Source: an uncultured bacterium
Lineage (GTDB): Bacteria; Muiribacteriota; Ozemobacteria; Ozemobacterales; Ozemobacteraceae
Assembly (NCBI GenBank): GCA_900317935.1
Contig: ONIU01000009.1
Coordinates: 1 to 47,700, forward strand
Length of the DNA: 47,700 bases
Reading direction: 5' to 3'
The position numbers were made by a program, and so were the translations under genes. Every line of letters starts with the position of its first letter. Position 1 is the first letter of the stretch. Below the pieces are notes generated by a model. It was not told the origin of the DNA and did no database searches. It saw nothing but the letters and a program-made list of their open reading frames with translations. Below, piece after piece: positions 1-47,700 of this stretch.

Positions 1-27
1 GCATTAATTAATAAATAGTTGATTAAA

Positions 28-516
28 TCAAGCCTTATGATCGAACAGCGAACGACCTCTCATCTGATTATTAGACTTAGAACCGCCTGGTCCATAAGTA
101 ACAGGTTTAGGCGCTCTAGTCATAATCTTAATCGTATGCTGAGCTACTTCCAACCCCACTTGAGCAAGCCGCTGATTACCATCGTTGATGACTTTGAGCT
201 CTTCAACTATTTCTCGAAGCTTTGAACCAATATCAATCAATTCGGTCTTAATGCTTTCATCAGAAAGCTTATCAACAAGAACTTCTAATTTAACAACAGG
301 TTCACCTGTTATAGCCATTACCTGTTCTTGCCTTAATGGTTCAAGCTCAACCAACTGTTGAACAAGATTCTCCTCTTGCTCTACGGAGGCCTGAAGCTCT
401 GTCAGTTTACGATCGACCAGAAGCTTGGTTTTATCCTTCGCGAGCTTAAGAAGTTCCTGATAAACATTCAGCTCTTGAGCTAAAATGTTTTTTAATTCAA
501 CAGCATTCTGATTCAA
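28..516 (-). CDS. flgN: FlgN-like flagellar export chaperone
   Basis: A 162-residue, largely helical protein rich in Leu, Glu, Lys and Gln, with the heptad-like pattern and length of FlgN. FlgN holds hook-filament junction proteins for the flagellar export gate. It lies 17 nt downstream of flgM, the usual flgM-flgN order, and this context supports the call more than any motif. The start is TTG at 516: the frame closes with a stop just upstream and no ATG is available. An AAGG lies about 10 nt before it. The C-terminal 25 residues are Gly/Lys/Arg-rich and probably disordered. The FlgN family is poorly conserved, so the call rests on shape and neighbour. Confidence 0.72.
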   Translation of the reverse strand: MNQNAVELKNILAQELNVYQELLKLAKDKTKLLVDRKLTELQASVEQEENLVQQLVELEPLRQEQVMAITGEPVVKLEVLVDKLSDESIKTELIDIGSKLREIVEELKVINDGNQRLAQVGLEVAQHTIKIMTRAPKPVTYGPGGSKSNNQMRGRSLFDHKA

Positions 517-533
517 ATATGCTTACCTTGTAG

Positions 534-920
534 TCAGCCTTCCCAGGAAGCTGTCATGACACCAGAAGCCCACAGCTTTTCAGCTACTGCTTCAGCAGAG
601 ATATTGTATTGACCTGCATCAAACAAAGCTTTGATACGAGCAACTTTTTCTTCTCTGACTTCTGGAGAATTAGCTACTGCACCGGCAGCAAATTCAAAGA
701 CTTCTACTGGATCAACTCTTTCGGCCTGAGCATTGCTGATAGCAATATTCAAATTAGCTTTTGCAGCATGCTTTAAAGCAGGTGCATTACTAATATTAGA
801 AGACTCATTAGTGACGTTACCGAGCATTTTGCTGAAACTGTCGCCAGTAGTCTTGTTCTGAGCTTTTTTGAGCTGTTCCTGATAGATACGAGTTACATTA
901 ATTCCATTAGAAACCTTCAT
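534..920 (-). CDS. flgM: Anti-sigma-28 factor FlgM
   Basis: This 128-residue protein has the FlgM C-terminal signature: a helix carrying VREEKVARIKALFDAGQY, then the NISAEAVAEKL segment that in the family wraps sigma-28 (FliA). FlgM holds FliA inactive until the hook is complete and is then exported. The N-terminal half is Asn/Ser/Lys-rich and low in complexity, as expected for the secreted disordered part. A strong AGGAGG ribosome site lies 5-6 nt before the ATG. It is longer than enteric FlgM (about 97 residues). It heads a two-gene unit with flgN; a possible sigma-28-like promoter lies upstream. Confidence 0.85.
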   Translation of the reverse strand: MKVSNGINVTRIYQEQLKKAQNKTTGDSFSKMLGNVTNESSNISNAPALKHAAKANLNIAISNAQAERVDPVEVFEFAAGAVANSPEVREEKVARIKALFDAGQYNISAEAVAEKLWASGVMTASWEG

Positions 921-994
921 GGTTCCTCCTGACTCCCTTGAACGTCTTCCCCCTATTATTTAGTCTACATTAGCGGAGGACGCCTCCACAATGC

Positions 995-1022
995 ATATCG
1001 GACGAAAAGGTAAGTTCTTTTA
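995..1022 (-). promoter_or_regulatory. Possible sigma-28 promoter of flgM-flgN
   Basis: On the minus strand the sequence reads TAAA, 16 nt, TCCGATAT. The FliA consensus is TAAA-N15-GCCGATAA, so the -10 matches at CCGATA and the spacer is one base too long. The position, about 75 nt before the flgM ATG, is sensible. A sigma-28 promoter at flgM is known in enteric bacteria and gives autoregulation. It is weaker than the match at 30153-30179. Confidence 0.4.
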
Positions 1023-1134
1023 GCTTAATTATATTTTATCAATTAAATTATTTTAAAGTCAATAGCCTAATATTTATTGTTGTTTATTATTGATTGTTTT
1101 AGTTTATTGTCTCATTTTCAATTCCTCACCCATA

Positions 1135-1177
1135 ATTCTCTATTGCTCTGTTGCTCTATCGTTCTATCGCTCTAACT
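1135..1177. repeat. Degenerate 8-nt tandem array (CTCTATTG-like)
   Basis: Five or so imperfect units follow one another: CTCTATTG, CTCTGTTG, CTCTATCG, TTCTATCG, CTCTAACT. Related units recur at 1275-1297, where they form the last codons of comF. The period is 8 nt, unlike the 7-nt arrays elsewhere in the window. Confidence 0.6.
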
Positions 1178-1196
1178 TCTTGCCTATCGCTACATC

Positions 1197-1254
1197 TTGT
1201 CATAAACGTATAGCTTTCAGGTCTAACGACCATACGCTATACTTATTATGACAA
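1197..1254. repeat. Long nested inverted repeat downstream of comF
   Basis: Outer arms TTGTCATAA / TTATGACAA (9 bp, perfect), inner arms GTATAGC / GCTATAC (7 bp, perfect), and a small central GGTC-TAAC-GACC hairpin. Two unpaired bases on each side separate the outer and inner stems. No T-run follows on either strand, so it is not a standard terminator. It could be a structured 3' end, a mobile palindromic repeat or a cruciform. Confidence 0.6.
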
Positions 1255-1270
1255 TCTGTAGCTTAGATTC

Positions 1271-1977
1271 TCAGCTCTTCTGCTCTATTGCTCTATATTT
1301 TTTATATGAGTGAGAAACAACTAGAGCTATAATCTCTTTGGCATCTAATTCTTTCAAAGGCTCTATAGACTTTTGAAGCGTTGTCCCAGTGGTAGCTACA
1401 TCATCAATAACAATTATACGTTTTCCCTTAAAATCACTTTTAATAATATCAGGATTAAGGCTAAAAGCATTATCAAGATTTGTAGATCTTTCAGATTCAC
1501 TGCAACTAGCCTGAGGCTTAGTAAATCTGCTTCTTATAATTGCTGGACTAAAATTACAGCCTGTTTTTTCTGCATAAGCTTCAGCCAAAACAGAAGCCTG
1601 ATTAAATCCTCTTTCTTCAAACCTTTTTTCATGCATTGGAACAGGAACAATAACGTCATCTGCTTTAAGAAAGTTCTTTAAATCAGCCTGTTCTGCACAG
1701 ATTTTTCCTAAAATTACAGCTAGTCTTTTAGAGGGTTTATATTTAATTATTTTAACTAGATCTGAAGTAAAATCATCATAACTGCTCAATGTATAAATTT
1801 TAAAATTGCCAGCAGTATCTTTAACTAACTCTCTGGTTTATGAAGAGCTTTTTTCAGTTTCTCTTTGCAATCGTCACAAAGTACAACACCAAAATCACAA
1901 TTATTTTTGCAAACATGGCATCTATATGGGAAAAATATTGATAGAAAATGGCTGAAAAACTCTTTGAGGCTAATCAT
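1271..1977 (-). pseudogene. comF: ComF-family phosphoribosyltransferase, split by a frameshift
   Basis: The two halves of a ComF protein lie in different frames. The N-terminal half (1825-1977) has the zinc-ribbon pairs CHVC and CDDC. The C-terminal half (from 1271) has the phosphoribosyltransferase PRPP loop IVIDDVATTGTT and the PVPMHEKRFEERGFNQ segment. The first frame ends at TAG 1825-1827, while the second is open back to a TAA at 1838-1840 and would continue as REL..., so one inserted or deleted base in 1825-1840 restores one protein of about 235 residues. ComF acts in DNA uptake in competent bacteria. A TTG at 1789 could restart the second half. Either the gene is decaying or this is an assembly error; no slippery heptamer was seen. 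The final codons overlap an 8-nt repeat array. Confidence 0.8.
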
Positions 1978-2030
1978 ATAACTATGATAGCACAATTTCT
2001 GACCTTTAATAAAGTTAAAGGAGAGAATTT

Positions 2031-2055
2031 GGTGGTAGGTGGTGAGTGGTGGGAG
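2031..2055. repeat. Degenerate 7-nt tandem array (GGTGGTA-like)
   Basis: Units GGTGGTA, GGTGGTG, AGTGGTG and a partial GGAG follow in phase. The reverse complement resembles the CCTACCA/CTTACCA units at 13321-13345 and 13459-13480, so one repeat family seems to recur. It lies upstream of the comF start chosen here and downstream of the lpxA terminator. Confidence 0.5.
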
Positions 2056-2086
2056 AACAGCATCTGAAAAAGGATATATTTTCAAA

Positions 2087-2118
2087 AAAAAACTGCTTCT
2101 TTTCTGAAGCAGTTTTTT
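2087..2118 (-). terminator. Intrinsic terminator of the bamA-lpxA operon
   Basis: Arms ACTGCTTC and GAAGCAGT enclose a six-base loop and are flanked by an A-run on one side and a T-run on the other, so the stem extends and can work in both directions. It sits just after the lpxA stop codon. Confidence 0.88.
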
Positions 2119-2122
2119 TACT

Positions 2123-2935
2123 TTATTCTTCGCTTGAGGCTGAGGTTACCCCTACCCTAACCTTCTTGCAGACACCACGGTTAGAATTCTTAATAAATTC
2201 ATAGAATTTCTGAACATAGGGGTCATCGGCTGCTACTAATTCGTTCCATCTTTCAAGAACCTGAGAAACATTCATATCCGAGCGGAAGAAAACCTTGTAA
2301 AGATTCTTCAAATTAATAATAGATTCTCTAGGAACATTATTTCTCTTTAAGCCAACCGCATTAAGTCCAATAACATAGACCGGATTTCCGTCAATTTTAG
2401 TAAATGGAGGAACATCTTTTGTAACCTTTGACATACCGCCAACCATGCACATATCACCAACATGGGTAAACTGATGGAAAACAGAGAAGCCACCAAGAAC
2501 TGCTCTGTCACCAACTTGAGCATGACCAGCAAAAGACACATTATTAGACATAATGTTATTATTACCAACTTTGCAGTTATGAGCAATATGAACATATGCC
2601 ATAAAAAGGTTGTTGTTCCCTATTTCAGTAACCTGATCTTCACCTTCTGCCAAATGAACGGTAGAAAATTCTCTAAAGTGATTACCATCGCCAATTTTAA
2701 CAAAAGAACGTTCACCTTTATATTTGAGATCTTGCGGAGGAGCTCCTATTACTGCCATACGATGAATAACATTGTTTTTACCTATTGTTGTCCAGCCATC
2801 AATGCTAGCCCCATGACCCACAGATGAACCTTCGCCTATTTCAACATTAGGTCCAATAAAAGCATAAGGCCCAATTTCTACTGATGGGTGAATTTTAGCA
2901 CCGGCAGAAACTATTGCAGTAGGATGAATAGTCAT
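2123..2935 (-). CDS. lpxA: UDP-N-acetylglucosamine acyltransferase LpxA
   Basis: LpxA performs the first step of lipid A synthesis, moving a 3-hydroxyacyl chain from acyl carrier protein to UDP-GlcNAc in the cytosol. The 270-residue protein has the left-handed beta-helix hexapeptide repeats from residue 1 to about 185, the QDLKYKGE motif near 69-75, and the catalytic-His segment HIAHNC with His119 (equivalent of E. coli His125). A helical C-terminal domain follows. Length is close to the usual 262. AAGGAG precedes the ATG, which is 12 nt after the lpxC-fabZ stop. It is the last gene of the envelope operon. Acyl-chain length preference cannot be read safely from sequence alone. Confidence 0.95.
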   Translation of the reverse strand: MTIHPTAIVSAGAKIHPSVEIGPYAFIGPNVEIGEGSSVGHGASIDGWTTIGKNNVIHRMAVIGAPPQDLKYKGERSFVKIGDGNHFREFSTVHLAEGEDQVTEIGNNNLFMAYVHIAHNCKVGNNNIMSNNVSFAGHAQVGDRAVLGGFSVFHQFTHVGDMCMVGGMSKVTKDVPPFTKIDGNPVYVIGLNAVGLKRNNVPRESIINLKNLYKVFFRSDMNVSQVLERWNELVAADDPYVQKFYEFIKNSNRGVCKKVRVGVTSASSEE

Positions 2936-2947
2936 GATAAAGCTCCT

Positions 2948-4249
2948 TTAAATAGCGTCAATCAACTGGAATAAGAGTTCGCCGCTCGTGGCAAGCTCTC
3001 CGTCTATAGTTATCTTGGCTTCTATTTTGCCAGTAAGTCCTCTAAGTTTTAAAACCTTTGCGGAAATATCTAATCTATCACCGGGAACAACCTGTCTTCT
3101 GAATCTTACTTTATCAATACCCAGGAAAATAGGAGTTTTCCCTTTATATTCAGGTTGAGAAAGGAAAAGTATGCCAGAAAGCTGTCCCATCACCTCAATC
3201 AATAGAACGCCTGGCATAATTGATTTTTGAGGGAAATGACCATTAAAAAATTCTTCATTAGCAGTAATATTCTTGTATCCGGCAATATATTCATTAGGAA
3301 CAAGAGAAGTTACCCTATCAACCAATAACATCGGGTAACGATGAGGCAGAAATTTTTTAATATCTTCTATATACATCATAACATCAGATTCCTTACTCTT
3401 AAGAGATTCATTAAATTTTTCGTTAAATAAACGGGCGAATTTTGCATTAAATCCATGTCCAGTACGTTCAGCGACTATATTTCCTTTTATATCTCCGCCT
3501 AACAGAGCGAAATCACCAATCAAATCAAGAATCTTATGCTTAATAAGTTCGTTTTCATCTCGCAAACCTTCAGGATTTCGAATGCTACCGTCATTATTAA
3601 TAACTATAGCATTTTCTAAACTGCCGCCGCGAGCAAGATTGTTAGATTTCAAAAACTCAAATTCATGCTCAAAACCAAAAGTTCTAGAGCCAGCAATAAG
3701 AGTTTTGTAGGTTTCTTCATTAATTTCAATGTGAATTGTCTTTGCCGGAACAATATTGTTGTCGTAAGACAGAGTAAAAGTAACTTCAAAGTTTTCAGAA
3801 GGAGTATAAATCATGCTTTTTCCGTCTGCATGAATCTGAAACATATCTTTCAGTTTATAAACAACTCTATTTGCTTCTTGAGGAACTTTGCCTGCTTCAT
3901 CTATCATTTCGACAAACTTTTTTGCGCTGCCGTCACAGATAGGCGGTTCTTCATTAGAAAGACGAACATAAAGATTATCTACACCACAGCCTCTTAAAGC
4001 AGATAAAACATGTTCTACGGTACTAACAGTATTATTGTTTTCCGTTAATACGGTACCTCTTACTGTTGAAGTAACGTTCTGAAAAGAGGCTTTTATAGAT
4101 GGTTCACCATCAATATCTGTTCTGACAAAAACAATTCCTGTATTTTCAGGAGCTGGAACAAATTCCATTTTAACAGGCTTACCAGTATGAAGCCCTACTC
4201 CTTCTACAGAAACTGATTTTGCTAAAGTATGCTGTTTGTTTTCTGACAT
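2948..4249 (-). CDS. lpxC: LpxC-FabZ fusion: UDP-acyl-GlcNAc deacetylase / hydroxyacyl-ACP dehydratase
   Basis: One 433-residue chain carries two enzymes. Residues 5-285 are LpxC, the zinc deacetylase that commits to lipid A: His80 in STVEHVLSAL, His238 and Asp242 in HKILDLIGD (zinc ligands), and His265 in RTGHGFN. Residues 295-433 are FabZ, the 3-hydroxyacyl-ACP dehydratase of fatty acid synthesis: DIKKFLPHRYPMLLVDRV, catalytic His338 in NGHFP and Glu352 in LLIEVMGQ. The fusion couples two pathways that compete for hydroxyacyl-ACP and is known in Bacteroidota and some other phyla. ATG 4249 is preferred over the in-frame TTG at 4255. It starts close behind the stop of the upstream gene, implying coupled translation. 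Confidence 0.95.
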   Translation of the reverse strand: MSENKQHTLAKSVSVEGVGLHTGKPVKMEFVPAPENTGIVFVRTDIDGEPSIKASFQNVTSTVRGTVLTENNNTVSTVEHVLSALRGCGVDNLYVRLSNEEPPICDGSAKKFVEMIDEAGKVPQEANRVVYKLKDMFQIHADGKSMIYTPSENFEVTFTLSYDNNIVPAKTIHIEINEETYKTLIAGSRTFGFEHEFEFLKSNNLARGGSLENAIVINNDGSIRNPEGLRDENELIKHKILDLIGDFALLGGDIKGNIVAERTGHGFNAKFARLFNEKFNESLKSKESDVMMYIEDIKKFLPHRYPMLLVDRVTSLVPNEYIAGYKNITANEEFFNGHFPQKSIMPGVLLIEVMGQLSGILFLSQPEYKGKTPIFLGIDKVRFRRQVVPGDRLDISAKVLKLRGLTGKIEAKITIDGELATSGELLFQLIDAI

Positions 4250-4251
4250 AA

Positions 4252-4887
4252 TCAATAACTTCTAGAATAAACGAGATTAAACATTTCTTCTTTTCCATCT
4301 CTTTGAGCAATATCTAAACTCATTCCTGGATAAGGAGAAATTTTTATACCATATGTATCTATATCATTACTGCGTTCAGCAGCAAGTGTAAGCAGTGGGA
4401 ATATTACTTTCTGAACTCCGAAGAAAGACTTTTTTTCGCGATTTACCGGGTCACGATAAACACCAGCATGAATACTGAAGCCAAAATCTTCAAAATTCTT
4501 AGAAGCAGCAGCATAATATATGCGGTCACCAAGTTGAGTATTAAGATCAGCAGCTCCGATAGAGATAGCCGGCATAAGCTGACCTTCACTGATTAATGCA
4601 AATTTTCCATTAATAGTATTTACATTTTTATTAGCACCACTCAGTCTTCTTAATACTGATACTTCCAACAACTCACCGAAACTCTGAGATATAAAAGCTA
4701 GAGAATCTTTGTTGTCATTTATATAAGATACTGATGAAGTGCATTTACCAGTGGGAACTGCAAAAATAGAAGAGCCTGAATATCTGAAGCGTAAATCAGT
4801 AGGTGCATCTTCTGCTTTTACTATATTTGATAAGCTGAGAAAAAGCCCTAAACAAGCGAAAACAGCAAAAGTTTTATTTTTGTTCAT
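4252..4887 (-). CDS. Exported protein of unknown function inside the lipid A operon
   Basis: The 211-residue protein has a clear signal peptide (residues 1-25, ending VKA-ED). The mature part alternates polar and hydrophobic residues with Gly/Tyr/Phe, suggesting beta strands, and ends in a Tyr (YSRSY), as many outer-membrane barrel proteins end in an aromatic residue. Segments such as MPAISIGAADL and YGIKISPYPGMSLDIAQRDG recall YjbH-like barrels, but this is only a resemblance. It overlaps the lpxD stop by 14 nt and runs into the lpxC start, so it is co-translated with lipid A enzymes. A role in envelope biogenesis is inferred from position only. Confidence 0.7.
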   Translation of the reverse strand: MNKNKTFAVFACLGLFLSLSNIVKAEDAPTDLRFRYSGSSIFAVPTGKCTSSVSYINDNKDSLAFISQSFGELLEVSVLRRLSGANKNVNTINGKFALISEGQLMPAISIGAADLNTQLGDRIYYAAASKNFEDFGFSIHAGVYRDPVNREKKSFFGVQKVIFPLLTLAAERSNDIDTYGIKISPYPGMSLDIAQRDGKEEMFNLVYSRSY

Positions 4888-5920
4888 TAAGTTTATTCTC
4901 TAAGTCTCTTACTCTTTTTATTAAATCAGGCAATTTGCGTAATGAACCTTTGATGCGCAATTCTTCCTGATGAGGTTTTGCTGGATAGCCAGAAACATAA
5001 CTTTTATCGGGCACATTATTAGTAACAATACCACAAGCCAAAATTGTACTTCCGTCACCAATTTTAACATGACCGATACATCCGGTTTTACCAGCCATTA
5101 CTACATAATTGCCTAATTTTGCTCCGCCGGATATGCCGACCTGAGCCACAAGCAAACATTTTTTACCAATTTGAACATTATGAGCAATATGAATCTGATT
5201 ATCTGTTTTAGTTCCTTCACCAATAACAGTAGACTCCATTGTAGAACGGTCTATGGTAACACAAGCACCTATTTCAACATTATCTTCAATAACAACGTTG
5301 CCTAACTGAGGAACTTTTATATGTTCGCCGTTAGCTTGAGCAAAACCATAACCATCGCTTCCTATTACTGTATTGGAATGAATAATACAGTTAGAACCGA
5401 CAACACAATAGTCTAATACCCTTACACCAGGATATATATGACTATTAGCGCCAACAGAAGCATTGCGCCCGACATAGGCACAACCTTCAATATGAGCTTT
5501 TTCTCCAATTACAGCACCATCTTCAACAACAGCATTTGGTCCTATTATTGCATCAGATGCAACCTTTGCTGTTTCACTGACATAGGCTGTCGGATGAATG
5601 TGGTAAGATATTTTTATTTCTTTACGGAAAAAGTTTAATGCAGCTATTAGCCCCAGATGAGGATTCTTTAATCTAATAGAAGGAATAGGCAATTCAGGCA
5701 AATCTTCAGAAGTTATAACTGCAGCAATTTTTTCATCTTTAAGATGTTTTGCATTCTCGTCAAAATTCTTGTGACCAGTCAGAAAAGTCAGTTCCCCTTC
5801 TTTAGCAACATCAAGAGATGCAATAGACGAAACTTTAACATTTTCATCACCGACAACACGACCGCCACATAAAGCAGCCAATTCTTTCAAGCTTATACTT
5901 TTTCCGTTTTCTATGCTCAT
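4874..5920 (-). CDS. lpxD: UDP-3-O-acylglucosamine N-acyltransferase LpxD
   Basis: LpxD adds the second hydroxyacyl chain in lipid A synthesis, after LpxC. The 348-residue protein has the N-terminal uridine-binding domain (about 1-100, with SSIASLDVAKEGELTFL), a left-handed beta-helix of hexapeptide repeats (about 108-310), the GSDGYGFA motif near 187-194, and catalytic His247 in QIHIAHNVQIG. The last 25 residues form a charged helix typical of the family. Length matches the usual 340 or so. It lies 24 nt after skp and overlaps the next gene by 14 nt. The ribosome site is weak, so translation may depend on the upstream gene. Confidence 0.95.
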   Translation of the reverse strand: MSIENGKSISLKELAALCGGRVVGDENVKVSSIASLDVAKEGELTFLTGHKNFDENAKHLKDEKIAAVITSEDLPELPIPSIRLKNPHLGLIAALNFFRKEIKISYHIHPTAYVSETAKVASDAIIGPNAVVEDGAVIGEKAHIEGCAYVGRNASVGANSHIYPGVRVLDYCVVGSNCIIHSNTVIGSDGYGFAQANGEHIKVPQLGNVVIEDNVEIGACVTIDRSTMESTVIGEGTKTDNQIHIAHNVQIGKKCLLVAQVGISGGAKLGNYVVMAGKTGCIGHVKIGDGSTILACGIVTNNVPDKSYVSGYPAKPHQEELRIKGSLRKLPDLIKRVRDLENKLNEQK

Positions 5921-5944
5921 TTTTTACTTAGTTCAAAAAATCTA

Positions 5945-6505
5945 TTATTTTCCACCGTTCAAAGCTTTAATAACTTCATCAGTTATATCTTTACAAGCGG
6001 TTTTATCCTGCCAGTAAATGCCTCTTCTTTCAAAAACAGCTTTTAATTTATAATTCTTAGCTATTTTTTCAATAACAGTATCTACTTTAGCATCCAAATT
6101 CTTGGAAAGAGCACCCATTTCTTTTTCTTCTAAGGCATAAAGACTTTTCTGAGATTCTTCAAAAAACTTTTGTAATTCGCCTTCTTTAGCAGCAAGTTTA
6201 CTGCGAAGTTCAGTCATCTGCTTTTCATTAGCAGAAACGTCTTTCTTAGCATCTCTTTTCTTCTGAGTATCCTTAGCCAATTCAATATATTTATCATTAA
6301 GAGCCTTAACTTCTTCTTTGCGTTTTTCTAATTCTTTCTGAAGAGTAGCTTTTTTATTTTCAAGCATAGTTTTGGTTTTCTGAGTTTCGTTATACTTGTT
6401 GAAAATCTGACCAGCATCAATAATACCGAATTCTGCTGCAGAAACCAATACAGGACAAGCAACCAGTCCAGCGATTAATAAAAATTTTGCAATTTCTTTT
6501 CTCAT
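5945..6505 (-). CDS. skp: Skp/OmpH-family periplasmic chaperone
   Basis: The 186-residue protein has a signal peptide (1-23, ending VSA-AEFG), then FGIIDAGQIFNKY, the conserved strand that opens the Skp body. A long charged coiled coil follows (about 40-135), forming the jellyfish-like tentacles, and a short C-terminal strand region returns to the body. Skp shields unfolded outer-membrane barrels on their way to BamA. It lies 15 nt after bamA, as in many Gram-negative genomes (bamA-skp-lpxD). AAGGAG precedes the ATG. Confidence 0.9.
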   Translation of the reverse strand: MRKEIAKFLLIAGLVACPVLVSAAEFGIIDAGQIFNKYNETQKTKTMLENKKATLQKELEKRKEEVKALNDKYIELAKDTQKKRDAKKDVSANEKQMTELRSKLAAKEGELQKFFEESQKSLYALEEKEMGALSKNLDAKVDTVIEKIAKNYKLKAVFERRGIYWQDKTACKDITDEVIKALNGGK

Positions 6506-6520
6506 GTTTGTTTCTCCTTA

Positions 6521-8230
6521 TTAGAATGAAGAGCCGAAGTTAACGTAAGTTTCGCCGTCATGGCGGTCATCGGCCTTACCATAGTCAAGAGCGACAGGAC
6601 CCAATGGAGTCTGAAGTCTTATACCAATACCATAACCAGATTTCCTGTCACGGTCGATATGCTGCCTGTCATAATCTGTTCCCCATGCACTACCGAAGTC
6701 ATAGAAACCAACAACATCAAAGTTCTTGGCTAAATTCTGACGAATTTCCAGATTTGCATAAGCAATCTTTGTTCCTAAGAATTCTCTTTCTTCATAACCG
6801 CGGATACTACTGCTACCACCGACAGAGAACATATCATATACAGGCACATAGCCTTCACCTATAGAAGTATCGGCAAATACCCCCTGAATTGCGAAGACTG
6901 TTTTTTTACTATTATTTAAAGGAATATAACGACGTAACGAAACCATATACTTCGTATACTGGTTATTTCCTTTGAGGAAACCACCTGTGGTTTCAATCCA
7001 GAATGTGTCATGAACACCACCTGTTGGTCTGAATCTATTATCTCTAGTATCTTTATCAAGAATCATAGCTAAAGTCTGAAGTCTACCGTTCTGGAACCAC
7101 TGAGGTAAAACATCTCTAGAATTGGTTGGTGTTAATCTGATTTTTTCATCTCTGAATCTGAAAGACAAATCAACATCTCTGCTTAAGCGTTTACCAAGAG
7201 TAATTGCTCCACCTCTTCTTCTTTCGTCATATTCATTAATTTCACGACCACGAGCATAAAGATTACGAGTATATTCAGTGTTATAGAGATCAATTCCGAA
7301 ACTCTGAGGTCTGTCTCTAAACCATGGGTCGAAATAACCTACTTCGTAACTTTCAACTCCACCGAATTCAGTCTTTAAATAAACACGTTTGCCGCTTCCC
7401 TGGAAATTGTTTTGAGAAAGATTGACAAATCCTACAAGTCCGTTAAGAGAAGAATAACCAGCACCAACACCGGCACGACCTGTTTTTTGTTCTACAAGAT
7501 GTATAACAAGAACAATTTCGTCAGGTGTTTTGCCTGGAAGATGGTCTCTGCGAACTTCTTCAAAGAAACCTAAATTATATAAACGCTGAAGGTCACGAAC
7601 AATCTTCTTATTATCGTATATTTCGCCAGGTTTAACAGTTAATTCACGGCGAACAACTTTTTCTTTAGTCTTTTTAAGGCCTTCTATTTTAACATCAGCT
7701 AAAATACCCTCGGTTATTTCTATATTGATTTTACTACCCTGATCTTGAACATAAGCATCTGAAACTTTAGAGAACAAATAACCTTCTCGGCCAAGAGCAT
7801 CATTTACATGCTGAATATCCTGGGTAAGAAGCTTAGAGTTAAATACAGTTCCTATTTTTGATTCCATTGCATCAAGAAGTATTTCGTTCTTAACCTTGGT
7901 ACAGCCTTTTATGACAATATCACCGACGATAGCGTTTTCTTCTACATTAAAAACTACTTTTTTACCAGTTCCATCGGTTTTTACTTCAGCTCCAACATAT
8001 GAAAAATAGCCCATTTCACCAATTCGGGCTATATCATCTTGAACAGCTTGAGCTGATAAAGTATCACCTATTTTTTCAGCTATATTAAGAAGAATGATTT
8101 TTTCTTCAATCAGTTGGTTGCCTTGAACTTCAAAACCAACAATGACATTGCTTTCATAAGCAAGCAAACAAGTACAGTTAAAAAACACTAAAACAACAGT
8201 CAAAAGACTAATAAGGGCGAATTTGTTCAT
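6521..8230 (-). CDS. bamA: Outer-membrane assembly factor BamA (short form)
   Basis: BamA inserts barrel proteins into the outer membrane. The protein has a signal peptide (1-24), then about three POTRA domains (roughly 26-255) and a barrel (about 258-569). Supporting motifs are GGSSSIRGY, which carries the conserved VRGF/Y-type element of the lid loop, the strand RAGVGAGYSS at the barrel start, and a C-terminal strand ending in Phe (VNFGSSF). E. coli BamA has 810 residues and five POTRA domains, so this 569-residue form is clearly shortened. Its place before skp and lpxD supports BamA over TamA. AGGAG precedes the ATG; a promoter lies at 8270-8298. Confidence 0.92.
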   Translation of the reverse strand: MNKFALISLLTVVLVFFNCTCLLAYESNVIVGFEVQGNQLIEEKIILLNIAEKIGDTLSAQAVQDDIARIGEMGYFSYVGAEVKTDGTGKKVVFNVEENAIVGDIVIKGCTKVKNEILLDAMESKIGTVFNSKLLTQDIQHVNDALGREGYLFSKVSDAYVQDQGSKINIEITEGILADVKIEGLKKTKEKVVRRELTVKPGEIYDNKKIVRDLQRLYNLGFFEEVRRDHLPGKTPDEIVLVIHLVEQKTGRAGVGAGYSSLNGLVGFVNLSQNNFQGSGKRVYLKTEFGGVESYEVGYFDPWFRDRPQSFGIDLYNTEYTRNLYARGREINEYDERRRGGAITLGKRLSRDVDLSFRFRDEKIRLTPTNSRDVLPQWFQNGRLQTLAMILDKDTRDNRFRPTGGVHDTFWIETTGGFLKGNNQYTKYMVSLRRYIPLNNSKKTVFAIQGVFADTSIGEGYVPVYDMFSVGGSSSIRGYEEREFLGTKIAYANLEIRQNLAKNFDVVGFYDFGSAWGTDYDRQHIDRDRKSGYGIGIRLQTPLGPVALDYGKADDRHDGETYVNFGSSF

Positions 8231-8261
8231 AAGCTCCTACTTCAATTCAATATCAATATAG

Positions 8262-8316
8262 ATTCTAAGATGGTACATTGTTTTTTCTCTATTGTCAATA
8301 GAGTTAGTCTTAGAAT
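8262..8316. promoter_or_regulatory. Nested palindromes over the bamA promoter (operator candidate)
   Basis: Outer arms ATTCTAAGA (8262-8270) and TCTTAGAAT (8308-8316) are perfect 9-bp inverted repeats. Between them CTCTATTG-T-CAATAGAG (8287-8303) is a perfect 8-bp palindrome. The inner palindrome covers the -35 hexamer of the bamA promoter and the outer left arm touches its -10. This is the layout expected for a regulator binding site, though the protein is unknown. Confidence 0.5.
8270..8298 (-). promoter_or_regulatory. Sigma-70-type promoter of the bamA operon
   Basis: On the minus strand TTGACA (8293-8298, perfect -35) is followed by 17 nt and TACCAT (8270-8275, 4 of 6). A leader of about 35 nt precedes the bamA ATG and its AGGAG site. 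Confidence 0.6.
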
Positions 8317-8366
8317 ACTAATAATATTATATTTTTATAAAACTATATATAATAGTAAATAACTAA

Positions 8367-8396
8367 TTTACTCTCAACCCTAAAACATAGTACAAT
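8367..8396 (+). promoter_or_regulatory. Candidate promoter of the DnaB-like gene
   Basis: TTTACT, 18 nt, TACAAT, about 38 nt before the ATG. GGAG lies in the leader at about 8418. The surrounding DNA is very AT-rich, so chance matches are easy. Confidence 0.4.
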
Positions 8397-8434
8397 ATAA
8401 AAAAATAAATATAACTTGGAGTAACAAAAGAACT

Positions 8435-10522
8435 ATGCCAAACTGTCAATACTGCAATAAACCAGTTATATCTGGAACGGTCTGTCAAGAATGCGCTCAA
8501 AGACAGCAAAACAATCAGCAAAGACCTTCTGGAGGCTTCTCATTAAACAGCCTTCTCAGGAATTCTTTTCCTACCCCAGCATCAAGACAGCCGCAGGCAC
8601 CAGTTCAGCCCATGCCTCAGCAAGATTTTTCAAATCAGCCAGTACAACCCACTGCTCAGCCAATACCGGCTACAGCCTTCCAGCCACCTCAGCCAAGCTT
8701 TACTCCAAACCAGTCTTTTAACGGGAATCAACAATTTCCAAATCAGCAACCAATGCAACAGCAAGCATCTTCAGCAATGTTTTCTGCAACACCGCAAATT
8801 CAGACGCAGAGTCATTACGCGCCAGACCCAAATATTAGCGCAGCAGCTTTAGACAAAATAGTTGGTCCAAGCAACAGCAGCAAAATAAATAAAGAATCCG
8901 AAGAAGAACAGAAGGAACTGAGAGAAAGAGTATTTAATTCCCCCGCCACAGGCTTTGGCGATGAAGAATTAGAAGTAACTGTTCTTGCCGGTATAATGAA
9001 AGACCAATATGTACTTGAATCACTCAAAGGAAAAGGCTTAATGGTCGGTCTATTTTCTAACCACCATACAAGAAGTATCTATCAAGCTATTCTAGCATTA
9101 CGCGAAGAAAGTAGCAGTTCTTCAAAAGTCGATAAAATCATTCTTAAAAACAAACTGCGTCAAATGAATATATTTGACGATTTAGCGACAAGATTATTAG
9201 ACAAAATTTCTGAATGTGTTCCTCCAAGCGTAGAGCAGGCTTTAAATTATCTGGAACTATTAAAAGAACAGGCTTTGAAGCGAAAGCTTAAAGAAGTCGC
9301 TCAAAATATTAGCGGATATATTGAAACTCCGCCTACAGACAATAGTATTACAATCGAAACTTTTACCAACAGGGTTATTCAAGATGTCAGAGATATACAG
9401 AAATCACGCACTACAAAGCGTATTAATCTTGTTAAAGAAGAAATGCGTGATATCATTAACGACATTGACCAGCGTGAAATAAACGGTGAAATAGACATAA
9501 TTGGTTATTCTTTCGAACCTATGCACTACCTCTGCCAGGCTGTTTCTGGTTTTAGAAAAGGCTTTATGTATGCTATTGCAGGAGCTCCAAGAAGAGGTAA
9601 AACAACATTCACGCTTGAATTAGCAACAAGAGTTGCTACTCTAAATAAAATACCCGTTCTTTTCTTCACTTATGAACAGACAAAGAAAAATCTTACCTAC
9701 CGTCTTTTGGCAAAAGAAAGCCGACTAAACCCAGACATGCTTCAACGCAAAAAAATACGTTCAAATATGATAAACGACGCAAAGTTTTCTGGCGGCTGGA
9801 AAAAGATGCAGGAATATATGAACTATTTTTACATCATTGAAGCAACCAAGGAAGATACAATCGACCGTATCCGTTCTTATGCCTATAATGTAATGCAGGA
9901 TTTTAACACTAACGACATAATGATCTTCGTTGACTACATCCAGAAGATGCCCTTGTCACGAAATTATATGGATGAAAAATTCAAGGTTGAAGAAATATCA
10001 ACAGAACTAAAAGGTCTAAGTATCGAATTGAATAATCCAATAATGACAATCAGCTCTCTTTCAAAGGAAGGCTGTTTAATAGATGCTTCAAATGATGCAG
10101 AAAGACCTACGATGTATCATTGTAAAGGTTCAGGTGACCTTGAATACGACTTGGACTGCGCCATGATTCAGGCAAAAGACTGGGGAGATACTTACGAACT
10201 ATATCAGCAGTTGCAACAAAAAGCAGAACAACTGGGAAAAGATACCACCCGTATTCCAAAGGTTGATGTAGTTAATCTCTATCTAGATAAGAACCGTGAC
10301 GCTCCAGAAGGTATTTTCTCTGTCATACAATATCTATTCTTTATCGAAGACAATAAATTCATAGAACTTGGTCCAAAATATGATGACGACCGTTATAGAT
10401 TCAGTAAAATCGAAGAACTGGTTGATAAACTCATACAGGCTAACTTCATCATTTTCTTTGATAGACCTGCAGATAGCACATACAACAAAGGCAGAGTTTC
10501 AATAAAACTAAAGAATTTCTAA
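8435..10522 (+). CDS. DnaB-like helicase with N-terminal zinc ribbon
   Basis: A 695-residue protein in four parts. Residues 4-20 form a zinc ribbon (C4, C7, C17, C20). Residues 25-145 are a Gln/Pro-rich low-complexity linker. Residues about 160-295 resemble the DnaB N-terminal domain (TVLAGIMKDQYVLESL...NHHTRSIYQAI). Residues about 350-690 are a RecA-fold helicase domain with Walker A GAPRRGKTT near 384 and Walker B MIFVDYIQ near 497. The usual DnaB segments after Walker B are altered: LSKEGC stands where LSQLNR is usual, and YHCKGSGDLEYDLD replaces the RESG...DAD motif. It is probably a paralogue of the replicative helicase. The zinc ribbon and linker may serve partner binding. It could be an ATPase without helicase activity. 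Confidence 0.75.
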   Translation: MPNCQYCNKPVISGTVCQECAQRQQNNQQRPSGGFSLNSLLRNSFPTPASRQPQAPVQPMPQQDFSNQPVQPTAQPIPATAFQPPQPSFTPNQSFNGNQQFPNQQPMQQQASSAMFSATPQIQTQSHYAPDPNISAAALDKIVGPSNSSKINKESEEEQKELRERVFNSPATGFGDEELEVTVLAGIMKDQYVLESLKGKGLMVGLFSNHHTRSIYQAILALREESSSSSKVDKIILKNKLRQMNIFDDLATRLLDKISECVPPSVEQALNYLELLKEQALKRKLKEVAQNISGYIETPPTDNSITIETFTNRVIQDVRDIQKSRTTKRINLVKEEMRDIINDIDQREINGEIDIIGYSFEPMHYLCQAVSGFRKGFMYAIAGAPRRGKTTFTLELATRVATLNKIPVLFFTYEQTKKNLTYRLLAKESRLNPDMLQRKKIRSNMINDAKFSGGWKKMQEYMNYFYIIEATKEDTIDRIRSYAYNVMQDFNTNDIMIFVDYIQKMPLSRNYMDEKFKVEEISTELKGLSIELNNPIMTISSLSKEGCLIDASNDAERPTMYHCKGSGDLEYDLDCAMIQAKDWGDTYELYQQLQQKAEQLGKDTTRIPKVDVVNLYLDKNRDAPEGIFSVIQYLFFIEDNKFIELGPKYDDDRYRFSKIEELVDKLIQANFIIFFDRPADSTYNKGRVSIKLKNF

Positions 10523-10538
10523 GTATAATAGAAAAAAA

Positions 10539-10572
10539 TCTGCACTATAAAATTTATAGTCTATAGTGCAGA
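10539..10572. promoter_or_regulatory. Hairpin just before the ribosome site of the lipoprotein gene
   Basis: Perfect 11-bp arms TCTGCACTATA / TATAGTGCAGA with a 12-nt loop that can itself pair. The GGGA ribosome site begins 3-4 nt after the stem. An A-run precedes it and no T-run follows on the plus strand, so it is not a plain terminator for the upstream gene. It may protect the transcript or modulate translation start. Confidence 0.5.
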
Positions 10573-10585
10573 AAGGGACAAACAA

Positions 10586-12343
10586 ATGAAGATAATTAAA
10601 AGTATTATAAATGCTGGAATTCTTCTTTCTCTAGCAATAATAGTATCTATTAATCTTTCCGGTTGTTCTGGCGGAGCTACCGGTCTGATAAGCATAACTC
10701 CGGAACAGTATCTGGCATCTGCAAAAGAGCAGTTTGAAACAATGGATGAAAGAGACTATGAAATTAGAGATTTAGACGAAATAATAAGAATTCTAGAAAA
10801 TGCGGAAAAAAACGCAAAAAAATCTGAAACCATTGATAAATCAAGAATGTTTCTTACTCTTTTGCACACAATGAAGGCAAGAAAGCAATATCAGAATGCA
10901 GTAATGAAAGGCGAATACATTGCCAACAGACCAGAACCTTTCTTTACCATAAATACAAAAGAAGTAAAAGAAACCTTAAGAACAGCAAAAAAATGGCTAA
11001 GACTAACCAATTCAACTTTTAAGACAAAATCTGTTCTGCCTGACTTAAACTATATTAAAGGTTTGTATTACACACAAAAAATGCTTACTCAGCAAAGCAG
11101 GGAAAGACAGGAAAGCTTAGACGAAGCAATTATAAGTTTTAGAAGATGTCTAGGCTTAGCTCCAGATTACCAAGGTCAATTCAAGTTGTTCGGAATGCAG
11201 CAAACATCTAGAGAAGTAAAGCTTAAGCTTATAGAATGTCTTGCTCAAGGTGGTATGGCTGCAGACGCCTATGGAATTCTTTCTGAATTTAATTTTGCAC
11301 CTATTATCCCAATATCTGGCGCAAATGAGAAATATGATTATCAGTGGTTACATATGAAGGCTCTTGTATTAGCAAGCATGGGCATGTATGAAGAAGCCGC
11401 AGAAACATTAAACAGATTTAAAATTGTTTCACCTGTTGATTATCCAATGGTAGATGAATCTATATGGTTATTAGAAGGTATTTATAAAAAGCTTTATGAA
11501 ATAACCAAAAAAGAAAATTACGATATGGAAGCCAAAATAGCAACAGCAATGCTAAAAAAACTTGGTGGACCCTATTCCAATGAAACTTATTCTGATGCTT
11601 CTCTGTTGTTTCCAAGACAACTACCAGGAGACATTGAATATAACAAAGCAGTTATTAATTTTTACAACGGGAAATTCAAGAAAACCCTAAGTATTTTAGA
11701 CAGTATCAAAGGCAAGAGTGTAATGTCCAACACCAACAGAATATCTGCAAAGCTTCTTAGAATCGAAGCCCAGCTTTATTCTGGAGAGCAGCTAACCGAT
11801 GACTGTATTGAAGACCTTATATCATTATCAGAAAATAAATATCTGAATGTTTTCCAAAAGAACAAACTCGGATATTTATTAGCAAGATATGTAATGGATG
11901 AAGATGCTGAGTTTAACACAACCCGAATAAATCATGAAGGGCAAAGCTTCATAAGAAGTTTTTTGGGAAAGCCTTGGGCAATTGATATAAAATACAAAAA
12001 AGGCAAAGTTAAAATAATCAGAAAGCCCAAGAACTCATCAAAGAAAAAAGATGATTCTAAAAAAGATGAAATAGAAAAAGAAACAGAACCAGGCGAGTTT
12101 TTGGCTGAAATCTATGCAAACAAAGCAGAAGACTGGGTCGTTAGTTCAAACATGTATCTGGTTAGTCTGCCAGAAATGAATATTCTTACTACAACTAGAA
12201 TAGTTGGCAGGGAAGAAGAAGGTAAATGGCATTTTAAAGACGAACAATTAGACACAATAAAAAATAGAAAGCTATATTTGATTATTTTGGAATTTGATAA
12301 TTCTGACAGTGAAAAATCAATTCAAGGATACCTTTATAATTAG
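10586..12343 (+). CDS. Large TPR-like lipoprotein of unknown function
   Basis: A 585-residue protein with a lipoprotein signal: hydrophobic segment, then lipobox LSGC with the acylated Cys at about residue 27. The body is helical with TPR-like pairs, for example LDEAIISFRRCLGLAPDY and MGMYEEAAETLNRFKIVSP. A Lys/Glu/Asp-rich stretch lies near 480-510, followed by a small beta-rich C-terminal domain ending in ILEFDNSDSEKSIQGYLYN. It is likely membrane-anchored and may scaffold a protein complex. The neighbours give no clear pathway. A hairpin precedes it and a longer one follows it. Confidence 0.7.
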   Translation: MKIIKSIINAGILLSLAIIVSINLSGCSGGATGLISITPEQYLASAKEQFETMDERDYEIRDLDEIIRILENAEKNAKKSETIDKSRMFLTLLHTMKARKQYQNAVMKGEYIANRPEPFFTINTKEVKETLRTAKKWLRLTNSTFKTKSVLPDLNYIKGLYYTQKMLTQQSRERQESLDEAIISFRRCLGLAPDYQGQFKLFGMQQTSREVKLKLIECLAQGGMAADAYGILSEFNFAPIIPISGANEKYDYQWLHMKALVLASMGMYEEAAETLNRFKIVSPVDYPMVDESIWLLEGIYKKLYEITKKENYDMEAKIATAMLKKLGGPYSNETYSDASLLFPRQLPGDIEYNKAVINFYNGKFKKTLSILDSIKGKSVMSNTNRISAKLLRIEAQLYSGEQLTDDCIEDLISLSENKYLNVFQKNKLGYLLARYVMDEDAEFNTTRINHEGQSFIRSFLGKPWAIDIKYKKGKVKIIRKPKNSSKKKDDSKKDEIEKETEPGEFLAEIYANKAEDWVVSSNMYLVSLPEMNILTTTRIVGREEEGKWHFKDEQLDTIKNRKLYLIILEFDNSDSEKSIQGYLYN

Positions 12344-12353
12344 TAGATATCTA

Positions 12354-12392
12354 TTGCTGATTATCTGTTAGCGGTTAACGGATAATCAGCAA
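12354..12392. terminator. Long hairpin after the lipoprotein gene, no T-run
   Basis: Arms TTGCTGATTATC / GATAATCAGCAA are a perfect 12 bp and extend to about 18 bp with two G-T pairs and a 3-nt loop. It starts 10 nt after the stop codon. The following bases lack a T-run, so it may be a 3'-end stabiliser or palindromic repeat rather than a standard terminator. Confidence 0.55.
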
Positions 12393-12420
12393 CAAATGTA
12401 CACAACTTTATAAATAACAC

Positions 12421-12449
12421 TTGCGGTTTATCATTATTTTCATTATAAT
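12421..12449 (+). promoter_or_regulatory. Sigma-70-type promoter of the glycine-zipper gene
   Basis: TTGCGG, exactly 17 nt, then a perfect TATAAT. It lies about 36 nt before the ATG at 12486, with a GGAGG ribosome site at 12476-12480. Confidence 0.65.
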
Positions 12450-12485
12450 AAAATTATAAGTTTACAAGTATAAGTGGAGGTCGCC

Positions 12486-13208
12486 ATGATCCATAAGTTA
12501 TCTCGCAATAGAAGTATTGCATACGTATTATTAATCTCCTTCGTTTTCACAATGTTTACTCCTATGATTGCTAGAGCTGGTGTTCTTGGCAGCGTCCTTA
12601 ACTTCATTAAACCAGCCGCAGGTATATTGGGTAATATCGGAGGCGCTATAGCTGGTGCTTCTCTAGGTTCAACATTTTGTCCACCTCTTGGTACAATAGC
12701 AGGCGGTATCGTCGGTTATGTTGTAGGCGGCGTTCTTGCTAACTATGCTGCTGGTGGTCTTTCAAATGTAGCCACATTAGCTGGGGCTGCTGTAGGTTAT
12801 ACCGCAATGTCTTCAATGGGTCCAGTAGGTATGGTTGCTGGCGTATTCTTAGGCGGTTTATTAGGTAAAACAGCTTATAAACTTATTAAAAAACTCGACA
12901 ATAAAATTACAGGCGGTGTAGTATTAGCTCCAACAGTAAAAGAAGCAGACGAAACTGTTTCAGTTGGAAATACAAGCAATACTTCAGTTAAACTTTCTGA
13001 TGCTATCCCAGCAGCAAAAACTCCTGAAGTAAAAGCAAAAGTAACTAATGCAGACATGAGCGCTCAGGAAGCAACTGAAAGATATCAGAGAGCTTATCAA
13101 CAGTATATCACCGCAACAAGAGACGGTGCTAACAGCGAAGAAATAAACAAAGCTCACAAAGAATACGTTGAAGCTTATAAAGTTTATAAAGAAGTTACTG
13201 GTAAGTAA
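12486..13208 (+). CDS. Exported glycine-zipper protein
   Basis: The 240-residue protein has a signal peptide (1-31, ending ARA-GVLG) and then a strongly hydrophobic Gly/Ala region (about 38-125) with repeated GxxxG spacing such as GGAIAGASLGSTF and GTIAGGIVGYVVGG. The last 90 residues are charged and helical (AQEATERYQRAYQQYITA). Glycine zippers pack membrane helices and occur in lipoprotein-like and toxin-like membrane proteins; the substrate or role cannot be told. ATG 12486 is chosen because GGAGG lies just upstream and overlaps the alternative GTG at 12474. It has its own promoter and terminator, so it is a single-gene unit. Confidence 0.75.
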   Translation: MIHKLSRNRSIAYVLLISFVFTMFTPMIARAGVLGSVLNFIKPAAGILGNIGGAIAGASLGSTFCPPLGTIAGGIVGYVVGGVLANYAAGGLSNVATLAGAAVGYTAMSSMGPVGMVAGVFLGGLLGKTAYKLIKKLDNKITGGVVLAPTVKEADETVSVGNTSNTSVKLSDAIPAAKTPEVKAKVTNADMSAQEATERYQRAYQQYITATRDGANSEEINKAHKEYVEAYKVYKEVTGK

Positions 13209-13220
13209 TTTAAAGCAATC

Positions 13221-13255
13221 AAAAAGCTCTATTGCGAAAGCAATAGAGCTTTTTT
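13221..13255 (+). terminator. Intrinsic terminator of the glycine-zipper gene
   Basis: Arms AAGCTCTATTGC / GCAATAGAGCTT close on a GAAA tetraloop and are followed by a T-run; a matching A-run on the left lets it act in both directions. It begins 12 nt after the stop. Confidence 0.95.
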
Positions 13256-13320
13256 TATTGTCAATAATTATAAAAGAAAAAGGAGATATTCAAAAAGGGG
13301 GGATTCGTTTTATACCAATC

Positions 13321-13370
13321 ACTTACCAACCTACCACTTACCACCAATTTCTCATTTCTCAATATCAATA
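13321..13370. repeat. Degenerate 7-nt tandem array (CTTACCA-like)
   Basis: Units such as CTTACCA, CCTACCA, CTTACCA, CCAATTT, CTCATTT and CTCAATA follow at a period near 7. The unit changes gradually along the array, suggesting slippage and drift. Confidence 0.55.
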
Positions 13371-13405
13371 CGCTATCGCTAAAAATTATTTAACTCTAGC
13401 TCAAT

Positions 13406-13450
13406 CACCCCTCAGTCAGCTAAAGCTGACAGCTCCCCTCAAGTGGAGCC
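13406..13450. repeat. Palindromic intergenic repeat (GTCAGCT-AA-AGCTGAC)
   Basis: A perfect 7-bp stem GTCAGCT / AGCTGAC (13415-13430) is followed by a second small hairpin GCTCC...GGAGC (13432-13449). From memory, repeats of the form CCCTCAGTCAGC...GCTGACAGCTCCCCTC are common between genes in gut Clostridia. No search was done. Confidence 0.55.
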
Positions 13451-13456
13451 TTTAGA

Positions 13457-13552
13457 TACCTACCACCAACCACTAACCCTATATCTTGTATCTAAAATCT
13501 TATAATCTTGTATCTAAAATCTTATATCTTAAATCTTATATCTTAAATCTAA
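13457..13552. repeat. Degenerate 7-nt tandem array (TATCTTA/AATCTTA)
   Basis: About 95 bp. It begins with CCTACCA-like units and passes into TATCTTG, TATCTAA, AATCTTA, TATCTTA, AATCTTA, TATCTTA, AATCTAA. It runs directly up to the stop codon of the minus-strand pseudopilin at 13553. Confidence 0.75.
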
Positions 13553-14182
13553 TTACTGGGTAACCTGCAACAACCAATTAACTTTACGAGGTGAAATAAT
13601 CATAAAGAAGTTTTTAACTCTAGGATCATCATCAGGTTCTTCTAATATTTTTACCTTATCTTCTTCAGATAACTGATCAAACTTTTCTGAATACAAAATC
13701 TTCATTGAAACTTTACACCAGATTTTCGCATTAAGAGTGAGTTCAGATTCAACGAAAGAGTTAGAATCACCATAACTGAAATCACAAGAAAAATCCAGAA
13801 TCTGCCCATCATTAAACATGAAAGGTCTCATTTCTGAAACATCTGGATCAGCTTCAGAGACGGAACCTTTTATTCCACGAAATAAACGACGCGCTTCTTT
13901 ATCAAAATAATATTGTATAACCTTGTCTGCAGCAACAGGAATGTTCAGTCTATCATTGATTTCCTGAGGTTTATCTATAGCATTGCGAAGTTCGTTTCTT
14001 AAGCCAGCCATAATAATACGAGTCGTCTGCAAAATATCAAGTTTATTCTGAGAATGCTTAAAAGACTGGTTTACAGATCTAAAAATCTGATATATAGAAG
14101 CAGAAAGCAGAACAAATATACCTAAGGTGAAAATTAATTCCACCATAGTCACAGCTTTCTTTCTATTTTTTATTTTATTCAT
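13553..14182 (-). CDS. Minor pseudopilin, GspJ/PilW-like (cassette A)
   Basis: A 209-residue protein with a type IV prepilin N-terminus: basic leader NKIKNRKKA, cleavage after Ala, then VTMVELIFTLGIFVLL with the conserved Glu at +5 and a hydrophobic helix. The rest is beta-rich, of GspJ/PilW size. ATG 14182 is preferred because it lies 4 nt after the preceding stop and gives a short leader; an in-frame ATG at 14212 would overlap the upstream gene. Its body (QTTRIIMAGLRNELRN) resembles the J-like protein at 35790 (QRLMDNIIERIRSDVR), suggesting related cassettes. It would sit in the tip complex of a pilus or pseudopilus. Confidence 0.75.
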   Translation of the reverse strand: MNKIKNRKKAVTMVELIFTLGIFVLLSASIYQIFRSVNQSFKHSQNKLDILQTTRIIMAGLRNELRNAIDKPQEINDRLNIPVAADKVIQYYFDKEARRLFRGIKGSVSEADPDVSEMRPFMFNDGQILDFSCDFSYGDSNSFVESELTLNAKIWCKVSMKILYSEKFDQLSEEDKVKILEEPDDDPRVKNFFMIISPRKVNWLLQVTQ

Positions 14183-14186
14183 AGTA

Positions 14187-14636
14187 TCAATAGTAATTAT
14201 GTCTCGGGTCAATAATTAAAGTTACAAACTTTGATTCAGGAACATCATTTGCAGGGTTTGCTGCTTTCTGATGTTTTGCTTTAACAACAAACTGGACTTG
14301 AAGAATATACATAGGTTTTGCACCCGGCGGTAATGGTTCAACATTCAATGGAACAATATTAGGAATAATTTCATACCCGTTTTTATCGGCAACATCCTTA
14401 AGTTCTTTGAAATCATTATCATTAGCAATTTTGATAGCTCTATCAAATCCAACAGCTCTACATAGTTCTAAAGCTGAAGCTCCGAAAAGAGTAGCTAGAG
14501 TTCTAGAATCTGCTCTTGAAATACGTTGCTGTCCATTGCGTATTAAAGAATAAATGGGCAAAAGACCGCATGAAATCAATACCAATACAACAAGTATTTC
14601 AACTAGCGTAAAGCCTTTTCGTTTATTCTTGCTCAT
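14187..14636 (-). CDS. Minor pseudopilin, GspI/PilV-like (cassette A)
   Basis: A 149-residue prepilin with leader MSKNKRKG, cleavage before FTLVEILVVLVLISCGLLP, Glu at +5. Like the I-like proteins at 29527 and 36514, a Pro interrupts the N-terminal helix near position +21, which sets these three apart from the G-like subunit. The rest is a small globular domain. The gene overlaps the upstream giant K-like gene by 4 nt and is 4 nt from the J-like gene, so the three are translated together. Confidence 0.78.
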   Translation of the reverse strand: MSKNKRKGFTLVEILVVLVLISCGLLPIYSLIRNGQQRISRADSRTLATLFGASALELCRAVGFDRAIKIANDNDFKELKDVADKNGYEIIPNIVPLNVEPLPPGAKPMYILQVQFVVKAKHQKAANPANDVPESKFVTLIIDPRHNYY

Positions 14637-17287
14637 TTTTCATATTTCCATTCAAATTTTCCAACGCCACCGGTAACAATCTTAGCCACATACATCTTGT
14701 TCAATAAACTTCTATATTTTTTATCTCGCCATAGACCATTTATTGGATTATATATTATAACATTTTCACGTTTGGATTCAGGTATATATTTACTATGATG
14801 ATATTCTTCTATTGAAGGCATATAACGAGCACAATCAAGATAAGGAGTAACAACAGACCCCTTAATAGTAACAGGTTTTGTTCCTGTTGCAATAATACCT
14901 TCAGAAAGAGAAATTAGATTAGCTTCTATAAAACATCTGTCTCCCGGAGCATTAGTTGTTTTAATTACAATTTGAGGTGCAATTATAGTTAATATATTTT
15001 CGCCAACACTAGTCGGGAAATAAGCGTCTAATTCTTCTTCTTTGCCATCATTGGTATTGGCAAAAGTATCTACTGCCAAAAGGTTTCCGTCAATAACGAC
15101 CTTACCTCCACCCATCATTGGACTTGAATAAATAATACCATGCCCTTTATATAAAAGATTATGTAATAATCCTAATGGTTCAGAATCATTAAGAGCAAGT
15201 ATACCATTAAGTTCTAATGTCTGGAAATTAGCACCATCTTTGTATCTCTGAACATCAGTAATATATTTATAATCAAATCTGTCATAAGATTTACCACCGA
15301 TAGGAACAGTAGTTCTGCCTCTGAAAAAGTCTTCCGTACTTCTAGGAATAAAATAGAAATCCATCAGATAAGTGCTATATCTATCAGGCAAAGCATAAGC
15401 AAGCAAACCTTCATAATATTCACGCATAGGGCTATTTACTATAGCTGTTTGAATACTAGACGGCATATTAGGATACTGTGCATTTTCCATGTATCCTTCT
15501 GAGTATTTAAAAAGAGGCTTGCTTTCAGAGTATTCTTCTACTTTATCACCATTAAAATTAATTCTAGTCAGCATATTTATAAGACCTCTGTTAAATAATT
15601 CAGCTCCAGAATTACTCATAAATTTGCTGTATTTTTTCCATGATCGTAAATCTTTTGGTAATTTATCCCAGTTTCTAAAGATTTTATCAACATGCTTCTG
15701 TTCAACACCAGAATTTAAAAATAAAAATGCTGCCTCTGTTGCAGTCATATCATGGTCTTCTTTTTGATTCCAAGATATAGAAAACATTTTAAAATCTTCA
15801 TCACTTACAAAAGGAAACTCAAACCAAGCATCTTTATTATTCTTATCCTGTTTATCTCTAAATTGAATAGATCTAAAATACTGCCTCATAGCTGGACCAT
15901 ATACAATAGTTGGAGAAATCTTAGAGAAATCAGCCTGTCCAGATGGATGGCTTTTATTTAAAGGAACAGAAGTACCAAAGGGTTCAAAACCGCCTAAATC
16001 TAAGTCAGTATAAATACGACTGAACATTAGAGAAGTATCTTCGTCCACACTTTCTTGTTTTCTTTTCCTCTGAGTATATTTATCAAAAGTCATAAAAGAA
16101 TTCTTAAAGGAAAAAGGATCTGTCGGCTGTAAAATCATTTCGCCAGCCCCAACATTAAGAACTCTCAATTCAACATTATCTTTCCAACCTGTTCCAAACC
16201 AAGTTCTCGGGTCATACCATTTGGTATTTTTAGCATCTTTTTCTTTTTCAACCTGTCCCTGATAAACAACCCAATTCTTAACATAATCACTTAAACCAGT
16301 CCAAGGAACGTCTAATCTAAGAAAAGCATTGTCTCTAGCATTCATCTGAGTTTCAATATTTGAATTTGCATCATAATGCTGTCCAAACAGCATTTTAACC
16401 CCATTACCACTTCTAATATGTACCATAGGGCCCACTTCGCCGTATAAAGTATTTAAGTCCTGACCAAGATATACACGACCTGGAGGAGTAGGAGCATCGT
16501 TTCCTATTTCACCAAGACTTCTTTCCCAATCAGCAGAATCATTTTTTGATATAGGATTCCAATCTTTATTTCTTACAATTCTCCAGCCATTATCTAAGCG
16601 TAAAGGAGAAGAAGACACTTTTCCATCGAAATGATACTGGCAAACATCAAAAAAACTGCCGCCAGGAACAGAAGCATCTCTAATGAAAAGAGTGAAGTAA
16701 TTAAAGGGAGGAACAAAAGTTTTTACACAACGAATGAGAAATGTTAAAGAAATCTTCGCTTCATGGCCCTTATAATAAACCTTCGAGGTTACTCTCATTT
16801 CTCCCTGTTTTTCCATTTTATCTTGTTTGTAGGTATAAAGTACATTATCACCATTAGCAGCTTCAACAGGATTTATATAATTTAATTTTATTACAGCATC
16901 CACTACAAAATCACTAGAATCAGTCATTCCACTGGAAAATTGGATACCATAATGCTGTCTAGCTAAATCTCGAGTAAAAGCAGTTAGATTTGCAACTTGT
17001 TGAGCATCAAGAGTAATTGGTTTTGAAATATCAACACTATCAGAACGCAACACTTTATAAAGTTGATTACTTTCACTAGGATCATTTAAAGCATTTTTTA
17101 ATCTGGCAACAAATTCTTCTACAGCAGCTTCAGCAAGGTCAAAAGCAACTTCTGTTTCATATGACATTGAAGAAGAATAGTCTTCTGAACCAGTGAAGAA
17201 AGTCAAAGCAAAACCTAAAATAAAAACAACAGTTAAAAGTGTAAGGGTTATAAGGAAAATAGAACCACGCTTATTGAAATATGCCAT
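14633..17287 (-). CDS. Giant GspK/PilX-like protein (cassette A)
   Basis: The 885-residue protein starts with a prepilin-like segment: leader MAYFNKRG, then SIFLITLTLLTVVFILGFAL with no Glu at +5, a trait of GspK, the cap of the pseudopilus. FDLAEAAVEEFVARL follows, like the AE-rich helix of PilX/GspK. GspK is usually about 320 residues, so some 550 residues are extra. The C-terminal region has a beta-rich part with GGGKVVIDGNLLAVD and repeated hydrophobic short strands. ATG 17287 is chosen because GGGAG lies about 9 nt upstream; a longer frame to 17389 lacks this. Overlap with the upstream TPR lipoprotein gene suggests one operon. It could be a tip adhesin or cap. Confidence 0.72.
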   Translation of the reverse strand: MAYFNKRGSIFLITLTLLTVVFILGFALTFFTGSEDYSSSMSYETEVAFDLAEAAVEEFVARLKNALNDPSESNQLYKVLRSDSVDISKPITLDAQQVANLTAFTRDLARQHYGIQFSSGMTDSSDFVVDAVIKLNYINPVEAANGDNVLYTYKQDKMEKQGEMRVTSKVYYKGHEAKISLTFLIRCVKTFVPPFNYFTLFIRDASVPGGSFFDVCQYHFDGKVSSSPLRLDNGWRIVRNKDWNPISKNDSADWERSLGEIGNDAPTPPGRVYLGQDLNTLYGEVGPMVHIRSGNGVKMLFGQHYDANSNIETQMNARDNAFLRLDVPWTGLSDYVKNWVVYQGQVEKEKDAKNTKWYDPRTWFGTGWKDNVELRVLNVGAGEMILQPTDPFSFKNSFMTFDKYTQRKRKQESVDEDTSLMFSRIYTDLDLGGFEPFGTSVPLNKSHPSGQADFSKISPTIVYGPAMRQYFRSIQFRDKQDKNNKDAWFEFPFVSDEDFKMFSISWNQKEDHDMTATEAAFLFLNSGVEQKHVDKIFRNWDKLPKDLRSWKKYSKFMSNSGAELFNRGLINMLTRINFNGDKVEEYSESKPLFKYSEGYMENAQYPNMPSSIQTAIVNSPMREYYEGLLAYALPDRYSTYLMDFYFIPRSTEDFFRGRTTVPIGGKSYDRFDYKYITDVQRYKDGANFQTLELNGILALNDSEPLGLLHNLLYKGHGIIYSSPMMGGGKVVIDGNLLAVDTFANTNDGKEEELDAYFPTSVGENILTIIAPQIVIKTTNAPGDRCFIEANLISLSEGIIATGTKPVTIKGSVVTPYLDCARYMPSIEEYHHSKYIPESKRENVIIYNPINGLWRDKKYRSLLNKMYVAKIVTGGVGKFEWKYEK

Positions 17288-17867
17288 ATTTCTTATCTCC
17301 CTTCTTTGCAGCCATAGCAGCAAAATCCTGACATGCCATGCCATCTTCATAAGCTTTTTTATAGCGAGAATCTTTATGCAATTCTTCAATAGCTTCTAGC
17401 ATCTTAGTATAAGCTCGTTTTCGGCGGCTGGTTTTACCTGTCTTGTCGTAAACAGCAGCAGTAAGAGCCCATGTTTGCAGCTTAAGATAAGGATCGTTGT
17501 TTATCTCTTGCTGAATTCGGTTTATTTCTCTTAAAGCAGCCTCGTAATTACTATTTTTAAACATCTTATTGGCATAATTAAACTTTTCATAAAGTTCATT
17601 TGTACGTTCGTCTTGAGGTCTCAAGGGAAGTTTACCAATAAGATCAATATCAATATCATTACCGAAATCGTTTACAACAGAAGACCCATTAACACTAGCT
17701 TTGTCTTTTACGTTTGTCTTTTTTAAAGACTCTGCAAAATCTATTTTTTTATTGCTTTTTTTACTCGTTTGACTTTTACGTCCACAACATCCTGAGAGCC
17801 CAAAAGCCGTCAGTAACATAGAAGCAATGCACATCAAATGCAATAATCGACTTATTTTACATGTCAT
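17271..17867 (-). CDS. TPR lipoprotein at the head of cassette A
   Basis: A 198-residue lipoprotein: MTCKISRLLHLMCIASMLL begins the signal, with lipobox GLSGC near residue 27. A Ser/Lys-rich stretch follows, then two or three TPR-like helix pairs (FNYANKMFKNSNYEAALREI and later). PilF/PilW-type pilotins are small TPR lipoproteins that help secretin assembly, so a pilotin-like role is possible but unproven. ATG 17867 fits a promoter at 17899-17927; the longer frame from 17930 would put its first codons in the -35 box. It overlaps the giant K-like gene by 17 nt. Confidence 0.68.
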   Translation of the reverse strand: MTCKISRLLHLMCIASMLLTAFGLSGCCGRKSQTSKKSNKKIDFAESLKKTNVKDKASVNGSSVVNDFGNDIDIDLIGKLPLRPQDERTNELYEKFNYANKMFKNSNYEAALREINRIQQEINNDPYLKLQTWALTAAVYDKTGKTSRRKRAYTKMLEAIEELHKDSRYKKAYEDGMACQDFAAMAAKKGDKKYGIFQ

Positions 17868-17898
17868 AGTACAAACACAAAGTCCATAGCTTATTAAT

Positions 17899-17927
17899 AT
17901 TTTATTAGATAAAAAAGAATTAGTCAA
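17899..17927 (-). promoter_or_regulatory. Sigma-70-type promoter of pseudopilin cassette A
   Basis: On the minus strand TTGACT (17922-17927), exactly 17 nt, then TAAAAT (17899-17904). A start site about 7 nt on gives a leader of about 25 nt without a clear ribosome site. Confidence 0.65.
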
Positions 17928-17981
17928 CATTTACTCAATTAAATATCTTTAATAATAATTATTTTTATACGTTCTATTTTC

Positions 17982-18010
17982 TTGACATCAACATCTAATA
18001 AAGCTAGAAT
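17982..18010 (+). promoter_or_regulatory. Sigma-70 promoter giving a probable leaderless cupin mRNA
   Basis: TTGACA (perfect, 17982-17987), exactly 17 nt, TAGAAT (5 of 6, 18005-18010). The expected transcript start at 18016-18018 coincides with the ATG at 18018. No ribosome site precedes that ATG. It would drive the cupin gene and perhaps the pilus operon behind it. Confidence 0.68.
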
Positions 18011-18017
18011 TCACAGT

Positions 18018-18722
18018 ATGAAAAGTACATTAGTTAATAAAATCAATATATTTTTGGCAGCCGCTTTGTTGCTCTGTTCTCCAATCTTAGCCAAAGGAAA
18101 TAATAAGGAATCAACAAAAGAACAGCCAAAGTCACGTAACTTCATCGCTTTTGATGACGCAGTCTATAATACTTCTCCAGACAAACGAATTGGAGCCAAG
18201 ATTTTAGTAGACACAAACATTGTCGGTCCTTCTATCGCCGCAATGACTCATTTAACCTACCTTCCAGGTGCTCATGTAGAAAGTCACAGACATGTATATG
18301 TAACTGAAATTATCTACGTATTGGAAGGAAATCTGACAGTCAGAATAGGTACAGAAACCAAAATTCTTGGGAAAGACAGTACCGCTTTTGTTCCACCGAA
18401 AACATTCCATGAACTGATGAATGACTCGGCAGATGTAGTTAAATTCCTTCAATATTATTCTCCTTCTGGAGCAGAAGAAGAATATCGTAACTGGGAAAAC
18501 CCAAAAACTGCTGAAGCTAAGGCTCAGGCTGAAGAAATCGCTAAACAGCAAGAGTTAAAGAATAAAGAACCAGAAGAAATAAAAGGTCCGGCCCCGTTAA
18601 CTGTTCCAGGTAGTCCAACCACAGTAAAATTAGGTGAAGTAAAAATGGAACAAGAAGAAGAAAGTTCTAAGAAAAAAGAACTTCTTCTGAACTTAAAACC
18701 CACATCAGAAAAAGAAAAATAA
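18018..18722 (+). CDS. Exported cupin-domain protein
   Basis: The 234-residue protein has a signal peptide (1-26, ending ILA-KGNN), a single cupin domain (about 60-150) and a Lys/Glu-rich tail. The cupin motif 1 is complete (G84, H90, H92, E97, G104 in GAHVESHRHVYVTE), as is the PPKTFHE part of motif 2 (H131), so a metal ion is probably bound. The substrate is not evident; many such cupins bind small ligands or sugars. ATG 18018 is chosen because the longer TTG frame from 17982 starts in the -35 box. It is 18 nt before the TPR gene and so may lead the pilus operon. Confidence 0.8.
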   Translation: MKSTLVNKINIFLAAALLLCSPILAKGNNKESTKEQPKSRNFIAFDDAVYNTSPDKRIGAKILVDTNIVGPSIAAMTHLTYLPGAHVESHRHVYVTEIIYVLEGNLTVRIGTETKILGKDSTAFVPPKTFHELMNDSADVVKFLQYYSPSGAEEEYRNWENPKTAEAKAQAEEIAKQQELKNKEPEEIKGPAPLTVPGSPTTVKLGEVKMEQEEESSKKKELLLNLKPTSEKEK

Positions 18723-18740
18723 GAATAGCGGTGACAGCTA

Positions 18741-19493
18741 ATGGATAATTATTCAAAATCATCATATTATAGCGAAGGCTTATTAGAAGAAGCCATACAG
18801 GAAAATATTCGAAAATTAGAAACTGATCCGAACAATCACTTGCTAAGATGCAGTCTTGCAAATAGCTATTTTAGAATAGGCAAAATAGATGAAGCCATAA
18901 AAGAATACCGCAAGTGCATTGAAATTGCTCCATCCAGTGAATATTGGAACAATCTCGGTAAGGCTCTTTTGAATGTTGGGCAATATGACGAAGCAGTTAA
19001 TGCTTTTAAACAGGTATTAGCAAAAAACAAATGGCCTGATGCTTACTTCCATTTAGCTTTAGCCCATAAAAGTTCTGGAAATTCAGAAGAAGCATTAAAT
19101 CAATTAAATGAAGCTCTTAAAATAAATCCGAAATATCGCGAAGCTATAAACGAAAAAGCTCAGATTTTAGAAGCTTTAAACAGAAAAGACGAAGCTTTAA
19201 CTGAATATAAAAAGGTTATAGCTCTTTTCTTTTCTGAATATCAAGCAAGAGATACGGAAGATTACTGCTATGAAACAGCAGTATTGCTAGACAACAACGA
19301 CTTAATAGATGAACTTATAAGACAGTTGCGCCAGCATATTCAAAAATATCCTGGTTTTGCAGACGGTTATTATAAATTGGGGCAAGCACTTGAAGCAAAA
19401 GGTTTGCGAAACGAAGCAATGATGGCTTTCAGAAGAGCGCTAGAAATTAATCCTAGCTATGAAATCGCCAGAAAAAGTTTTTGGAAAAGATAA
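18741..19493 (+). CDS. TPR protein leading the pilus/secretion operon
   Basis: A 250-residue protein made of about six tetratricopeptide repeats, for example RIGKIDEAIKEYRKCIEIAP, SSGNSEEALNQLNEALKINP and AKGLRNEAMMAFRRALEINP. No signal peptide is seen, so it is probably cytoplasmic and may bind the assembly ATPase or platform. It starts 18 nt after the cupin gene with GGTGA as ribosome site and ends 11 nt before gspE. Confidence 0.8.
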   Translation: MDNYSKSSYYSEGLLEEAIQENIRKLETDPNNHLLRCSLANSYFRIGKIDEAIKEYRKCIEIAPSSEYWNNLGKALLNVGQYDEAVNAFKQVLAKNKWPDAYFHLALAHKSSGNSEEALNQLNEALKINPKYREAINEKAQILEALNRKDEALTEYKKVIALFFSEYQARDTEDYCYETAVLLDNNDLIDELIRQLRQHIQKYPGFADGYYKLGQALEAKGLRNEAMMAFRRALEINPSYEIARKSFWKR

Positions 19494-19504
19494 AGGATTA
19501 ATCA

Positions 19505-21241
19505 ATGGTTTCACAAGCAGGGAAGCCTCAAAGAAAAAGACTTGGCGACATTTTAGTAGAAGCCGGAGTAATATCTGCTCAACAGCTTCAAGAAGCACTT
19601 TCTAAACAAAAAATATTAGGGAAAAGACTTGGCAAGGTCTTAGTAGATACTGGCATAACCACAGAAGACAGTATTGCGACGACATTAGCCGCACAGATGA
19701 GCATTCCCTATATTAATCTCAACGAAATTACAATTACTCCGGAAGTTCTAACTGCTATTCCAGACGGAATCGTAAGAAGCCATAATCTTCTGCCTGTAAA
19801 GCTTGAAGGCAACAGGCTGCAGATTACAATGAGCGATCCTTTAGACGTTTTTATAATAGATGAAATTACTTTTCAGACAGGTTATGAGTTAGAAATAGGT
19901 ATCAGCCCTGAATCACAGATTGAAGCAGCAATCAAGCATTACTACGGAAATAGTGAAAGTCTACAGAATGCAGTCGACAATCTTGCTGCCGAAAGAAAAA
20001 CTGAAGTATCTTTAGACGAAAGTTTCTTTACTACATTTGACTTAAATGATGAAGAACAGAATGTACCTATAATAAATCTGGTCAATACTATTATTCAGCA
20101 GGCTATTAACGATAAAGCAAGCGATATTCATATAGAACCAGATGAAGAAGTAGTCAGAGTTCGTTATAGAATAGACGGGATTTTGAACGAATTAATGAAA
20201 GCCCCTAAAACCATTCAGAGCGAACTAATTTCTCGTTTAAAAATTATGGCTCAGATGGATATTTCTGAAAAGCGTCTGCCACAAGACGGGCGTATAAAAG
20301 TTAAAGTTCAGAATAAAAGCATCGACCTTCGTGTTTCCTCATTACCAACAGTTTTTGGTGAAAAAATAGTTATTCGTATTCTTGATAAGAGTCGTTTATC
20401 ATTAACTCTCGATCAGGTAGGTTTCGACGAAGACCTGCTGAAACTTTTTAAAACCTTATCTTCTGCTCCAAACGGAATTGTTCTTATGACAGGGCCAACA
20501 GGTTCTGGTAAAACATCTACCTTATACGCAGCAATCAATTTTGTTAAAAGCCCTGAAATAAATATTACAACAGTTGAAGACCCGGTAGAATACCTGATAC
20601 CAAGTATCAATCAGGTTCAAGTAAGATCAGAAATAGGTCTGACTTTTGCCAGAACGCTTCGTTCTATTTTGAGACAGGACCCCAATGTTATTCTTATTGG
20701 TGAAATACGTGATTTTGAAACAGCTCAGATAGCTATTGAATCAGCACTGACTGGTCATTTGGTATTTTCAACCTTGCACACAAACGATGCTGCTTCTGCT
20801 GTTACAAGATTAATAGAAATGGGCGTAGAACCTTATCTTGTTGCTTCTGCTGTAATAGGTGTAGGTGGACAGCGTCTAGTCAGAAAAATATGTCCATCCT
20901 GCCGTGAAATGTATGAAATTACAGACAAAGAAGATATTGAAGTTTTAAAAGAAAATGGTTTCAACACAACGAAACTCTACTACGGCAGAGGTTGTTTAAC
21001 CTGCCGAAAAACAGGATATGCCGGTCGAACAGCTATTCATGAAATAATGACTATTAACGACGAAATACACGGTTTGATTCTTGATTCTGCTTCTGCCAGA
21101 GACATTAGACAAGCAGCAGTAAAATCAGGCATGCGAACAATGCGTGTAGACGGCTTACAAAAAGCAATAAAGGGAGTTACTACCCTTAAAGAAGTTCTCC
21201 GCTTAACAAGAGGCGAAGAAATCAGAAGAGTTACATCTTAA
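19505..21241 (+). CDS. gspE: GspE/PilB-type assembly ATPase
   Basis: A 578-residue hexameric ATPase that powers pilin assembly at the inner membrane. Residues about 8-155 are the GspE N-terminal (MshEN-like) domain with RLGDILVEAGVI and GKRLGKVLVDTGI. The C-terminal part has Walker A GPTGSGKT near 331, the Asp box around TTVEDPVEY, Walker B ILIGEIRD near 395, the His box TGHLVFSTLHTND, and a zinc site with CPSC near 463 and CLTC near 498. Length matches PilB/GspE. No PilT-like retraction ATPase is next to it. It is followed at 15 nt by gspF. Confidence 0.95.
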   Translation: MVSQAGKPQRKRLGDILVEAGVISAQQLQEALSKQKILGKRLGKVLVDTGITTEDSIATTLAAQMSIPYINLNEITITPEVLTAIPDGIVRSHNLLPVKLEGNRLQITMSDPLDVFIIDEITFQTGYELEIGISPESQIEAAIKHYYGNSESLQNAVDNLAAERKTEVSLDESFFTTFDLNDEEQNVPIINLVNTIIQQAINDKASDIHIEPDEEVVRVRYRIDGILNELMKAPKTIQSELISRLKIMAQMDISEKRLPQDGRIKVKVQNKSIDLRVSSLPTVFGEKIVIRILDKSRLSLTLDQVGFDEDLLKLFKTLSSAPNGIVLMTGPTGSGKTSTLYAAINFVKSPEINITTVEDPVEYLIPSINQVQVRSEIGLTFARTLRSILRQDPNVILIGEIRDFETAQIAIESALTGHLVFSTLHTNDAASAVTRLIEMGVEPYLVASAVIGVGGQRLVRKICPSCREMYEITDKEDIEVLKENGFNTTKLYYGRGCLTCRKTGYAGRTAIHEIMTINDEIHGLILDSASARDIRQAAVKSGMRTMRVDGLQKAIKGVTTLKEVLRLTRGEEIRRVTS

Positions 21242-21256
21242 GGGCGGTTAACCACA

Positions 21257-22465
21257 ATGAGGTATTCCTATAAAGCTATTGACGTTAATGGTAACGAGAT
21301 AATCGGAGACTTAGAAGCCGAAAAGACAGAAGATGTTGGAACTTGGCTTTCTGATCGCGGTTACATCGTTGTCAGCATAACCCAGTCAACATTAAAAAGC
21401 ATTGTTGGGAATAATCATAAATATCTTAGAATTAATCAAAAAGACATGAATTTTTTCCTAATTCAGTTGTCTAACCTAATACAAGCCGGATGCCCGCTTC
21501 TCATGAGTCTAACAGCACTATACAAACAGGTTTCTAATTATCAATTAAAAGTGCTGTTGAAAGATGTTAAAGAAAAAATAGAATCAGGGAAATCCTTTTC
21601 TGAGGCATTAAAAACTCATAAAGAAGTTTTCCCTTCCCTTTTTATAACAATGGTTGAAGTCGGTGAAGTCGGTGGAATGCTTGGCGAAGTATTAGAAAGA
21701 TATTCTCATATTTATGATACGATGTATCGCTTAAGCAAAAAAATCATACAGGCAATGATTTACCCATTGTTCCTTTTAATAAGTTCTTTAATCGTTGTTG
21801 TTTCTTTATTAGTTTTTGTTTTTCCAAAATTTGTAGAAGGAACAAAACGCACAGGCAATGAATTACCTGGACTTACAATGCTTGTTTTGAATATATCTAA
21901 TTTTATTTCAAATCACTATTTATTATTAATAGGAATATTTGTTGGTATATTTTTTATTTGGAAATTGATTATGAGTAATGCCAAATGTAAACAAGCTGTA
22001 ACTGAGTTTTTCACAGGTATGCCAATAATTGGAGATGTTTTAAAACAAATCCAGATAGCTCTATTTGCTCGTATTCTCGGGACTCTTCTTCGATGCGGAG
22101 TTCCTATACTTACTTCATTGCAGGCAGTAGAGAAAGCCTTAAGCAATGTTGTGTATAAAAAAGCGATGGGAGAAATTCGAGAATGTGTCAGCAGAGGCGA
22201 ATCTCTCTCTCAATCAATCGGGAAATATAGAAATATTTTTCCTGAAAGTATAATCTTAATGACTGATGTTGGAGAACGCAGCGGTAACATGGGTGAAATG
22301 TTAGAAAAAGCTGGAAATATTTACGAAAGAGATATGGAAATGGCTTTAGAAACTGCGGTATCCTTTATACAACCGGCTTTGGTTGTATTCTTAGCTATAT
22401 TTATAGTAATTATAGCTTTGTCAATGTACTTACCATTATTTGACATTGGCAAGGTTGTAGGATAA
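21257..22465 (+). CDS. gspF: GspF/PilC-type inner-membrane platform protein
   Basis: A 402-residue protein with two copies of the GspF domain. Each has the SG.SFSEAL...FP.....M..VGE..G.L motif: GKSFSEALKTHKEVFPSLF...VGEVGG and GESLSQSIGKYRNIFPESI...VGERSG. Three membrane helices lie near 170-190, 220-240 and 370-395. The N-terminal RYSYKAIDVNGNEIIGDLEA is the family start. It sits in the membrane, contacts GspE and guides pilin subunits into the fibre. Length is standard. Confidence 0.95.
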   Translation: MRYSYKAIDVNGNEIIGDLEAEKTEDVGTWLSDRGYIVVSITQSTLKSIVGNNHKYLRINQKDMNFFLIQLSNLIQAGCPLLMSLTALYKQVSNYQLKVLLKDVKEKIESGKSFSEALKTHKEVFPSLFITMVEVGEVGGMLGEVLERYSHIYDTMYRLSKKIIQAMIYPLFLLISSLIVVVSLLVFVFPKFVEGTKRTGNELPGLTMLVLNISNFISNHYLLLIGIFVGIFFIWKLIMSNAKCKQAVTEFFTGMPIIGDVLKQIQIALFARILGTLLRCGVPILTSLQAVEKALSNVVYKKAMGEIRECVSRGESLSQSIGKYRNIFPESIILMTDVGERSGNMGEMLEKAGNIYERDMEMALETAVSFIQPALVVFLAIFIVIIALSMYLPLFDIGKVVG

Positions 22466-22514
22466 ATTATTATTTTATAGTATGAAACCTATAGCTCAAA
22501 AATGTGGAGGCGAT

Positions 22515-23027
22515 ATGCGAAAAGGTTTTTCTCTAGTTGAACTATTAATCGTTGTTCTAGTAATAGGTATTCTTGTATCAATAGCTATTCCTAGATATCA
22601 GAGCATTGCTTCAATGGCACGTGCAAAATCATGCCTTTCTAATCAAAAAGGCATAGAAAGCTTGATTTCTCTTTGGGAAGCAAAGAATTACGAGCTTGAT
22701 ACAGGCAAAAACCGTTGGACCTGGATTGACCGTTCAGGCAACATGCGCTGGAAATATTCAAATGCTTTATTGCAACTAAATGACACAGCAAAAGACGTAA
22801 AACTCTTTATCTGCCCAGAAGCAGCCAACAGATGGGGTTATACTTGGAACGGTTCTAGTTATAGATTTTATAACACAGACAATACCTCTCTTTGGATAAT
22901 AGGTTCTGATGGGAAAATGGGCGGTAGAGGTGTCGTATGCGGCATAAGACTCGGCACCAGATGGATAGGTATGAATGGACAGATGGGCGCAGATGGCTCA
23001 AAAGACTCTGCTCATCATTATTGGTAA
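22515..23027 (+). CDS. gspG: Major pseudopilin, GspG/PilA-like
   Basis: The 170-residue prepilin has a short leader MRKG, cleavage before FSLVELLIVVLVIGILVSIA, Glu at +5, and a Pro after the helix (IAIP). A compact domain follows with several Trp and Gly residues and ending DGSKDSAHHYW. ATG 22515 is chosen because GGAGG lies just upstream; the in-frame ATG at 22482 has no such site and would give an unusual 15-residue leader. First of five pseudopilin genes in the T2SS order G-H-I-J-K. It probably forms the shaft of the fibre. Confidence 0.82.
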   Translation: MRKGFSLVELLIVVLVIGILVSIAIPRYQSIASMARAKSCLSNQKGIESLISLWEAKNYELDTGKNRWTWIDRSGNMRWKYSNALLQLNDTAKDVKLFICPEAANRWGYTWNGSSYRFYNTDNTSLWIIGSDGKMGGRGVVCGIRLGTRWIGMNGQMGADGSKDSAHHYW

Positions 23028-23036
23028 AAGGTTACT

Positions 23037-23531
23037 ATGCTGATCTGCTGCAGAAGAAGCAGCCTAATAAAGCCTGAAAAAACCAATAATTTGCGTCTCC
23101 ACAGACACCAGATTACTAACTATATGTTTAGAAAATCAGGCTTTACAATAATTGAAATATTAATTGTTGTTCTAGTTATAGGAATCCTATCCAGCACAGC
23201 GATAGGAACCTATTCGGGTGCAATTCGAGACACAGCACAAAGATCAGCTCAAGATAAACTACAGACCTTTTTCCAGAGTTGCAAAGACAGAGCCAGACTT
23301 CGTAAATTAGATGTAAAAATCCTTTATAACGAAGGCGCTAAAAGTCTTATAAATCCAGACTCAACAACATCTTTCCTGAATATTCCTGAGATTAATTCAA
23401 AAAGCATTCCCAAACTTATTGAAATTAATAAAGAAGGTAAGTTTATGGTAAACGGAAAAACAATAAATAAACTAGACCTCTTATTAATGTTACCTGGCGG
23501 CAAATTGGCTACAATCACAATTCACCTATGA
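23037..23531 (+). CDS. Minor pseudopilin, GspH-like
   Basis: A 164-residue prepilin with FTIIEILIVVLVIGILSSTA and Glu at +5. The start is uncertain. ATG 23037 has an AAAGG ribosome site but gives a 35-residue leader, while ATG 23124 gives a 6-residue leader like its neighbours but has no ribosome site. The mature protein is small and beta-rich, ending in LLLMLPGGKLATITIHL, as GspH/FimT proteins do. It sits between the G-like and I-like genes, which fits GspH. Confidence 0.72.
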   Translation: MLICCRRSSLIKPEKTNNLRLHRHQITNYMFRKSGFTIIEILIVVLVIGILSSTAIGTYSGAIRDTAQRSAQDKLQTFFQSCKDRARLRKLDVKILYNEGAKSLINPDSTTSFLNIPEINSKSIPKLIEINKEGKFMVNGKTINKLDLLLMLPGGKLATITIHL

Positions 23532-23938
23532 AATTCAAAACTCTGACAACCTGCAAAAAAAATGGATTTAGCCTTATTGAGCTTATTATTTCATTGTTTG
23601 TTTTAACAGGTGCATTGTCAATAATATTTTCTGGGTTTGAAGTCTCAGCCAAACTGAATAGTCATGCTATTTTCGAATCAGAAGCTGCATTTTTGGCAGA
23701 ACGAGAAATAGAACTGGCAAAATCAGAACTACTTAACGGCAATTTAAAAGCAGGCAAAGCCAGACAACTACCCTGCCGTTTCAGATTAAAACCGGGTTGG
23801 AAACTAATAACCCTATTAACTACTCCGGATAAAGAAGATACCGTCAGACTGCAAGTAAGAGTAACTCATGCAGACAGAGAACTGCAACTGGAATCTTATT
23901 TGTTTTTGCCAGAAAAAGAGGTGAAAAATAATGGCTAA
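23528..23938 (+). CDS. Minor pseudopilin, GspI-like
   Basis: A 136-residue prepilin: leader MKFKTLTTCKKNG, cleavage before FSLIELIISLFVLTGAL, Glu at +5. Small size and the LAEREIELAKSELL segment match the GspI helix that packs against J and K. It overlaps the previous gene by 4 nt and the next by 8 nt, showing coupled translation. Confidence 0.78.
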   Translation: MKFKTLTTCKKNGFSLIELIISLFVLTGALSIIFSGFEVSAKLNSHAIFESEAAFLAEREIELAKSELLNGNLKAGKARQLPCRFRLKPGWKLITLLTTPDKEDTVRLQVRVTHADRELQLESYLFLPEKEVKNNG

Positions 23939-24326
23939 AAAAGGTTTTTCACTTCTTGAAGTAACAGTATCAATTTTTATTATGGGTTTAACAGTTACAG
24001 CTTTATTGAATTTACTAAATTGGAGCAACATTAAATATAATGTATCAGCCAATTCATGGAAAGAAAGAACCTGTCTGACAGAAGCAAGAATATGGATAAG
24101 AAATCAGATTCTAGCCAAAGACGAAAGCAATATATCCTTAAAACAGATGTCTCAAAGCATAAAATGCCCATCTGGTTTTGGATATAATGAATTAAAAGTC
24201 ACCAAGCATGATAACGACACCTATTTTGTGAAAATCGGCATATTTGAAGACAAAAACAGAAATGGAATTGCAGACTCAGACGAGACAACAACAAGATTGT
24301 TCTGTTTCAGAAGGAGGGCTGCATGA
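23931..24326 (+). CDS. Minor pseudopilin, GspJ-like
   Basis: A 131-residue prepilin: leader MAKKG, then FSLLEVTVSIFIMGLTVTAL, Glu at +5. It carries an Asp-rich segment FEDKNRNGIADSDETTTR that looks like a calcium-binding loop (D-x-N-x-N-G-x-x-D). Overlaps on both sides (8 nt and 4 nt) place it in a tightly coupled series. Confidence 0.76.
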   Translation: MAKKGFSLLEVTVSIFIMGLTVTALLNLLNWSNIKYNVSANSWKERTCLTEARIWIRNQILAKDESNISLKQMSQSIKCPSGFGYNELKVTKHDNDTYFVKIGIFEDKNRNGIADSDETTTRLFCFRRRAA

Positions 24327-24730
24327 ATAAAAAAGGCTTTAGCATTTATTTAACATTTCTAGTTACAACTATAGTATTTTTACTTGTAACCGGCAGTCAG
24401 GAAATAAGCATTCTAACTTTGGATATAAGCAGATCAGATGCAATTGACGTTATAGTTTTTCATGCAGCTGACGGAGGTCTTGAAAGAGGCCTAGCCAAGC
24501 TACGACATAACTATAAACCATTTTCATACTCTTATACTTCAGAACTAAAACCTAACAGACAGATAAGAGTCAATATAACTGCCGCAAAGAATAAAAATAA
24601 TATGAATATTTATTCAGAAGCAATTCTTATGGAAGGGAATAAAGAAGTTTCCCGCCGCACTCTTACCAGATTAGACATAGCAAATAACAGCGGTCGAAAA
24701 GACTGCGGCAGATTTACGGAGGAAATATGA
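24323..24730 (+). CDS. Minor pseudopilin, short GspK/PilX-like
   Basis: A 135-residue protein: leader MNKKG, then FSIYLTFLVTTIVFLLV, with no Glu at +5, and the ADGGLERGLAKLR helix typical of PilX/GspK N-termini. It is far shorter than GspK, in contrast to the giant K-like proteins at 14633 and 37026. It overlaps both neighbours by 4 nt. Confidence 0.72.
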   Translation: MNKKGFSIYLTFLVTTIVFLLVTGSQEISILTLDISRSDAIDVIVFHAADGGLERGLAKLRHNYKPFSYSYTSELKPNRQIRVNITAAKNKNNMNIYSEAILMEGNKEVSRRTLTRLDIANNSGRKDCGRFTEEI

Positions 24731-26433
24731 CAAAAAAACTCAATCCAGGTTTATATGCAACCATAGATATAGGCACAAAATCCGTAAAAGCCGTTGTGAT
24801 AGAAGTTAACGATAAATCCAAAAGATTATTAAATGCTGAAAGCATTGAATTAGCCGCTTTTGATTCATTTACAAACGAAGAGGATTATAACAAGCAGATT
24901 ACAGACGGCATTTCAAAACTTGTTGAAAAATTAGATTTAACAAAATGCCAAAAAGTAATTTCTCTTTTCTATAATAGAGAATTTCAAGTCAAACTGATTG
25001 ATTTTCCAAACCAGGTTAAGCCAGAGCAATTAAACCAAATGCTTTTCTGGGAAGCCAAAAAGCTTTTATCTACCCATTATAAAGAAGAAGAATTTTCATA
25101 TTCATACTGCATAACCAGAGGGAACCCTCTCTCGGTTGCATTAGCTGTTGTTCCTCAAACACTTCTGAATGCACATATGAAACTTTTTGAAAACACAGGA
25201 ATTACACCTGCTTCTGTTTATACAGATGTGTTTGCATCATTAGCCTTACAGCCGATTATAGATATAGCTGGTCTTCCTGCTTTATCTATTGTTAATTTTG
25301 GCCACTCAGGAACCCATTTGAATATATTTTCTGCCGGGAAACTGAAGTTCTACCGCTTTATTCCGACAGGAACATCTGAAATGACCAATCCTCCGCAAGA
25401 AAACGAACTTGAAGTCTATTCTCAAAAGATTCGTTTCAGCTTTGACTATTTTAGAGCCGTCAGCAAATTAACCCAGGTCGATGCGCTATTCTTTATGGGT
25501 GGAGGTAGTTCAATTCCGAATGTATTGAATTATGAACAAAGTTATTTTGCTCCAACCAAAATAAATGCATTAGATGTTTCTTCAGAAATAGATATAAGCC
25601 CAATTATTTCTGTAAGTTTTAATGACGAAGTAAACTCAGAAAATTCTCTTAAACTGCTACCTTTTGTTCCTGCTATAGGTGGATGTCTAGCAGATTTCAG
25701 AGAAGATTCAGATAATTTAGATTTATTAACCTTATTCAAAAATAAAGAAAAAGAAAAAAGATTAGCCAAACTTGCTCAGACAATTCCAGTATTTGTTGGA
25801 ATTATCGCCTTACTTATCGGTTTATCTTTTATTTATTACCTTTATACAAATAAAAAAGAAAAACTAGATAATCTTGAAATAGAAAAGAACTCTATAATCT
25901 CTCAAATAGAGATGAACAATACAAAAATCAGTACTTTAAGTTCCAAAAAATCAAAATATAAGTTAAAGCTTTGTCCAGAATCTATGAAGCTTATAAACCC
26001 AATCATCAGCAATAAATATAAGCTCAGCAATCTTTTTATCAGAGCTATGAATCTGAGACCCAAAGATATGAAAATTGAAGATATCTTGATACGCAACAAG
26101 AGCGAGGCAGAACAAATCAATCTTAAAGCTGAAAATAATGATAATAACTTCAATGAAGGCTTTGAACAGGAAAAAACCTCACCATATATGAGCCAACTCA
26201 GCAATGAAATAAATGAAGACCTGATAAAGGAAGATATAGGGGGTAATATAGCTATAATTCATGGCTATGCAGATACCCAGGAACAAGTTAGCAAGTTTTC
26301 CGAAGGTTTGAATTCTGATTATACAGATAAACTTAATAGAGTCATACCAAAGGTTTTAAAACGCTATATAAGCATAAATATGCGAAAAGCTAGAAACCAA
26401 AGAATTGAATTTTTATTGAAAGGAGAGTTGTGA
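24727..26433 (+). CDS. PilM-PilN fusion (GspL-like)
   Basis: The 568-residue protein combines a cytoplasmic actin-like part and a membrane and periplasmic part. Residues about 9-335 resemble PilM: YATIDIGTKSVKAVVIEV, SIVNFGHSGTHLNIFS and a GGGSSIPN loop. A membrane helix lies near 350-371. Residues 375-568 resemble PilN: a coiled segment, LRPKDMKIEDILI, and IAIIHGYADTQEQVSKF. GspL of type II systems has the same arrangement. It would link the GspE ATPase to the periplasmic ring. It overlaps the K-like gene by 4 nt and the next gene by 1 nt. Confidence 0.85.
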   Translation: MTKKLNPGLYATIDIGTKSVKAVVIEVNDKSKRLLNAESIELAAFDSFTNEEDYNKQITDGISKLVEKLDLTKCQKVISLFYNREFQVKLIDFPNQVKPEQLNQMLFWEAKKLLSTHYKEEEFSYSYCITRGNPLSVALAVVPQTLLNAHMKLFENTGITPASVYTDVFASLALQPIIDIAGLPALSIVNFGHSGTHLNIFSAGKLKFYRFIPTGTSEMTNPPQENELEVYSQKIRFSFDYFRAVSKLTQVDALFFMGGGSSIPNVLNYEQSYFAPTKINALDVSSEIDISPIISVSFNDEVNSENSLKLLPFVPAIGGCLADFREDSDNLDLLTLFKNKEKEKRLAKLAQTIPVFVGIIALLIGLSFIYYLYTNKKEKLDNLEIEKNSIISQIEMNNTKISTLSSKKSKYKLKLCPESMKLINPIISNKYKLSNLFIRAMNLRPKDMKIEDILIRNKSEAEQINLKAENNDNNFNEGFEQEKTSPYMSQLSNEINEDLIKEDIGGNIAIIHGYADTQEQVSKFSEGLNSDYTDKLNRVIPKVLKRYISINMRKARNQRIEFLLKGEL

Positions 26434-27062
26434 TGAACAAAATAATAACAAATGTTTTATTTATGATAATCGCAGTAGTTATCATCGTAGTTCTCGGCAA
26501 TCTCTTCTTCATTTCAAATCTGGACAATAAAATACTCCAGTTAGAATTGGATATTGCAGAACAAAGAAGCAAAGTTGAAAATCAGAAAAGTGAAATAGAA
26601 AATTTATCTAACGAAAAAACAGATTCAAATGCTCCTAGAGTGCTTTCCATCGGAGAAGAAGGAAAAATAATGAAGCATTTTCTAGATTCAGATAAATTTA
26701 AAAGTCCGCTTGTTATAAACACTTATGACTTGTTTGCTTCTTATTTTTATAAACCAGAAAACACAGATGAAAGCACCAATAATACAACAACTCAGCAAAA
26801 ACCAGATAATTCAGAGAATACGCCTCTCTTAGATGATAACGGAATGCCCGTTGACGCCTATGCAGAAACTGATTCTGAATGGAGCGGGATAGAAATCCTT
26901 CCTATAAAAATTACGTTTAGTCAAAAACCAGAAGATATGGGAAAAACCTTAAAACTTCTGAATAGCTTACCAGTAAATGCAGTTAGAACAGCTGACTTTG
27001 TGTTTGGAAAAAAATTTATAAGAGGAACAATGATACTGGCTTTTCCTCTTAATGAAGAATAA
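26433..27062 (+). CDS. PilO/GspM-like inner-membrane protein
   Basis: A 209-residue protein with one N-terminal membrane helix (about 4-26), a coiled coil (30-65), a Ser/Thr/Asn/Glu-rich linker (110-140) and a C-terminal ferredoxin-like part with IEILPIKITFSQKPEDMGKTLKLLNSLP. This is the PilO/GspM plan; such proteins pair with PilN/GspL in the inner-membrane complex. ATG 26433 overlaps the previous stop by one base and has AAAGGAGAG upstream. Confidence 0.75.
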   Translation: MNKIITNVLFMIIAVVIIVVLGNLFFISNLDNKILQLELDIAEQRSKVENQKSEIENLSNEKTDSNAPRVLSIGEEGKIMKHFLDSDKFKSPLVINTYDLFASYFYKPENTDESTNNTTTQQKPDNSENTPLLDDNGMPVDAYAETDSEWSGIEILPIKITFSQKPEDMGKTLKLLNSLPVNAVRTADFVFGKKFIRGTMILAFPLNEE

Positions 27063-27088
27063 ATCAATTAGGCTTATTGGAGAAATCA

Positions 27089-27805
27089 ATGAACACAGGA
27101 AAAGAAACATGGAAATGGGGCTTAGTAGTCTTATTACTAGCCATATTTTTAATAACAGCAAATCAGGCTTATCAGCATATTGCAAATCAGGAAGACTATG
27201 AAGCTCCGGATGACTGGAGAAAAGGTGACTCTTGGGATCAAGAACATGGTGGTGGCCCAGGAGCAGGCCAACCAATGCAGGTAACACCTGATTATACTAG
27301 AAGTCAAACAACACCGACACCGGTCAGCACTTCAAACTCAGATTCTGGTCTAAACAGCAATCAAACAAACCAGGAACAAATGATAATAGATGATGATGTT
27401 AATTGGAATCAGAACGATTCTGACAGTAATCAAGCTCCAAATACTGCTGATTCTGCTGCAAAGAATCAGAAATCAGATAATAACACTCAGTCTGGTATGT
27501 ATGAAATATTTACTGCCCCATCAGTAAATGAAACAACCTCTTCCACAGAAAAAGAAGCGGTTAAAGAAAACCCTGTTCCTAGCAATATAGAAGCTTCAAA
27601 AGAAAATACTACTTCTAATAATACAGAAACTCTTTCTGAGCCAGTTAAAGAAGTAACTCCTGAAACTCCCAAACAAGAAGTTCCTGTAGAAGAAAAAGCT
27701 TCTAATACAACAACCCAAGATACACCGGCAGAAGTTCCAGCACAGCCAGCCAGTGAAACAAAGAACGTCTCTGAACCTGCTGCGGATATTCCAGCAGCCC
27801 AATAA
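27089..27805 (+). CDS. Membrane-anchored low-complexity protein
   Basis: A 238-residue protein with one membrane helix near the N-terminus (WGLVVLLLAIFLITANQAY) and then a long disordered periplasmic region rich in Asn, Ser, Thr, Gln, Pro and Glu, ending in Ala/Pro/Val/Glu-rich repeats. No folded domain was recognised. The position after a GspM/PilO-like gene is where GspC, GspN or PilP may occur. A linker role is possible but speculative. ATG 27089 is chosen because GGAGA lies upstream; the TTG at 27077 overlaps it. Confidence 0.6.
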   Translation: MNTGKETWKWGLVVLLLAIFLITANQAYQHIANQEDYEAPDDWRKGDSWDQEHGGGPGAGQPMQVTPDYTRSQTTPTPVSTSNSDSGLNSNQTNQEQMIIDDDVNWNQNDSDSNQAPNTADSAAKNQKSDNNTQSGMYEIFTAPSVNETTSSTEKEAVKENPVPSNIEASKENTTSNNTETLSEPVKEVTPETPKQEVPVEEKASNTTTQDTPAEVPAQPASETKNVSEPAADIPAAQ

Positions 27806-27819
27806 AGCCAATTATAATA

Positions 27820-28680
27820 ATGAAAAAATTTGCTAATCTGATAGTCATTTCTGCAATAATACTTGCAACAATTCAGCAAGCAAAGAGTACAGAAATGCCA
27901 AGATCTCTTCGAGAAGCAGAAAAGCTCTATCAGAAAGGCAAATATTCTGAAGCCTCAGACAAAGCACTTGAATTCCAAAAACTCTATCCGAATAATCTTC
28001 AGGCCCTTATAATTCTAGGTATGAGCGATTTTTACCTCAACAACTATAAAAGTTCTAAGGCCTGGTTTAAAAAAGCTCAAAAACAATCTCCAAACCATCC
28101 AATAATTACTAGATATCTTGAACTATTAAGAGAATTAGAATACCGTAGCGGCACTTTCAGCATTGAACCCAGCGAAAAAGATATGAATGACCCTCAGGTT
28201 TCTGCAGATTTCTATAAAAGAGGCTACTTTGGTCATGCTTATCCGGTAACTTCAGAAAATGATGAGCCTGGGGCATCCTCTAAGCTAATGGAACCAGTAT
28301 TAATAAAAGAACCTATTTCTTCGGCCGCCATGAGACTTCCTTCAGACTTAGCATTGCCAACCCCCTACCCCTCTGTTGAAAGCCTTTTTTCTTCAGAAAG
28401 CTATATGGAACAGATGGCCAGGGAAGCAATGGAAGAAGGCAAATATCAAAAGTCCTATTTATTCTATTCGCAGTTGGCTGCTTCTCAACCGAAGAACAGG
28501 ACTTATCTTATAGCCAAAGCTGAAGCTGCCTTTAAAATGAAAAGATACTCAACAGTTTTAGATATTCTTCTGCCAATTTCATCTAAAACCAGCTTAGAAA
28601 CACTTTCAGAACTTCAAAGGAACAAAGTTAAAAAGCTACTGGAAGATTCTGCAAATAAAAAATTCCAACCAGGCAGTTAA
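27820..28680 (+). CDS. Exported TPR protein ending the pilus operon
   Basis: A 286-residue protein with a signal peptide (1-23, ending AKS-TEMP) and TPR-like repeats: LREAEKLYQKGKYSEASDKAL, LNNYKSSKAWFKKAQKQSP and near the C-terminus MEEGKYQKSYLFYSQLAASQP. It likely works in the periplasm with the assembly machine. It ends 3 nt from the stop of the convergent pseudopilin gene at 28684, leaving no room for a terminator. Confidence 0.72.
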   Translation: MKKFANLIVISAIILATIQQAKSTEMPRSLREAEKLYQKGKYSEASDKALEFQKLYPNNLQALIILGMSDFYLNNYKSSKAWFKKAQKQSPNHPIITRYLELLRELEYRSGTFSIEPSEKDMNDPQVSADFYKRGYFGHAYPVTSENDEPGASSKLMEPVLIKEPISSAAMRLPSDLALPTPYPSVESLFSSESYMEQMAREAMEEGKYQKSYLFYSQLAASQPKNRTYLIAKAEAAFKMKRYSTVLDILLPISSKTSLETLSELQRNKVKKLLEDSANKKFQPGS

Positions 28681-28683
28681 TTA

Positions 28684-29067
28684 TTATTCTAAGAAAATAA
28701 GTTTATCTGGAATATCAGTACAACCTTTAACTTTTATTTGTCTGTGGATGTTTCTTCCATTCACATCTGCCTCAAACAAATATTCGCCATCAGCCACTTT
28801 AGAACAATTAACCTTCATTTTAATTCCCAGCATTATTTCTTTTTCAAAAGACTTAGGCTCATTAGACGATTTTTCTTTATACCTTTGCATCTGCATAATA
28901 ATAGCAGATTCCATTTGATAATCTGCTGAAATCAAAGTAGTTACCGAAACCATATTACTAGGTTTTATTAAACTTAAATAATAAGCAGTAAAGGCTGTAA
29001 ACAGTGTAACTAAACCAGCTAAAAGCATCATATATATCAAAGAAAAACCTTTTCTATTGCATATCAT
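28684..29067 (-). CDS. Minor pseudopilin, short PilX/GspK-like (cassette B)
   Basis: A 127-residue protein: leader MICNRKG, then FSLIYMMLLAGLVTLFTAFTAYY with no Glu at +5, and a small domain ending VKGCTDIPDKLIFLE. The missing Glu suggests the K/PilX position, and it follows I-like and J-like genes. It overlaps the upstream gene by 14 nt. Confidence 0.65.
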   Translation of the reverse strand: MICNRKGFSLIYMMLLAGLVTLFTAFTAYYLSLIKPSNMVSVTTLISADYQMESAIIMQMQRYKEKSSNEPKSFEKEIMLGIKMKVNCSKVADGEYLFEADVNGRNIHRQIKVKGCTDIPDKLIFLE

Positions 29068-29527
29068 TGTTCAAACCTCTTAAAGCAAAAGAAGTAAAGA
29101 AAGGCAATTCTTTTTTATCTGCCGGATAAATACGAACAGTTAAAAGATTAGGCTGATTATCAGAAACAGTGAAACCAAGAGATTCAATATTATCAAATAT
29201 TACAGCAACATTATTCTTTTTATCATATCTTTGAAGAGTATTGTTTTTTAACTCGTATTTACAAAGCTGATCAGCATTTTTATCAAGCAAAGTCACAGAA
29301 TCAGTTGCGGTAATAGCTACTACAGCCTGATGTGAGTCTTGTCTGAACCGAGTTAAAATATAATTATAAGAAGAGATTATATTCTTTTGATTAGATTCTG
29401 AATTAAAATTATTATAATAAAAGACTCCGCAAGAAATAATCAATGTAAGAATAATTAGAAGGAAAGGCAAGCCAATCATCAGCCATTCGAATTTAATATC
29501 TTCTTTTTTTCTATCAGAATTAGTCAT
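29054..29527 (-). CDS. GspJ/PilW-like protein with atypical N-terminus (cassette B)
   Basis: A 157-residue protein with one membrane helix (residues about 15-38) after a charged leader. The segment IKFEWLMIGLPFLLI lacks a Gly or Ala before the Phe, so cleavage by prepilin peptidase is doubtful. The body has HQAVVAITATDSVTLLDKN and NIESLGFTVSDNQPNLLTVRIY, the latter resembling GspJ/PilW domains. It starts with a TGATG overlap on the previous stop. The role is judged mostly from place and size. Confidence 0.6.
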   Translation of the reverse strand: MTNSDRKKEDIKFEWLMIGLPFLLIILTLIISCGVFYYNNFNSESNQKNIISSYNYILTRFRQDSHQAVVAITATDSVTLLDKNADQLCKYELKNNTLQRYDKKNNVAVIFDNIESLGFTVSDNQPNLLTVRIYPADKKELPFFTSFALRGLNNDMQ

Positions 29528-30048
29528 CAAAAATCAACTCCATCTTCATTGTTTACATCAGAAGAAGATTCATTTAAAGGAAGCAGTCTTTCAAAAAAGA
29601 CCTTCATTTCTCTTCCATCTTTCTGATAGATTATATACACAAAAACCTTAAACATACCTTTATCTAAAAAATAAGTATCTACTTTACACTTAAATTTGCT
29701 AATTGCCCAATAAAGCTGAGGATCTTTTTGTTCGGTAACAGGGCCGCCAAATTCTTTAAAATCAGTAAAATATTCACTTATTTTTTCTGAATTACCAGGA
29801 AGTGAAACAACTGGACTAGCTTCGCTCACAGAAGGAATATAAGACGGATCCTTAGCTCGTCTGGCTACTATTGTTTCCATGACATGGTGAGCTAAAAGAG
29901 TTGCCATATATTCGTCGTCTGTATGCAGATTAAGAGGCATAGAAATATAAATAATATGAGCCAAAGGATAAATAGACACTGAAAGAATTGCCAAAACCAA
30001 CAGTGTCTCTAATAAACTAAATGCTTTTCTTTTAATAGATTTAAACAT
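29527..30048 (-). CDS. Minor pseudopilin, GspI/PilV-like (cassette B)
   Basis: A 173-residue prepilin: leader MFKSIKRKA, cleavage before FSLLETLLVLAILSVSIYPLA, Glu at +5. The Pro in the helix matches the I-like proteins at 14187 and 36514. The protein ends in an acidic tail (ESSSDVNNEDGVDF). It is first of a three-gene minus-strand cassette that is divergent from the sigma-28 transcript at 30153. Confidence 0.75.
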   Translation of the reverse strand: MFKSIKRKAFSLLETLLVLAILSVSIYPLAHIIYISMPLNLHTDDEYMATLLAHHVMETIVARRAKDPSYIPSVSEASPVVSLPGNSEKISEYFTDFKEFGGPVTEQKDPQLYWAISKFKCKVDTYFLDKGMFKVFVYIIYQKDGREMKVFFERLLPLNESSSDVNNEDGVDF

Positions 30049-30152
30049 TTGTATACAAAAACTTTTCTACTTAATTAAATATGCCTTAAATAAAAATATA
30101 TCAGAGTCACGAATAATAAAAGTAAAATTTATATAAATAAACTCTCTTTAGT

Positions 30153-30179
30153 TAAATTTTTTTATTCTTTTGCCGATGA
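30153..30179 (+). promoter_or_regulatory. Sigma-28 (FliA) promoter of the motAB operon
   Basis: TAAA (30153-30156), exactly 15 nt, then GCCGATGA (30172-30179). This matches the FliA consensus TAAA-N15-GCCGATAA at 11 of 12 positions. A start site near 30186 gives a leader of about 30 nt with AAGGAG before the ATG at 30217. Confidence 0.85.
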
Positions 30180-30216
30180 TTTTGAAAGGAAATGTTAGCC
30201 CAAAAAGGAGCAGAAA

Positions 30217-30843
30217 ATGTTTAAAAGATTCCAGGTTTTAATGGCTCTTATATTAAGCCTTTCTTTACTAACAGCTGTTGGCTGCGGAACTAAGAGCTCA
30301 CTAAGAGGTTCTATAGTTGGAACTATAGTTGATTCACAAACAGGTATAGGTATTTCTGGTGCAACAGTAGTAACTTCACCAAGCACCAGCTCTGTTATTA
30401 CAGATATAAACGGCAGATTTACTATTTCAGAAGTCGAAGCAGGTGTTTATACTTTAACCGCCCATGCTAGTGATTACAATTCAAACTCTATCACAGTTAG
30501 TGTAGATAGCGGTTCTTCAACAACAACCAATGTTGTACTTGTTTCTACTGGAGGAAGTTTTTCACGCAATATTCTTCCAATATTCACAGTTAACTGCGCT
30601 ATAGCTGGCTGTCACAACGATAATTCTGCTGCTTCTTCTCTTCGTCTGAACAGCTACACTAACGTTCTTAAAGGTTCAAAATCTGGTGCAGTAATATATC
30701 CATATGACGCTTCTACTTCTAAAGTAGTTAAACGTATTAAAGGCACAGAATCTCCAAGAATGCCAAAAGATCGTGCTTCTCTTTCAACATCTGATCAAAG
30801 CCTAATCTCCAACTGGATAAACGGCGGAGCTAGAAATAACTAA
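30217..30843 (+). CDS. Lipoprotein with regulatory-like beta domain and CX4CH heme-like site
   Basis: The 208-residue protein has a lipoprotein signal (lipobox TAVGC, Cys23), a CarboxypepD_reg-type beta sandwich (about 32-108: GTIVDSQTGIGISGATV, DINGRFTISEVEAGVYTL) and a C-terminal module (115-208) that resembles cytochrome-c-like domains with a CX4CH site: ILPIFTVNC, C127-x4-C132-H133, later PRMP and LISNWINGGA. Canonical heme sites are CxxCH, so heme attachment is uncertain. It is the first gene behind a sigma-28 promoter that also serves motA and motB, so it is likely expressed with the flagellum. Confidence 0.78.
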   Translation: MFKRFQVLMALILSLSLLTAVGCGTKSSLRGSIVGTIVDSQTGIGISGATVVTSPSTSSVITDINGRFTISEVEAGVYTLTAHASDYNSNSITVSVDSGSSTTTNVVLVSTGGSFSRNILPIFTVNCAIAGCHNDNSAASSLRLNSYTNVLKGSKSGAVIYPYDASTSKVVKRIKGTESPRMPKDRASLSTSDQSLISNWINGGARNN

Positions 30844-30864
30844 TATTTATAAGGAGCTACAAGA

Positions 30865-31563
30865 ATGAAAAAATCAGGTTTTTATTACTTAACTTCAGGT
30901 TTAATAGCATTTAGTATTTTCGGAATTATTACCGACATTCAGGCTTCTAACGACATTCAGCTTATTTCTCCTCCGGTTGAAACTCAGAGTTTTATGATGG
31001 CTAGCGTTCCTAACAATTCTTCCTATCAGAATACAAATGCAGCAATGCAAGCTCAGATAAAATCGAAAAAAGAAAATATTTTAAAGAAAATCGAAGAAAT
31101 GAAAAAGGCTTCTTCGACACCTTCCTCTAATAGTCCTTCTGTTACAAAACCAACTTCAGTAACAAAGCTTGGAAGTAAACCAAGACAACTTTATAGTTAT
31201 GTGCGAATGCTTGATTACTCCCCACACCCAAGAACTGAAAATATTTTAAAAGACAAACCTGTTCTTTATAACGGAAAGAACTACCATTTTACAGTAACAT
31301 ATAACGAAGACTGGAAATATGTTTCAGATGACCTGTCTCTTATGAATGGAATCAGTTTCACTATAAACGTTTATGAAAACGGTAAAAGAGTAAGAAACTT
31401 AACAACACCTAAAGTTCAACTGAATCCACAAAAGATTAAAAAAGGTCAGACCATAGGTATAGCTGAAGTAGCACCGTTTAAGTTCAACATAAAAATAAAT
31501 GATTTAACTGTAACGAAAAAAGGAATAACAGTTTTAGAATTTAAGCTGGATTTAATTGGTTAA
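30865..31563 (+). CDS. Exported protein of unknown function upstream of motA
   Basis: A 232-residue protein with a signal peptide (1-28, ending IQA-SNDI), a helical Lys/Glu segment (about 65-80), a Ser/Pro/Thr linker (81-105) and a beta-rich C-terminal domain (about 110-232: LYNGKNYHFTVTYNEDWKYV, TINVYENGKRVRNL). No known family is recognised. It lies 21 nt after the lipoprotein gene and 29 nt before motA in the sigma-28 unit, so a role in motility, such as stator stability, is a reasonable inference. Confidence 0.68.
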   Translation: MKKSGFYYLTSGLIAFSIFGIITDIQASNDIQLISPPVETQSFMMASVPNNSSYQNTNAAMQAQIKSKKENILKKIEEMKKASSTPSSNSPSVTKPTSVTKLGSKPRQLYSYVRMLDYSPHPRTENILKDKPVLYNGKNYHFTVTYNEDWKYVSDDLSLMNGISFTINVYENGKRVRNLTTPKVQLNPQKIKKGQTIGIAEVAPFKFNIKINDLTVTKKGITVLEFKLDLIG

Positions 31564-31592
31564 TACAAGCTTGAATAAGCTGGAGGTTTATT

Positions 31593-32393
31593 TTGGATAA
31601 GACATCGGTTTTTGGCACCATTTTTGGATTCTTGTTGATTTTAATAGGTATCAAGATATCCGGAAGCCTAAAAATGTTCTTTGATATTCCGTCATTGTTC
31701 ATCGTTTTTGGCGGCGGCTGTTCTGCTTTGCTTGTCGCCTTCAAATGGGAAAAAGTAAAATCTGTTCTTGGCGGAATAAGAATGGCATATAAAGCGCCAA
31801 AAGAATATAACTATATGAAGTTAATCAGCAATATTCTTATGATTGCTGAATCAGCAAGAAAAGAAGGTATTCTTTCTCTTGAACCAAAAATTGCAGAAAT
31901 AGATGAACCTTTCTTAGCCAGATTACTTCAGCTTGTAGTAGATAGTGTTGATGCAAAGCTTATTGCAGAAGTTATCGACACTGAAATACAAGCAACTTCC
32001 CAACGCCACGTTGACGTTATAGATGCATTAAACTTCCTTGCTTCAGTTGTTCCAGCTTTTGGTATGATTGGAACAATTATCGGTCTGGTCTGTCTCTTAG
32101 GAAACTTAGACGACCCATCTTCAATTGGTCCGAATATGGCTGTTGCTCTTGTTACAACCTTTTATGGAACCATCGCAGCTAACCTATTACTGACACCATT
32201 TGCCAAAAAACTTGCCGAACGCGCTGCGGAAGAAGATATGTATAACGATATTATCGGTCGTGGTGTTATACTTATCGCATCAGGGACTAACCCAAGAATC
32301 GTTCAGGAAAAACTCTTGTCATATCTCTCTGAAAAATCAAAAGAAGCTTTTAATGAACTCCACTTAGCAGAGGAGCTCTCTCAGAATGGTTAA
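31593..32393 (+). CDS. motA: Flagellar stator protein MotA
   Basis: A 266-residue inner-membrane protein with four membrane helices (about 8-28, 31-50, 148-170, 180-202) and the large cytoplasmic loop between helices 2 and 3. The segment FLASVVPAFGMIGTIIGLV holds the conserved Pro of the channel, and RGVILIASGTNPRIVQEKL the C-terminal motif. MotA with MotB forms the ion channel that turns the rotor. The start is TTG at 31593, with GGAGG 8 nt upstream. It overlaps motB by 8 nt. Confidence 0.94.
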   Translation: MDKTSVFGTIFGFLLILIGIKISGSLKMFFDIPSLFIVFGGGCSALLVAFKWEKVKSVLGGIRMAYKAPKEYNYMKLISNILMIAESARKEGILSLEPKIAEIDEPFLARLLQLVVDSVDAKLIAEVIDTEIQATSQRHVDVIDALNFLASVVPAFGMIGTIIGLVCLLGNLDDPSSIGPNMAVALVTTFYGTIAANLLLTPFAKKLAERAAEEDMYNDIIGRGVILIASGTNPRIVQEKLLSYLSEKSKEAFNELHLAEELSQNG

Positions 32394-33126
32394 ACGCGAA
32401 ATAAAACAACCATCAGCAGCCTTATGGTATGTATCATACGGTGACTTAGTAACAAATATGCTTTGTTTCTTCGTTATGCTGTTTGCGTTTTCATCTCTTG
32501 ACTCTCCTAAAAAACGCCAGGAAAGCCAGTCTATGGACCAGCGATTCTTCGCGGTTTTCACAATCAATCAGGCTCAGGGTGCGCATCAATGGCTTACTCA
32601 AGGTGACAAAGGCATATTGATGACTCCTGCTTCTCAAAGAAACGAAGCGGTAAGAATTGTTAAAAGCGTAAGGAACAAGCTTTCCAAAGTTACTATGCAT
32701 GACCGTATTCAGGTCGCTTCTAATGACCAGATGGTCAAAATTCAAATACCTGCAAACGTATTATTTGAAAGCGGAAGCGCCACAATGAAAAAAGGTGCAG
32801 AAGAAGTTCTTATCGCCTTAGTTCCAATAATCGGCACCATAGAGAACTACATAAGAATAGATGGTCACACTGATGATTTACCCCCAAATGTAAAATCACA
32901 ATTTCCATCAAACTGGGAACTTTCTGCAGCGAGAGCATGTACGGTTGTCAGATATTTTGTTAACGATATGAATATGGATCCGGAAAGATTCTCTGCTCAA
33001 GGCTATGCCGATAATCGCCCAAAAGTTCAGAACAATTCAGATGCTGGAAGAGAAATCAACAGGCGTGTAGAAATTATCATATTAAACCAGAAGAAAAAAG
33101 CTGTAAAAAACGAAAGCTGGTATTAG
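32386..33126 (+). CDS. motB: Flagellar stator protein MotB
   Basis: A 246-residue protein with a single membrane helix (about 20-38) holding the ion-carrying Asp20 in SYGDLVTNMLCFFVMLFAF, a plug and linker region, and a C-terminal OmpA-like peptidoglycan-binding domain (about 115-240) with IRIDGHTDDLPPN, NWELSAARA and NRRVEI. It anchors the stator to the wall. Whether protons or sodium are used cannot be decided by eye. It ends 3 nt from the convergent tilS stop. Confidence 0.94.
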   Translation: MVKREIKQPSAALWYVSYGDLVTNMLCFFVMLFAFSSLDSPKKRQESQSMDQRFFAVFTINQAQGAHQWLTQGDKGILMTPASQRNEAVRIVKSVRNKLSKVTMHDRIQVASNDQMVKIQIPANVLFESGSATMKKGAEEVLIALVPIIGTIENYIRIDGHTDDLPPNVKSQFPSNWELSAARACTVVRYFVNDMNMDPERFSAQGYADNRPKVQNNSDAGREINRRVEIIILNQKKKAVKNESWY

Positions 33127-33129
33127 TCT

Positions 33130-34128
33130 TTATCTGACATTCCACACACGAAGCCAAAGATATTTTTTATGGCGAAGAATTTCAAAGTTTCCATGCTTTA
33201 CAGCACGACCGTTGTTTTTTACAAGCCATAAATCATCTATTCTTTCAATAAGAGATCTATTAATAGCTTGTTCTAACCCATTATTTTCAAGCCAGATTCT
33301 TATAACCTCCCTTCTCAGGGAGGTTTCAGGTTTTAGCTCTACTTTTATCTGATTTTTTTCAGAATTAAAAAACTTTTTTAAATATCTCAAAGCCCTCAAA
33401 TGAAGGTCTTTTTGTAATTGAGCAGCATCTTCTCCTAAGGAAACAATATGCTCGGTTGAACCTTTATATATTTCTTCAAGCATAGGTATTAATCTATGTC
33501 TGATTTTATTTCTCAAATATAAATCAGTCTGATTAGTTTCATCTTCACACCAGGTCTGATTTATAGATTTCAAGAAGGATGAAAGCTCTGCCCTTGAAAT
33601 GTTTAGTATAGGCCGCCACATTCTCAGCTTAGTATTTTCAAAATTTAAAACAACACTGCTTTTTATCCCATGCAAACCTTTCCATGAACAGCCTCTGAGC
33701 ATACGCATAATAATAGTTTCTGCCTGATCGTTAGAATTATGCCCAGTTACAACAACATCTGCCCCGGATTCTTTTATCATTTGAGCAAAAGAAGAATATC
33801 TGAAATTTCTAGCCCAGCCTTCTGAGCCAAGTTCACGGTTTTTATTTAAATCTTCTTCTGAAGCTTTTCTTGTGTAAAATTCAATATTCTGCTCTTCACA
33901 AAGATTCTTGACCCATTCAGCATCAGAAGAACTGGTATTTCGCATAGAATGATCAACATGAAACACGCAAAAACCTTTGTGCTTCATACGACACCATTCT
34001 CTTATCAAAAATAACAGAGCAACAGAGTCTGTTCCGCCTGAAACAGCTGCAGCATATTTCATACCATTTGGAGCAATAGTTAATTTAGATAATAAACGTT
34101 GAAATAAAGGATTGTTTTTAAAAGACAC
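33130..34128 (-). CDS. tilS: tRNA(Ile)-lysidine synthase TilS
   Basis: TilS attaches lysine to C34 of the tRNA(Ile) that reads AUA, using ATP. The 332-residue protein has the PP-loop SGGTDS (30-35), FHVDHSMR, the GHNSNDQAETIIMRMLRG segment, and the basic segment NKIRHRLIPMLEE. It is about 100 residues shorter than E. coli TilS, mainly in the C-terminal tRNA-binding part. The start is GTG at 34128, overlapping no ribosome site but only 6 nt from the upstream stop, so translation is probably coupled. Confidence 0.92.
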   Translation of the reverse strand: MSFKNNPLFQRLLSKLTIAPNGMKYAAAVSGGTDSVALLFLIREWCRMKHKGFCVFHVDHSMRNTSSSDAEWVKNLCEEQNIEFYTRKASEEDLNKNRELGSEGWARNFRYSSFAQMIKESGADVVVTGHNSNDQAETIIMRMLRGCSWKGLHGIKSSVVLNFENTKLRMWRPILNISRAELSSFLKSINQTWCEDETNQTDLYLRNKIRHRLIPMLEEIYKGSTEHIVSLGEDAAQLQKDLHLRALRYLKKFFNSEKNQIKVELKPETSLRREVIRIWLENNGLEQAINRSLIERIDDLWLVKNNGRAVKHGNFEILRHKKYLWLRVWNVR

Positions 34129-34134
34129 AGAGCA

Positions 34135-34665
34135 TTAAATTGAAATTACTATTTTAGATTCCGATTTTGATTCTTCTTTGGAATCTTCTTTCTTATCAGA
34201 TTCAATAGATTCTATTGCTTTTCTCACATCGGCAATATTATTTCCAGTGCCGTATCCGTATAGATTTCCATCTTCTTCTATAGGCCAAGTACCAGCTATA
34301 CCAGAAACGACCTCATAATAATTATCTACTTTTTTTAGAAATAGAAGTACCTTCTGACCTTTTTTAAAAGCAGCATTATCTTCAACTGTTCTGGTTTTTA
34401 GTTTTAGTTTTTCGCCAATAGCCACACTACCTTTTAAAGGCTCATTAACTTTAACCAGATTAGCAACAACTTGAGCACCAGAAGGAAGAGTTCCTACAGA
34501 TTTAACCGCTAAAACATCGACAACAGCAACAACGTCAGAACGTTTTATAAGTTCATTCAAAGAAATATCTCTTATCATAGCATCTGCAGAGGAAATAATA
34601 AAAACAGCAAAAAATAACAAGCAAAGAGAAAGACCATGTATCGTCTTTCTAGAAATCTTATCCAT
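34135..34665 (-). CDS. Exported protein of unknown function
   Basis: A 176-residue protein with a signal peptide (1-29, ending ADA-MIRD), a beta-rich domain (about 30-140) and a Lys/Glu/Ser-rich tail. The pattern SDVVAVVDVLAVKSV, VVANLVKVNEPLKG and GQKVLLFLKKVDNYYEVVSG recalls small exported beta-barrel-like domains in many bacteria, with no known role. ATG 34665 is chosen because GGAGG lies just upstream; the ATG at 34680 overlaps that site. Confidence 0.68.
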   Translation of the reverse strand: MDKISRKTIHGLSLCLLFFAVFIISSADAMIRDISLNELIKRSDVVAVVDVLAVKSVGTLPSGAQVVANLVKVNEPLKGSVAIGEKLKLKTRTVEDNAAFKKGQKVLLFLKKVDNYYEVVSGIAGTWPIEEDGNLYGYGTGNNIADVRKAIESIESDKKEDSKEESKSESKIVISI

Positions 34666-34702
34666 ATAAAAGACCTCCATGGTCTAACTCATTTATGCTA
34701 TA

Positions 34703-35767
34703 TTAAAGCTGTTCAAGCTTTTTAGTAGCAGCTCTTGCCTGAAGAGAATTCTTTCCATTATCTTTTTCAAGAACTTTTGTATACCACGCTCTAGCTTCAT
34801 CTGTTCTACCGGCACCAGCTAAAGCATTTGCATATTCCAAAGCTCTAATCATAAAAGTCTTATCATCTGGTTCAGGGTCATTCTGAAATAATTCTTCGTA
34901 AAGTCTGCAAACTCCATTATTATCATCTGTTTTCTGGTAACAAATAATAAGTCTGTTCTTTGCATCTGGCAGAAGAGGAGTATCTGGATACTGTTTAAGC
35001 AGATGTTCCAAACAAGCTTTACAACCTTCGAAATCCGGCGGCTGATATCCCATAAAGTAAAGATTTGAAAGTCTCCAGCAGGATTCCTGAGCCTGATCTG
35101 TCTTCGAACATTTTTCGATAACTTGCTTATGTAAATTTATAAAATCGGTGAGAGCCTCTTTGTCTAATTCCATCATTTGTTTATAAAGTTTCTTTGCAAG
35201 TTCCTGTTGTTCTTCTAAACTAAGTTTATCAGAAATCTTGAAAGTCAAACCTCCACTAAAAGAAGCTTCATTAGAATCAGAATCATCACTAGCATCAGCC
35301 AAATCATTTTTAGCGTTGCTTAAATCACCAATTGGTGAATTCGCGGCAACTTTTTCTTTACGTATGGTTTCAAGCATTGTCTTAGCATACTTATTTTCAG
35401 GATCTTTGCTTAAAACATAAGAGAAATTACTAGAAGCGCTTGATAAATCCCCGTTTTTATATTTTGCCATGCCCAATGCATTCTTTATTCTTAAACTATC
35501 TGGATAAAAAGAAGATGCCTTGGTCAACATTTCATCACATTCTTTATACTTTTTAAGATTTATAAGCAAAGCAGCATAATCTACATAAAGCCTTTCAGAA
35601 GCTTTAGTTTTTATGTTAGCTTCATATAACTTAACTGCTTCATCGAACTTTTTAGCTAATTGAAGCTCTCTAGCTTCTTTAATAACCAGAGTGTCATCTG
35701 CTGCACCAGCACCAGCAGCGATAAAAAAACTCATTGCTACAGAAAGAATTAAATTAGACTTTTTCAT
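34703..35767 (-). CDS. Exported TPR protein after cassette C
   Basis: A 354-residue protein with a signal peptide (1-22, ending AGA-ADDT) and TPR repeats in two blocks: EARELQLAKKFDEAVKLYEAN, NLKKYKECDEMLTKASSFYP, KNGDLSSASSNFSYVLSKDP; then, after an Asp/Ser linker, repeats resembling BamD/YbgF proteins (CLEHLLKQYPDTPLLPDAKNRL). It is 22 nt behind the J-like pseudopilin gene. TPR proteins also accompany the other pilin loci here, so it may serve the pseudopilin system. Confidence 0.75.
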   Translation of the reverse strand: MKKSNLILSVAMSFFIAAGAGAADDTLVIKEARELQLAKKFDEAVKLYEANIKTKASERLYVDYAALLINLKKYKECDEMLTKASSFYPDSLRIKNALGMAKYKNGDLSSASSNFSYVLSKDPENKYAKTMLETIRKEKVAANSPIGDLSNAKNDLADASDDSDSNEASFSGGLTFKISDKLSLEEQQELAKKLYKQMMELDKEALTDFINLHKQVIEKCSKTDQAQESCWRLSNLYFMGYQPPDFEGCKACLEHLLKQYPDTPLLPDAKNRLIICYQKTDDNNGVCRLYEELFQNDPEPDDKTFMIRALEYANALAGAGRTDEARAWYTKVLEKDNGKNSLQARAATKKLEQL

Positions 35768-35789
35768 TATCCCTCCGAATTAGAAAGAA

Positions 35790-36521
35790 TTATTTTTGTT
35801 CCCTTAATTTAGATATCCTTAATTCTGATTCTACACATGTTGAATAAAACTGGCAAGCAATAGATAAAGTTGATGCATTAGAATCGTCAGAATTATATTC
35901 ATTAGAAGCAATCTGCATAGCTACATTTAAACACTTAAAATCGTCACCTTTTTTTTGCGGGTTATCTATCTTATCGCCGAATTCATCAAAATCACTATTA
36001 AAAATAGGTTCAAAATTCATGGAAATAACCTGTCTTGCACCATGAAAATCAGACTTAGTATCGCTTCCTTTTCCATTAGTATCACCATACTCATTACAAT
36101 CTGTTGTTTCGTATCTATAAAGAGTCTTTTCCTCTGGATTAAATTCATAAGTAATTTTGGAATAATTAAAGATTCCATCTTCATCATTAACATCTTCATC
36201 ATTAACAGCATCATCATTCTCAGATGCTTTTATAACAATAAAACTAATTTTATTATTATCTATTGTATCAATATTTCCATTGTTTGAATTATTATCATCT
36301 GATGGAACCACTCTATTTAAAGACCTGACATCTGAGCGAATACGTTCAATAATGTTATCCATAAGACGCTGAATACTAATTAAGTCATTACTCTTCTTAA
36401 ACTGAGTATTACTACGACTCATCATAGCCATTCCAACGCCCATAATAACACAAGATAATGTAGCTACAATAACAAGTTCAACAACAGTCACAGCTCTTTT
36501 GGGTACTCTTATCTTAGTCAT
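35790..36521 (-). CDS. Minor pseudopilin, GspJ/PilW-like (cassette C)
   Basis: A 243-residue prepilin: leader MTKIRVPKRA, cleavage before VTVVELVIVATLSCVIMGVGM, Glu at +5. After the helix, FKKSNDLISIQRLMDNIIERIRSDVR parallels the J-like protein of cassette A. The middle part has Asp/Asn-rich loops (SDDNNSNNGNIDTIDNN and ENDDAVNDEDVNDEDG) that could bind calcium. ATG 36521 is chosen because GGTGA lies about 8 nt upstream. It overlaps the I-like gene by 8 nt. Confidence 0.75.
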   Translation of the reverse strand: MTKIRVPKRAVTVVELVIVATLSCVIMGVGMAMMSRSNTQFKKSNDLISIQRLMDNIIERIRSDVRSLNRVVPSDDNNSNNGNIDTIDNNKISFIVIKASENDDAVNDEDVNDEDGIFNYSKITYEFNPEEKTLYRYETTDCNEYGDTNGKGSDTKSDFHGARQVISMNFEPIFNSDFDEFGDKIDNPQKKGDDFKCLNVAMQIASNEYNSDDSNASTLSIACQFYSTCVESELRISKLREQK

Positions 36522-37029
36522 TTTTTTCACCATATTTAATTGCATGAATAATTAGAGAAGCTGTTTTATCCCCAGCTTTCCTTCTATTTGTTTCAACAAC
36601 AAGATAAGAAACTTCAACACTAACTCTTATTGCCTTTTCATTAGTATTTTCATTTAATTGAATTATATACTTAAAATTTTTAAAAGAAGCCTTAATGTTC
36701 TCATTGGCTTTATCGTTCTGAAGATTTTTCGCCATATCTTCTAAATTCATAAAATCTTTAATATCTGTTGAAGGATCAAGAACATCTCCTTTTATTTCAA
36801 CAGAACTCTTATTTTTTAATATATCTTTTACTATGGCATCATAATCACGGTTCAAAATATTATCCATATAACTAGCGGCAATCTGCCCTGCCATCATATG
36901 TTTGCCAACATGGTAAGCTCCAGTAGTTTGCTTACTGCTCATCCAAACCAAAGGAAGAATTGCCAAAGCAAATATGCAAATTCCTACCATAAGTTCAATC
37001 ATTGAGAAAGCTTGTCTTCTATACCTCAT
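36514..37029 (-). CDS. Minor pseudopilin, GspI/PilV-like (cassette C)
   Basis: A 171-residue prepilin: leader MRYRRQA, cleavage before FSMIELMVGICIFALAILPLV, Glu at +5, and the helix Pro shared with the other two cassette I-like proteins. A beta-rich domain follows. It overlaps the giant K-like gene by 4 nt. Confidence 0.77.
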   Translation of the reverse strand: MRYRRQAFSMIELMVGICIFALAILPLVWMSSKQTTGAYHVGKHMMAGQIAASYMDNILNRDYDAIVKDILKNKSSVEIKGDVLDPSTDIKDFMNLEDMAKNLQNDKANENIKASFKNFKYIIQLNENTNEKAIRVSVEVSYLVVETNRRKAGDKTASLIIHAIKYGEKND

Positions 37030-39446
37030 CTTGTTTCATCTTTCCCAGCTACTACTCCAGAGATAAGTTGGTAAGTTCGCATATTTTCCATTATTTGAAC
37101 AGCCAAAGGTATATCTTTTGCAGCCATTACAGGTGGGTATAAAAAGTATGGAGCATTAACACCATCAACACCAGTGTCAAAAATTCTTATATCTCCAAAT
37201 TCTTGAACTCTATTGATAAGATTTAATCTATTACATGCAATTGCACCATAAAAAATCAATCCGTTATTTTTATTTGCTGGTTTAAATTCAATCTGATCTT
37301 CAAAACCTTCAAAATCCAACATATTGATTAGTTGCACACCTAATAATACATTTCCGGTTACCTTAATTTTTCTAGAAGGCTTATCTTTCTCTTTTAAACA
37401 AACAAAAGTCAAAATCTTATCCGGTCCAATATATGTTTTTGAATCGGCCTTATTCCAGTTTGTAAAATTAGTTATAGCTTCACCACCCATAGCTATTGTA
37501 AAGCGACTAACATCTAGTTTTTCTTTTCTATATATATTTCCTAACGTAATATTTCCATCAACTAAAACAACCCCTCCGCTACAACTATCAGAATCTAAAA
37601 TCATTCCTTTGCTTAAATCCAAATCACCTTTTACATATACTACGCCATTGATTTTAAAAGACTGTTTAGAATCGGCTCCAGCATTATCATTATATCCCAC
37701 AGCCTTCTTAAAGCTTTCCTCATCTTTATAAGCCCTACCAATACGCTTTTCTATTCCATCAAAACTATCATTTGAATCAAACCAATTTTTCCCAAAATCA
37801 TAGAAATGGGAAGTATTACCATCATCATCCCTGAAAATGAAACCATTACCTTTTTTGTTTTCTGATTCAGAATATTGATTTTGATCATTATAATTATTTT
37901 CATTGAAAACACTATGTTGACCATTACTTTTATCTATATTCAAAGCCATGAAATAATGCTTTTTTGTTTCTGGACTTAGTCTATTAAAATCATCGTCTTT
38001 AGCTCTGTCAATGCCAGACATAACTCTAGACATATAAGTCTGATAAGATTTTTCATTTGCTGGTTTAAATTCTTTTTCGTCTCCAGACCAAATTATCTGT
38101 TTTGGAATATCAGAATTAGACTTAGTTAAATCATAACTTAAAGGAACACCTTGACTACTTCCTACTTGCCAAAAAGAAAAAACCATAAATCTTGCCAAAA
38201 TATTACCATATAATTCTCTATCTACAATAAACCCATCATATCTTCTTAATCCCATAAGTCTTAATCCAGATGAGTAACTCATAGCTTCAGCCAATTTTAA
38301 GGGTCGATTCTTATCTTCATTATTTAACATTACAGGGTTTAAACCTTTAAGCTTTTCAGGAGGGAAAAAATCTTCTAATTTATAAGAACTACCATCAAAC
38401 AACTCACTTGCCTTAGTACTAAAACCCATTATCCCAATCATTCCCATTTGGTCGGCATTAGCCATTGGCAAAAATAATCCAGGCAAACTCACTTCTCTCA
38501 GATTTTTATCGCGGAACATTGGTATATCTGTTAACTCATTAGATGAAGACGAACTGTCAATCCCTAAGTCATCTACAGAAACAAGAAAAGTTTCATCCAT
38601 TTTAAAATCATCGCCACCAGATAAGTTCAAATATACTGGATAATCAGAAGAACTTCCAAAAGAATTAAAACTACCACCTGGAGCTCCTAAATAAACTTTA
38701 CCACTAGTATAAGAATTATCATAATTGTCATCTAACGGCTGGAATAAAACAAATGGTCTTAAATCTTTACGAATTGGATTTTCACGGCGAAGTTTCTGTT
38801 CATTTTTGTCTAAGTAACCATTTTCTCCTACTCTAAAAATATTAATATAGTCTTTTTCAGAATTTTGATCACTATTAACTCTATCAACAAACAGCATAAA
38901 GTCTTTCAGAATAGGAGTCATTCTATAAACAACAGAAAAAGGGTATTGTACCTTGAGTTCATACTTGCGTTTATTAAATTCACAACTACACGTTATTTGA
39001 AGATGACCTTTTCGTTCTTTTAGTTGAGAACAACCTATTCCTTTTGGATATTTTAGAAAACCAGTATCGCCTGTAAGAATTACCGAAATATTATCTTTTT
39101 TATATATTATATTTGGAGTATATTTTTCAGAAAGCTTTTTTAATTCATCTGATTCTATATAATTACTTTGAAAAAGGCGACTTAAATCAGAGTCTGTATT
39201 ATTGCATATAGCATTATTCAATTCTGAAGTAGGATCATTAACCTGTGCTCTAACTTGCTGCATAACATGACTCATATAAGACTCTAAAAAATATCTGCTT
39301 ATCTGAGTATAGTCACCTAACGTAAGCAATTGCGTATGACCAGTCATTCTTTTAGACAAAGCTAAGGTCATCAGTAGCATTACGCTGATGAGCCCAATAA
39401 GAACAACAGTAATATTACCTTTTTTGTTAAAAAATTTATACAGCAT
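37026..39446 (-). CDS. Giant GspK/PilX-like protein (cassette C)
   Basis: An 806-residue protein with leader MLYKFFNKKG, then NITVVLIGLISVMLLMTLAL without Glu at +5, and a helical segment YFLESYMSHVMQQVRAQVND, as in GspK/PilX. The body is beta-rich and shares short motifs with the cassette A giant: KVYLG (GKVYLGAPGG here, RVYLGQDLN there) and a GGVVLVDGNITLG strand pair (GGKVVIDGNLLAV there). The two share plan and gene order and seem to be diverged paralogues. A perfect TATAAT at 39453-39458 on the minus strand lies only 4 nt before the ATG; its role is unclear. It could be a tip adhesin. Confidence 0.7.
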   Translation of the reverse strand: MLYKFFNKKGNITVVLIGLISVMLLMTLALSKRMTGHTQLLTLGDYTQISRYFLESYMSHVMQQVRAQVNDPTSELNNAICNNTDSDLSRLFQSNYIESDELKKLSEKYTPNIIYKKDNISVILTGDTGFLKYPKGIGCSQLKERKGHLQITCSCEFNKRKYELKVQYPFSVVYRMTPILKDFMLFVDRVNSDQNSEKDYINIFRVGENGYLDKNEQKLRRENPIRKDLRPFVLFQPLDDNYDNSYTSGKVYLGAPGGSFNSFGSSSDYPVYLNLSGGDDFKMDETFLVSVDDLGIDSSSSSNELTDIPMFRDKNLREVSLPGLFLPMANADQMGMIGIMGFSTKASELFDGSSYKLEDFFPPEKLKGLNPVMLNNEDKNRPLKLAEAMSYSSGLRLMGLRRYDGFIVDRELYGNILARFMVFSFWQVGSSQGVPLSYDLTKSNSDIPKQIIWSGDEKEFKPANEKSYQTYMSRVMSGIDRAKDDDFNRLSPETKKHYFMALNIDKSNGQHSVFNENNYNDQNQYSESENKKGNGFIFRDDDGNTSHFYDFGKNWFDSNDSFDGIEKRIGRAYKDEESFKKAVGYNDNAGADSKQSFKINGVVYVKGDLDLSKGMILDSDSCSGGVVLVDGNITLGNIYRKEKLDVSRFTIAMGGEAITNFTNWNKADSKTYIGPDKILTFVCLKEKDKPSRKIKVTGNVLLGVQLINMLDFEGFEDQIEFKPANKNNGLIFYGAIACNRLNLINRVQEFGDIRIFDTGVDGVNAPYFLYPPVMAAKDIPLAVQIMENMRTYQLISGVVAGKDETR

Positions 39447-39647
39447 ATTATCATTATACCACAGCGAATGTACCGCTTGAAATACTTTTTTATGGTTTAT
39501 AGTCTTTAGAGTTTACATAATATTAATTATTTTTTATATTGTTCTGAAGGAAGAAATATACAAAGCGAGGGGAAAAAATTAGAAAAAATATACTATTCAA
39601 CCCTAGTATTATGATAAATAATATATATAAATAGCTATTTCCCTATT

Positions 39648-41438
39648 TTATTCTTTAATACAGAAACCATCGTCAATTGAAATACCTCTTAAAGTTAACC
39701 CCTTTTCTGGTTCTGGAGTAGAGGGCAAATCAGAATCCCAACACTGATCGCTTAAAACCGGCACTAGCAGACTTATTCCTGAATTTGTAACAAATTTACT
39801 CATTGGTACCTTGTTCAGTTTCATCATTCCATCTACTCTGAAAGCATCAACAGAGTAACCTAGTCCAAAAGCCCATATAAACATTATTGTAGGGAATAAC
39901 AACATATTTCTTCTAAAGTTGGTATTTAGTGCAAGAACAGGGTAGGCCTTCTTTACTAACAACAAAGAAGAAATAAACAGCACTATGAAAATGCCATTGG
40001 CAAAACGAACTTCTGGAGCGACAAAAAACCAGAAACAAATAGAAGCAAAAGCAGCTAAAAATAGGTAAAACACATAGTTTGTCTGGCTAAATAGCACTTT
40101 TTTACGAATCAAAGCCCGCAACCAGACTAAAAATAAAGCCATTGAAATAACAAAGAGCGTTATAGACCCCATTCCCCAGTTAAACATAATCATAGGGAAT
40201 AATATAAGCATAATCCATGTAACAAGATCAGATCTAAAATCACCATTCAAGTACTCTTTTTCATCAAAGAAATTCCATTTAATCCAGGCATCAAGCCAAG
40301 CCCATTTTTCTATAAAAATAGGATGCTTCGGATTAACAATCTGACCATTAGTTCTAGAACCGCAATACACACAATTTTCCATATAATTGGCAAGCCTTTT
40401 GGGAACAGACCAGTCGAACTTTATACCGCCAATATCAGAGGGAAAAGCCGGATAACCTGTCTGGATATAACCTCTTAATACCCACAAGGCCACAAATAAA
40501 CCAATAAAAATAAAGGTTCTGCAAAACACCTTTTTACCAATAACATCAAAAGGATGTTTTCTGCAATAAATCAAAGTAATAAACCCTAGCCCGAAAGCAA
40601 AGAGAATATTGCTAAGTTTTACAGTAACAAGAATTGCTGATAAAACGGCTGCCAAAGAAATAACATGAGCCTTGTCTTTCCCTTCTGGTCTGAAATAAAC
40701 AGCTTCGATAAAGAACCAGAAAGCAGTAATCTGTAATAAAGTTGATGCTATATCTGGTGTCGGGTTTGCTATCCAGTAATAAGGCATAGGAATATAGAAA
40801 AAAAGACACAATAACAGCAAATCTACTATAGTTCCACTTAATACCATAGTTGCAACAAATACAGCATATAAAAAGCTATTAGCAGCGTGAAAAGCATAAT
40901 CATTCAGATAGGGATGAAAATTCAAAGAGGCCGCATACAAGAAAAATAGCTGATTTAACCCTAATCTGACATGAACATTGCCTATTCCTTTGATTATATG
41001 ATGCTCATTTGCCCATCTTATAGAGTTTAAATGATATAAACCGGTATCGTAATTAACGGGTAATTGTATTGCAATAATTGAAGAAGTAAAGAAAATAAGC
41101 AAAATAGCAGTAAGCTTAACAGTACCGAGAGATTTCAAAAAAGGCAAAAGTTTTTTTCCGTATTTTATAAAGAAAAATATAATTCCTGAGAAATAAAACA
41201 AACTGCTTGCAAATGCATCTATAGGAAAAAACAAATGATAGAAAGCAAAAAAGAAAAGACCAAATATCCAGCCTAACCATATTTTTGCAGCATGCTTCTT
41301 GTTCCCCTCTATGTTAATACCAATCAGCTTTGCTAAAAAATTACCATAGGAATAAAAAGCTGTAGCCATGAAGCACCAAACCAGCATAACAAGAAGAGAA
41401 TTACCAACAAAAGCTGTCCAGTTAACAGGAAAATTCAT
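39648..41438 (-). CDS. LIC_10190-like polytopic membrane protein
   Basis: A 596-residue protein with some 12-14 membrane helices and a short C-terminal polar tail. The segment LPVNYDTGLYHLNSIRW, then GIGNVHVRLGLNQLFFL, matches my memory of the LIC_10190 family first named in Leptospira and resembling GT-C glycosyltransferases. An Asp in the first large loop (YDTGLYH) could be catalytic in a GT-C fold. It is next to murJ and an oligosaccharyltransferase homologue, so a surface-glycan role is likely but inferred. Confidence 0.72.
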   Translation of the reverse strand: MNFPVNWTAFVGNSLLVMLVWCFMATAFYSYGNFLAKLIGINIEGNKKHAAKIWLGWIFGLFFFAFYHLFFPIDAFASSLFYFSGIIFFFIKYGKKLLPFLKSLGTVKLTAILLIFFTSSIIAIQLPVNYDTGLYHLNSIRWANEHHIIKGIGNVHVRLGLNQLFFLYAASLNFHPYLNDYAFHAANSFLYAVFVATMVLSGTIVDLLLLCLFFYIPMPYYWIANPTPDIASTLLQITAFWFFIEAVYFRPEGKDKAHVISLAAVLSAILVTVKLSNILFAFGLGFITLIYCRKHPFDVIGKKVFCRTFIFIGLFVALWVLRGYIQTGYPAFPSDIGGIKFDWSVPKRLANYMENCVYCGSRTNGQIVNPKHPIFIEKWAWLDAWIKWNFFDEKEYLNGDFRSDLVTWIMLILFPMIMFNWGMGSITLFVISMALFLVWLRALIRKKVLFSQTNYVFYLFLAAFASICFWFFVAPEVRFANGIFIVLFISSLLLVKKAYPVLALNTNFRRNMLLFPTIMFIWAFGLGYSVDAFRVDGMMKLNKVPMSKFVTNSGISLLVPVLSDQCWDSDLPSTPEPEKGLTLRGISIDDGFCIKE

Positions 41439-41509
41439 AGTCAGACCCTAAAATAAATTAGTTACAGCAAGTTTCTTTTAGAATATCCTATTATAGCTAT
41501 TTTAATCAA

Positions 41510-43237
41510 CTATTTCGCTGTATTTTTTCTTCTACGAAGTTTATTTAAAACCAGTTCCGCTGCTCTATCAGCTTCTTCAACATGAAGAATTCTGGAAATA
41601 ACATATAATGCGATTAAGCCTGCAATTCCACCCACACACATAGAAGCAGAAGAATTTATAAAAGTTCCGGCAGCATATTTAGGTAATGCTGAAGCTATAT
41701 AAGTTACAGAATAAATATACGAATAATAGGTTGCAACTCCAGAAAGCGCTGTAGAAATCAAAATCTTAGTCAGACCAGAGATTAATGAGTATTTTCCAAA
41801 GCCCCCTACTCTATTCTGCAAAACAAAAAAGAGAAAACCAGCATTAACAATAGCAGCCATACTACTGCTGAAAGGCAAACTTATATAACCAAAAGGCTTG
41901 ATTAGTGAAAGACTCAAAATTATAGAAACAACAATAGAAATGATACTGGCTTTTACAGGAACCTTAGTATCATCTAATGCATAAAATGCCGGGCCTAGAA
42001 TCTTTATAAGCGCATAAAAAACAAGACCTATAGAATAAGCTCTCAATACAGCTGTTGTAGCTAAAGTGTCATCTATTCCAAACCTTCCGTGCTGATAAAT
42101 AATGCGTATTACAGGTTCAGCCAAAGCAACACAGGCAAAACAGGCCCAAAGATTAATAAAAGCAGATAATCTTATAGAACTTGCCAAAGTTCCTGCCATT
42201 GCATCTTTATCGCCACTTGCCGCCTGTCTGGATATAACAGGCAAAGTCGCCTGGGCAACAGCAACCCCAAATATTCCTATAGGAAGTTGCATAATTCTGA
42301 ACGCATAACTAATCCAGCTAACAGCCCCATCCCCTTGAGAGGTTGCTAAAATAGTGTTAACAGCAACATTAATCTGAGTTGCTGCCAATCCCACTGTTCC
42401 AGGAATCATTAATTTGCCGATTTTTTTAATGCCAGGGTCTTTAAAATCCAAACACCAGAAAAATTTCCAACCTTTTTTTATTAAAGAAGGAAGTTGAACC
42501 GTAAATTGTAAAATACCTCCAAGCATAGCGCCGATAGCCATACCAGTAATAGAAGGCATATTGAATTTTACTGCCAACGGGCAGATAAGCCAGCCGGATA
42601 AAATCATAGAAAGATTCAAAAAGACTGGTGCAACAGAAGGAATAAAAAACTCCCCTAATGAGTTCAACATTCCCATAGAAATAGCCGCCCAGGAAATAAC
42701 CAGTAAGAACGGAAACATGATTCTGGTCATAGTTACTGTAACATTGAATTTTTCAGGATCATTTATAAATTGGGGGGCAAGTATCTGTACAATGTACGGA
42801 CTCAGAATCATGCCTAATGCTGTCAATGTTCCAACAATAATCAGAATTGCACAAAAAGTAAGGTTTGTAAGTCTGAATGCTTTTTCCTCACCCTCTTTTT
42901 GCAAAATAGAGTTAAAGGTTGGGACAAAAGCAGCACTCATTGCGCCTTCTGCAAAAAGATCTCTTAATAGGTTCGGTATCTTAAAAGCGACATTAAAAGC
43001 ATCCGTCCATTTTCCTGCACCAAAAAGGTAAGCAAAAGTCTGTTCTCTTACTAATCCGGCAATTCGGCTTAGAAAAGTAGCAATACCCATGATTGCAGCG
43101 GAACGGGCTACAGAAGTTTTTTTTGTTTCACGTGAATCATTAGAAGTCGTTTTTTCTAATGATTCATTAGATTTTATGGTTTCGCTTGAATCTTCTACTG
43201 CTAGAGATTCATCTGTTTTTTTGTTTTCGTTATCCAT
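41510..43237 (-). CDS. murJ: Lipid II flippase MurJ
   Basis: MurJ flips lipid II across the inner membrane for peptidoglycan growth. The protein has about 14 membrane helices and MurJ family motifs: GIATFLSRIAGLVREQTFAY at the first helix, NLLRDLFAEGAMSAAFVP (with the Arg and Glu of the central cavity) and GRFGIDDT. Length (575) is near the usual 510-530 plus a 45-residue Ser/Thr/Glu/Lys-rich N-terminal tail that is unusual. A perfect palindrome lies upstream at 43278-43300. The neighbours are glycan-related membrane proteins, so use as an O-antigen-type flippase cannot be excluded. Confidence 0.93.
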   Translation of the reverse strand: MDNENKKTDESLAVEDSSETIKSNESLEKTTSNDSRETKKTSVARSAAIMGIATFLSRIAGLVREQTFAYLFGAGKWTDAFNVAFKIPNLLRDLFAEGAMSAAFVPTFNSILQKEGEEKAFRLTNLTFCAILIIVGTLTALGMILSPYIVQILAPQFINDPEKFNVTVTMTRIMFPFLLVISWAAISMGMLNSLGEFFIPSVAPVFLNLSMILSGWLICPLAVKFNMPSITGMAIGAMLGGILQFTVQLPSLIKKGWKFFWCLDFKDPGIKKIGKLMIPGTVGLAATQINVAVNTILATSQGDGAVSWISYAFRIMQLPIGIFGVAVAQATLPVISRQAASGDKDAMAGTLASSIRLSAFINLWACFACVALAEPVIRIIYQHGRFGIDDTLATTAVLRAYSIGLVFYALIKILGPAFYALDDTKVPVKASIISIVVSIILSLSLIKPFGYISLPFSSSMAAIVNAGFLFFVLQNRVGGFGKYSLISGLTKILISTALSGVATYYSYIYSVTYIASALPKYAAGTFINSSASMCVGGIAGLIALYVISRILHVEEADRAAELVLNKLRRRKNTAK

Positions 43238-43277
43238 AACTTATACGGTTTTGCATAAATAACAAGTCTTTGGGCTT

Positions 43278-43300
43278 AACTTTGTAATACTTACAAAGTT
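43278..43300. promoter_or_regulatory. Perfect 10-bp palindrome upstream of murJ
   Basis: AACTTTGTAA-TAC-TTACAAAGTT, 41 nt before the murJ ATG. On the minus strand TTACAA in its arm, then 17 nt and TGTTAT, could be a promoter, so the palindrome would cover the -35. It also lies after the oligosaccharyltransferase gene but has no T-run, so an operator fits better than a terminator. Confidence 0.45.
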
Positions 43301-43358
43301 CACGATTTTGTCACTATACATCGACTAACCTCTTTTTTATTTTTATGAATAAAGGTAA

Positions 43359-45566
43359 TTATCTAAAAATAAAAATAGATGAGGTAGCAACCGTATTACC
43401 AGCAATAACATCTGCTTCTTTTACAGAAACTTTGCCAACAACTTTCTGATTAGTTTCATGTGAAACAAAAGAAACATCATAAAACTCTATTGAAGCAACA
43501 ACCCCATTATTAAAAGAACAAGAATAGGGAAGAAGAAAACTGACTAAGCCGTTTTCTTCAACCTTCTTTTCTTTTTGATATTTTAATAGTTTTCTTCCAA
43601 TTCTAATAGTCAAAGAAACATTAGCTGTTGTCTCTGGTTTAGCCTGCAGAACAAGTTTGGCACCAGGCACAATTTCAAAAAACATTGTAGAAAATGAAGG
43701 AGAATTGCTTTCTGCATTAGCATAAACTATTCTAAAATTGGAAGATGCTTCAAAATTACCTATGGAACGCAATCCGAACCATTTGTTTAGCCAAGTAAAA
43801 AACCATTTATCATAGTCTTTGCTTCTTTCAACATTATAAGGCAAAGCCCTATAGCCTGGAGCTCTCTTTTGATTCTTATAAGCCGGCCAATAATCTATTG
43901 TTGAAGGAAAAAGCATCCTGTCGGGTTCCATAAAGATATATTTAACCCTAAGTTCTCTACAAAGCCTATAAGCAGTTTCTTCATCTTTGGAAGAAAAAAT
44001 ATCAGCCATATTTTTAACACCATTCTGCATATTATTGGCAATAACAGGTCTATGAGTATAAAAATTTATTAAGTGACCAAAATCCCAATAGGCCAATATT
44101 CCATATTCTGGCTTTTTATTGTCATAATATCCGGAAGTTGGTGGCGTATTCTTTTTTATCCAATCAAAAGCAGCTAACTCTGAATTTCTAATACTATTAC
44201 TAAAAGAAGAAAGCCCCCAAAGCGCTGAAGCTCTTATGGTCAGTAATAACAAAATAAAAATCACAAAAACCCGTGCTTTAGATAACTTTGCTTTTTCTAT
44301 ATAACCAGATAAGCTTTTCCATAAAAAATAAAGAATAAAAGCAGCAAAAAGACAGTTTCCAATTCCAAAAATTCTGATATAGCGATTCTGATAAAAGCTT
44401 GCAAAAGCAACAATAATTAACCATAATTGCAAAATACTGGCGCTTTCCTTCTTTAAAAGCTTTTTAGCAGAAATAAAAATAAAAAGAGGAAATAAAAAGA
44501 TAAATAAATTATAGTTTAAAACAGCTTTTTCAACAGAAATTTTATTAACAAACAATTTTTTTATTTCTATTAAAGGCTGTAATTCATTTATTTCAAGAAA
44601 AATCGGATCTGTTCCCGAAACTCTTTCAACTAAGTCTTTCGTATCGGCAGGGTCTATAATAGCAAAAAGAAGGATAATAACCGCTCCTATCGAAAAGAAA
44701 ATAATTTTACTTTTATTAGAAGGATTAAATTTAGTTAAAATAAAGATTCCCAAAGCAGCCAAAAAGATCGCAGAAATATGTATTATTCCGAAATCTAATA
44801 GAGCGGTACCGTATCTGCCCGGAGAAATCAGCACCACCAAAGTATTTACGACAGCGGCAATACCAAAAGTAATACTGCAGTAAGGCAAATATTTTTTACA
44901 TAAATTTGAATTAAAACACCATAATAGTACACAGACAACAGTGACTACAAAAAACAAAAGCAGAGAACCAATCCAACTGCCAAAAAGAAGGGCTGATGCT
45001 ATTCCACCAAGATAAAGCCATATCTTTTTTTCTGAATCCTGATAGAACATCGAACACAAAACCCAAACCCAAACATACAAAGAAAGAATATGGTCATAAT
45101 CCAATTTTGCAAAGCTGCCAACAGAAAAAGCCGATGAATTAGGCAGTAGCAGAAATGCAGCAAAAAGTAAAAAAACAGGCGGATATCCCAAAAAGCAAAA
45201 AGATATAATAATCAATAATGCCGTTAAAGTTGTAGTTATTACAGGTAACAAACCCATTAAGAAATCAGCATTATATGGGAATATCTTTGTACAAAGTATT
45301 TTACTAAAATAAAGCAGCCAATAATAAAATCTTGGGTACCCTATTTTAAATAAAAAAGGGAAATTGCCGTAATTATCATGATCAAGATATTTTTCGCTGC
45401 CTTTATGATAAGCCTGATCAACAATCCTGTAATATAGCAAAGAATCAGGGTCAGAAATAATAAACTTATCACCCTGAGATATTTTATAGATGCACAACCA
45501 AGCTGGCAATACAATGACCAGCATGATTACGCAAGCAATTAAAATACTCTTTCTTGTTTTAGACAT
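43359..45566 (-). CDS. STT3/PglB-like oligosaccharyltransferase homologue
   Basis: A 735-residue protein with about 12-13 membrane helices and a C-terminal soluble domain (about 455-735). GT-C oligosaccharyltransferase features are seen in order: DPDSLLYYR (Asp39, Asp41) in the first loop; KLDYDH (Asp156, Asp158), the second metal motif; FLEINELQP near 323-331, like the external-loop Glu; QNRYIRIFG; and YWDFGH (493-498), the counterpart of WWDYG that binds the sequon. STT3/PglB proteins transfer a lipid-linked glycan to Asn. True N-glycosylation activity is likely but not shown, as other GT-C enzymes share this plan. Its neighbours are murJ and a LIC_10190-like protein. Confidence 0.75.
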   Translation of the reverse strand: MSKTRKSILIACVIMLVIVLPAWLCIYKISQGDKFIISDPDSLLYYRIVDQAYHKGSEKYLDHDNYGNFPFLFKIGYPRFYYWLLYFSKILCTKIFPYNADFLMGLLPVITTTLTALLIIISFCFLGYPPVFLLFAAFLLLPNSSAFSVGSFAKLDYDHILSLYVWVWVLCSMFYQDSEKKIWLYLGGIASALLFGSWIGSLLLFFVVTVVCVLLWCFNSNLCKKYLPYCSITFGIAAVVNTLVVLISPGRYGTALLDFGIIHISAIFLAALGIFILTKFNPSNKSKIIFFSIGAVIILLFAIIDPADTKDLVERVSGTDPIFLEINELQPLIEIKKLFVNKISVEKAVLNYNLFIFLFPLFIFISAKKLLKKESASILQLWLIIVAFASFYQNRYIRIFGIGNCLFAAFILYFLWKSLSGYIEKAKLSKARVFVIFILLLLTIRASALWGLSSFSNSIRNSELAAFDWIKKNTPPTSGYYDNKKPEYGILAYWDFGHLINFYTHRPVIANNMQNGVKNMADIFSSKDEETAYRLCRELRVKYIFMEPDRMLFPSTIDYWPAYKNQKRAPGYRALPYNVERSKDYDKWFFTWLNKWFGLRSIGNFEASSNFRIVYANAESNSPSFSTMFFEIVPGAKLVLQAKPETTANVSLTIRIGRKLLKYQKEKKVEENGLVSFLLPYSCSFNNGVVASIEFYDVSFVSHETNQKVVGKVSVKEADVIAGNTVATSSIFIFR

Positions 45567-45658
45567 ACTTTATTAGAACTGAGAAATAGAAAAATAGTAT
45601 TCCTTTCCCCCACCTTTATTAGTGTGAGAAGTCAACTCTAGCTAGCAGAAGGCTTCTT

Positions 45659-45702
45659 ATTCCTAATTCCTAATTCCTAATTTCTAATTCTTAATCCTTA
45701 AT
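45659..45702. repeat. Degenerate 7-nt tandem array (CCTAATT-like)
   Basis: Units CCTAATT, CCTAATT, CCTAATT, TCTAATT, CTTAATC, CTTAATT follow in phase. The last two overlap the final codons and stop of copZ. Confidence 0.8.
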
Positions 45703-45897
45703 TACCTTAAATCCAGCATCATCAATAGCTGTATTTATAGCTAAATCGTCTATTTCTGCTGAAGATTCGATTTCAGCTGTTTTAGCTTCTAGATTTACAA
45801 CAGCAGAAGTTACACCGGTTAAAGCTTTAAGAGCCTTTTCTACTCTCATCTTACAATGATTGCAGTGCATTCCATCTACTTTTATTGTTTTTTTCAT
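45691..45897 (-). CDS. copZ: CopZ-like heavy-metal-associated (HMA) protein
   Basis: A 68-residue single HMA domain with the metal site GMHCNHC (Cys12, Cys15) and the pattern VEKALKALTGVTSAVVNLEAKTAEI of the ferredoxin-like fold. Such proteins carry Cu(I) to a P-type ATPase. No ATPase or regulator is beside it in this window, so it stands alone. AAGGAA lies before the ATG. The 3' end overlaps a 7-nt repeat array, so the last few residues are encoded by repeat units. Confidence 0.9.
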   Translation of the reverse strand: MKKTIKVDGMHCNHCKMRVEKALKALTGVTSAVVNLEAKTAEIESSAEIDDLAINTAIDDAGFKVIKD

Positions 45898-46288
45898 TTT
45901 TTAAATTCCTTTTTTATAAATAATTTTATTTAAAATAAATAATACAAATTAATAAATTTTGTTAAAAGAAAAATAAAAAATTTTTTTTATTTTTTCAAGA
46001 AATATTTGTGAAAGTTTTCTCAATTACTGTGTAAAAATTGAACATTTTTAAAAAAAAGAATGTCTTAAATTTCAAAAATATTATGTAAACCAAATCTTAA
46101 ATTTTTGATATCTCAATTTAAAAATTGGCTATCACCAAGGTTATTTTTGTGGTTGGTAGTTATAAAGCTAAGGCCTCTGTGAGACGATTACTAACGCAAT
46201 CTATGAGACGGCAGTTAATGCTGCTCGTGGTAGTTGTTATAAGGGTTGGAATGGTGAGAAGTGTTACGCTAAGCTGTGATACACTTCG

Positions 46289-46320
46289 TTGTGGGACAGC
46301 GACTGAAGTCGCTTGTGGGA
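46289..46320. repeat. Palindrome AGCGACT-GA-AGTCGCT within TTGTGGGA direct repeats
   Basis: A perfect 7-bp stem (46298-46313) with a 2-nt loop lies between two direct copies of TTGTGGGA (46289-46296 and 46313-46320). The compact hairpin with flanking repeats suggests a small dispersed palindromic element. Confidence 0.55.
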
Positions 46321-46412
46321 TATTGTTCGGGACAGTAGACGCGAGACCTTCTATTCTCCGCACAAGGCTTGTTCTCTCAAAAGCAATAAATGACTAATCA
46401 TAAAGTTATTCT

Positions 46413-46448
46413 AGATTGCCACGCAGTCTAAGACTGCTCGCAATGACG
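46413..46448. repeat. Palindromic repeat of the GCAATGACG / ATTGCCACGC type
   Basis: Outer ATTGC / GCAAT and inner GCAGTC / GACTGC arms form a broken hairpin. On the minus strand it reads CGTCATTGCGAGCAGTC..., which I recall as the pattern of a palindromic repeat spread over many unrelated bacterial genomes. No search was run. Confidence 0.6.
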
Positions 46449-46537
46449 TATAACATGCGGTTAGCCTACTACCTTTCGATTAGACAATAAAAACAAGAGA
46501 GGCGATAGCCTCTAAATACCAAAAACCACTAAAATCG

Positions 46538-46564
46538 AAAAAACGCCTAAAACAGGCGTTTTTT
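46538..46564 (-). terminator. Intrinsic terminator after the SUMF1-domain gene
   Basis: Arms ACGCCT / AGGCGT extended by A and T runs to 11 bp, loop AAAAC. The A-run reads as a T-run on the minus strand after the gene ending at 46587. Bidirectional in form. Confidence 0.85.
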
Positions 46565-46566
46565 CA

Positions 46567-46583
46567 GCCAAGCTTTGCTTGGC
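46567..46583. repeat. Second hairpin next to the terminator
   Basis: GCCAAGC-TTT-GCTTGGC, perfect 7-bp stem, between the terminator and the stop codon at 46587. The two hairpins in series may reinforce termination or 3'-end protection. Confidence 0.6.
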
Positions 46584-46586
46584 AAC

Positions 46587-47700
46587 TCAAGGAGCGGGTG
46601 CAAGAATCACGCGGAAGCCATAGCGGTTAATACCGTAAGCATAGTAATTACCGAACCGATACGCAGATCGACAGAAGTATGGATTGCTAAACCAACTACC
46701 ACCACGTAAAACACGGAATGAGCCTTCGTTAGGTCCTATAGGGTCGGTGCAGTCACCACAGGTTGAGTAGTAATCATTGTCATAGCGGTCAAGGCACCAT
46801 TCCAACACATTTCCATACATATCATAGAGACCCCATGCATTAGGTGCTTTTTGCCCTACGGCATGAGTCTGATTGTTTGATATTGATACATACCAAGCCA
46901 AGACGCTGAGATTATCACATACCCCAGTTGTTACTGTTATATTGGTACCGTTATTCAAACTGGTTGTGGTTCCTGCACGGCAGGCATATTCCCACTGTGC
47001 TTCTGTAGGCAAATCAAAACCAGTGAAACCATCAGGTATTGAAGCACCAATATAGTTTGTTAAGCTTGCGCAGAATGCTTTTGCATCATTCCAGCAAATA
47101 TTTTCTACAGGTCTCGAAGGTGAGTCAGCGTATTCGGTAAAGCTTGATGGGTTAGTTCCCATTATAGCCTCATACTGAGCCTGAGTGACCTCGAATTTCC
47201 CGATGTAAAAATCTTTTGAGATAGTAACCTGGTGTTGTGGCGATTCTTTAGTATCATTCTCATCTAATTCGCGCCCCAGTTCATCATTGGGACTACCCAT
47301 TATAAAGGTTCCATGAGGAATTTTATGCATTACTAGAGGCACACCGCCCGGAAGATAGAAAGTTTCACATGCTACCCAATGGGCTGTGAATACTTTATCA
47401 CCAGTAGAGCCTCTAGGCACCTCCGGGAGCATCTGGGGGAAAGTTGCCGCGCCTTCGGTCCAGCCGACGAAAGCATGATCAGGTCTAGTAGGTTCACCAA
47501 GAGTGAATGTTGGAGTATAAACAGCATAACCTGTGGGATTCAAGGGGCTGTTGGTTCCTCCATTAAGCAGATAACTTATGGTATAGGGCACTTCCTCGAA
47601 GTTTGCGGTATAGTTTAAGTCACCCAGAGTGCCAGACTCTATTGTTACCGACATCTGTGGAACATCACCGTTAGAGCCTGTCCAGCCAATGAAAGTATAA
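46587..47700 (-). CDS. SUMF1/FGE-domain protein with InlB-type repeats (partial)
   Basis: The frame is open to the window edge, so the N-terminus is missing; the ATG at 47654 is internal. From the edge: the end of one InlB B-repeat (YTFIGWTGSNGDVPQMS... to YTANF), a full second repeat (ISYLLNGGTNSPLNPTGYAV ... KVFTAHW), then a SUMF1 (formylglycine-generating enzyme-like) domain of about 235 residues: FIMGSPNDELGRE, FYIGKFEVTQAQYEAIMG, PVENICWNDAKAFC, LPTEAQWEYACRAGT, YDMYGNVLEWC, FRVLRGGSWFSNPYFCRSAYR and YGFRVI. One of the two Cys used by true FGE seems to be Ser in GGSWFSNPYFC, so sulfatase activation is doubtful. It is probably exported. Confidence 0.88.
   Translation of the reverse strand, partial: YTFIGWTGSNGDVPQMSVTIESGTLGDLNYTANFEEVPYTISYLLNGGTNSPLNPTGYAVYTPTFTLGEPTRPDHAFVGWTEGAATFPQMLPEVPRGSTGDKVFTAHWVACETFYLPGGVPLVMHKIPHGTFIMGSPNDELGRELDENDTKESPQHQVTISKDFYIGKFEVTQAQYEAIMGTNPSSFTEYADSPSRPVENICWNDAKAFCASLTNYIGASIPDGFTGFDLPTEAQWEYACRAGTTTSLNNGTNITVTTGVCDNLSVLAWYVSISNNQTHAVGQKAPNAWGLYDMYGNVLEWCLDRYDNDYYSTCGDCTDPIGPNEGSFRVLRGGSWFSNPYFCRSAYRFGNYYAYGINRYGFRVILAPAP

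Follow-up and report, generated by a model that had tools for sequence, protein, structure and literature searches.

Sigma-28 promoters drive motAB in other bacteria, and the sigma-28 (FliA/SigD/WhiG) class III motility operons are the closest described counterparts of the locus analysed here. The published sigma-28 consensus of E. coli is TAAAGTTT-n11-GCCGATAA (PMC2859248). A further comparison is offered by the stator accessories of Vibrio (MotX, MotY, FlgT, FlgO and FlgP) and Cereibacter (MotE and MotK); stator scaffolds are lineage-specific, with outer-membrane lipoproteins among them (PMC7990780; PMC10954123). The present locus resembles class III operons in its TAAA-N15-GCCGAT arrangement, in the presence of FliA in the genome and in having motA-motB downstream. 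It differs from them in that the −35 element varies (TAAA, TCAA or TTAA), motA-motB is preceded by two lineage-specific envelope genes, and flagellin and flgL-like genes are without the box. With the Vibrio and Cereibacter systems it shares candidate accessories that are periplasmic or outer-membrane anchored and a stator resembling the MotP/PomA type, but no detectable sequence or fold relation.

The locus belongs to a Candidatus Riflebacteria genome (G000; 4.55 Mb, 97% complete). We refer to the whole stretch of DNA analysed, 47,700 nt of contig C218, as the window. Comparison genomes carry the handles G000 (own genome) to G056, and the own family (f1) comprises 24 genomes. The features of the locus are as follows.

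30153..30179, plus strand: sigma-28 (FliA/WhiG)-type promoter, TAAA-N15-GCCGATGA; 11/12 match, box conserved in 20/20 relatives
30180..30216, plus strand: 5′ leader with ribosome-binding site AAAGGAG
30217..30843, plus strand: lipoprotein, 208 aa; ATG start at 30217, Pfam domains, 20 orthologues aligned
30865..31563, plus strand: second exported protein, 232 aa; orthologues in 20 family genomes, beta domain modelled by AlphaFold2
31593..32393, plus strand: motA; TTG start with GGAGG, PF01618 at 5e-24
32386..33126, plus strand: motB, MotB_plug and OmpA-type domain; PF13677 at 3e-15, PF00691 at 3e-15

A conserved sigma-28-type promoter precedes a predicted operon

We confirmed the promoter and the gene cluster reported in the initial annotation. 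The sequence at 30153–30179 (plus strand), TAAATTTTTTTATTCTTTTGCCGATGA, matches TAAA-N15-GCCGATAA at 11 of 12 positions with the exact 15-nt spacer, and thus lies within a tolerance of one to two mismatches; only the distance to the lipoprotein gene, given as 38 nt, needed correction, to 37 nt before the ATG at 30217. The tight packing of the four genes was likewise borne out: 21 nt separate the lipoprotein and second protein genes, 29 nt separate the latter from motA, and motA and motB overlap by 8 nt. A terminator scan, which predicted 3 terminators against 2.1 expected by chance, gave no credible plus-strand terminator between the four genes, its sole weak candidate lying inside motA. The lipoprotein, second protein, motA and motB are therefore predicted to be co-transcribed.

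We rejected any claim of significance from the single promoter site, because one 11/12 match is not beyond chance: 0.37 matches with at most one mismatch are expected in the window, and another of equal quality occurs at 14383–14409, inside a pseudopilin open reading frame. Genome-wide, TAAA-N15-GCCGATNA occurs 9 times, compared with 3 times for a reversed control pattern. We judge the promoter to be real because the position of the box is kept in relatives. The GCCGAT box was present in 20/20 orthologous upstream regions of the family (exact in 17, one mismatch in 3), ending 38–45 nt before the lipoprotein start codon and preceded by a −35-like YAA (TTAA, TCAA or TAAA) in every case, whereas the count in shuffled controls averaged 0.66 and never exceeded 4. 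The genome encodes a FliA/WhiG sigma factor above the family cut-off (TIGR02479, 8.9e-86), and its gene adjoins cheC and cheD. Considering this footprint (20/20, against 0/25 upstream of flagellin and flgL-like genes) together with the presence of FliA, flagellins and FlhA in the genome, we conclude that a sigma-28-type promoter before the lipoprotein gene is well supported by sequence; its activity would depend on FliA. In several relatives, the ribosome-binding site of the lipoprotein gene is also covered by a hairpin, GCTC-AGGAAG-GAGC. The hairpin is degenerate in the window, and we treat a putative CsrA-type hairpin in this leader as a lead only.

Filament genes lack the box

Flagellin promoters were considered for validation of the motif and rejected, since the box is absent from them; they served instead as negative controls. 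None of the upstream regions of 12 flagellin and 13 flgL-like genes contained the GCCGAT box (0/25). Judged by these regions, the filament genes are outside the GCCGAT regulon, and the equation of a FliA promoter with a late flagellar gene, on which the initial annotation drew, carries less weight for this lineage than for enterics.

Several flagellin (L083, L099 and L101) and flgL-like (L208–L219) genes have a common element of their own, TGAC/GGAC followed after about 17–18 nt by TATATTT/TATACTTT. On the basis of this element and the missing GCCGAT, transcription of the filament genes may rely on another sigma factor. Flagellin leaders in the family contain two hairpins exposing GGA, one about 30–40 nt before the start (for example, GCGCAAGGATGCGC) and a second over the ribosome-binding site (GATTC-ACGGAG-GAATC); they were located at G000:C225:24318-24731 and 26894-27310 (L083) and also in L099, L101 and L098. 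A csrA gene adjoins a flagellin gene (G000:C295:3304-3462), and with the leader hairpins this looks like the hag/CsrA/FliW control of Bacillus. Flagellins of the phylum (matches from G000 to G056) are multi-copy and very long, often with open frames of 750–915 aa.

The lipoprotein carries a predicted cytochrome domain

The lipoprotein had been described as an unknown protein, a description that does not hold, as it contains two domains above Pfam cut-offs. A signal peptide with lipobox AVGC (Cys at 23) is followed by a CarboxypepD_reg domain (residues 32–108, 1.4e-13) and by a PSCyt1 cytochrome c domain comprising residues 131–185 and the upstream CX4CH (9.5e-10; 39.4 bits against a cut-off of 22). 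The haem-attachment motif CX4CH consists of C127 and C132-H133, with Met182 as the distal residue; CX4CH haem sites are attested in cytochrome c3 (PMC10454114). C23, C127, C132, H133 and M182 are invariant across 20 orthologues, which align with a mean column identity of 83% and no indel after the signal peptide. Haem-attachment machinery is represented in the genome by a CcsA-type protein (PF01578, 5.1e-41). ResB was not seen in the own genome, whose contig stops at that point; in G002, of the same genus, a ResB-like protein (recognised by eye) directly precedes CcsA. The lipoprotein is thus predicted to bind haem and, because Gly follows the lipobox, is probably located in the outer membrane. 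A PDB sequence search returned matches only to its carboxypeptidase-regulatory-like half; the cytochrome half of the AlphaFold2 model had pLDDT values below 50, and the lipoprotein was left out of the fold search for this reason.

The gene is single-copy in 23/24 family genomes, the exception (G010) being a 64% complete genome in which the contig begins inside motA. It was found in 0/16 genomes of the phylum's other families at E 1e-30, flagellated families among them. Mean identity to the window protein over 13 loci was 79% for the lipoprotein, 65% for MotA, 62% for MotB and 44% for the second protein. Conservation at this level is unusual in a secreted lipoprotein and points to a constrained function. 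Compared with PSCyt1 (PF07635) mono-haem cytochromes and CarboxypepD_reg (PF13620) proteins, the likeness lies in both domains scoring above Pfam cut-offs and in the CX4CH and Met. The differences are that here the domains are fused in one small lipoprotein, that its position is tied to motAB and a sigma-28 promoter, and that it evolves unusually slowly.

The second exported protein opens with an N-terminal signal sequence. A variable linker, in relatives frequently Ala/Pro-rich, joins this to a C-terminal beta domain at residues ~98–232, for which AlphaFold2 block-mean pLDDT exceeded 90 from residue 101 on. Orthologues occur in 20 family genomes. We detected no match in Pfam, NCBIfam or PDB sequences, and a PDB fold search with the model returned nothing at E ≤ 0.001. 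A domain related to the beta domain starts longer TPR proteins in the same family (L030–L039), which adjoin right-handed-repeat periplasmic proteins.

The pair is linked to a MotP/PomA-like stator in most of the family

MotA scores best against the NCBIfam profiles for MotP (3.8e-65) and PomA (9.2e-65), with the MotA profiles behind these, and is 95% identical to that of a Riflebacteria genome from goat abomasum. It resembles MotPS and PomAB stators in these best scores but differs from them in falling below the curated cut-off of every equivalog, and no ion type is assigned. The gene products have the MotA/ExbB channel domain, the MotB plug with its channel Asp and the OmpA-like domain of flagellar MotAB, in a genome that encodes flagellins and FlhA. 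Because MotA of this kind is missing from flagellin-less genomes in families f7 and f8, the window MotAB is most likely a flagellar stator.

The four-gene order proposed as a check on the locus was found in 16 family genomes, and in three more (G008, G013 and G016) the second protein is missing and the lipoprotein lies directly before motA and motB. The lipoprotein is thus linked to motAB in 19 of the 24 family genomes, across many genera; G015 has a contig break consistent with linkage and G010 gives no data. Linkage was broken in the remaining 3/24 (G004, G009 and G017), which runs against the initial annotation: these keep the lipoprotein and second protein and have no motAB at the locus. 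The box distance is unchanged there, with GCCGAT in G004 and G017 and GACGAT in G009. Since the box stays with the lipoprotein where motAB has been lost, the promoter belongs to the lipoprotein. At other places in their genomes, G009 and G017 have an E. coli-like MotAB and G004 has a distant one, in no case with a GCCGAT box upstream; a clear box directly upstream of MotA was also absent in other families. As the pair persists in genomes with a different MotAB, it is not tied to one stator type. In genus g7 (L205, G017:C110; L206, G009:C22), the E. coli-like MotAB replaces the MotP/PomA-like stator.

Relation of the envelope proteins to motility

Our best explanation, to which we assign a probability of roughly 55%, is that the locus is a FliA/WhiG-controlled operon in which the stator MotAB is encoded with two family-specific envelope proteins acting as motility accessories. 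The FliA/WhiG sigma factor would switch on the lipoprotein, the second protein and the stator together. The lipoprotein, which combines a beta-sandwich domain with a c-type cytochrome domain for one haem, would probably be anchored in the outer membrane; the second protein, with its flexible linker and its beta domain, would be Sec-exported, and both would serve motility at the cell envelope. The sequences themselves show that the promoter and the gene order are conserved, which domains are present and that the haem-ligand residues are invariant; these argue strongly for co-regulation of the pair with the stator, whereas any contact of either protein with the motor, or effect on it, is inferred. 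The explanation is favoured by the footprint (20/20 against 0/25), by FliA and the flagellar genes, by the order in 19 genomes, by a lipoprotein that is single-copy in the family and better conserved than its three operon partners, and by the invariant CX4CH and Met in a genome that encodes CcsA. Against it stand the three genomes in which the pair occurs without this motAB, the flagellated families that have no lipoprotein, the other GCCGAT sites before barrels and secreted proteins, and the filament genes outside the regulon. The initial view that the two are late motility proteins therefore holds in part, in that the promoter, FliA, the flagellated lineage and the order in 19 genomes are in agreement with it, whereas unlinking in 3/24 and filament genes lacking the box are not.

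It is possible, although we consider it somewhat unlikely, that the pair is a co-regulated bystander: part of a FliA/WhiG envelope regulon of beta-barrels and Ig-like secreted proteins for surface remodelling or electron transfer in the motile phase, with motAB lying downstream of the promoter and no physical partnership. The retention of the promoter with the lipoprotein where motAB is lost fits this reading. Other intergenic GCCGATRA sites conserved in the genus stand before the genes of a Phenol_MetA_deg barrel (429 aa), an outer-membrane protein (329 aa), a Big_5 secreted protein (488 aa) and a protein of 160 aa, with no known flagellar gene among them; such sites before envelope genes support co-regulation of envelope proteins, so that the bystander reading stays in play. 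In G016 (genus g6), a homologue of the 429-aa barrel (33% identity; L201:9328-10665) is encoded immediately before the lipoprotein, giving the order beta-barrel outer-membrane protein, lipoprotein, motA, motB, and the end of a barrel homologue is also visible upstream of the lipoprotein in G008. A homologue of the G016 barrel located elsewhere carries its own conserved GCCGATGA promoter. However, adjacency to motA persists in 19 genomes of many genera, and three of these dropped the second protein yet kept lipoprotein-motA-motB.

The accessory role could also take the form of a stator scaffold that, though unrelated by descent, does a job like that of MotX/MotY/FlgT/FlgO/FlgP in Vibrio or MotE/MotK in Cereibacter: the outer-membrane lipoprotein and a linker protein reaching toward MotB would recruit or stabilise stators, and the cytochrome fold would be structural. 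Because this is one form of the accessory explanation, our estimates for the readings considered here need not sum to one. A lipoprotein and a periplasmic protein are indeed co-encoded with a MotP/PomA-like stator, and known scaffolds are lineage-specific and some are outer-membrane lipoproteins (PMC7990780; PMC10954123). We nevertheless regard this form as unlikely: neither protein resembles MotX, MotY, FlgT, FlgO, FlgP or any other known scaffold protein in sequence or fold, a peptidoglycan-binding domain is lacking, G008, G013 and G016 lack the second protein, and the haem-ligand residues are strictly kept. The analogy to MotX, MotY and FlgT drawn in the initial annotation thus finds no support from homology for either protein, the second having no match in Pfam, NCBIfam or PDB (sequence or fold) and the lipoprotein matching other domains. 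To our knowledge, none of these Vibrio or Cereibacter families is characterised by a cytochrome domain.

A more specific idea is that a haem-bearing outer-membrane lipoprotein, co-expressed with the stator, might make flagellar motor activity responsive to redox conditions in the envelope or the surroundings, with input at the motor itself and not via chemoreceptors; this seems to us decidedly doubtful. Finally, it is very improbable that the pair works with the adjacent cluster of pseudopilin and pilM-type pilus genes instead of the motor: pseudopilin genes do lie divergently beside the lipoprotein, and the locus has pilM/TPR genes on its flanks, but the pair is transcribed away from the pseudopilins from its own promoter, and G009 and G017 keep the pair and the box position without pseudopilin neighbours.

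The Riflebacteria phylum is reported to rank among those whose genomes contain the most unknown gene families (PMC10849945). Within the literature searched, the coverage of which was incomplete, we found no description of a c-type cytochrome in a motAB operon, and the operon suggests an undescribed envelope or redox accessory of bacterial motility. Should the lipoprotein act together with the motor, it would represent a stator accessory of a new kind, through which swimming might receive a direct redox input. As a co-regulated bystander, it would still be a single-copy, family-defining gene (23/24 against 0/16) that is more conserved than MotA, and together with the second protein it forms a clear, testable gene pair.
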